DNA of 24,001 nt from positions 1-24,001 of the IMG/VR virus record IMGVR_UViG_3300006875_000163. One strand, written 5' to 3'. Origin of the DNA: a virus. This document shows positions 1-24,001 of this stretch, piece after piece (positions within the stretch are counted from its first letter, which is position 1; each line of letters opens with the position of its first letter). The translations under genes were made by a program, and so were the position numbers. The notes under the pieces were generated by a model. It searched no databases. It had not been told where the DNA came from and was given only the letters and a program-made list of their open reading frames with translations.

Positions 1-89
1 GCGCTCTGGCGAGTCTCGGTCTTGTGGACGAGAACCTTATAGACGTTCGCGGGGATGAATCCGATCTTGACTTCAGTACCTTTTTTCAT
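1..89 (-). CDS. Partial hypothetical protein, cut by left edge
   Basis: An ATG at 89 opens a minus-strand frame that stays open to the window edge. The visible 29 residues start MKKGTEVKIGF and resemble no family I can name. The leader is A-rich with no Shine-Dalgarno sequence. It lies 72 bp beyond the end of the previous gene, and that gap carries a -24/-12 promoter candidate (141-156) whose predicted start lies about 40 nt upstream of this ATG. So this gene probably begins its own transcription unit. Only the N-terminus can be seen. Confidence 0.65.
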   Translation of the reverse strand, partial: MKKGTEVKIGFIPANVYKVLVHKTETRQS

Positions 90-140
90 TTTTTGTTTTG
101 TTTAGTTTATTTAATCACCGACACTGACAAATGGGAGGAA

Positions 141-156
141 GCTTTCTGTGGGCCAA
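141..156 (-). promoter_or_regulatory. Candidate sigma-54 (-24/-12) promoter P6
   Basis: Read on the minus strand, TTGGCCCACAGAAAGC has the invariant GG at 154-153 and GC at 142-141, with exactly ten bases between them as sigma-54 requires. It shares the -12 block AAGCT and the upstream AAA with the promoters at 11,189 and 12,102. The predicted start is near 129, 40 nt before the ATG at 89. It sits in one of the few real gaps in the minus-strand block. Confidence 0.6.
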
Positions 157-160
157 TTTG

Positions 161-406
161 TTAGGCTCTGTTTTTTAGGATACTATCAATCGTTACTTCG
201 AGCATCTTATCCGAAGCATACTGAAAGTCATACTCTCGCAACATTTCAGTTACGTTAGGAATAAGACCTTCGTAGTTATTGACTTCAAAGTTATAGACAT
301 ATCCGCTAACGCTGCCATCAGAATGCTGCTTGACTTTAAGAGTCAAACGCATCTCGGCTTCTTGTAGGGGATATTCTTTATCCTTGGCTGGAATATTTTC
401 GTTCAT
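161..406 (-). CDS. Small hypothetical protein (81 aa)
   Basis: The likely start is the ATG at 406, four bases past the stop of the Sak4-like gene. An in-frame ATG at 436 would give 91 aa but would overlap that gene. The N-terminus (MNENIPAKDKEYP) looks disordered. It is followed by a stretch of alternating hydrophobic and polar residues (MRLTLKVKQHSDGSVSGYVY) that suggests beta strands, and then a helical C-terminus. No family recognised. It is the last gene of the long minus-strand operon before promoter P6. Its position beside the recombination ATPase suggests early expression, not a specific job. Confidence 0.7.
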   Translation of the reverse strand: MNENIPAKDKEYPLQEAEMRLTLKVKQHSDGSVSGYVYNFEVNNYEGLIPNVTEMLREYDFQYASDKMLEVTIDSILKNRA

Positions 407-410
407 AGTA

Positions 411-1109
411 TTAGGGTTTAGAGAGTTCGCTTGCAATTTTGTTAAGAGCCTTCACAACACAATTCTCCATGGGATTAGGCAAGCCCCAGAAGATCGGAGT
501 CTTCGCGGTCGTGACGCCATCGGTCTGTGTGGCGAAGAAGTATTGGATCGTGTCAGATCCCTTTTCTTTCTTCGCATAGACAGACCACACAGCGAGACAC
601 TCAGACTCGATGCCTTTGTTTGCCCACTCTTTACCTTGGACATACAAGCGGCGCCGAGTGGTCATGCTGCCGTCGAGACCTTGAATGGGAACGATCTCCT
701 CTAGGCCGGTGATGATGACAGTCTTATCGAGAGACTTGAGGTTAGTGCACAAAGTCTGGATGCCGTCGTTGTAGTTCTTCCAGATGTCGAAGCCTTTGTA
801 GATTTGTTCACACTTAACTTGAAGCTGATCAATCGCCGCGGTGATTGAGTCGATGACGACGAGATCTTTCGTCGTGTCTTTCTTGACTTTGTTAAGTTCG
901 ACCGTGAGCTTATCATAGCTGTCGATCGGCACAACGAGCTTCTCGTCGCGCACACGAAACGGCATACCCTTTCGCTCGGCGTCGAAGATAACGGTGCGCG
1001 CGGGATCGACGTTGCGGAAGGACGTAGACTTGCCTGAGCCACTCGGGCCAACGAGTGCGATTAGTGTCTTTGGCCATTGAGGTTTTACTTGAGGTGGGGA
1101 TGTTTCCAT
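411..1109 (-). CDS. Sak4/RecA-like recombination ATPase (AAA_24 type)
   Basis: This 232-aa protein has a Walker A motif GPSGSGKST at residues 21-29 and a Walker B strand DLVVIDSI at 82-89. There is little else around a single RecA-type core. That size and layout fit phage Sak4-like ATPases (AAA_24 / RecA-like), which act with single-strand annealing and DNA-binding proteins in phage recombination. An adjacent Cas4/AddB-like nuclease (19 bp upstream) is a recurrent partner of such ATPases and supports the call. No Shine-Dalgarno is visible; the leader is A/T-rich. Family assignment is by motif and context only. A generic phage P-loop NTPase is the alternative. Confidence 0.8.
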   Translation of the reverse strand: METSPPQVKPQWPKTLIALVGPSGSGKSTSFRNVDPARTVIFDAERKGMPFRVRDEKLVVPIDSYDKLTVELNKVKKDTTKDLVVIDSITAAIDQLQVKCEQIYKGFDIWKNYNDGIQTLCTNLKSLDKTVIITGLEEIVPIQGLDGSMTTRRRLYVQGKEWANKGIESECLAVWSVYAKKEKGSDTIQYFFATQTDGVTTAKTPIFWGLPNPMENCVVKALNKIASELSKP

Positions 1110-1127
1110 ATGTTTTATTTTATTTGC

Positions 1128-2054
1128 TTACCAAGTCAAAGGCTCGTACTTAGTTATTGAGCACTCCGACAAAAAGAGTTCAAGCTGCACAGCGTTCTGC
1201 GCAAAGCAGATTCGCTTGAAGGGACAGCTCGGACAGGCATTGCACGCTTTGCCGCTGGGCGGAGGAAGCTTATCGTGGGCCATTGCTTCGTTGATATGAT
1301 CGGTGAAAGTCTCGATGCGATCTTTGACTTCAGAATCGAACTCCCAGAGTTGTTCCTCCGTAAAGCTCCAATCAGGTCCGATGCGCCATGCTGGGCTTGG
1401 CAAAGAGATCTGAACGATCAGCGTACGAATCACCATGCGACGATACCACGCAGCGTTGGCGTAGTTGATGTCGTCTTTGAAGATCTCATAGGCAAACCTC
1501 TGGAAGATGTAATAGTAATAAGAGAACTGTGTGTCGCCTTCGTAGCCCGCGACGGCATCTTTGAATGCGTACTTGCGCGTCGTCTTATAGTCTGTGATCT
1601 GAATGATCCCGGCGGGCGTCACGGAGAGAACGTCAACGGTGCCGACATAAGCAAAGCCCGGGCGGTCGACGACGGGAATGTTGAAGTGAAACTCAGCGCC
1701 TTTGTTATCACCAAATTTCAACGGCGTCGGGAGAGAGGACAGAGGCGCCGCAGTCAAAGCCTTCCGAATCTGGTCTTGATCCTTGGTGGGAAGATTCTTC
1801 TCCTTTGCTTCTTTGAACGCCTCCATACAGGCTTCTTGCCACTTCTCTCCGCTCCTGTCGAATGCGACATTCTCGGCGAACTTGTGGATGATCTTGCCGA
1901 CTGTGAGAGCCGTAATGTCCTCTTGCGGTTTTAGACCTAAGAAGACCGTAAAGAACCAGCGCCTCGGACAGGCTGAGATCTTTAGGCCGCTTGCGTTGAT
2001 GGGAATAACTGCGGGGATGCCTTCATGCGGCAAGTCTTTGTATGTTATTTTCAT
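1128..2054 (-). CDS. Cas4/AddB-like PD-(D/E)XK nuclease with Fe-S cysteines
   Basis: This 308-aa protein has the layout of RecB/Cas4-type PD-(D/E)XK exonucleases. There is a lone cysteine at residue 29 (SACPRRW), a GKIIHKFAE helix, an acidic strand GTVDVLSV, the catalytic ITDYKTT, then QFSYYYYIF. A C-terminal cysteine cluster (C271, C274, C277, C283 in KACNACPSCPFKRIC) completes the set. C29 with three of the C-terminal cysteines is the arrangement that binds a 4Fe-4S cluster in Cas4 and AddB. No CRISPR array or cas1/cas2 is present. With the neighbouring Sak4-like ATPase, a role in end resection during phage recombination is more likely than adaptation. The leader contains a candidate structured RNA (2,096-2,177). 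Confidence 0.85.
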   Translation of the reverse strand: MKITYKDLPHEGIPAVIPINASGLKISACPRRWFFTVFLGLKPQEDITALTVGKIIHKFAENVAFDRSGEKWQEACMEAFKEAKEKNLPTKDQDQIRKALTAAPLSSLPTPLKFGDNKGAEFHFNIPVVDRPGFAYVGTVDVLSVTPAGIIQITDYKTTRKYAFKDAVAGYEGDTQFSYYYYIFQRFAYEIFKDDINYANAAWYRRMVIRTLIVQISLPSPAWRIGPDWSFTEEQLWEFDSEVKDRIETFTDHINEAMAHDKLPPPSGKACNACPSCPFKRICFAQNAVQLELFLSECSITKYEPLTW

Positions 2055-2095
2055 TTGTTATTTGATAAGAGAAGAGAAAAGAAAGAGAAAAGAAA

Positions 2096-2177
2096 GAGCT
2101 ACCCAGCGCGCCGTCCTCAGGGGAAACCTATGAAAAACCCTGCGCAGTAGACAACCTGCGAACGCACTGAGTAGCTC
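2096..2177 (-). ncRNA. Candidate structured RNA (three-way junction) in nuclease leader
   Basis: The 123-nt gap between the NUMOD1-like gene and the nuclease folds as a compact three-way junction. P1 pairs 2163-2177 with 2096-2110 over 15 positions. Two of these are G-U only in minus-strand RNA and would be mismatches in plus-strand RNA, so the structure fits the operon transcript. P2 pairs 2156-2160 with 2143-2147 (8-nt loop). P3 pairs 2138-2142 with 2118-2122 (15-nt loop) and abuts P2. The P2 loop GUCU can also pair with GGAC in the 7-nt junction strand. A pyrimidine-rich tract then leads to the nuclease ATG. No known riboswitch class was recognised. I checked the hammerhead core, and it does not fit. 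Confidence 0.45.
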
Positions 2178-2181
2178 AAAG

Positions 2182-2358
2182 TTATTTCTTATATTTGAAT
2201 GTAAAGCCCCGACACTTTTGCTTGCGATAGATTTGATGCGACACCGCAGCTTTGTTTGCGCCGAGCGCGAGGGATGCTTTGGTCGCAGAGGGATATTCTT
2301 TGCCGGTCTCAAGACATATCACAGGACGCGAGGCGTTTTTACTCGGACACTTTTTCAC
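2182..2358 (-). CDS. Small NUMOD1/IENR1-like DNA-binding protein (58 aa)
   Basis: A GTG start at 2358 overlaps the TGA of the upstream gene (GTGA), so translation is probably coupled. The frame ends at TAA 2182. The product contains PVICLETGKEYPSATKAS followed by LALGANKAAVSHQIYRKQ and GFTFKY. This closely matches the pattern of NUMOD1 / IENR1 repeats, the small helix-turn-helix modules attached to phage HNH and GIY-YIG homing endonucleases. No nuclease domain is attached here, so it is either a stand-alone DNA-binding protein or the remnant of a homing endonuclease. An overlapping frame in the same place (2,058-2,312) has no protein-like composition and was set aside. Confidence 0.65.
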   Translation of the reverse strand: MKKCPSKNASRPVICLETGKEYPSATKASLALGANKAAVSHQIYRKQKCRGFTFKYKK

Positions 2359-2582
2359 TTCTTGAGTTTGAAGTTCTGAGTTTGATTGATGATCGCTTGA
2401 ACGTCTATGCCTTTTAGCAGAGGGTCGTTAAGCAGGGACGCAAGATCGGTGCCTGTTGGGCGGGTATGTGGGAAGTGTTTGAGAAGAAACTTCTCAAGCT
2501 CTTTGTCTGTCATCTCCTCGACGGGCTTTGGTAGGCCGAGGAGAAGGTCGAGTTCGTTGAGTTGGTTGTTATCGGAACTCAT
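2355..2582 (-). CDS. Small hypothetical protein (75 aa)
   Basis: An ATG at 2582 overlaps the upstream stop as ATGA. The product is acidic and leucine-rich at its start (NELDLLLGLPKPVEEMTDKE), then has a conserved-looking helix (LEKFLLKHFPH) and a lysine tail. It has no cysteine or membrane segment. No family is recognised. Its stop overlaps the GTG of the next gene, so three consecutive small genes are joined by 4-base overlaps, which is strong evidence that the frame is real. Confidence 0.75.
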   Translation of the reverse strand: MSSDNNQLNELDLLLGLPKPVEEMTDKELEKFLLKHFPHTRPTGTDLASLLNDPLLKGIDVQAIINQTQNFKLKK

Positions 2583-2773
2583 AGCGTAATACAGCAGAGT
2601 TTCTTCTGTGCGATCTTGCTTTCATCGAGCGCAGCCAGAGCTTTCTCAGGCGTATCGTAGAGTAGTGTTATGCACCATATCCCATCGGCGCTCCAGCGAT
2701 AGGCGTAGAAGTAATGCTCCTTCGTGGGCGGATTGATTACGGTGGCGTTTGTGATGTTGTTTTGTTCTTTCAT
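2579..2773 (-). CDS. Small hypothetical protein (64 aa)
   Basis: I chose the ATG at 2773, which directly follows the TAA of the transglycosylase gene. The same frame runs open back to 3082, but that upstream part is the shadow of the transglycosylase. The product (MKEQNNITNATVINPPTKEH onwards) has an aromatic beta-like core (HYFYAYRWSADGIWCITLLYDTP), a helix (EKALAALDESKIAQ) and two adjacent cysteines near its end. Such short one-domain proteins are common in phage early operons. Function unknown. Confidence 0.7.
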   Translation of the reverse strand: MKEQNNITNATVINPPTKEHYFYAYRWSADGIWCITLLYDTPEKALAALDESKIAQKKLCCITL

Positions 2774-2774
2774 A

Positions 2775-3221
2775 TTATTGGTGGTTTCTAAATTCTGCAT
2801 AGAGGTTATTAAATCTTTCCGATCTTTGTCTGATAGTTTTGGATAGCTTAGTAATGTCATAGTCTCGCCGGGAGAAAGCTTCAAGCCCGAGATTCCAGGC
2901 GGCGTAAACATCCCTTGGGTCTGGAGTGTTCTTTCGCTGGGCGAGACAGAGCTTGAGTTCGAGCCAGCATAGATGCGCCTTAGCACAGCGCCGCGCTTCG
3001 GCCGGAATATGTCTTTGATCTTTTTCAGAAGGGAAATGCTGGCGCCAGACTGATCGCTTGAGTTGGTATCTTGAGAGTTCACCGTGTCGTCCTTTCGCTT
3101 TGTCGTTGTCGTTGGATTCGATCATTGATAATGCCCTGAGCTTCGCGTCGAAGTCTTGCTGGAGGGCGATCAGAGTTGTCTCTGTCGCGAGGATTGATAG
3201 ACCTATCATAAGGATTTTCAT
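2775..3221 (-). CDS. Lysozyme-like transglycosylase (SLT fold), probable endolysin
   Basis: In this 148-aa protein the N-terminal 20 residues (MKILMIGLSILATETTLIAL) look like an uncleaved or weak signal sequence. They are followed by LRALSMIESNDND, where Glu35 sits where the catalytic glutamate of SLT/goose-type lysozymes lies. Then come GRHGELSRYQL, matching the glycine-to-YQI motif of that fold, and DVYAAWNLG, matching the (Y/L)AAYNxG motif. These three motifs in order support a peptidoglycan-cleaving transglycosylase of minimal size. It is unusual that it lies in the replication/recombination operon rather than beside late genes. A holin was not identified, though a small membrane protein lies at 4,755-4,940. 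Confidence 0.7.
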   Translation of the reverse strand: MKILMIGLSILATETTLIALQQDFDAKLRALSMIESNDNDKAKGRHGELSRYQLKRSVWRQHFPSEKDQRHIPAEARRCAKAHLCWLELKLCLAQRKNTPDPRDVYAAWNLGLEAFSRRDYDITKLSKTIRQRSERFNNLYAEFRNHQ

Positions 3222-3224
3222 AAG

Positions 3225-3425
3225 TCAGAACTCTTGGAGATGATAGATCTTCTTACGAAGCTCAGCAACCTTGGCGCGTTTTTCGGGTAGGCTGTGAGTG
3301 GTTGATACAATATAGGGAACTTTCCCTTCTCTGTCATGGAAAGAATCACAGAACTTTTCGAGGTATGCGATCTTCCTTTCGATACGCTGTATGCGCCAGT
3401 TGCGATACCATTTGAATAGATTCAT
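3225..3425 (-). CDS. Small coiled-coil hypothetical protein (66 aa)
   Basis: The ATG at 3425 overlaps the previous stop as ATGA. The product starts MNLFKWYRNWRIQRIERKIA, a basic, tryptophan-containing helix that could lie on a membrane surface or bind nucleic acid. It continues with two heptad-like segments (AYLEKFCDSF; AKVAELRKKIYHL). It lies just upstream of the transglycosylase in the operon, so a helper role in lysis is possible, but nothing shows this. No family recognised. Confidence 0.7.
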   Translation of the reverse strand: MNLFKWYRNWRIQRIERKIAYLEKFCDSFHDREGKVPYIVSTTHSLPEKRAKVAELRKKIYHLQEF

Positions 3426-3832
3426 AGAGGCCAGAAGTATGGTAGGTTGTCTGGAATGTTTGGGAACTTGCTGGAGTAATAGTCTGGTTTCTTTCTTATC
3501 AGATTACTCTGATGTGTCTTGTGTAGATAAGAGCCGAGCCAGTGTGGTTGTATGATGTAAGGGTAAGTGAGAATCTCCTTTTCAAAGTGCGGAAGTAGAT
3601 TGTCAACGTAGCCCCGCCGCCGGGCTTCTTGGCAGATCTTGATAGAGTAAAGACACAACCACGCTGGATAGTCTTTGACCATCTTCACGGCGGGATGACT
3701 GCGCCAGCCTTCTGACTTACCTTGGATTGTGTTGAGGATTTGCAGAGACTCAACGCGCTGCTTCATGAGGCGCTGGGTGTCGAGCACGCGGGCGGACTGT
3801 TCGATGTCGGGATATGGGAGGAAGATTTGCAT
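3422..3832 (-). CDS. Pyrimidine-dimer DNA glycosylase-like protein (Pyr_excise family)
   Basis: The 136-aa product begins MQIFLPYPDIEQSARVLD and continues QRLMKQRVESLQIL, GWRSHPAVKMVKDYPAWL and CQEARRRGY. This is the signature of the MSMEG_6728 / Pyr_excise (PF03013-type) family, distant relatives of T4 endonuclease V. T4 DenV cuts the glycosidic bond at UV dimers and uses its N-terminal threonine after Met removal. Here residue 2 is Gln, so DenV chemistry cannot be assumed. A role in DNA repair or base excision on phage DNA is the best inference. The gene joins its neighbour by an ATGA overlap, which supports this start. Confidence 0.7.
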   Translation of the reverse strand: MQIFLPYPDIEQSARVLDTQRLMKQRVESLQILNTIQGKSEGWRSHPAVKMVKDYPAWLCLYSIKICQEARRRGYVDNLLPHFEKEILTYPYIIQPHWLGSYLHKTHQSNLIRKKPDYYSSKFPNIPDNLPYFWPL

Positions 3833-3853
3833 TTTGTGGTTGTGTTTTACTTA

Positions 3854-4510
3854 TCACTCTAGACCCTTCAACATCTCCTCACTCATCTTCATTACGATAA
3901 GTTCAGTGGGCGTTGTCTCAATGATGATTGTGTTGTCTTGCATGGCGAGCTGCCGCGCGAACTTCTCCGCGCTGCTTGTATAGTTCTGCCAGCTTGCCTG
4001 ACTTCCAACCTCGCCGCTGTTCATGAACTCTACGATCTCCTCGCGGAAGACATCTTCGTTGAAGGTTGTAGGATCTTCGTCTGTGCCGCCCATGAGGGGA
4101 GTCATGGCGTCGAGGATATTATCCACAGGCTCGACGAGTTCGATGATAAGGTTGACTTTGCGCACAGAGATCTGCACCTTTTCTTTAAGCTCGTCCACGA
4201 TGGGGATATCATCAGGGTCGATGGCGCCTTGAAGCACGGCGGTGCCTTTGTCTGTGAGGAATGCTTTGCCTTGTGAGAGGCGGGCGCGGATGGTCTGAGG
4301 CTGTTGTCTGAGTGTGAGGGAGTTGATGGTGGCTTTCTTAGAAGGAATCTTAGAGAGCTTCACGACAAGCTGGGCGAATTGCACAGCATGCTTGATGTCA
4401 TAGTAAGGCCAGCCTTGTTTACGTTCGGTCTTGTTGAGAAGACTTTCCGCTTGCTTGAGCAGCGCGGTTGGGTCTAGTTGTGGTTGTGGTTGTTGATTAA
4501 AGATATTCAT
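3854..4510 (-). CDS. Hypothetical phage protein (218 aa)
   Basis: The N-terminus is proline/glutamine-rich (FNQQPQPQLDPTAL). It is followed by a mixed helical domain (LLNKTERKQGWPYYDIKHAV; FAQLVVKLSKIPSKKATINS) and an acidic segment (MGGTDEDPTTFNEDV) before the last helices. No catalytic motif, zinc site or membrane segment is visible. The first residues MNIF are shared with the helicase start, which probably reflects a common initiation context and not homology. It forms an ATGA overlap with the gene above. Function unknown; early replication or regulation by position. Confidence 0.75.
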   Translation of the reverse strand: MNIFNQQPQPQLDPTALLKQAESLLNKTERKQGWPYYDIKHAVQFAQLVVKLSKIPSKKATINSLTLRQQPQTIRARLSQGKAFLTDKGTAVLQGAIDPDDIPIVDELKEKVQISVRKVNLIIELVEPVDNILDAMTPLMGGTDEDPTTFNEDVFREEIVEFMNSGEVGSQASWQNYTSSAEKFARQLAMQDNTIIIETTPTELIVMKMSEEMLKGLE

Positions 4511-4758
4511 TTATTTGATTCTAGTTGTTTAATCTTTTCTTGTAACTCACGAATCTTCACCACCTGCTGATTACTCAGCCACATATCCTGCATGATCTTC
4601 AACACCTCGGCCGCCGTTTCTGTGGGTTTGAGATCCTCACTGACGGTAATACGGCCATCGGCGTGGATTGTGAGGAGTGGCTTGTTTAGATTTGATACTT
4701 GAAGCATGTACGTTTCAACTCCTTCGAGGCTAAACTTGTCTGGTATTTCTTCGCTCAT
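4507..4758 (-). CDS. Small hypothetical protein (83 aa)
   Basis: The product contains LLTIHADGRITVSEDLKPTE followed by a helical AAEVLKIMQDMWLSNQQ and a lysine/glutamate coiled-coil tail. The 'IHADGRI' beta-turn followed by a helix ending in W is a pattern I associate with small conserved phage proteins of unknown function. Both ends are joined to neighbours by 4-base overlaps (4755-4758 and 4507-4510), so translation is coupled along this stretch. Confidence 0.75.
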   Translation of the reverse strand: MSEEIPDKFSLEGVETYMLQVSNLNKPLLTIHADGRITVSEDLKPTETAAEVLKIMQDMWLSNQQVVKIRELQEKIKQLESNK

Positions 4759-4940
4759 TTACACTCCTTCCATTTGAACTGATTTTTACCCGCGCAATCG
4801 ACCACCCACTCAGCGCGGCCTTTCCTTACGGCTTCTTCGCGCATACTGCTCTTGCCAAGCTGATCGCCCCACAGGATTGCTAAGGACAGAAAACAACCTG
4901 CTACAAGTCCGTACATGCATTGTTCTAAAACTTGGATCAT
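4755..4940 (-). CDS. Small single-pass membrane protein (61 aa)
   Basis: Residues 7-25 (QCMYGLVAGCFLSLAILWG) form one hydrophobic segment. The rest is the soluble EEAVRKGRAEWVVDCAGKNQ, close to a short domain (EAVxxGxAEWVVDxxGxxxFxWK) seen in many small phage membrane proteins. The N-terminus would be short and outside or inside; orientation cannot be fixed. It overlaps the activator ATPase gene above by ATGA. It might be a holin- or spanin-like component for the transglycosylase 1.5 kb downstream, but there is no direct evidence. Confidence 0.65.
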   Translation of the reverse strand: MIQVLEQCMYGLVAGCFLSLAILWGDQLGKSSMREEAVRKGRAEWVVDCAGKNQFKWKECK

Positions 4941-5782
4941 AGCTCACCTTCCTTATCATATTCCGGCAATTCAATCTCTCCTAGCTCTCTCTTTAATAGA
5001 AGATTACGCAACGCCCGAACATTCCCAAAGGAGAATGTCTCGTCGCCGAAGTGTTCCCTTTCCCCCAAAGGCGTCCAGTTTTCCTCGGCGATAATGGCTG
5101 ATGCGACGCATCTGATTTCCTGAACCCCTCTGTCTTTAAGAGAGAATGTCTTCAGACCTAACTCATTGATGCGGAAGTATAGATCCTCTCGGAAGCTTCC
5201 TTCCTTTACCATCTTCAACAGATCTCGATTCGTCGCGAAGACAAAGCGACATTGAATCGGGACTGGATCAACAGCCCCGACGGGCAATACGGTTTTATCC
5301 TGCAAGACTCTTAAGAGCTTAGCTTGATGCGCCAGCGGCAACTCGCCTATCTCGTCGAGGAAAGCAGTGCCCTTGCCGACTGCTCTTAGGAAGCCAACGT
5401 CGCCTCTTGATTTAGCACCCGTAAAGGCGCCGGGCATGTAGCCGAAGAGTTCTGATTGAAAGAGTGTGTCAGTCAAGCCAGCCATGTTCATAGCCTTGAG
5501 AGGCTTTCTCTTATGCGCTAGGATCTTTGCAACTAACTCCTTGCCTGTGCCGCTCGGACCTTCGATAAGGACGTTGTATTTCTGCAAGCTTTCTTCGGCG
5601 TAGGTTATTGCCGCCGTGAGCATCCTCTTGGTGAGAGGATCTTGCGTGGCATAGCATGATGCTATTGACTGAATCGAGTTCTCCTTCAGCGCATCGCCTG
5701 TGATCTTCAACACATCCTTGCGGATGTTATCGAGGAAGCTGTCGGCCGCGGCTGTGTTAAGGACGTTTGCGTGGATGTTCAT
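4937..5782 (-). CDS. Sigma-54 activator AAA+ ATPase (enhancer-binding protein core, no HTH)
   Basis: The 281-aa protein is essentially one sigma-54 interaction domain. It has Walker A GPSGTGKE (75-82), the GAFTGA loop intact at 118-123 inside ELFGYMPGAFTGAKSRG, Walker B GTAFLDEIGE (138-147), sensor I ATNRDL (183-188), arginine finger FREDLYFRIN (about 197-206) and sensor II GNVRALRN (253-260). GAFTGA is the element that contacts region I of sigma-54 and is diagnostic of this family (PspF, NtrC, NifA). There is no N-terminal receiver/GAF domain, and the Fis-type HTH that normally follows sensor II is missing. It must therefore act without its own DNA contact or through a partner. It is in the same operon as the rpoN-like gene. 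Confidence 0.93.
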   Translation of the reverse strand: MNIHANVLNTAAADSFLDNIRKDVLKITGDALKENSIQSIASCYATQDPLTKRMLTAAITYAEESLQKYNVLIEGPSGTGKELVAKILAHKRKPLKAMNMAGLTDTLFQSELFGYMPGAFTGAKSRGDVGFLRAVGKGTAFLDEIGELPLAHQAKLLRVLQDKTVLPVGAVDPVPIQCRFVFATNRDLLKMVKEGSFREDLYFRINELGLKTFSLKDRGVQEIRCVASAIIAEENWTPLGEREHFGDETFSFGNVRALRNLLLKRELGEIELPEYDKEGEL

Positions 5783-5958
5783 TGTGTCTTGGATTTATTT
5801 TTACGTTTGCTATATATCGAAGGCCCGGGATCTCTTAGCTTATACCGCATGATAGCTTTGCGTGCTTCTGCCAGTTCTTCCTTTGTTAGATACTCTTCTT
5901 CAATAGATCCGTGAGTATACTTTGGAACATATTGGTCACCATGTTTACGCTTGCTCAT
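5779..5958 (-). CDS. Small basic hypothetical protein (59 aa)
   Basis: An ATG at 5958 lies inside the end of the HTH gene and the stop TGA at 5779 overlaps the ATPase start (ATGA), so all three genes are translationally chained. The product begins MSKRKHGDQYVPKYTHGSIE, contains a helix EEEYLTKEELAEARKAIMRY, and ends in a strongly basic tail (SKRKNKSKTQ). The 'THGSIEEEYLTKEEL' portion resembles a small phage motif, but I cannot name a family. Being between a DNA-binding protein and the sigma-54 activator makes it a possible adaptor; this is inference only. Confidence 0.65.
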   Translation of the reverse strand: MSKRKHGDQYVPKYTHGSIEEEYLTKEELAEARKAIMRYKLRDPGPSIYSKRKNKSKTQ

Positions 5959-6253
5959 ATTGTTTTAGTTTATTCTTTAGTTGTTGAATCTCAATTTCTA
6001 GGTTAAAGATTCTTGAAGCCATAGCATTCTTCAGATTAGTCAACTCAAAGATCATCTTGTCATAGTGTTCCTTGTGATAAGGAATCTTGCTGATGTTTGT
6101 TACTGTGCCCCGGGAGATTCCGAAGTGATCTCCTACTTGCACGCGCGTTAGGTGTGGGTTTGCGTGGATATATTTGCGGATATGTAACTTCTCCTCAAGT
6201 GTGAGATAGTAGTTCTTGCGGGTGATATGTGTGGCTTTACGTTGATGTGACAT
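5945..6253 (-). CDS. HTH plus coiled-coil DNA-binding protein (102 aa)
   Basis: Residues 36-54 (TRVQVGDHFGISRGTVTNI) form a clear helix-turn-helix of the HTH_23/homeodomain-like type, preceded by the helix LTLEEKLHIRKYIHANPH. Residues 66-100 form a coiled coil (heptads in IFNLEIEIQQLKNKLKQYE), suggesting a dimer. It has one of the few good Shine-Dalgarno sequences of the minus block (AGGAAAGGA, about 7 nt before ATG), so it may be made at a higher level than its neighbours. Its close coupling with the HTH-less sigma-54 activator makes it the best candidate for the missing DNA-binding part. A replication or packaging role (small-terminase-like HTH) is an alternative. Confidence 0.75.
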   Translation of the reverse strand: MSHQRKATHITRKNYYLTLEEKLHIRKYIHANPHLTRVQVGDHFGISRGTVTNISKIPYHKEHYDKMIFELTNLKNAMASRIFNLEIEIQQLKNKLKQYEQA

Positions 6254-6256
6254 ATG

Positions 6257-6535
6257 TTAATCCTTTCCTGCAGGTGGTGTATACTTGAATGCTTCTTGTC
6301 GTTTGATTTCTTTCTGATATGATTCGAATGTGTCTGATAGTTGTTTTATCTTTGCGTGCAAGGTGTCGAGTTCATGGCGCTGACAGAAGTTTGATTGTAG
6401 GAAATCTGTCTTCTCGTCATTAACCCATCGCGATTCACAGCACCATTGGATATGCTTGTATTGATTTATTATTTCATTACTACCACAGCCCGGGCACTTC
6501 GGGCCGCCTGTTGGTTTCCATTCATACGCGCTCAT
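6257..6535 (-). CDS. Zinc-ribbon hypothetical protein (92 aa)
   Basis: The N-terminal 40 residues hold CPGCGSNEI (C14, C17) and WCCES (C32, C33), spaced like a small zinc ribbon. A further CQRH pair follows at 51-54. The remainder is a coiled-coil segment (DTLHAKIKQLSDTFESYQKE). Such proteins often bind nucleic acid or scaffold protein contacts in phage early operons. The start overlaps the preceding gene by 14 nt and the stop is 3 nt before the next start. Confidence 0.7.
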   Translation of the reverse strand: MSAYEWKPTGGPKCPGCGSNEIINQYKHIQWCCESRWVNDEKTDFLQSNFCQRHELDTLHAKIKQLSDTFESYQKEIKRQEAFKYTPPAGKD

Positions 6536-6746
6536 TTTGTTTTTGTTTTTGTTTCTCTATCCTTTGTTCCCGCAACTCGATCACAGCTTCAGCCTGTTCG
6601 AATGCGATCTCTGCATTACGCTGTAAGGTTTCCTTGTTGTTTGGATTAGCCAACAGCCCAGTGAGAGCTTGGCCCACCAGATAGTCCAACAAATACATGC
6701 TGAGATATCCGGGATTCCGCACGCGGAAAGGATCTTTGTCGGACAT
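6522..6746 (-). CDS. Small hypothetical protein (74 aa)
   Basis: The product has a compact helical N-terminal part (NPGYLSMYLLDYLVGQALTG) and a long charged helix ending in a lysine/glutamine run (EKQKQKQNERV). No known domain is recognised. The start follows an A-rich leader. The gene lies 48 bp beyond the helicase, upstream of it in sequence order but downstream in transcription, and overlaps the zinc-ribbon gene. Confidence 0.65.
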   Translation of the reverse strand: MSDKDPFRVRNPGYLSMYLLDYLVGQALTGLLANPNNKETLQRNAEIAFEQAEAVIELREQRIEKQKQKQNERV

Positions 6747-6794
6747 TTTTGTTGCTTTGTTGGAGAGTTATGATATGATTTAGATATGGTTAAG

Positions 6795-8966
6795 TTAATT
6801 GACAGACTCTACAAGTTCCTCCTCATCATCTTCTTCCTCCTCAACCTCGACAACGCCAGAGGACTCGGCGGCTGTGAGATCTTCGGCGGTAAGTCTCACG
6901 ACCGCCGCCTTATCCTTGAGTGCCTTCTCAAGTTCGCCCGCCAGATCGACGTTCGATGAGCCGATTGCGTCCACGGATTTGAGTTTCCTCGCCAGCTTAG
7001 GAGCCATGTGATCACTGAGGATTGTGCCCTCGGGAACATAGATCTCTTGCAGTGTGTCGGTGAGGGTTGTGATACGGACACAACGACCGAGAGCTTGAGC
7101 AAACTCTTCGGCCCAATAGGTCATCGTTGATGCGACTTTGCGTGGTCGTGTGTGCTGGTAGCGATGATCCAGTGAGATACCCGTACCTCCTGAGGAGAGA
7201 GTGTAGATACAGAACTCAGTCTCACCATTGAGGAACGCTTGCACGTTCTCGTGTCGTTCCTTTTGGTTTTGATTGTGGAGCTTCATCTCTCTGAGCTTCT
7301 CATTCCGTGCAGCGAATGCATCCTTCGTCATCTCTCGGAAGATTCTCTCGCTTGTGTATTTGATGCCTTTGTGGAATGCGCGGAACTCTTCCTTGCTGAT
7401 GCCGATGTCATCAGACTTAGGCTTTCTTGCTTCATGAGGATTGTCAAGAATCCACATGCCCATCTTCGCAGCGATCTCTGCCGCGCGCGTCTCGGGCAGA
7501 AGCTCCTCGGGCTTGATCTCTTTGTTGCCGCCCCAGATTAAGGAGATCTTGTCTTTAGTTAGACCCTTAGACTTGAAGTATTCAGACTCACAGAGCTTCA
7601 TGACTAGCTCCTTGAGAGTCTCGGTGAAGCGGATCGCTATGACTGGCGCATAGCCTTGTTGGTGAGCGGCGATCGCATCAGCGACCCATGTGTCTACAGT
7701 AGCAAGCTCGGCCGCTCGGGCCATGACCATGAAGGCGACCATGACTTGACCTTGTGGATCTATGCTGCGACCTGTTCTTTCAATGGCCTCAAGATAATTC
7801 TTCATCGCATTCTTGAGCATGTTCTTGTTGGCCTCGTCGGTGATCTCAAAGAGCTTGACTTTGTTGAGGGCCTTCACCTTTTGAGGATCGCCCGGCGGCT
7901 TAACAAGGCGATCGCCCAGCGCACCGGCCCAGCGTTCGAGTGCTGCTGCATTCGCCGAGCGGGGATCTGCGCCGAGGGTAAGAGTGCGAGCGAACTCTGG
8001 GAATGTCTCTCGCGTGAGAGGTCTTGCTCCATACGGCAAGCGCATGGCAAGAGTCATGAACATCGTATCCCATACAGTCACGGCGGGCGTGGCTGAAGTG
8101 AAGACCCACTTGATAGATGGGAATTGAAGGAAGGCTTCTAAGTATTTAGTGCGCTTAGACTTCTCCTTCTTGATCTCCTGACACTCGTCGAGAATGATAA
8201 GCTTGGGCGCTGCTTGCTCTGGCAGGTTAAAGCGGATGACCTTTGTAGCTTGGCCGAAGATCTCCACTGTTTCCTCCTTAAAGAAGTTCTTGTTCTTCGT
8301 GGAGAAGACTTCGTTGTATGACCACACGTCGACGGCCAGCCCGACGCTTTCGAGACCTAGCTTTTTGAGAGTGTCCCTAAAATCCAGCACCACGGACTTC
8401 TTGGTGATGATTAGGATCGGTGGGAATAATCCTAAGAAGTTACAGAACTTTTGCGGGTCATGTTTCTGTAGCCACAGTGCGAGACCGGCGGCGATCCAGC
8501 TCTTACCTTTGCCGGTGCCGAGTGGGACAAGTGCGCCGTTGAGATTGTCTTTGTACAACACATCGAGCAGCGCGGCGATAGCTTTCTTCTGTTGGGGTTT
8601 GAAGTCGAGACCGTTGGGGAGTTTGATGTCGATTGTGGAGTAAGTTCTTTTTTCTCGAAGAGCAGCTTCCTCTGCGAGGCGCAATGCTTCCTTCTGTTGG
8701 CGCAACGGAGCTTGATTAACCCAGCCTTGAAGAAATCCCAACAACGTAGCGTAGTCTAGTTTGATGGATGGAACGACAGCAAGACTAAGCTCACGCTGCA
8801 AGAAGTCCCACTCATAAGGCTCCTTGCGATAGAGATCTGTCAGCTTCTTTGCTTGCGCTCGCGCGGTGGTGAGAGCGGTCTGTTGAAGACGATCTTCTTT
8901 GCTGGTATAGGTTGGTTCTGCTGGCGCGGCTTTCTTAACGCCAGATGGGGTTGAAAAGATATTCAT
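6795..8966 (-). CDS. Superfamily 2 DNA helicase/translocase (SNF2/DEAD-like), 723 aa
   Basis: Motif I is PLGTGKGKS (148-156), motif II DECQ (259-262, LIILDECQEI), motif III TSATP (289-293). In the C-terminal lobe there is LSSGGTGISL and motif VI QALGRCVRI (624-632). This is a full two-lobe SF2 ATPase. The N-terminal 120 residues form an extra charged domain, and the last 15 residues are almost all acidic (EVEEEEDDEEELVE). That tail could mimic DNA or bind a basic partner. The phage replication/recombination setting suggests a role in replication initiation, fork remodelling or recombination. No DNA polymerase or primase is in the window. Confidence 0.88.
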   Translation of the reverse strand: MNIFSTPSGVKKAAPAEPTYTSKEDRLQQTALTTARAQAKKLTDLYRKEPYEWDFLQRELSLAVVPSIKLDYATLLGFLQGWVNQAPLRQQKEALRLAEEAALREKRTYSTIDIKLPNGLDFKPQQKKAIAALLDVLYKDNLNGALVPLGTGKGKSWIAAGLALWLQKHDPQKFCNFLGLFPPILIITKKSVVLDFRDTLKKLGLESVGLAVDVWSYNEVFSTKNKNFFKEETVEIFGQATKVIRFNLPEQAAPKLIILDECQEIKKEKSKRTKYLEAFLQFPSIKWVFTSATPAVTVWDTMFMTLAMRLPYGARPLTRETFPEFARTLTLGADPRSANAAALERWAGALGDRLVKPPGDPQKVKALNKVKLFEITDEANKNMLKNAMKNYLEAIERTGRSIDPQGQVMVAFMVMARAAELATVDTWVADAIAAHQQGYAPVIAIRFTETLKELVMKLCESEYFKSKGLTKDKISLIWGGNKEIKPEELLPETRAAEIAAKMGMWILDNPHEARKPKSDDIGISKEEFRAFHKGIKYTSERIFREMTKDAFAARNEKLREMKLHNQNQKERHENVQAFLNGETEFCIYTLSSGGTGISLDHRYQHTRPRKVASTMTYWAEEFAQALGRCVRITTLTDTLQEIYVPEGTILSDHMAPKLARKLKSVDAIGSSNVDLAGELEKALKDKAAVVRLTAEDLTAAESSGVVEVEEEEDDEEELVESVN

Positions 8967-8970
8967 AATA

Positions 8971-9276
8971 TTATAGGTCCATCAACTTCGCGATCACTTC
9001 CTCAGCGTTCTTGAAACCGTAGGCTTGAGGCGTTCTTGAGATCAGAGAGATGTACTCGCCAAAGACAATACTCTCTGCGGTTGGTTTGTCAAGCATGGCG
9101 AAGGATTTATTCAGGGCATCGCGCCTATTGAGGAGAGGCGTAAGCTTTTTCTGCACCGCAAGCATCTCATCCTCCAGCCGTTGGCGTAAGACTACATTCT
9201 TGGTAGTAGCCTTGTCCATCTTGGCTTTGAGGCGTGCTGCTTCCTTCTGACATTTCTTCTGTAGGTTTTTGTTCAT
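8971..9276 (-). CDS. Coiled-coil hypothetical protein (101 aa)
   Basis: The N-terminal half is a lysine/glutamate/alanine coiled coil (KKCQKEAARLKAKMDKATTK). A smaller helical domain follows (SIVFGEYISLISRTPQAYGF; NAEEVIAKLM). The start at 9276 overlaps the end of the preceding gene by 110 nt, an unusual length for this compact operon. Internal ATGs at 9219 and 9165 would shorten the overlap. The frame ends 5 nt before the helicase ATG. Function unknown. Confidence 0.65.
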   Translation of the reverse strand: MNKNLQKKCQKEAARLKAKMDKATTKNVVLRQRLEDEMLAVQKKLTPLLNRRDALNKSFAMLDKPTAESIVFGEYISLISRTPQAYGFKNAEEVIAKLMDL

Positions 9277-9880
9277 CTTGTTGTGGTTGATTTTCTTGGT
9301 TAATTTTTTCTAACAGACCGCGAGTGTCTACAATACGGAGAACTTCTTCGATGGGAAAGTAACAGTTGATGTTGTTGAACGCACCTTTTAGGGCATCATT
9401 GAGTTGTCTACTCTTATTCAAATAAACTTCCTCGCCCTGCGATGTGATCGCGGCGGCGACTTCGAATGCTTTCTGTTTGGTGAATAGCTTCGCCTTCGAC
9501 AAGGCGTCGGCGATCATTTCGATCCTGAGTTCCTCCGCTTTTTTGTGGAGGAAGGATATGTCAGAGGCAAGGTGGTTTGCTCGTAGTGTTCTCCGTCTTT
9601 CGTCGGAAAGGTTCCACTCGGTCGCGTCCCAGATGACGCTGTAGGATAATCCGTCCTCGTCGACTCTCTGAATATAGATATGCTCACCCGCGCAGTGAGC
9701 TTTGATCCAGTCCGCTGTTTCATTTGAAGCAACAATCGCATGGGCAAGATTATTCCCTGGAGTTCTTCGGATGAAGTGACCTCGTTCTGTATCGACATGA
9801 CAAGAACAGGCTGGGAAAAGCAATCCCCAGAGGGATTCGCTTGTGATGATTTCTTTTTCGTTTTCATTTTGAGGAAGCAT
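9167..9880 (-). CDS. Hypothetical protein following rpoN (237 aa)
   Basis: The start lies inside the end of the rpoN-like gene (17-nt overlap), so the two are probably translated together. The protein has a mixed N-terminal domain with two cysteines and histidine (FPACSCHVD; AHCAGEHIYI), a helical middle (ISFLHKKAEELRIEMIADAL; LFTKQKAFEVAAAITSQ) and a low-complexity Q/E/S/T tail from about residue 196. That tail lies in the 110-nt overlap with the next gene. Close linkage to sigma-54 makes it a candidate modulator (anti-sigma or adaptor), but no such family is recognised. Confidence 0.7.
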   Translation of the reverse strand: MLPQNENEKEIITSESLWGLLFPACSCHVDTERGHFIRRTPGNNLAHAIVASNETADWIKAHCAGEHIYIQRVDEDGLSYSVIWDATEWNLSDERRRTLRANHLASDISFLHKKAEELRIEMIADALSKAKLFTKQKAFEVAAAITSQGEEVYLNKSRQLNDALKGAFNNINCYFPIEEVLRIVDTRGLLEKINQENQPQQDEQKPTEEMSEGSSTPQSQDGQGYYQECSLTPTAGG

Positions 9881-11153
9881 AGACTTTACGGAGATGCGAG
9901 GGTTGAATGCCTAGTTCGGCTCTGTACTTGGCGATTGTGCGGCGAGCGATTGTGTTCTTGAGAAGAACAACGATGTCCTCGTCGCTAAGAGGTCTTGACT
10001 TGTCCTCGCGTGAGATGATCTCTGCGATTTGGTTTTTTATAGACAGGTTACTCTGCATGGTATTTTCATTGTGGTTTATGATTGCGCTGGTGAAGAAGAA
10101 ACGGAGTTCGTATGTCCCGTGCGGCGTGCTGATGTATTTGTTATGGACTGCGCGTGAGACTGTGGTCTCATGGATCTCGCACACGGTGGCGATCTGCGCC
10201 ATGATGAGCGGCTTGAGATCTTTGATATTCCCGGTCTTGAAGAACTCAGATTGATAATCTACAATAGCCTTCGTGACACTGAAGAGTGTCGACTGGCGCT
10301 GAGTGATTGAGCGAATCAGAAACTTACCTTGCTTCACGCGATCTCGGATGTATTCTCTGTCCGCCGCAGAGAGCTTGTCGAGATAGTTGAGGTAAGTCTG
10401 ATTGATCTTGTAGATTGGAAGACGCTCGGACGGGATCGTAATGTTGAAGTCTTTGTCGAGAAAGATCTCTGCGTCTTTGGGCGTGTGCGTTGAAGAGGAG
10501 AATTCGGAGGCTGGGTTGTAGTTTAGTTTGCTTAGAGATTTATAGAGATTCTCTATGGTCGTAAAGGTTTCGTTGTATTTTTTGCTTAAGAGAGGAATCT
10601 GTCTTCGTGTAAATAGATCTTCGTCTTGTTGGAGGATCTTGTATGCTAGTGAGTCTTCTGGAAGTTGGAGACAGAGACAATCAGCCAGACCAAGTGCGCC
10701 TAAGCCTTTGGGTTCGAGAGTTCTTATGAATCTAAGTGCATCCCGTTGCGGTGTGCTTAGTGCATCAAGATCGCCCGTGTAAAATCCCCGCTCGTCGAGC
10801 AGATGTATAATGCTCGTATCGTGTTGCGCTATAAGAAGTTCTCTTAACAAGTATTCTTCAAGAGTCTCATCTCTTGATGGATTATTCTCAAGAGGATATT
10901 CCTCTCGGGCGGGCAGGCTGTAAGAACTAGTCCACTGCATGTCTTGCGGCAACTCTGCTTTGTCATTCCGAAAAAGAATTTCTTCTTCGGGCGTGTCTCT
11001 ATCGAGGAGTTCGACACATGGATTATCTCCGACAAAAGACTCCATCAGATTGTGGAGTTCACACAGCGGTGCCTGTAGCAAGGCGAGAGACTGCTGAAGT
11101 TGTGGACTCAGGATAAGACTCTGAGTCTGATTAAGTGCGAGAGAAAACTTCAT
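9864..11153 (-). CDS. rpoN-like: Phage-encoded sigma-54 factor (RpoN-like), 429 aa
   Basis: The N-terminus matches sigma-54 region I: SLALNQTQSLILSPQLQQSL and ALLQAPLCELHN, then DNPCVEL, parallel to the Q-rich region I of bacterial RpoN. The C-terminal half has the conserved core (RSITQRQSTLFSVTKAIVDY, FFKTGNIKDLKPLIMAQIA, HETTVSRAVHNKYISTPHG, YELRFFF). The RpoN box is ARRTIAKYRA at 403-412, against the consensus ARRTVAKYRE. The length is slightly below the usual 450-500 because acidic region II is short. Region I is kept, so it should still need an ATP-driven activator, which the same operon supplies at 4,937-5,782. It is the first gene of the long minus operon and has a -24/-12 promoter of its own, 24 nt of predicted leader upstream. 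This implies positive autoregulation. Confidence 0.95.
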   Translation of the reverse strand: MKFSLALNQTQSLILSPQLQQSLALLQAPLCELHNLMESFVGDNPCVELLDRDTPEEEILFRNDKAELPQDMQWTSSYSLPAREEYPLENNPSRDETLEEYLLRELLIAQHDTSIIHLLDERGFYTGDLDALSTPQRDALRFIRTLEPKGLGALGLADCLCLQLPEDSLAYKILQQDEDLFTRRQIPLLSKKYNETFTTIENLYKSLSKLNYNPASEFSSSTHTPKDAEIFLDKDFNITIPSERLPIYKINQTYLNYLDKLSAADREYIRDRVKQGKFLIRSITQRQSTLFSVTKAIVDYQSEFFKTGNIKDLKPLIMAQIATVCEIHETTVSRAVHNKYISTPHGTYELRFFFTSAIINHNENTMQSNLSIKNQIAEIISREDKSRPLSDEDIVVLLKNTIARRTIAKYRAELGIQPSHLRKVYASSK

Positions 11154-11188
11154 TTTGGCTAGTGGTGGTTGTTAGCCTATGCAAAGGA

Positions 11189-11204
11189 GCTTCTAGTGTG
11201 CCAA
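11189..11204 (-). promoter_or_regulatory. Candidate sigma-54 promoter P1 (rpoN operon)
   Basis: On the minus strand TTGGCACACTAGAAGC has GG at 11202-11201 and GC at 11190-11189, exact sigma-54 spacing. The -24 half (TTGGCAC) matches the bacterial consensus. The predicted start near 11177 leaves a 24-nt leader before the rpoN ATG at 11153. The -24 element is the right arm of a perfect dyad (GTGCCAA, 3 nt, TTGGCAC), and a third half-site lies at 11223-11228. It shares 18 of 22 positions with P2. Confidence 0.75.
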
Positions 11205-11228
11205 GTTTTGGCACCTGTGAGATGCCAA
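11199..11228 (-). repeat. Alternating TGCCAA/TTGGCA half-sites over P1
   Basis: Three half-sites occur within 30 bp: TGCCAA at 11199-11204, TTGGCA at 11208-11213 and TGCCAA at 11223-11228 (plus-strand orientation), giving two overlapping dyads. The proximal one contains the -24 box of P1. This could be an operator for a regulator that competes with sigma-54, or extra sigma-54 docking sites. A dyad of the same kind overlaps P2 and P5. Confidence 0.5.
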
Positions 11229-11253
11229 GGCGTGAGACACTCTGAAAATCCAA

Positions 11254-11293
11254 CAAAAAAGCCTCTGTGAGATTGCTCCCACAGAGGCTTTGT
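11254..11293 (-). terminator. Rho-independent terminator of the 215-aa gene
   Basis: A perfect 11-bp stem (AAGCCTCTGTG at 11259-11269 with its complement at 11280-11290, 10-nt loop) is followed on the minus strand by a run of six U (11255-11260, partly in the stem). It lies 52 bp past the stop of the gene at 11,345 and just before promoter P1, so it separates that gene from the rpoN operon. Confidence 0.85.
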
Positions 11294-11344
11294 GATTTGG
11301 GTTGATTATTTTTATCTACTCAATCACTCGATCGAGTAAAACTA

Positions 11345-11992
11345 TTAGACCTTCGCGGCCTTCTTCGCCTCGCGCTTGGCCTTCGCGGCCGAGAGTTCGT
11401 TGGCCTTGGCGAGAAGCTGCGCCAGAGAGGCGATGAGGTTAGACTGCTTGGCGATCGCAGCGTCCTTGTCGCTGACGTTGAGAGAACGGGCGATATCGTC
11501 AGACCACTCGCCAGCGAGGGCAAACACAATCGAGCCGATCTCAGAGCGAATGCTTTCGATCTTCTTGAGGACAGACTTCTCAGTCTCACGATCCGCAGAG
11601 ACGCCATAGATGAAGGCGGCGAAGTAGTCCGGAGTGTTGCCCTTGCTGAGATAGGCTTCAGAAGCGTCCTCAGAGATATCCAGCAAGTGCTCGCTGACCA
11701 GATCGCTCAGCGCATTAGAGATGCGCTTGGTCTCGGTGACAGAGCCGTCTTCGTTCTTCACCTTCGTGACGTGCTCGGTCGGGATCTCAGCGAGAGCTTC
11801 GCCGCGCTTGACCCAATACTGCAGGTCAGAAACCGCCAAGACAGGCTTCTGGAAGGAGACGATGCGCTCGGGAGACTTTGCAGTCTTGCGGACATGACGC
11901 TCCGCGGTGGTGAAGATAGGATTGCCGTCGGTGTCGCTCTGGAAGACAGAGCCAGCAAACGAGGCAACGAGTTCGAGGTTCTTAGTGCTCAT
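11345..11992 (-). CDS. Monocistronic 215-aa protein with basic tail, unknown
   Basis: No family was recognised. The N-terminal part (NLELVASFAGSVFQSDTDGN; FTTAERHVRKTAKSPE) looks folded with beta strands. The middle is acidic and helical (SNALSDLVSEHLLDISEDAS), and the last 25 residues are an Ala/Lys-rich helix (AKAKREAKKAAKV) like histone- or SSB-linked tails, suggesting DNA or RNA binding. The gene stands alone: promoter P2 with a 98-nt leader in front, a strong terminator behind, and an A-rich leader without Shine-Dalgarno. Codons end in G/C more than its neighbours. Together these imply high, separately controlled expression, as for a phage DNA-binding or nucleoid-type protein. Confidence 0.8.
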   Translation of the reverse strand: MSTKNLELVASFAGSVFQSDTDGNPIFTTAERHVRKTAKSPERIVSFQKPVLAVSDLQYWVKRGEALAEIPTEHVTKVKNEDGSVTETKRISNALSDLVSEHLLDISEDASEAYLSKGNTPDYFAAFIYGVSADRETEKSVLKKIESIRSEIGSIVFALAGEWSDDIARSLNVSDKDAAIAKQSNLIASLAQLLAKANELSAAKAKREAKKAAKV

Positions 11993-12101
11993 GATGTTTT
12001 ATTTTTGTTTCTAACTTTGTTGGTAGTTTGTTTTGGGATGTTTACGGTCGCGCGACCTTAGACATTTCGCTCATCACCAACGGGACTTGCAAAGCGATAG
12101 A

Positions 12102-12117
12102 GCTTCTTGAATGCCAA
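12102..12117 (-). promoter_or_regulatory. Candidate sigma-54 promoter P2 (215-aa gene)
   Basis: Minus-strand TTGGCATTCAAGAAGC has GG at 12115-12114 and GC at 12103-12102 with exact spacing. The predicted start is near 12090, 98 nt before the ATG at 11992. The block AAAACTTGGCA, four variable bases, AGAAGCT is shared with P1. The -24 box is one arm of a dyad (GCCAAG, 6 nt, CTTGGC). It lies directly after the terminator at 12133-12184. Confidence 0.72.
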
Positions 12118-12132
12118 GTTTTATCTTGGCGT

Positions 12133-12184
12133 AAAAAAGCTCCACAAAGAGAAGCCCTCCGTAAAGGGCTTGTGCTTTATGGAG
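12133..12184 (-). terminator. Rho-independent terminator of the promoter-proximal minus cluster
   Basis: On the minus strand a bipartite hairpin forms. CTCCA pairs with TGGAG (outer), AAAG with CTTT (middle) and AAGCCCT with AGGGCTT (inner, 6-nt loop). It is followed by C and six U. It starts 3 bp after the stop of the 57-aa gene and ends about 16 bp before promoter P2, so it insulates P2 from upstream transcription. Confidence 0.82.
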
Positions 12185-12186
12185 AG

Positions 12187-12360
12187 TTAATTACCTCCGA
12201 GAATCTGACCGAGTTCTTCGGCGGTGAGGTTGAAGTCTACACTGAGGACGTTATCTGAGAGGATACGTTGGATGTATGTGTGAATGTCTAGCGTATTTGA
12301 GACAGGTGCTAAGCAATAGCTGTAAAAGCCTTTGATATGTGAGGGAATTATGATTATCAT
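12187..12360 (-). CDS. Small hypothetical protein (57 aa)
   Basis: The ATG at 12360 lies 3 nt after the stop of the zinc-ribbon gene; the stop TAA is at 12187, right at the terminator. The product begins MIIIIPSHIKGFYSYCLAPV and ends FNLTAEELGQILGGN. It looks like a small alpha/beta protein. The opposite strand has an open frame here (12,028-12,258) but no initiation context, and it crosses the terminator and P2. This minus frame is better supported. No family recognised. Confidence 0.6.
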   Translation of the reverse strand: MIIIIPSHIKGFYSYCLAPVSNTLDIHTYIQRILSDNVLSVDFNLTAEELGQILGGN

Positions 12361-12363
12361 ATG

Positions 12364-12624
12364 TTATGCATCTTTGATGTTTATAACACAAGTGCCTTGT
12401 TGAAACGCTGCGCCATTCGTACCTTTTGCCTTGCGGGCAGTGACTCTTTTATGCACGCGAAAAGCATCAGGATGCATAGGCTGCACTGAGCCGCCTGTCT
12501 TGTGGCCGAAGTTCAATGCGCCTTTGTAAGACCATTGCGGGGCGCATTTGATGCACCTGTCAAAGCCGAGAGCTTTGCGCTCGGTGTCGATGATTTGGAG
12601 GCAACGAAGACAGCGATTTGTCAT
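12364..12624 (-). CDS. Zinc-ribbon protein (86 aa)
   Basis: The ATG at 12624 overlaps the upstream stop (ATGA) and has a good Shine-Dalgarno (AGGAAAGGA, spaced about 11 nt, or GGAAG at about 7). This start is preferred over the ATG at 12651. Two CxxC knuckles (CLRC at 5-8, CIKC at 24-27) form a compact four-cysteine zinc site. A basic C-terminal domain with HKTGGS and RVHKRVTARKAKGTNGA follows, likely for nucleic-acid binding. Function unknown. Confidence 0.72.
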   Translation of the reverse strand: MTNRCLRCLQIIDTERKALGFDRCIKCAPQWSYKGALNFGHKTGGSVQPMHPDAFRVHKRVTARKAKGTNGAAFQQGTCVINIKDA

Positions 12625-12746
12625 AGGAGTTCTTCCTTTCCTAAATCCCATCCTCCTAAATCGTCAGAAGGCTCATCGTCGTAGATGCTCAATTCGCGAC
12701 GCAAGTCTTCGAGTGTTGGTTGTTCGTCTTGTGGTTCTTCGTTCAT
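12621..12746 (-). CDS. Small acidic hypothetical protein (41 aa)
   Basis: I chose the ATG at 12746, 10 nt after the previous stop. An in-frame ATG at 12782 would overlap that gene by 26 nt. The product (MNEEPQDEQPTLEDLRRELS and onward) is very acidic with one amphipathic helix, and its end (GGWDLGKEELL) codes the Shine-Dalgarno of the next gene. Small acidic phage proteins are often inhibitors or DNA mimics, but nothing here shows that. Confidence 0.55.
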   Translation of the reverse strand: MNEEPQDEQPTLEDLRRELSIYDDEPSDDLGGWDLGKEELL

Positions 12747-12756
12747 TGGAGTTTTA

Positions 12757-12978
12757 TTAAAAGATTCGTCTTCCGTCTTCATAATAACGATCAGGCATTT
12801 CGTCGCTGTATTCCTCAAACGCCCAGCGCTCGTGACAACGGTCGCAGACTGCACTCCGTGCCTTTGGAGGCATCAAAACGCTGCAATTAGCGCAATGGAA
12901 ACGCTCTGCGCCGTTCTCGTCGATGACAGGACAGCCGCCCGGCTCGTGGCCGCAGCATGGATAATCTTCACAGGCCAT
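12757..12978 (-). CDS. Small cysteine-rich zinc protein (73 aa)
   Basis: The sequence MACEDYPCCGHEPGGCP at the start, with cysteines at 3, 8, 9 and 16 and His11, is a short motif recurrent in small phage zinc proteins. It is followed by a second ribbon CANC (29-32) and CDRC (45-48). The C-terminus is acidic and aromatic (EEYSDEMPDRYYEDGRRIF). Two zinc sites are likely. Position in the first-transcribed cluster suggests an early host-interaction or regulatory role; the actual function is unknown. Confidence 0.75.
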   Translation of the reverse strand: MACEDYPCCGHEPGGCPVIDENGAERFHCANCSVLMPPKARSAVCDRCHERWAFEEYSDEMPDRYYEDGRRIF

Positions 12979-12980
12979 AA

Positions 12981-13298
12981 TTAAAAATCTTTATGAGTTT
13001 CAACAAAGTTCTTGCCGTTTATGAGGCCACAAGCCTGACCTGTGAGCTTGAAATGCAAGCCGAGAAAGAGCTTGATCAAGCGAATCTTAACGGGCGTGAA
13101 TCTTGGATCATTATTAGTCGGCTCCATAAAGTCGCTCCATAATTCTTGCACCATTCCGCTTGTGTACGTCACGGCGTGGATTTCTCGCACTGGCTCCATG
13201 TCGGAGATTTGGACGTGTTCAATATGTTCATCAAGCCTTTGATTGAAGTAATGAGTCAACATCCTTTCGGCTTCTTGTTTGTTTATTGTTATTTTCAT
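12981..13298 (-). CDS. Hypothetical protein (105 aa)
   Basis: The product is helical at the start (KITINKQEAERMLTHYFNQR), then beta-like (EHVQISDMEPVREIHAVTYT) and helical again (VKIRLIKLFLGLHFKLTGQA). There are no cysteine clusters or nucleotide-binding motifs. The start follows an A-rich leader (ACTAAACAAAATG). Its stop precedes the next gene by 2 nt. No family recognised. Confidence 0.7.
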   Translation of the reverse strand: MKITINKQEAERMLTHYFNQRLDEHIEHVQISDMEPVREIHAVTYTSGMVQELWSDFMEPTNNDPRFTPVKIRLIKLFLGLHFKLTGQACGLINGKNFVETHKDF

Positions 13299-13307
13299 TT
13301 TGTTTAG

Positions 13308-13406
13308 TTAATACATTATTCCTTTGACGAAGTAATACAAAGTGATCAGCAAGATCACAGAGCCTACAATCAAAACAATGAGTTCGTCTTTCTTGTGTTG
13401 TTTCAT
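13308..13406 (-). CDS. Very small membrane protein (32 aa)
   Basis: An ATG at 13406 opens a 32-residue frame, charged at its start (MKQHKKDE), then one continuous hydrophobic segment (LIVLIVGSVILLITLYYF), then VKGIMY. That is a well-formed single-pass membrane peptide with a positive cytoplasmic end. It fits the gap between two genes (5 nt after one stop, 9 nt before the next start). It is short, so the call rests on composition and fit. Confidence 0.5.
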   Translation of the reverse strand: MKQHKKDELIVLIVGSVILLITLYYFVKGIMY

Positions 13407-13411
13407 AAATA

Positions 13412-13636
13412 TCAAATCCAATCAATTTTGCTTTTCTGAGTTGCTCTCACAATGCGAGAGACACTTGGTTTATGACAGAGCCAAGCCTTTGCCTTGTGGA
13501 CAGCGGCCTTGTCTTTCTTTGCTTGTCGCTTTGACAAAGGCACAAGTTGCTTGTGCTTTGTTGCTTCACGAAGAGCAAAGTATTTGCCTAGATTGATAGA
13601 GTTAAATCTATCAAATTGTTTTTGCTTTCTGGTCAT
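13412..13636 (-). CDS. Small basic protein, first gene of minus cluster (74 aa)
   Basis: The product is highly basic with many Lys/Arg (SKRQAKKDKAAVHKAKAWLC; VSRIVRATQKSKIDWI) and could bind nucleic acid. The start ATG at 13636 follows a region with DnaA-box-like sites and a long inverted repeat. As the first gene of the leftward cluster it should be transcribed early. I could not find a convincing -35/-10 pair upstream, and there is no -24/-12 promoter. No family recognised. Confidence 0.6.
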   Translation of the reverse strand: MTRKQKQFDRFNSINLGKYFALREATKHKQLVPLSKRQAKKDKAAVHKAKAWLCHKPSVSRIVRATQKSKIDWI

Positions 13637-13673
13637 AGTCCTAGACTTTGCATCTAGTCTTTACCTTGTAGCG

Positions 13674-13742
13674 TGTGGATAGTTTGAAGAAAGGAAGGTT
13701 TGAATAAAACCATTTAGTGCGTGGATATTGCGTTGTGGATAA
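13674..13742 (-). other. DnaA-box-like cluster, candidate replication origin
   Basis: Three sites lie in one orientation: CTATCCACA (13682-13674), ATATCCACG (13728-13720) and TTATCCACA (13742-13734), reading the minus strand. The last is an exact consensus DnaA box and the first differs only at the tolerated first base. They lie in the loop of the 17-bp inverted repeat 13655-13671/13752-13768, at the point where leftward transcription begins. A plausible place for replication initiation with host DnaA. Confidence 0.45.
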
Positions 13743-13764
13743 TGCGCAACACTACAAGGCAAAG

Positions 13765-13844
13765 ACTAAATGCAAAAGCCTTGCGAGTCACCTATTGTTC
13801 TCTTTGCAAAAGGCAAAGCAATAGCGCAAGGCTTTTGATTTAGT
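13765..13844 (-). repeat. Long nested hairpin
   Basis: ACTAAAT plus the 13-base CAAAAGCCTTGCG (13765-13785, one bulged G at 13772) pairs with 13825-13844. Inside, CTATTG pairs with CAATAG and CTTTGC with GCAAAG, closing a 5-nt loop. All pairs are Watson-Crick, 32 in total, with bulges only on one side. No U-run follows on the minus strand, so it is not a typical terminator on that strand. On the plus strand a six-T run follows at 13844-13849. Confidence 0.65.
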
Positions 13845-14545
13845 TTTTTGAGGTTGTTTGTTTGGTTAAGCTACCAAAGGCAACCAACAAAGAGTCTTTT
13901 GTTTTTGCGTTTCTGTCGTGTTAAATCCTTTAGACAGTTTCTTAAACCAAAGGAAGGTTAACGCAAAGAGCCGTCGTTAGGCATTGCACCTAACACGTTT
14001 TTCTTTTGGTTCCGGTCAAGGCCAAGCCAACCAAAAGAGTCTTAAAGACTCGTGGGCTTTTGTTTTTGTGTTAGGCTTCACTTTCAATGGCGTTTTAAGC
14101 CAATCGTTTGTAGGGAAAACCTAGAAAGCTACTAACTAACACTCTAACAAGAGCCTTTCCTATTCACGCAAGGAAGAGTCGCGAGTAAATCCCGCAACTT
14201 GTACGTTTAACGTCTAACGTCTCTTTGCTAAATGCGTTTGAGGTTTTAGATCTTAACATTAAACAAAGAGAACCGGTTTTTTATTCTTACTTTAACAAAA
14301 GGGGATTTAATGTCCACAAAGCTACTTTGTCCGATTCTTTGTTGTTTCTCTTAACAACTTAGCTTTTCCCGTTGCTAGGTTAAATGCGTTTCTACCGATT
14401 CACCTAGATTCTTATCTTAGCTTAAACTCTAAGATAACAACTTCACGCTACTTCTAAAGAATTATTACCGTTCCTTTGGAGTGTTAGTCACAAAGGCACA
14501 CTTTGCTTTATTAAATCCGGTTCTCTTGTATTATTCAAACCGGGC

Positions 14546-14567
14546 TTTGTGTGTGCTAGGTTCACTC
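14546..14567 (+). repeat. Left arm of 22-bp inverted repeat flanking the HTH gene
   Basis: TTTGTGTGTGCTAGGTTCAC followed by TC is matched in inverted orientation at 15043-15064 with one difference in 22 bases. The one difference would be G-U in minus-strand RNA. The arms enclose the 126-aa gene; inside each arm a further local hairpin and a shared AGTGTGAAGT word occur. Confidence 0.75.
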
Positions 14568-14590
14568 TCCCGCTTTAACACGGGAGAGTG
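14563..14590 (-). other. Perfect 10-bp hairpin after the HTH gene
   Basis: CACTCTCCCG pairs with CGGGAGAGTG around an 8-nt loop, 15 bp past the stop of the HTH gene. It would fit a terminator, but no U-run follows on either strand. It overlaps the inner end of the left inverted-repeat arm. Confidence 0.6.
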
Positions 14591-14604
14591 TGAAGTGTTA
14601 CCGT

Positions 14605-14985
14605 TTAAGCCTTAGTCGCGGGAGCCTGCGGGGCATTCTGGGAGGCTTTGAGAACCGGAGCGTTAGAATCCCCAGTTTCAACCTCACAAGCCCGCAGCAA
14701 GGCATTTAAGCGCAAGCCCAAGGCATTAGCCACCCCGCTCAAAGCCTCCCAGCGTGCCGTTTCTTGTTCCAAAATGGACTTGTGAGTCCCCTTAGCGAAA
14801 GAATTACGGACGATAGGGCCGATCGCGGAGCCTTTGCTAATGCCGACAGCCTTCGCAGTATCTTTGAGGCTCTCAACCTTGCCAATCTCACGAATGAAAT
14901 TGGCGGGGTGGATTGCACACAAAGAAACGAGGTCACGAACAAACGGGACCATAGTGGACTTGACGGTATTTGTGTTGTTTTGCAT
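14605..14985 (-). CDS. Xre/Cro-like DNA-binding protein (126 aa)
   Basis: Residues 40-56 (LKDTAKAVGISKGSAIG) look like a helix-turn-helix. The segment WEALSGVANALGLRLNALLR (79-98) matches the C-terminal helix pair of Xre/Cro repressors, where 'IAxALGxxLxxLL' is typical. The tail is an Ala/Pro/Gln linker. It stands alone in the control region between the leftward early genes and the rightward late genes, a classical place for a phage switch repressor. It is flanked by a 22-bp inverted repeat that it might bind. The leader is A-rich with no Shine-Dalgarno. Its N-terminal 35 residues have no match I recognise, so the Xre call is moderate. Confidence 0.6.
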   Translation of the reverse strand: MQNNTNTVKSTMVPFVRDLVSLCAIHPANFIREIGKVESLKDTAKAVGISKGSAIGPIVRNSFAKGTHKSILEQETARWEALSGVANALGLRLNALLRACEVETGDSNAPVLKASQNAPQAPATKA

Positions 14986-15042
14986 TTTAGTATTAGGTTT
15001 TTAGTTTTTTAGTTTTTGGACTTCACACTTTGAATAAACAAA

Positions 15043-15064
15043 GAGTGAACCTAACACACACAAA
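15043..15064 (-). repeat. Right arm of 22-bp inverted repeat
   Basis: This arm complements 14546-14567 at 21 of 22 positions and starts 58 bp upstream of the HTH start codon. Inside it, CTTTG and CAAAG make a small local hairpin with the preceding bases (15027-15046). It is suitably placed to be an operator for the gene it flanks. Confidence 0.75.
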
Positions 15065-15345
15065 ATAAAATGTCTTGTCCCTTTGACTCAAAGGAGAGCC
15101 AACAAAAAGGGATTCTGTAAAAACACTACAAAGCGAGTCCCGGCGGGAAAGAATCCCGCAAGGCTCTAACGTGTTTTCGGTAAAGAACAAAACCGTTTGT
15201 TGTCCCGGCGGTAACCGGAGCGAAAGCCTATCCTTTCGCAGAGCCTGTATGGTTGCGGCTCAAACCCGTGCCAGTCTTAGCTATTGAAGACCGCACTATG
15301 GCAAAAGTCTTCTATGCGCCAAAAACGGTCAAGCCTTTTTAAAAA
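15065..15345. other. Non-coding stretch with several hairpins
   Basis: No protein-like frame is visible. Perfect short stems occur at 15120-15126/15171-15177 (enclosing GCGGGA/TCCCGC at 15143-15148/15154-15159), 15186-15191/15196-15201 and 15220-15226/15233-15239. A consensus-like CTGGCAC occurs on the minus strand near 15270, but its GC is one base too far for sigma-54. The density of stems resembles 13,640-14,600 and may belong to the same structured element. Confidence 0.45.
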
Positions 15346-15378
15346 ACGTAACACAAACGTAACACAAACGTAACACAA
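15346..15378 (+). repeat. Three perfect 11-bp tandem repeats (iteron-like)
   Basis: ACGTAACACAA is repeated three times without error at 15346, 15357 and 15368. The period is one DNA helical turn, so a protein bound to each copy would stack on one face. Iterons like this occur at plasmid and phage origins. The related word TAACAC recurs nearby (15691, 15801, 15823 and in 13.9-14.2 kb). Confidence 0.8.
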
Positions 15379-15849
15379 AAAACTCTTGACAAGCCTTTTT
15401 AGGTAACAAAAAGCCTCATTTTTAAGTAAAAAACGAGAATACTGAAGAAAAACTCAAACAAAGCAAGCTTTTTCAGAAACTATTAGAAACGCTAATTCTT
15501 CGAGAAAGTCACTAAAGGCTTTTTAATGATTTTTTCTTTAACATTACAAAAGTAAACAACAAAAAACACTTGTAATTCTGAAATAAAGCAAGCTTTTTCT
15601 TTAGGTAATTCTTTAGGCAAAAGAGAAAAAGTAAATAATACGCTTATCAGGTTTTTCTGAGGGATCGTTTTTTTTTTATTATTTTATTTAACATATTTAA
15701 CACTCCAGTCTCACAAAAATACGTTATCTACTACAAAAAGACCCTAAGCGCAAAATCCCAATTTATCAATAAGCATATTTATCTGACAAATAAAGGATTT
15801 AACACTAACAAAATCGCTCTTTTAACACTCTTTTATCACAAAACGCTAT
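15379..15849. other. AT-rich non-coding tract with 15-bp direct repeat
   Basis: About 470 bp with no convincing gene and many A and T runs, including ten T at 15668-15677. AAAGCAAGCTTTTTC occurs twice (15460-15474 and 15585-15599), each copy a small self-complementary element. TTTAACACT occurs three times. Placed next to iterons, this could be the DNA-unwinding part of an origin, or the AT-rich upstream region that helps DNA bend between an enhancer and promoter P3. Confidence 0.5.
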
Positions 15850-15984
15850 TTACAAAGAGCTTCAATGCATAGAGCTTCTATGCATAACCCTTCGATCCCT
15901 TGCGTTTCTATGCATAGAACCTCAATGCATAGAGCCTCAATGCATCTTTGTTCTACCCATAGCACTCCAACGCATCCCGACGCG
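15850..15984. repeat. Nine 15-bp tandem repeat units (enhancer candidate or short repeat peptide)
   Basis: Consensus ATGCATAGAGCYTCW, in strict 15-bp register from 15850. Units at 15865, 15910 and 15925 are nearly identical; those at 15895, 15955 and 15970 are decayed. The array lies 120-255 bp before the predicted start of P3, where activator sites of sigma-54 promoters usually are. On the minus strand the same DNA reads as a pentapeptide repeat LCIEA (frame 15846-16034). Several base changes fall at third codon positions (ATT/ATA/ATC, GAA/GAG), so a coding role cannot be dismissed. Confidence 0.7.
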
Positions 15985-16076
15985 CACAGGAAAGACCCGA
16001 AAAATCGCGTCGATGTCCGAACATGACTGCTCACAGATTTTATAGATTTTTTGGGGTTTAAAAGTGTATTCTTTCT

Positions 16077-16092
16077 TTGGCCTCTTTGGTGC
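16077..16092 (+). promoter_or_regulatory. Candidate sigma-54 promoter P3 (terminase/late block)
   Basis: TTGGCCTCTTTGGTGC has GG at 16079-16080 and GC at 16091-16092, exact spacing. The predicted start is 16104, only 3 nt before the ATG at 16107, so the message would be nearly leaderless. The match beyond the invariant bases is weaker than in P1/P2 (no A at the fifth position, GTGCTT at -12). The 15-bp array lies upstream. Confidence 0.55.
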
Positions 16093-16106
16093 TTTATGCG
16101 TTCTAT

Positions 16107-16658
16107 ATGAGCGATTTAATGATGCGAAATCAGATTCTGGGTCTTAGAAGGGCCGGGATGAGTTGTGAAGAAATAAGTGCGGCTTTGGAGGTAGATAGTA
16201 TGGTCGTGCGTTTGGCCTTAGAAGCCGCCGGTGGAAGTGCTGTGTTGCGCAAGGAGGCTCTTAAAGAAGAGGATATCACAGACGATGTCTCCGAGGCCGA
16301 AGCCAAAGAAATGATGGGCATCATCAAGGACATAGCCCGTAACGAAGAAAGCGGCGTTTATGCCCGCCTGAACGCGGCTAAGTATGCCCACGGCGCCAAG
16401 CGCGGATATCACAAACGTCATCTTGATCTTAACGTCGGCTCGGGCGAATTGCTCCTTAAGATCAACGAAGCCTATGCCTCAGCGGCCATGCGCGCCCGGG
16501 CCGCGTTGGGTGGTCAAAGTCTCACGGCCAAAGAAATCAACGTCATAGAAGCCCCAATAACCGTAGCCGCAGAGCTTACTCAAGAATCCCCAACCGATCA
16601 CGAATCCCCAACTCAATCACAGCCTGCGGCGCCGAAACCCCGGCCCTTTAAGTTATGA
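16107..16658 (+). CDS. terS: Terminase small subunit (183 aa)
   Basis: The ATG at 16107 is preferred. A TTG 30 bases earlier is in frame but lies in the P3 promoter. The N-terminal 45 residues form an HTH (ILGLRRAGMSCEEISAALEV), as in small terminases that recognise the packaging site. A helical oligomerisation region follows, then a Pro/Gln-rich tail (QPAAPKPRPFKL). Its stop overlaps the large terminase start as ATGA, the classical terS-terL order, which is the main support for the call. It is the first gene of the rightward late block. Confidence 0.8.
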   Translation: MSDLMMRNQILGLRRAGMSCEEISAALEVDSMVVRLALEAAGGSAVLRKEALKEEDITDDVSEAEAKEMMGIIKDIARNEESGVYARLNAAKYAHGAKRGYHKRHLDLNVGSGELLLKINEAYASAAMRARAALGGQSLTAKEINVIEAPITVAAELTQESPTDHESPTQSQPAAPKPRPFKL

Positions 16659-18424
16659 TCAAAGCCCCAATCTCGTCCGATACACTCAAGCTCGTTCAAG
16701 CTCGCAAAGCGCTAGAAGCGGAGAAAGCTGCTGAGAAAGCCCGCGCTAAGGAAGCTAAGAAGAAAGCCATTGAGACTCCGCCCAAGGCGCCTGAAGCTGC
16801 CGCCGTAACTGAGCAACCAACAAACAAGCGCTACATCGCGCATCAGATTGACACCCCAGCGGATTTGCTTCTCGCCCACAGGCCTGACTTAAAGCTCTAC
16901 AAATGGCAAGCAGAAACCCTGTTTCAACTCGCAGGATATACCGACATCAATGATCTCGATCTGCCTAAAACTCGACCAACCGACAAGACGCCGTTATACT
17001 ACAATCTTGTCGCAGCCAACGGAAGCGGAAAAGATCAGGTCGTTATTAGCTCCTTCGCTGTCTGGTTTTGCCTTTCCAAAGTCCGTTCTCGATGCGTCAT
17101 TACGTCATCTTCGTACGAGCAGCTTAAAGATCAGACGTATAAATACATAAAAAACATTTGCGAAGAGATCAATGTTTCGTATGGCCGTAAGGTCTTTGAG
17201 ATCGTTGAGTTCTTGATCACATGCAACGACACCGGCTCAGAGATCAAATGCTTTGTGACAGATGACCCCGGCAAAGCCGAAGGTCGTCACCCGTTCGACG
17301 AGCCCGGCGCTGAGATGGCTGTCATTATTAACGAGGCAAAGTCGATCACGGACGAAATGTTTCAGGCTTTTAGTCGATTCACAGGCTATAACTACTGGCT
17401 CGAGATCTCCTCGCCCGGCAAGAACTCCGGCCACTTTTTCAAGCGCTGCACGCGCTCAAAGTATACCTTTCCAGACAAGCTTCACGTTGGCGAATTCTAC
17501 TGGCGCAGAGTTACAGCCTTCGATTGTCCTCACCTTCTCGGCAAACACATCGAGCATCTCAAAGACGAACATGGCGAGCAATCCCTTATTTATCGAAGTC
17601 AAGTGTTGGCTGAGTTTACCTCACTCGACGAGGCTGCATTTATCCCCTCAACTCTTTTCGAAAACTACCCAAATAATCCACCTCGTACGTTTGGATTGCC
17701 CAATCGGGCGGGCATCGACCTATCGCTCGGCGGCGACGAAACTGTGGCGTACTTCTTTGTCCATGGAAAACTCCACCTTCGAACAACAAAGATTCGCAAC
17801 GAGGCAATTCTCCATAATCAGATCATCAGTTGGATTAAAGAGTTCAACATTACGCCATCTGAAGTACGCATTGACGATGGCGGTCTGGGGCGACCCATCG
17901 TGCAGCGCGTGCAAAACGCTGGTTATGATGTCGTGCCGATACGAAACGAAGCCCGTTCAAGCAACCCGAATTTCTACAAAAACAGAGGCGTTGAAAACTG
18001 GAATCGTCTTAAGCGTGCTATTGAAGATCGTGCCTTTCCTACAGTCAATGACGATCTCACTCGCCAACAACTTTGCACGCGTGGTTTCTCGGTTAAAGGC
18101 ATTGTTACATATTTAGAGCCTAAAGCGGAGATGCGCTCTCGCGGCCTGTCCTCACCCGACCGAGCAGACGCGTTGGCGTTGTGTTTTGATGGTGTGCCGT
18201 TGGCAGTATTCAAGGAAGAAGTTCTGCACACAACAGAACCCGAAAGCCGTTTTGCAGAACTCTTAGAGAGGAACAAAAAAGGCCCATTAACTTTCGATGA
18301 AAAGACAGAACTTACAATCCTCTGGGGTCAAATGACTCACAGACCGGCACAAGAAACGCTAAATTCGGCTGAGCCGCGTGAACAATTGCGCGGGCAATAT
18401 CACAAATTCGTAACCTCTAAATAA
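16655..18424 (+). CDS. terL: Terminase large subunit (589 aa)
   Basis: The motor domain has Walker A AANGSGKDQV (about 120-129), Walker B AVIINEA (222-228) and the coupling motif ISSPG (251-255). The RNase-H-like nuclease has its three acidic clusters: GIDLSLGGDE (353-362), IDDGGLG (406-412) and SPDRADAL (500-507). All motifs are intact, so it should power DNA packaging and cut genome ends. The first 50 residues are an extra Ala/Lys-rich helix (KALEAEKAAEKARAKEAKKK), often a regulatory or TerS-contact element. The P-loop has N in place of R (ANGSGK), as in several phage terminases. Confidence 0.95.
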   Translation: MIKAPISSDTLKLVQARKALEAEKAAEKARAKEAKKKAIETPPKAPEAAAVTEQPTNKRYIAHQIDTPADLLLAHRPDLKLYKWQAETLFQLAGYTDINDLDLPKTRPTDKTPLYYNLVAANGSGKDQVVISSFAVWFCLSKVRSRCVITSSSYEQLKDQTYKYIKNICEEINVSYGRKVFEIVEFLITCNDTGSEIKCFVTDDPGKAEGRHPFDEPGAEMAVIINEAKSITDEMFQAFSRFTGYNYWLEISSPGKNSGHFFKRCTRSKYTFPDKLHVGEFYWRRVTAFDCPHLLGKHIEHLKDEHGEQSLIYRSQVLAEFTSLDEAAFIPSTLFENYPNNPPRTFGLPNRAGIDLSLGGDETVAYFFVHGKLHLRTTKIRNEAILHNQIISWIKEFNITPSEVRIDDGGLGRPIVQRVQNAGYDVVPIRNEARSSNPNFYKNRGVENWNRLKRAIEDRAFPTVNDDLTRQQLCTRGFSVKGIVTYLEPKAEMRSRGLSSPDRADALALCFDGVPLAVFKEEVLHTTEPESRFAELLERNKKGPLTFDEKTELTILWGQMTHRPAQETLNSAEPREQLRGQYHKFVTSK

Positions 18425-18426
18425 TT

Positions 18427-18741
18427 ATGGACGGATCAATGGATTACATCGACGAGTTTTTCTCGTCCCTTAGCCCTGAAGAGTTGTCTTACGCTCACAA
18501 GAAACTCATGAAGGGCAGAATGATGGGCGGCCCTAAAGTCGAGATCGAAATCGGCGAGGATCAAGAAGAGCCTAACGATTCCGACTCTGAAGAATACACC
18601 AACGGCAAAGGCCCGAACAACGAAGCCAAAGGCGGCGACGCCAATGCTACCGTTCCGAAGGCTATGTCGAAGCGCAAGACCATGGCTCCTAAAGGTGACG
18701 TGCCTCTGAAGGAAGACGCCATGTTTGACGAAGAGGAATAA
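18427..18741 (+). CDS. Small acidic protein between terminase and portal (104 aa)
   Basis: The product has a helical N-terminus (DYIDEFFSSLSPEELSYAHK) and a disordered acidic body (EIEIGEDQEEPNDSDSEEY) ending in a mixed basic and acidic tail. No family. It begins 2 nt after the terL stop. An in-frame ATG at 18442 (MDYIDEFF) is possible too. Its coding end provides the purine-rich GAGGA before the portal ATG. In position it resembles the small accessory proteins of head assembly. Confidence 0.7.
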   Translation: MDGSMDYIDEFFSSLSPEELSYAHKKLMKGRMMGGPKVEIEIGEDQEEPNDSDSEEYTNGKGPNNEAKGGDANATVPKAMSKRKTMAPKGDVPLKEDAMFDEEE

Positions 18742-18745
18742 TCTC

Positions 18746-20545
18746 ATGAACGAAGAACCTGCAAACAATCAAGAAACATCCGCTATCTTAGCGCAAGCTG
18801 GGCAAAAGAACCTGTTGGACCTCAATACCGCCAACGGGTTAATTAGCCAATACATTTCGTCGCACGGTGCTGTAGAGGCGACCACGGTCACCAATCGGCG
18901 TCTGCGCTCGAATAAAGCTGACGTTGAACAGATGCGTTCGGCGGGTCTTCTTCAGGAGAATCAGACTTTTATTGGTGTTCGTCTTATCAACCAAAACATC
19001 AATCAAGCGTTGCCTCCGTTGCTTTCTTACCTAAAGCAATCCCCACGGATGGCGACGTTTGTCCCCGGCGACAACTCTTATCTCGATCAAGAGTTCACAC
19101 GCGTGCTTCAATATCCCGGCTGGGAGATTCCATACATTGAAGTGCTCGATGGCGCAGAGCTTAACGGCATTGGCTACATGATGGTCAAGGCCGACAACAC
19201 TAAGCTCGGCGGCGTGTCGATGGAGACGATTCCATTTAATGAAATCGTGTACGATCGTCGTTTGAAGTCTCTGCAAGATAGCCCCGCGGTCTTGATCAAG
19301 CACGTCATCACGGCCGTGAGTTTCTATCACTGGGACTCGTTTGAGAACTTTGACAAGAACAGTGATGCATACAACGCCATCACCAAGCGATTGCTGTCTG
19401 AGGAAGTCAACGTCATAGGCGACGACTTGGTGATCTATGAGACGTTCGTCAAAGTCAACGGCTTCGTCTATCGCGGCTGGTATTACAAAGACAGCAAGCA
19501 GTGGCTTAAGCAGCCTTTGCCCTTTAGCAACGGCATTGAGGAGTCTGTGCCTGAGGTCAACATCGACCCTATGGCGATGACGACTGAGCCGACTTATGTC
19601 AATAAGCCTGTTCATCTGACCTATTATCCGATCGCAGTTAAGCGCGCTGAGATCAAAGAAAACCGCAAGCACGATGAGGCTGAGGGCCGAGCGGTTGAAG
19701 ATTATCATAAGCAAGAAGCCGCCACGACCTTGATGACTGCGGCGGTCAACGGTTGTACACAGGCCGCGAATACGATGTGGTCGCCTGATGGTGCGAATCT
19801 CGACGGCATGGCGCCCGCGCAGTTGCAGTACAAGATCAAGAACAACGCGATCTGGAAGACTCCAATGCGAGCCTTCACTGCGCCGTGGCCTGACCCGATG
19901 ATCTTCAAGGGGATCGAAGCCATCACGCAGCAGAACGCGATGGAGAACAATCAGGTCGCGTGGGCTGTCAATAATCGTAGAGATTCTCGTAAGACTGCGA
20001 CCGAGATCGAAGCTGCCCAGCAGCAGCAAGGTATGCTCACTGGCACGGCTGCGTTGGTGTTCAGTATCTTCTTACGCGATGTACTCACGATGACGTGGCC
20101 GATTGTGCAGAGTGAGGCAAAGAAAGGCTCAATCAAGTTCTTGATTGAAGTCTCTGATCCCGCTGAAAAAGAATCAATCCTCAGCAAGCAATACGAAGTA
20201 AAGCCCGCGGGCGACATTGACTTCGTTGAGAAGCAACAGCGCATCACGAACATCCAGCAAGATCTGCCGATGTTCCAAGGTACGCCCATTGGCCAAGAGA
20301 TGATGAAGGAATATGTGCGTCTTCGTTATCCCGAAAAGTACGATCAGTGGTCTAAGATTCTCAGCCAGGGCAATGACACGCAACTCATTCAAGGTCTCGG
20401 TCAAGCTCTTCAAGCCGTCGTCACAGACGAAGCCACGGGCCAGCTTAAGCCTGAATTTGCCGCCGAGGCTCAATCCTTCCAGCAGCTTCAGCAAGCTGTT
20501 CAGCAGCGCCTAGCTCAGCAATCTAATGCAACCCAGCAAGGCTAA
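18746..20545 (+). CDS. Portal protein (599 aa)
   Basis: I set the start at the ATG 18746 (MNEEPANNQETSA), 4 nt after the previous stop, with GAGGA at a suitable distance; an upstream in-frame TTG lies inside the previous gene. Position right after terL, the length near 600 and the motif RRDSRKTATEIEAAQQQQG (the conserved 'TATEI' of podovirus-type portals) support the call. The central part also fits (AWAVNNR; IFLRDVLTMTWPIVQ). The C-terminal 50 residues are Gln-rich helical, as in the barrel or stem extensions of P22-like portals. Confidence 0.85.
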   Translation: MNEEPANNQETSAILAQAGQKNLLDLNTANGLISQYISSHGAVEATTVTNRRLRSNKADVEQMRSAGLLQENQTFIGVRLINQNINQALPPLLSYLKQSPRMATFVPGDNSYLDQEFTRVLQYPGWEIPYIEVLDGAELNGIGYMMVKADNTKLGGVSMETIPFNEIVYDRRLKSLQDSPAVLIKHVITAVSFYHWDSFENFDKNSDAYNAITKRLLSEEVNVIGDDLVIYETFVKVNGFVYRGWYYKDSKQWLKQPLPFSNGIEESVPEVNIDPMAMTTEPTYVNKPVHLTYYPIAVKRAEIKENRKHDEAEGRAVEDYHKQEAATTLMTAAVNGCTQAANTMWSPDGANLDGMAPAQLQYKIKNNAIWKTPMRAFTAPWPDPMIFKGIEAITQQNAMENNQVAWAVNNRRDSRKTATEIEAAQQQQGMLTGTAALVFSIFLRDVLTMTWPIVQSEAKKGSIKFLIEVSDPAEKESILSKQYEVKPAGDIDFVEKQQRITNIQQDLPMFQGTPIGQEMMKEYVRLRYPEKYDQWSKILSQGNDTQLIQGLGQALQAVVTDEATGQLKPEFAAEAQSFQQLQQAVQQRLAQQSNATQQG

Positions 20546-20729
20546 CTGGATTCTGTGGGCGAATAGCGCGGAGACTCTACATTTCCTCGCTTGGCTTTCG
20601 GAAGAACAAAACAAAAGGCTTAAAGCAGCAATGCACAAAGCCTGTTCTTCAATGCCCACGCAAGAAGATCTCCTTCGAGCAAAGACGTTCGAAGACATTA
20701 AACAACACATCGCAGAACTCACACAATAA
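20526..20729 (+). CDS. Small helical hypothetical protein (67 aa)
   Basis: It starts within the last 20 bases of the portal gene in another frame and ends 5 bases before the next ATG. The product (ANWILWANSAETLHFLAWLS onward) is helical, with an amphipathic tryptophan-rich N-terminus and a charged C-terminus (EDLLRAKTFEDIKQHIAELT). It may be a small head-assembly accessory. No family recognised. Confidence 0.7.
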   Translation: MQPSKANWILWANSAETLHFLAWLSEEQNKRLKAAMHKACSSMPTQEDLLRAKTFEDIKQHIAELTQ

Positions 20730-20734
20730 CTCCT

Positions 20735-21871
20735 ATGGACATCCCCGCTCCGACATCGGCGGCCTCTACGCCGTTCAACATCAACACCGGACCTTCCTCG
20801 GCGCCATTGCCTCCAGCGGCGCCAACGTCTTTGCCGAACGAAAACATCTCGTTTGACTTTGATGGCGAAGATTCTACGTCATTCGATGTCAACAAGCTTC
20901 TGCCTAAAGCGGAGGCAAAGCCCGCTGAGCAGCCCGTTGAGTCTCCTAAAGAAGAAACCCCGACCGACGAAGCAGATCCATTCGATCTTCCAAAAGATGT
21001 CACTGAGGCGATCAAGTCGACAAAGCCAAAGATTGAAGAAAAGTCTGAAGCGCCACAGAAGACTGAGACTACGCAGACGCAAAATCAACAAGGCCGCGAC
21101 TATAGCAACCTGCCCGATGAAGTCGTCTCTGTCCTGAAGAAGCTTCCCAATCAGACCTACAATGCCGTTCGTGATCAGTTGCCGAAGTGGTATGAAGCAT
21201 TCAAAAAGCAAGCTGAAATCCCCAAGCATTACACTCAGCATCCGGAAGCTTACAAACTCGACACGGGTTACAATCAGATCCAAGCCGAACTCGAAACAGA
21301 CCGTTTCGAAGTTGGCTCGCTGAAGAATGCTCTTGTGGCGCTCAAGCAGAATAAGCCCTTTGAGCTTCTCGAAGGCTATGATGCTGAAGGCAATCCTGTC
21401 TTTAAGACCATTCAGCCCTCGAAGAACGGCACGCATGATCCCGCGCTTGAGCTTGAGCTCACTGAAGCCTATCGTCGTGCCCAAGCGAACTACGAGAAGT
21501 CTTTCAACGGCTTTAAGACTTTTCCCGAGCGCTACAAAGCTAAGATCGCAGAGGAGCGAGAGTTCATCAATGGCAGCTTCAAAAAGATCTTCAAGGACAT
21601 TGATCCCGAGAAGCTCACGCCCGAAGAGCAGTCTTATGCGCCCTTGTTGCAGAAAATTATCCCCGATAGCGTGACCGCAGAGGATGCTCGCAAGATCGCC
21701 CACTACGCAATGGTCGGCAATCTGCGCATGGCTAAGGCGTTCCAAGCCTATATCGCCCAGCAGAAACAAAAGCCCGGCGTAATTCCTCCGCCGAGCGCTG
21801 GCCCAATGGGCAAATCCACAGGCGGCGATGACATTCCGCTCGGTGATAAGGAAATGTTTGGAGACGATTAA
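20735..21871 (+). CDS. Scaffold-like head assembly protein (378 aa)
   Basis: The gene lies between portal and major capsid, where scaffolds are usual. The first 130 residues are disordered and rich in Pro, Glu, Thr and Ser (PLPPAAPTSLPNENISFDFD; EAKPAEQPVESPKEETPTDE). The centre has mixed helices (LPNQTYNAVRDQLPKWYEAF) and a long helix (EEREFINGSFKKIFKDIDPE). The C-terminus is acidic and flexible. These are the usual features of phage scaffolds; there is no protease motif I recognise. The name is by position and composition. Confidence 0.7.
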   Translation: MDIPAPTSAASTPFNINTGPSSAPLPPAAPTSLPNENISFDFDGEDSTSFDVNKLLPKAEAKPAEQPVESPKEETPTDEADPFDLPKDVTEAIKSTKPKIEEKSEAPQKTETTQTQNQQGRDYSNLPDEVVSVLKKLPNQTYNAVRDQLPKWYEAFKKQAEIPKHYTQHPEAYKLDTGYNQIQAELETDRFEVGSLKNALVALKQNKPFELLEGYDAEGNPVFKTIQPSKNGTHDPALELELTEAYRRAQANYEKSFNGFKTFPERYKAKIAEEREFINGSFKKIFKDIDPEKLTPEEQSYAPLLQKIIPDSVTAEDARKIAHYAMVGNLRMAKAFQAYIAQQKQKPGVIPPPSAGPMGKSTGGDDIPLGDKEMFGDD

Positions 21872-21889
21872 ATCTTTACAAAATAAAGT

Positions 21890-21905
21890 CTGGCATATCG
21901 TTAGC
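21890..21905 (+). promoter_or_regulatory. Candidate sigma-54 promoter P4 (major capsid)
   Basis: CTGGCATATCGTTAGC has GG at 21892-21893 and GC at 21904-21905, exact spacing, followed by AAAA. It opens 20 bp after the scaffold stop and predicts a start near 21917, giving a 146-nt leader before the capsid ATG. A separate strong promoter for the capsid gene matches the need for several hundred copies per particle. Confidence 0.62.
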
Positions 21906-21916
21906 AAAACATCGAA

Positions 21917-22062
21917 TGTCAGACCGAATCTCCCAGAGAGATTCCGCTAGAAGCTCTGCTATCTAAGCGGTTACGGCTAGGACAGACCTAACCATTAACC
22001 GTTTGTGATGTCAGGGCTTTTTTGTTGTCCTGACGGATCAAACATCAAACGAAAGTATAACA
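21917..22062 (+). promoter_or_regulatory. Structured 146-nt leader of the capsid gene
   Basis: The predicted leader folds into stems at 21927-21932/21938-21943, 21944-21948/21966-21970, 21968-21973/21996-22001 (with 21978-21981/21987-21990 inside, alternative to the former) and 22010-22015/22029-22034, the last with a U-rich loop. Two of them are mutually exclusive. The structure could protect the message or control translation. The U-run lies in a loop and not after a stem, so it does not look like a simple terminator. Confidence 0.5.
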
Positions 22063-23361
22063 ATGCCAGCAACATGGGACTTGCCGCGTTCAAGCGGACT
22101 TTGGAATCAGCAAGACATCGCTAACTACAACCGCCTTCCGATCTGGATGGCGATCCAGCAGACCAAGAAGATGCAGATGTGGTCGCGCTGGAAGGACATG
22201 TTTCCCAAGATCAAGTGGAAACAGAACATGGGTGACATCCTGCAGGGTGTGATCGCGGAGAACTCCCCGATCGTCAATCAGGTTCATCGCCCGAAGAACA
22301 TCACCGAGCTGCCGCTCAAGACCGTAGCGAGCACTTGGGAGCGCACGAATCAGAGCCGCGTCAAGCGTCATAACTTCGAATCCCCGCAGTTTAACTTCCT
22401 GCCTTCGTTCCGCGATTTCCGCACGAAGCAGCTGAAGTTCGCCGCTGAGGATCTCTCGAAGCAGATTGCTGTCGGCTATGACTTCTTCACGCGTGACAAC
22501 GTGTTCCAGAACTCGCCGTTCGTGTACATCGTTGGCAACACCACCGCTGGTGAGTTGCCTCTGGTGAACGCCCCGGCTGCTCTGCCGACCGATACCAGCG
22601 CGATCAAGGACACCGCTTGGGTTGCCGCTGCGGCCGCCAAGATTGGTTCCGACGACAACGGTTTCCTTTCCTATCGGCAGATTCAGGCCGTCGCTTCCTA
22701 CGCGAAGAACTACCTGATGATCCCGCCGATGGAAGGTATGCAGAGCGGCGCCCCGGCTGACAATGAAATGTCGAAGGGTAAGTACGTTCTGCTCGGCGGT
22801 TCTGAGATCTATGAAGGTCTCGCTTTCGACACCCACGTGTTGAACACCAAGCCGCTGGCGATGAACCTCCTGAATAGCTCCTTTCAGGGCGCTATCGGGC
22901 CGAACATCATCTTCCGCGAAGAGTTCTATCCGCTGCGTTTCGCTGAGGATGGAACGATGCCCGCGCCTGAGATCGAGCTGTTGCTGCCTGACAGCGGCTA
23001 TTCGACCCCGAACGCCACTCGTCAGACCGTCATCAATCCCGCTTATGCGGCCGCTCCGATCGGCGTTGCGTTCCTCATCGGCTACAACGCCTATGAGCAG
23101 ATCGACGTGGGTCCGCCGCCCAGCGAGTTCACTGGCGCTTCGATCAACGGCAAGCGCTTCAACCAGCTCACTTGGAACGGCGAAGTTCGCCTGACCGACA
23201 ACGTGCTGGTCAACTATGGTTCGAATAACCTCGACACCAACAAGTACGGTGAGTTCCTGCAGCTGATCGCCGACACCGTGCTCGGCATCATCGGCAACAC
23301 TAACCGTAACGTCATACCCATCATCTATCGCCGCCAGATCGCCCCGTCGCTCTTCGTCTGA
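22063..23361 (+). CDS. Major capsid protein (432 aa)
   Basis: The order portal, small protein, scaffold, this gene and the usual capsid length support the call. The sequence (ANYNRLPIWMAIQQTKKMQM; KIKWKQNMGDILQGVIAENS) and its repeated loops with many Pro, Asn and Gly fit a HK97-fold or P22/N4-type capsid, but I cannot assign a subfamily. Codon usage changes clearly here: third positions are more often C or G and optimal-looking codons dominate, as for a highly expressed gene. The leader carries a moderate purine stretch (CGAAAG) before the ATG and the gene has its own promoter P4. Confidence 0.82.
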   Translation: MPATWDLPRSSGLWNQQDIANYNRLPIWMAIQQTKKMQMWSRWKDMFPKIKWKQNMGDILQGVIAENSPIVNQVHRPKNITELPLKTVASTWERTNQSRVKRHNFESPQFNFLPSFRDFRTKQLKFAAEDLSKQIAVGYDFFTRDNVFQNSPFVYIVGNTTAGELPLVNAPAALPTDTSAIKDTAWVAAAAAKIGSDDNGFLSYRQIQAVASYAKNYLMIPPMEGMQSGAPADNEMSKGKYVLLGGSEIYEGLAFDTHVLNTKPLAMNLLNSSFQGAIGPNIIFREEFYPLRFAEDGTMPAPEIELLLPDSGYSTPNATRQTVINPAYAAAPIGVAFLIGYNAYEQIDVGPPPSEFTGASINGKRFNQLTWNGEVRLTDNVLVNYGSNNLDTNKYGEFLQLIADTVLGIIGNTNRNVIPIIYRRQIAPSLFV

Positions 23362-23395
23362 TAGATAGCTACCGCAACAATTAACAAACAAAATA

Positions 23396-23887
23396 ATGAA
23401 GCAGTTCTTTAAGTACTTCGTTTCGTTCGTGGCGATGATCAGTCTGGTCTTCGCTGAAGTCGTGTCCGGTACGTTCACCAGCTCTATCGCTGTGCTGAGC
23501 ACTTCCGGTGTGTCCATCAGCAACTTCCAGGTTACTGATACCAGTGGCTCTGCGAACACCGTCATTCTCTATGATAATGACTCTGCCAGCAGCACCAATC
23601 GTATCTATGCCGCGTACACTGGCGTTACTCAGTACACCACCAATGTCGTGATGTCCTTCACGAACTTCACTGGTGTGGTGCAGAGCTACACCAACACTGT
23701 GCTGGCTACTGTCAACACTACTGTTGCTGCGTCGACTAATCAGGCTCGTCGCGTGTTTACGTTCACTGTGCCCGCTAACGGCACCGTGACCTTTACGCCG
23801 ACCTCGCCTCAAGGCACGACCTATGGTCTACAGTTGAAGGCGACTGGCGCTGGCGTGTATAACGCCAACATTCAGGCTTTGCCGTAA
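23396..23887 (+). CDS. Ser/Thr-rich beta protein with signal-like N-terminus (163 aa)
   Basis: The first 20 residues (MKQFFKYFVSFVAMISLVFA) look like a signal peptide with a basic start, hydrophobic core and a cleavage site after VFA. The remainder is almost wholly Thr, Ser, Val, Asn and Ala in beta-like alternation (ISNFQVTDTSGSANTVILYD; FTVPANGTVTFTPTSPQG). It directly follows the capsid gene by 34 bp and shares its codon bias, which suggests a head decoration or fibre-like structural role. A secretion signal on such a protein is unusual. The downstream terminator closes the capsid transcript. Confidence 0.7.
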   Translation: MKQFFKYFVSFVAMISLVFAEVVSGTFTSSIAVLSTSGVSISNFQVTDTSGSANTVILYDNDSASSTNRIYAAYTGVTQYTTNVVMSFTNFTGVVQSYTNTVLATVNTTVAASTNQARRVFTFTVPANGTVTFTPTSPQGTTYGLQLKATGAGVYNANIQALP

Positions 23888-23894
23888 CACAACC

Positions 23895-23924
23895 AGCCCA
23901 CTCGAAAGAGTGGGTTGCTTTTTG
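23895..23924 (+). terminator. Rho-independent terminator after the capsid pair
   Basis: CCCACTC pairs with GAGTGGG around a GAAA tetraloop (23897-23914), followed by TTGC and five T. It lies 8 bp after the stop of the 163-aa gene and ends the capsid transcription unit. Confidence 0.88.
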
Positions 23925-23961
23925 TTCTTTAAGGAGAATAAAGAGCAACCCAATCTATGAT

Positions 23962-23977
23962 TGGCAACCTGACAGCT
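23962..23977 (+). promoter_or_regulatory. Candidate sigma-54 promoter P5 (gene at right edge)
   Basis: TTGGCAACCTGACAGC has GG at 23964-23965 and GC at 23976-23977, exact spacing, with AGCTA at -12. The predicted start is 23989, 3 nt before the ATG at 23992, the same distance as for P3. The -24 box is one arm of the dyad CCAATC, 3 nt, GATTGG. It directly follows a terminator. Confidence 0.62.
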
Positions 23978-23991
23978 AAAATTCAAGGATA

Positions 23992-24001
23992 TGTCTAATC
24001 T
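23992..24001 (+). CDS. Start of next late gene, cut by right edge
   Basis: Only ATG TCT AAT C is in the window, so nothing can be said of the product. The ATG is inferred from promoter P5, the AAGGA just before it and the late-gene order; tail or connector proteins usually follow here. Confidence 0.45.

Follow-up and report, generated by a model that had tools for sequence, protein, structure and literature searches.

The viral genome to which the 24,001-nucleotide stretch analysed here (the window) belongs encodes a sigma-54 factor together with an AAA+ ATPase of the type that activates sigma-54. These two proteins probably constitute a phage-borne, ATP-gated switch, in which the phage sigma-54 works on the host core polymerase, is opened by the phage activator and drives middle and late genes. 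The initial annotation had read the pair as a takeover by a phage that brings both its own sigma-54 and its own activator, and this reading is supported by the phage context of the pair on 21 contigs, the exclusive clade formed by the phage sigma-54s and the conservation of matching promoters. From these data, we infer the core binding, the activator dependence, the promoter use and the timing of the phage sigma-54, as well as the host.

The identity of the sigma factor is well established. All three sigma-54 domains of Pfam (PF00309, PF04963 and PF04552) are found above their cut-offs in the rpoN-like product, with AID at residues 4-49 (43.7 bits), CBD at residues 89-254 (72.8 bits) and DBD at residues 267-423 (165.5 bits), and the NCBIfam equivalog TIGR02395 is matched with a score of 290.2 against a cut-off of 277.35. 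The RpoN box, ARRTIAKYRA, occupies residues 403-412, and E. coli sigma-54 (residues 1-474) can be aligned over its full length with residues 1-423 of the phage protein (9mse_M; E 3e-42). Thus, Pfam, TIGR02395 and the E. coli alignment agree on the phage-borne sigma-54 with region I, core and RpoN box that had been described at the outset. The gene occurs on 21 IMG/VR contigs of uncultured phages at 73-100% identity and is intact wherever it is whole, and all 21 also carry the ATPase. The dN/dS is 0.04-0.06 for rpoN among the computable pairs (more distant pairs, probably saturated, were left out) and about 0.034 for the ATPase. Chance is excluded by this retention of both genes and by their low dN/dS. 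Region I, the helix-turn-helix (HTH) and the RpoN box are nearly invariant across 14 phage sigma-54s, and no family in PHROGs matches the protein.

The ATPase scores 167.2 bits with Sigma54_activat (PF00158), whose cut-off is 20.2; consequently, the Pfam search places the sigma-54 families and the activator family all above cut-off. Its nearest solved structures in the PDB comparison are NtrC-type activators, and its motifs comprise Walker A (GPSGTGKE), Walker B (FLDEIGE), GAFTGA at residues 118-123, sensor I (ATNR), FREDLYFR and GNVR. Pfam, motif and PDB evidence therefore confirms the ATPase with GAFTGA and AAA+ motifs first seen by eye. An AlphaFold2 model built on the ATPase alignment had a mean pLDDT of 48.5 and was set aside. 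The AAA+ core, Walker A and B, GAFTGA and the sensor/arginine motifs are shared with the enhancer-binding proteins NtrC, FleQ, PspF, ZraR and RtcR. In contrast to these, the phage activator has no receiver, no HTH and a short C-terminal part, which ends about 25 residues past GNVRAL. Pfam finds neither a receiver nor an HTH at E-values up to 0.1, and the approximately 60 residues that precede the AAA+ core give no domain match to an N-terminal regulatory domain (receiver, GAF or PAS). A classical three-domain enhancer-binding protein was accordingly rejected in favour of an HTH-less activator, so that the sigma-54/activator pair stands as to the presence of both partners, but not as a pair of the classical kind. 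In the activator tree, a 100/100 branch separates the phage activators from the cellular-type activators sampled. An activator of this kind may act from solution or may use the adjacent 102-aa HTH protein, which is found in rpoN-bearing contigs and was not found in their rpoN-less sisters; its role as the DNA-binding partner of the activator is possible, if speculative.

The surroundings of the pair are those of a phage. The window, which is a complete IMG/VR record, matches a section of a 49,266 bp contig (G001) with 100% identity, and a related assembly of 49,727 bp (G004) has 127 bp direct terminal repeats, from which it is read as a complete genome. In G004, a family A DNA polymerase is divided between two genes that flank a ligase gene, and further genes code for a primase-like DUF3987 protein, a helicase, an exonuclease, a Sak4-like protein, a terminase-like protein and an S74 tail fibre. 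The rest of the window holds terminase-like, portal/capsid-type and replication genes. The terminase, portal and capsid genes stand in phage order, as expected of a tailed phage (Caudoviricetes); for the portal and capsid, the assignment is based only on size, gene order and conservation. The terminase large subunit matches those of Akkermansia phages, its closest relatives at about 30% identity, and of other phages. Among the annotated genes, none was recognised as an RNA polymerase, and scans with Rfam and for tRNAs found nothing in the window. It could be argued that bacterial DNA was joined to phage DNA during assembly, or that a recent transfer left genes without function, given that the sigma-54 matches in a public collection of phages seem to stem from contaminating bacterial DNA. 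Nevertheless, the neighbourhood is the same on 21 contigs, the 49.7 kb assembly has terminal repeats, dN/dS is about 0.05, and the phage-type sigma-54 is in no bacterial genome scanned (best identity 34%), which leaves the artefact with a negligible probability. In particular, the same phage gene order on 21 contigs and the terminal repeats of G004 rule out a chimera of bacterial chromosome and phage. Within this order, rpoN and the ATPase gene, both at the positions first annotated, belong to a run of consecutive minus-strand genes that is interrupted between the two by no more than a single weak terminator-like site, and their membership of a single operon, as first annotated, is plausible from this arrangement.

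The phage sigma-54 shares with bacterial RpoN (TIGR02395) the three domains, the RpoN box and, for the phage protein putatively, -24/-12 promoters with GG-N10-GC. However, it is phage-encoded, it is 429-431 aa long as opposed to about 450-550 aa, and its nearest bacterial relatives are only about 32-36% identical. When 74 sequences were placed in a tree, all 14 phage sigma-54s grouped in a single clade (support 100/100), whose stem measures 2.4 changes per site. This clade lies beside or within the RpoN of Verrucomicrobiota (79/86) and is excluded from the grouping of Planctomycetota with Pseudomonadota (100/99). The best bit scores are in line with this placement, with 229 for Verrucomicrobiota, 180 for Planctomycetota and 171 for Pseudomonadota, and the HTH signature HETTVSRA is of the Verrucomicrobiota type. 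The comparison with bacterial RpoN thus resolves the phage proteins as one deep, exclusive clade beside Verrucomicrobiota, and the host is probably a member of this phylum. A scan of genomes with the sigma-54 alignment for prophages or hosts returned only bacterial rpoN genes, at 27-34% identity, and the phage-type sigma-54 in none of them.

Candidate promoters for the pair, with the exact GG-N10-GC spacing, are conserved before several phage genes (Table 1; conservation across relatives was scored with the motif YTGGC-N9-GC). The sequence TTGGCAY-N3-AGAAGCTC is common to the two window sites that precede rpoN and the 215-aa gene, and the -24 element of the rpoN site sits inside a palindrome, TGCCAA-N3-TTGGCA. 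When the gene families of this phage group were scanned, only the correct spacing stood out as a clear peak, with a hit fraction of 0.102 compared with 0.003-0.049 elsewhere, and the true motif yields 3 conserved families, compared with 0-1 for permuted motifs. The pattern extends to two relatives that lack the sigma factor, G030 and G032: when a matrix was trained without these sigma-less relatives, matches 1, 2 and 4 in G030 fell before the 172-aa, capsid and 215-aa genes. Sigma-70-like sites, from which rpoN might first be expressed, are no commoner than in shuffled sequence. The strict bacterial consensus TGGCAC-N5-TTGC was also tried and rejected, as it is rarer in the window than in shuffles; the phage motif differs from it at position -14.

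Table 1. Features of the window discussed in the text, with the evidence for each or its conservation.
Feature	Position	Strand	Evidence or conservation
Putative promoter of the 172-aa gene / DNA polymerase-ligase operon (operon extends beyond the window), TTGGCCCACAGAAAGCTT	139..156	-	Most relatives, including G030 and G032
Sigma-54 activator AAA+ ATPase, 281 aa; GAFTGA intact, no receiver or HTH	4937..5782	-	Pfam, PDB comparison, motifs, tree
102-aa HTH protein (CENP-B_N/transposase-type HTH), just upstream of the ATPase	5945..6253	-	Pfam
DEAD/ResIII-type helicase, same gene run	6795..8966	-	Syntenic with the ATPase in distant phages
237-aa protein; start overlaps the end of rpoN	9167..9880	-	Adjoins the 215-aa gene where rpoN is absent
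rpoN-like sigma-54 factor, 429 aa	9864..11153	-	Pfam and NCBIfam above curated cut-offs, PDB alignment, tree
Putative rpoN promoter, TTGGCACACTAGAAGCTC; GG-N10-GC, 51 nt before the ATG	11187..11204	-	Motif in 20/20 contigs
Strong intrinsic terminator, after the 215-aa gene and before the rpoN promoter	11258..11291	-	Kept in most relatives
215-aa conserved protein with its own sigma-54-type promoter	11345..11992	-	Conservation across relatives
Putative promoter of the 215-aa gene, TTGGCATTCAAGAAGCTC	12100..12117	-	Motif in 18/19 contigs, including sigma-less G030
Weaker candidate promoter, TTGGCCTCTTTGGTGCT; gene preceding the terminase large-subunit-like gene	16077..16093	+	8/12 contigs
Putative promoter of the capsid-type gene, CTGGCATATCGTTAGCA	21890..21906	+	11/11 contigs, including G030
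Putative promoter of the S74 tail-fibre gene, TTGGCAACCTGACAGCT; gene begins at the window end	23961..23977	+	9/9 contigs

Position -14 distinguishes these promoters from their bacterial counterparts, since A is preferred in the phage clade and T by bacterial RpoN. About 89% of the curated promoters of the window clade have A at this position, while T is preferred both by distant phages that carry only the activator and by Verrucomicrobiota genomes, in which TTGCT occurs 213 times against 43 in the control and WAGCT 51 times against 119. In the distant activator-only phages, 53 canonical sites were counted at the correct spacing, compared with 0-1 at each other spacing, although near-identical contigs inflate this count and a slightly broader pattern gives 37 distinct sites, of which 34 have T at -14. 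Because A at -14 is also found in the promoters of G030 and G032, the change in the promoters is not tightly tied to owning a sigma-54. Loss of the factor in these two phages, a promoter shift that preceded its gain, or hosts tolerant of A would each account for this.

These observations also bear on the possibility that the activator works mainly with the host sigma-54, the phage factor being a supplementary copy for hosts in which sigma-54 is scarce and not the carrier of a distinct specificity. Phages with only the activator outnumber the others and must themselves rely on the host factor, their promoters are canonical and host-like, G030 and G032 share the promoter positions in spite of being sigma-less, and region I is kept in the phage sigma-54, for which reason the phage and host factors should be interchangeable at the activator. 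Nevertheless, a supplementary role is unlikely, as the promoters of the window clade have A at -14 where Verrucomicrobiota genomes are enriched for T, and the very long stem branch of the phage sigma-54 (2.4) fits specialisation.

In the favoured mechanism, that of the phage-borne switch, the phage sigma-54 would bind the host core RNA polymerase and guide the holoenzyme to phage -24/-12 promoters with the pattern TTGGCAY-N6-AGCT; there, the holoenzyme would wait as a closed complex. The HTH-less AAA+ ring, with its intact GAFTGA loop, would then hydrolyse ATP and remodel this complex, such that transcription could start. The rpoN promoter probably also drives the helicase and activator genes, which would create positive feedback. 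Terminators lie directly upstream of three of the sigma-54-type promoters, and these would keep the transcription units separate. Given the sites before rpoN and the 215-aa, polymerase/ligase, capsid and tail-fibre genes, control of the middle and late programme is the most likely role of the pair. Bacterial sigma-54 regulons cover nitrogen, motility and surface functions, and a Verrucomicrobiota-like factor could in principle act as an auxiliary regulator that chiefly redirects host genes with such roles. This seems very improbable, however, in view of the conserved matching sites before the capsid, tail-fibre, replication and rpoN genes of the phage itself, and of a -14 preference unlike that of Verrucomicrobiota genomes.

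The two members of the pair differ in their distribution. The closest informative relatives of the activator are those of G030 and G032, which have the same gene order and no sigma-54; G030 (49,848 bp with terminal repeats) is probably a complete genome. At the position of rpoN, these phages have the 215-aa gene followed by the 237-aa gene, with a gap of about 100 bp in G030. A wider scan identified 47 further contigs with more distant activators, most of which are 240-310 aa long and without an HTH, and none of the 47 contigs, many of them fragments, carries a sigma-54. On many of them, the activator is found in synteny with genes for a helicase, an exonuclease, Sak4, a polymerase and a primase that have relatives in the window phage. 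Thus, the pair holds as a unit on the 21 contigs, but the activator is also widespread in phages without sigma-54 and is the older part, kept in synteny as a core gene across a far broader set of phages, to which sigma-54 looks like a later addition. The ancestor would already have had the activator and used the host sigma-54. A Verrucomicrobiota-like sigma-54 was most likely acquired afterwards, either in the window clade itself or earlier, with a subsequent loss in G030 and G032. More broadly, there is a modest preference for a history in which a large, old phage assemblage ran much of its gene expression through sigma-54, by combining a private HTH-less activator, encoded by a core gene, with host sigma-54 at canonical -24/-12 promoters, and a single clade captured a sigma-54 of its own, shifted -14 from T to A and came to possess a largely separate system.

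To our knowledge, the phage sigma factors described so far are mostly of the sigma-70 type, with T4 gp55 and SPO1 gp28 as members of this family, and we know of none in it that needs an ATP-hydrolysing sigma-54 activator. The phage sigma-54 would resemble them in redirecting the host core polymerase to phage genes, although the protein families are unrelated. Further sigma-70-family factors have been described in phages phiEco32 and 7-11 (PMC8948821). The gp2 of Pectobacterium phage Q19 was named a 'sigma-54 factor' on the basis of one HHpred match with an E-value of 0.67 (PMC7693777); the likeness is in name only, as such a value is not comparable with the above-cut-off matches reported here. 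Apart from this weak claim, a literature search whose scope left out most subscription papers and preprints found no phage sigma-54 and, within the same scope, no description for any phage of a takeover by a sigma-54 with its own activator. If true, such a takeover of the host polymerase would be of a different kind, with promoters bound but silent until the ATPase fires, which would make sharp timing possible. In addition, three natural states can be compared (an activator alongside canonical promoters, an activator alongside shifted ones, and an activator together with its own sigma-54), so that the evolution of promoter specificity in sigma-54 systems can be tested directly. Phage activators that lack an HTH may also serve as compact tools for sigma-54 biochemistry.

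Two minor observations concern the activators outside the window clade. L168, L184, L185, L189 and L190 are among the few distant activators that resemble full-length cellular ones. In INPHARED, the sigma-54 and activator matches were rejected as bacterial contamination, judged from record names and annotations, with the exception of MT121960.1, the 41 kb record of a gut phage whose activator has no HTH.

Many distant phage contigs (L161-L206) share, as a syntenic core gene, a short sigma-54 activator that lacks an HTH. Canonical -24/-12 promoter motifs are present in these contigs, and no sigma-54 gene was found in them. Judging from their sequences, these phages apparently form a broad class that relies on the sigma-54 of the host, and a literature search found no description of a phage class combining its own activator with host sigma-54. 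In addition, several INPHARED "phage" records, such as OR847420, OR848206, CAKLQF020000038 and others, carry ordinary bacterial rpoN genes or two-component regulators; these records look like host contamination.

The HTH gene adjoining the activator ATPase gene (see table) accompanies rpoN in the clade that bears it, and no copy was detected in the rpoN-less relatives G030 and G032. The relatives G016, G018 and G020 have two matches each. Upstream of rpoN, the leader hairpin occurs with three distinct arm pairs among relatives (GGCTA/TAGCC, GTCTG/CAGAC and GGATAAA/TTTATCC), complementarity being kept in all; among the relatives compared, it is absent from G016 and G018. Such a structure may mediate translational control. 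The palindrome at the predicted rpoN promoter is kept in nearly all relatives, often with an extra TTGGCAT upstream, and could possibly serve as an operator or autoregulatory site.

Features in the window and in the relative G004 (record L069)
Feature	Location	Strand	Remarks
102-aa HTH gene	window 5945-6253	-	adjoins ATPase gene
Hairpin	window 11154-11190	-	ends directly 5′ of rpoN start codon; also in most relatives
Palindrome TGCCAA-N3-TTGGCA	window 11190-11230	-	contains -24 element of predicted rpoN promoter
Array of 15-bp repeats	window 15838-15966		repeats contain ATGCAT
Capsid-gene leader	window 21890-22060		about 155 nt from predicted promoter to ATG
DNA polymerase A region	L069:6388-9827		two polymerase genes (476 and 330 aa) and ligase gene
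1,798-aa protein	L069:11788-17184	-	polyvalent ADP-ribosyltransferase domain

In G004, DNA polymerase A appears to be divided between two genes, with that of an ATP-dependent DNA ligase between them; both polymerase parts map to separate, adjacent stretches in distant relatives too. The ADP-ribosyltransferase-domain protein might be an injected protein that targets proteins of the host.

Within the window, the repeat array lies in an AT-rich stretch of roughly 1 kb that separates the two gene blocks, possibly a replication origin or control region. Finally, an inverted repeat (TCTGGCAT.../...ATGTCAGA) spans the predicted capsid promoter.

Follow-up and report, generated by a model that had tools for sequence, protein, structure and literature searches.

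On the minus strand of the window (the whole 24,001-nucleotide stretch of viral DNA that was analysed), genes and signals follow one another in the order gene 11345-11992, terminator, P1, rpoN, gene 9167-9880, gene 8971-9276, helicase gene, small genes, activator gene 4937-5782 and recombination genes. The window is identical to part of IMG/VR record 3300025872_000083, which has 49,266 bases: comparison over two segments of 21,150 and 2,944 bases gave 0 mismatches. The original prediction placed rpoN and the activator gene in one operon, and in agreement with this both were found in a single strand-uniform cluster with packed genes between them, the activator being present in all 16 records tested (93-100%) and more conserved than rpoN. 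Late genes form a block on the plus strand, among them one for a terminase-like protein (16655-18424), the best matches of which in the phages collection were Akkermansia phages (30.5 and 28.6%). A tRNA search of the window found none. The features on which the analysis turns are as follows.

11345..11992, minus strand: gene predicted to be driven by P2, 215 aa, 49-50% identical in relatives G017 and G018
11258..11291, minus strand: intrinsic terminator upstream of P1, 15 pairs
11223..11228, minus strand: further upstream TTGGCA half-site, its inverted-repeat partner kept in only 14 of 19 records
11199..11213, no strand assigned: inverted repeat TGCCAA-AAC-TTGGCA, its right arm being the -24 box of P1
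11187..11204, minus strand: P1, candidate -24/-12 promoter TTGGCACACTAGAAGCTC, of the form GG-N10-GC
9864..11153, minus strand: rpoN, coding for a predicted sigma-54 of 429 aa
9167..9880, minus strand: gene adjoining the rpoN 3' end, its ATG overlapping the end of rpoN
6795..8966, minus strand: helicase gene of the rpoN/activator cluster (Pfam ResIII, 2.5e-07)
4937..5782, minus strand: sigma-54 activator (bEBP), AAA+ sigma-54 activator match of 3.4e-49

Several other regions were recorded in passing. The product of 3422-3832 resembles pyrimidine dimer DNA glycosylase (Pfam 2e-24), and some 1 kb at 13640-14600, amid small upstream genes, has no long ORF and many repeated short motifs. Repeats of the ATGCATAGA type occupy 15860-15960, within a long non-coding AT-rich stretch that separates the divergent gene blocks, and may mark an origin of replication or a control region. 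In another viral record (L035, 6142-11334), a late protein of 1730 aa has an ART-PolyVal domain.

The rpoN open reading frame codes for a complete sigma-54, its AID (2.5e-11), core-binding (3.8e-20) and DNA-binding (1e-48) Pfam domains all scoring over the cut-off, and the product aligned end to end (1-423) with sigma-54 of E. coli (E 3.1e-42, 148 bits). Residues E329 and R334 of the phage protein align with E378 and R383 of the E. coli factor, which were reported in the relevant part of PMC5505868 as residues crosslinked to DNA. The AID stretch SPQLQQSLALLQAPLC, the helix-turn-helix (HTH) motif HETTVSR and the RpoN box ARRTIAKYR were invariant across 13 relatives, and both the domain content and the residues of the RpoN box and HTH place the predicted protein in the sigma-54 (RpoN) family.

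Genes of this clade were located in 21 viral records, 16 of them by a single-protein search and 19 by an alignment search, with a motif search adding L130 and L134; the promoter counts exclude the two records with only a partial rpoN gene (L014 and L053) and accordingly refer to the 19 records with a 5' flank. PHROGs v4 held no family for the phage sigma-54 at E 0.01. In the phages collection (50,697 records) 15 records matched rpoN; the one examined, PQ159901.1 ('Helicobacter phage Pt11468_1'), was rejected as a phage carrier, its broken rpoN lying beside lptB fragments in what is probably host DNA.

The -24/-12 site before rpoN

The original prediction had placed rpoN behind a sigma-54 promoter, P1, with a leader of 24 nt, and this was upheld in its essentials; the site reads TTGGCACACTAGAAGC (11204-11189, minus strand). 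The core, TGGCACACTAGAAGC at 11203-11189 (minus strand), presents GG and GC elements 12 nt apart from start to start, and with the C at 11189 taken as -12 the predicted transcription start falls at 11177, giving a leader of 24 nt to the rpoN ATG at 11153. GG at -25/-24 and GC at -13/-12 thus stand at the fixed spacing of a sigma-54 promoter; the full consensus TGGCAC-N5-TTGC is not matched by P1, the -12 box of which is AAGC rather than the usual TTGC, with RGC in its relatives. Taken alone, the single site is no better than chance: matches in the window to TGGCA-N6-TTGC with up to two mismatches numbered 53, as against 75 expected. The significance of P1 derives instead from its conservation, TGGCA-N7-RGC being kept 34-60 nt before rpoN in all 19 rpoN-carrying viral records while flanks, leader length (predicted at 8 to 34 nt) and, in L130, even the upstream sequence vary. 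When the window was scored with a matrix constructed from P1 sites only, P2 took second place with 19.7 bits, ahead of a match at 11.3; on 40 random windows the best match averaged 13.7 bits, with a maximum of 19.6. These data support the identification of P1 as a sigma-54-type promoter directly before rpoN.

The same letters lend themselves to a second reading, whereby a sigma-70-type promoter overlaps P1, with TTGGCA as its -35 box and a poor -10 box 16-18 nt further on, and the housekeeping polymerase makes rpoN. TTGGCA does match a -35 box at five of six positions, and it starts the best sigma-70-like pair within the 120 nt tested in 18 of the 19 records (8-9 of 12 matches). However, the -10 differs between records and the spacing shifts among 16, 17 and 18 nt, the conserved RGCTC at a fixed distance is left unexplained, and a sigma-70 scan lists no site at P1, the region being at chance level (15 vs 15.3). 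Moreover, the P1-like site of relative G017 has GTGGCA in place of TTGGCA. A sigma-70 origin of rpoN transcription is consequently considered distinctly unlikely, and P1 is treated below as a -24/-12 site.

The palindrome TGCCAA-N3-TTGGCA that overlaps the -24 box was found in 19 of 19 rpoN-carrying records and is absent from G017. It might in principle be the operator of a regulator, its overlap with a -24/-12 look-alike being accidental, and its retention in L012, in which the two have become separated and the palindrome sits just upstream of the promoter core, speaks for such a role. Against this, the correctly spaced core persists with no palindrome in G017 and at P2, P3, P4 and P8, which makes an accidental overlap highly improbable. 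Under the preferred reading of P1 as a promoter, surplus free sigma-54 may sit on P1 by way of the palindrome and so cap its own supply.

It had also been claimed that a strong terminator isolates P1 from upstream transcription. The terminator is indeed present in the window and, as judged by reading of the sequences by eye, in 18 of 19 rpoN-carrying records (a finder demanding perfect stems returned 2 of 19); it is not obligatory, being missing in L130. These observations bear on the further possibility that P1 exists but rpoN mRNA arises mostly by read-through past a leaky terminator from P2 or earlier promoters, self-activation then being minor. The position of P2, which precedes P1 by 0.9 kb on the minus strand, and the L130 record are compatible with that route, whereas the strong terminator in 18 of the 19 records and in G017 opposes it. 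P2 is, in addition, itself a -24/-12 site, so that transcription arriving by this route would still be sigma-54-dependent. Predominant read-through was judged unlikely, and P1 is retained as the probable promoter of rpoN.

Further sites and relatives without rpoN

P1 belongs to a set of six or more similar sites, and the proposition that its loop would be the main source of expression was for that reason not sustained. Four other sites in the window were retained as candidate promoters.

12102..12116, minus strand: P2 TGGCATTCAAGAAGC, before gene 11345-11992; second-best match of the P1 matrix; syntenic in G017 and G018
16078..16092, plus strand: P3 TGGCCTCTTTGGTGC, before the late operon (16107-16658, then the terminase-like gene)
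21891..21905, plus strand: P4 TGGCATATCGTTAGC, before gene 22063-23361; identical in 8 other records
141..155, minus strand: P8 TGGCCCACAGAAAGC, before a gene starting outside the window, beside a Sak4-like gene

P3 has a weak form in the window (TGGCC..GTGC), outside the top 12 matches of the P1 matrix, and was recognised via relatives, which at this place have TGGCAY...AAGCTTT, or in G017 TGGCATTAGGCTTGC with a canonical -12 box. At the place of P4, G017 has TTGGCACAGCACTAGC; P8 recurred at the corresponding position in G003, G004, G008, G009, G017 and G018. Outside the window, sites of the P1 form were seen at two more places (G001, 28929 and 47005). Counts that include coding sites pointed in the same direction: TGGC-N9-GCTY occurred at 53 sites in six records vs 16 for a reversed control, and TGGCA-N7-RGC at 53 vs 19 for its control in eleven records. 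The product of gene 11345-11992 had no Pfam or PHROG match.

Some candidates were set aside. P5 at 23962, which is conserved but may be coding sequence in the window, was dropped, and the promoter tally leaves out sites within genes, namely TGGCAATACAAAGGC in homologues of gene 12364-12651 and TGGCCCACGATAAGC in the exonuclease gene. As separate observations, the G001 site at 47005 (L036, ~9980-10030) coincides in part with an inverted repeat that has T's behind it, making it terminator and -24 box in one, and the leader after P4 (21885-22062) resembles a structured RNA with 45 predicted pairs, 11 of which are kept through two-sided changes among five sequences including G017; no Rfam family matched this leader at the gathering threshold.

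A search with the activator returned 33 loci, four at only 54-62% identity, and two of these lay on sufficiently long records, G017 (49,848 bases) and G018 (23,549 bases). Nine of the ten records given lacked a sigma-54 DNA-binding domain, seven of which end soon upstream of the activator and were not counted; in G017 and G018 no such domain was found. These distant relatives nevertheless keep the activator, the gene order, the terminator and a P1-like site. G017 and the window are syntenic, the order in G017 being P2, P2 gene, terminator, P1-like site, 9167 homologue, helicase and activator, without rpoN: between the P2 gene and the 9167 homologue, there the first gene after the P1-like site, it has a terminator, then TGGCACAAGCTAAGC, then ATG. 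At the corresponding place G018 has a terminator, TGGCACAAGTTATGC and then an extra small gene; a tRNA-Gln gene lies between its P2 site and P2 gene (L205, 18948-19023).

P2, P3, P4 and P8 likewise recur at syntenic places, also in G017, where P2 reads TTGGCACAGCCGTAGC. As a P1-like site is present in G017 and G018 in the absence of rpoN, it follows that rpoN is optional, taking first place after a promoter that exists without it. The circuit in relatives lacking rpoN is probably the same one, served by host sigma-54, and the common core of the loop is presumably the activator together with host sigma-54; that rpoN was gained rather than lost is tentatively preferred. The proposal of an orthogonal promoter code, in which an RRGC -12 box would mark DNA read by the phage sigma-54 and not by that of the host, was rejected as unsupported because G017, without rpoN, has TAGC and AAGC sites and because the HTH of the phage factor is of host type.

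Host sigma-54 and the activator

The likely host phylum was sampled through 387 genomes, these being the phylum of a Lentisphaeria MAG, Verrucomicrobiota in GTDB. A sigma-54 match was obtained in 378 of the 387 (best 43%, 233 bits, vs 148 bits for the E. coli factor), and the helix reading the -12 box is HETTVSR, as in the phage factor, in each of 12 cellular matches taken from among the best. In a tree of 27 rows the phage sequences formed a clade (100/100) joined at 88/88 to the best cellular matches by a long branch, a link that is suggestive only because of that branch and because the rows were chosen as best matches. The resemblance of the phage factor, closest to Verrucomicrobiota-type sigma-54, is to that extent suggestive. 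The peptide alignment search also returned six cellular sigma-54s; the rpoN search of cellular genome contigs gave no match, and no terminase match was found in the 387 genomes at E 1e-50. We infer from the shared helix and the wide occurrence of the host factor that host sigma-54 can read P1 and could start the loop.

The protein coded at 4937-5782 has the motifs GPSGTGKE, GAFTGA, LDEIGE, REDLYFR and GNVRAL and matches solved activators; its Walker and GAFTGA motifs are kept throughout a 19-row alignment, apart from SFTGA in L177, so that the AAA+ sigma-54 interaction domain expected of a bEBP is present. The AAA+ domain is preceded by approximately 60 residues, and beyond GNVRAL there are only 23 more. 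No HTH family match was obtained for a C-terminal HTH, which is usual but not universal among bEBPs. The AlphaFold model of the protein is weak (mean pLDDT 58). Comparison of relatives revealed no conserved promoter between the helicase gene and the activator, and a sigma-70-type TTAACT-17-TATCAT there was discarded as not conserved. Just upstream of the activator, 5945-6253 codes for a small HTH protein (CENP-B_N, weak), possibly a DNA-binding partner of the activator.

The proposed circuit and known systems

Sigma-54 polymerase waits closed at a promoter until an activator opens it. The earlier suggestion that a small amount of host or phage sigma-54 starts the operon was thus half right: the host factor is a plausible source, but sigma-54 alone cannot start the loop because the activator is required. 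With that amendment, a positive loop would follow from established sigma-54 biology and is partly supported. At the start, host or first phage sigma-54 plus a little activator would act at P1, the first activator molecules coming from leak, from read-through or from a host activator in trans. The activator, a AAA+ ATPase with no recognised domain for signals or for DNA binding, should open promoters from solution once made; sigma-54 and activator would then rise together and the switch would reach further promoters, among them P2, P4, P8 and, for the late genes, P3. In the branch to which the window belongs, a Verrucomicrobiota-like rpoN directly behind P1 would free the circuit from the host sigma-54 supply.

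It is probable, on the comparative sequence data, that P1 is a real -24/-12 promoter with rpoN as the first gene it drives and that an activator-plus-sigma-54 switch spreads from there to other promoters, taken jointly. A wider reading is offered more tentatively, at slightly less than even probability: this family of uncultured phages would run nearly its whole programme on sigma-54, through -24/-12 promoters before the replication cluster, the late operon and a capsid-region gene and through an enhancer-free phage activator; the ancestral circuit would have used host sigma-54, one branch having captured a host-type rpoN behind P1 to give an autocatalytic switch, the supply of which the palindrome confined to rpoN-carrying records may cap. 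In these statements transcription, activation, the loop and its start are deduced from observed genes, motif, conservation, synteny and the presence or absence of rpoN.

Phage sigma factors in general are well known, and T4 gp55, SPO1 gp28/gp34 and the sporulation-like factors belong to the sigma-70 family and need no ATPase. PspF and NtrC carry a C-terminal HTH; the phage activator has the same AAA+ domain and GAFTGA loop as activators of this type, and differs in ending so soon after GNVRAL. Like the phage sigma factors considered in the pertinent sections of PMC9429907, the window's factor would be a phage specificity subunit redirecting host core polymerase, whereas here a sigma-54 is combined with a phage activator; those sections report phage sigma factors in under 15% of the phage genomes examined, and the terms sigma54 and rpoN are absent from the main text of that paper. 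Searches of the open-licence PMC literature brought to light no phage described as having its own sigma-54, or its own activator as well.

FleT is described in the relevant part of a 2020 review (PMC7175178) as the only known bEBP without both regulatory and DNA-binding domains. Compared with FleT as so described, the phage activator is similarly an AAA+ core only, and differs in being a phage gene product with its N-terminal residues before the AAA+ domain. Autoregulation of cellular rpoN by its own sigma-54 promoter has been reported, in the portion of PMC12316311 concerned, to be enriched in classes including Verrucomicrobiia. The phage arrangement resembles this in placing rpoN behind its own sigma-54 promoter, and departs from it in that the gene is a phage gene, the activator lies in the same cluster and the promoter also occurs without rpoN in relatives. 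In line with the reported autoregulation, two of 12 host-type rpoN loci (L217 and L219) showed TGGC-N8-TGC ~50-70 nt before the likely start, a crude pattern scored without a chance control.

An ATP-gated, all-or-none switch would constitute a different way of timing infection, and the sigma-54/activator pair might be of use as a small, self-amplifying switch for expression. Comparison of relatives with and without rpoN could reveal how a virus takes over an entire transcription layer.
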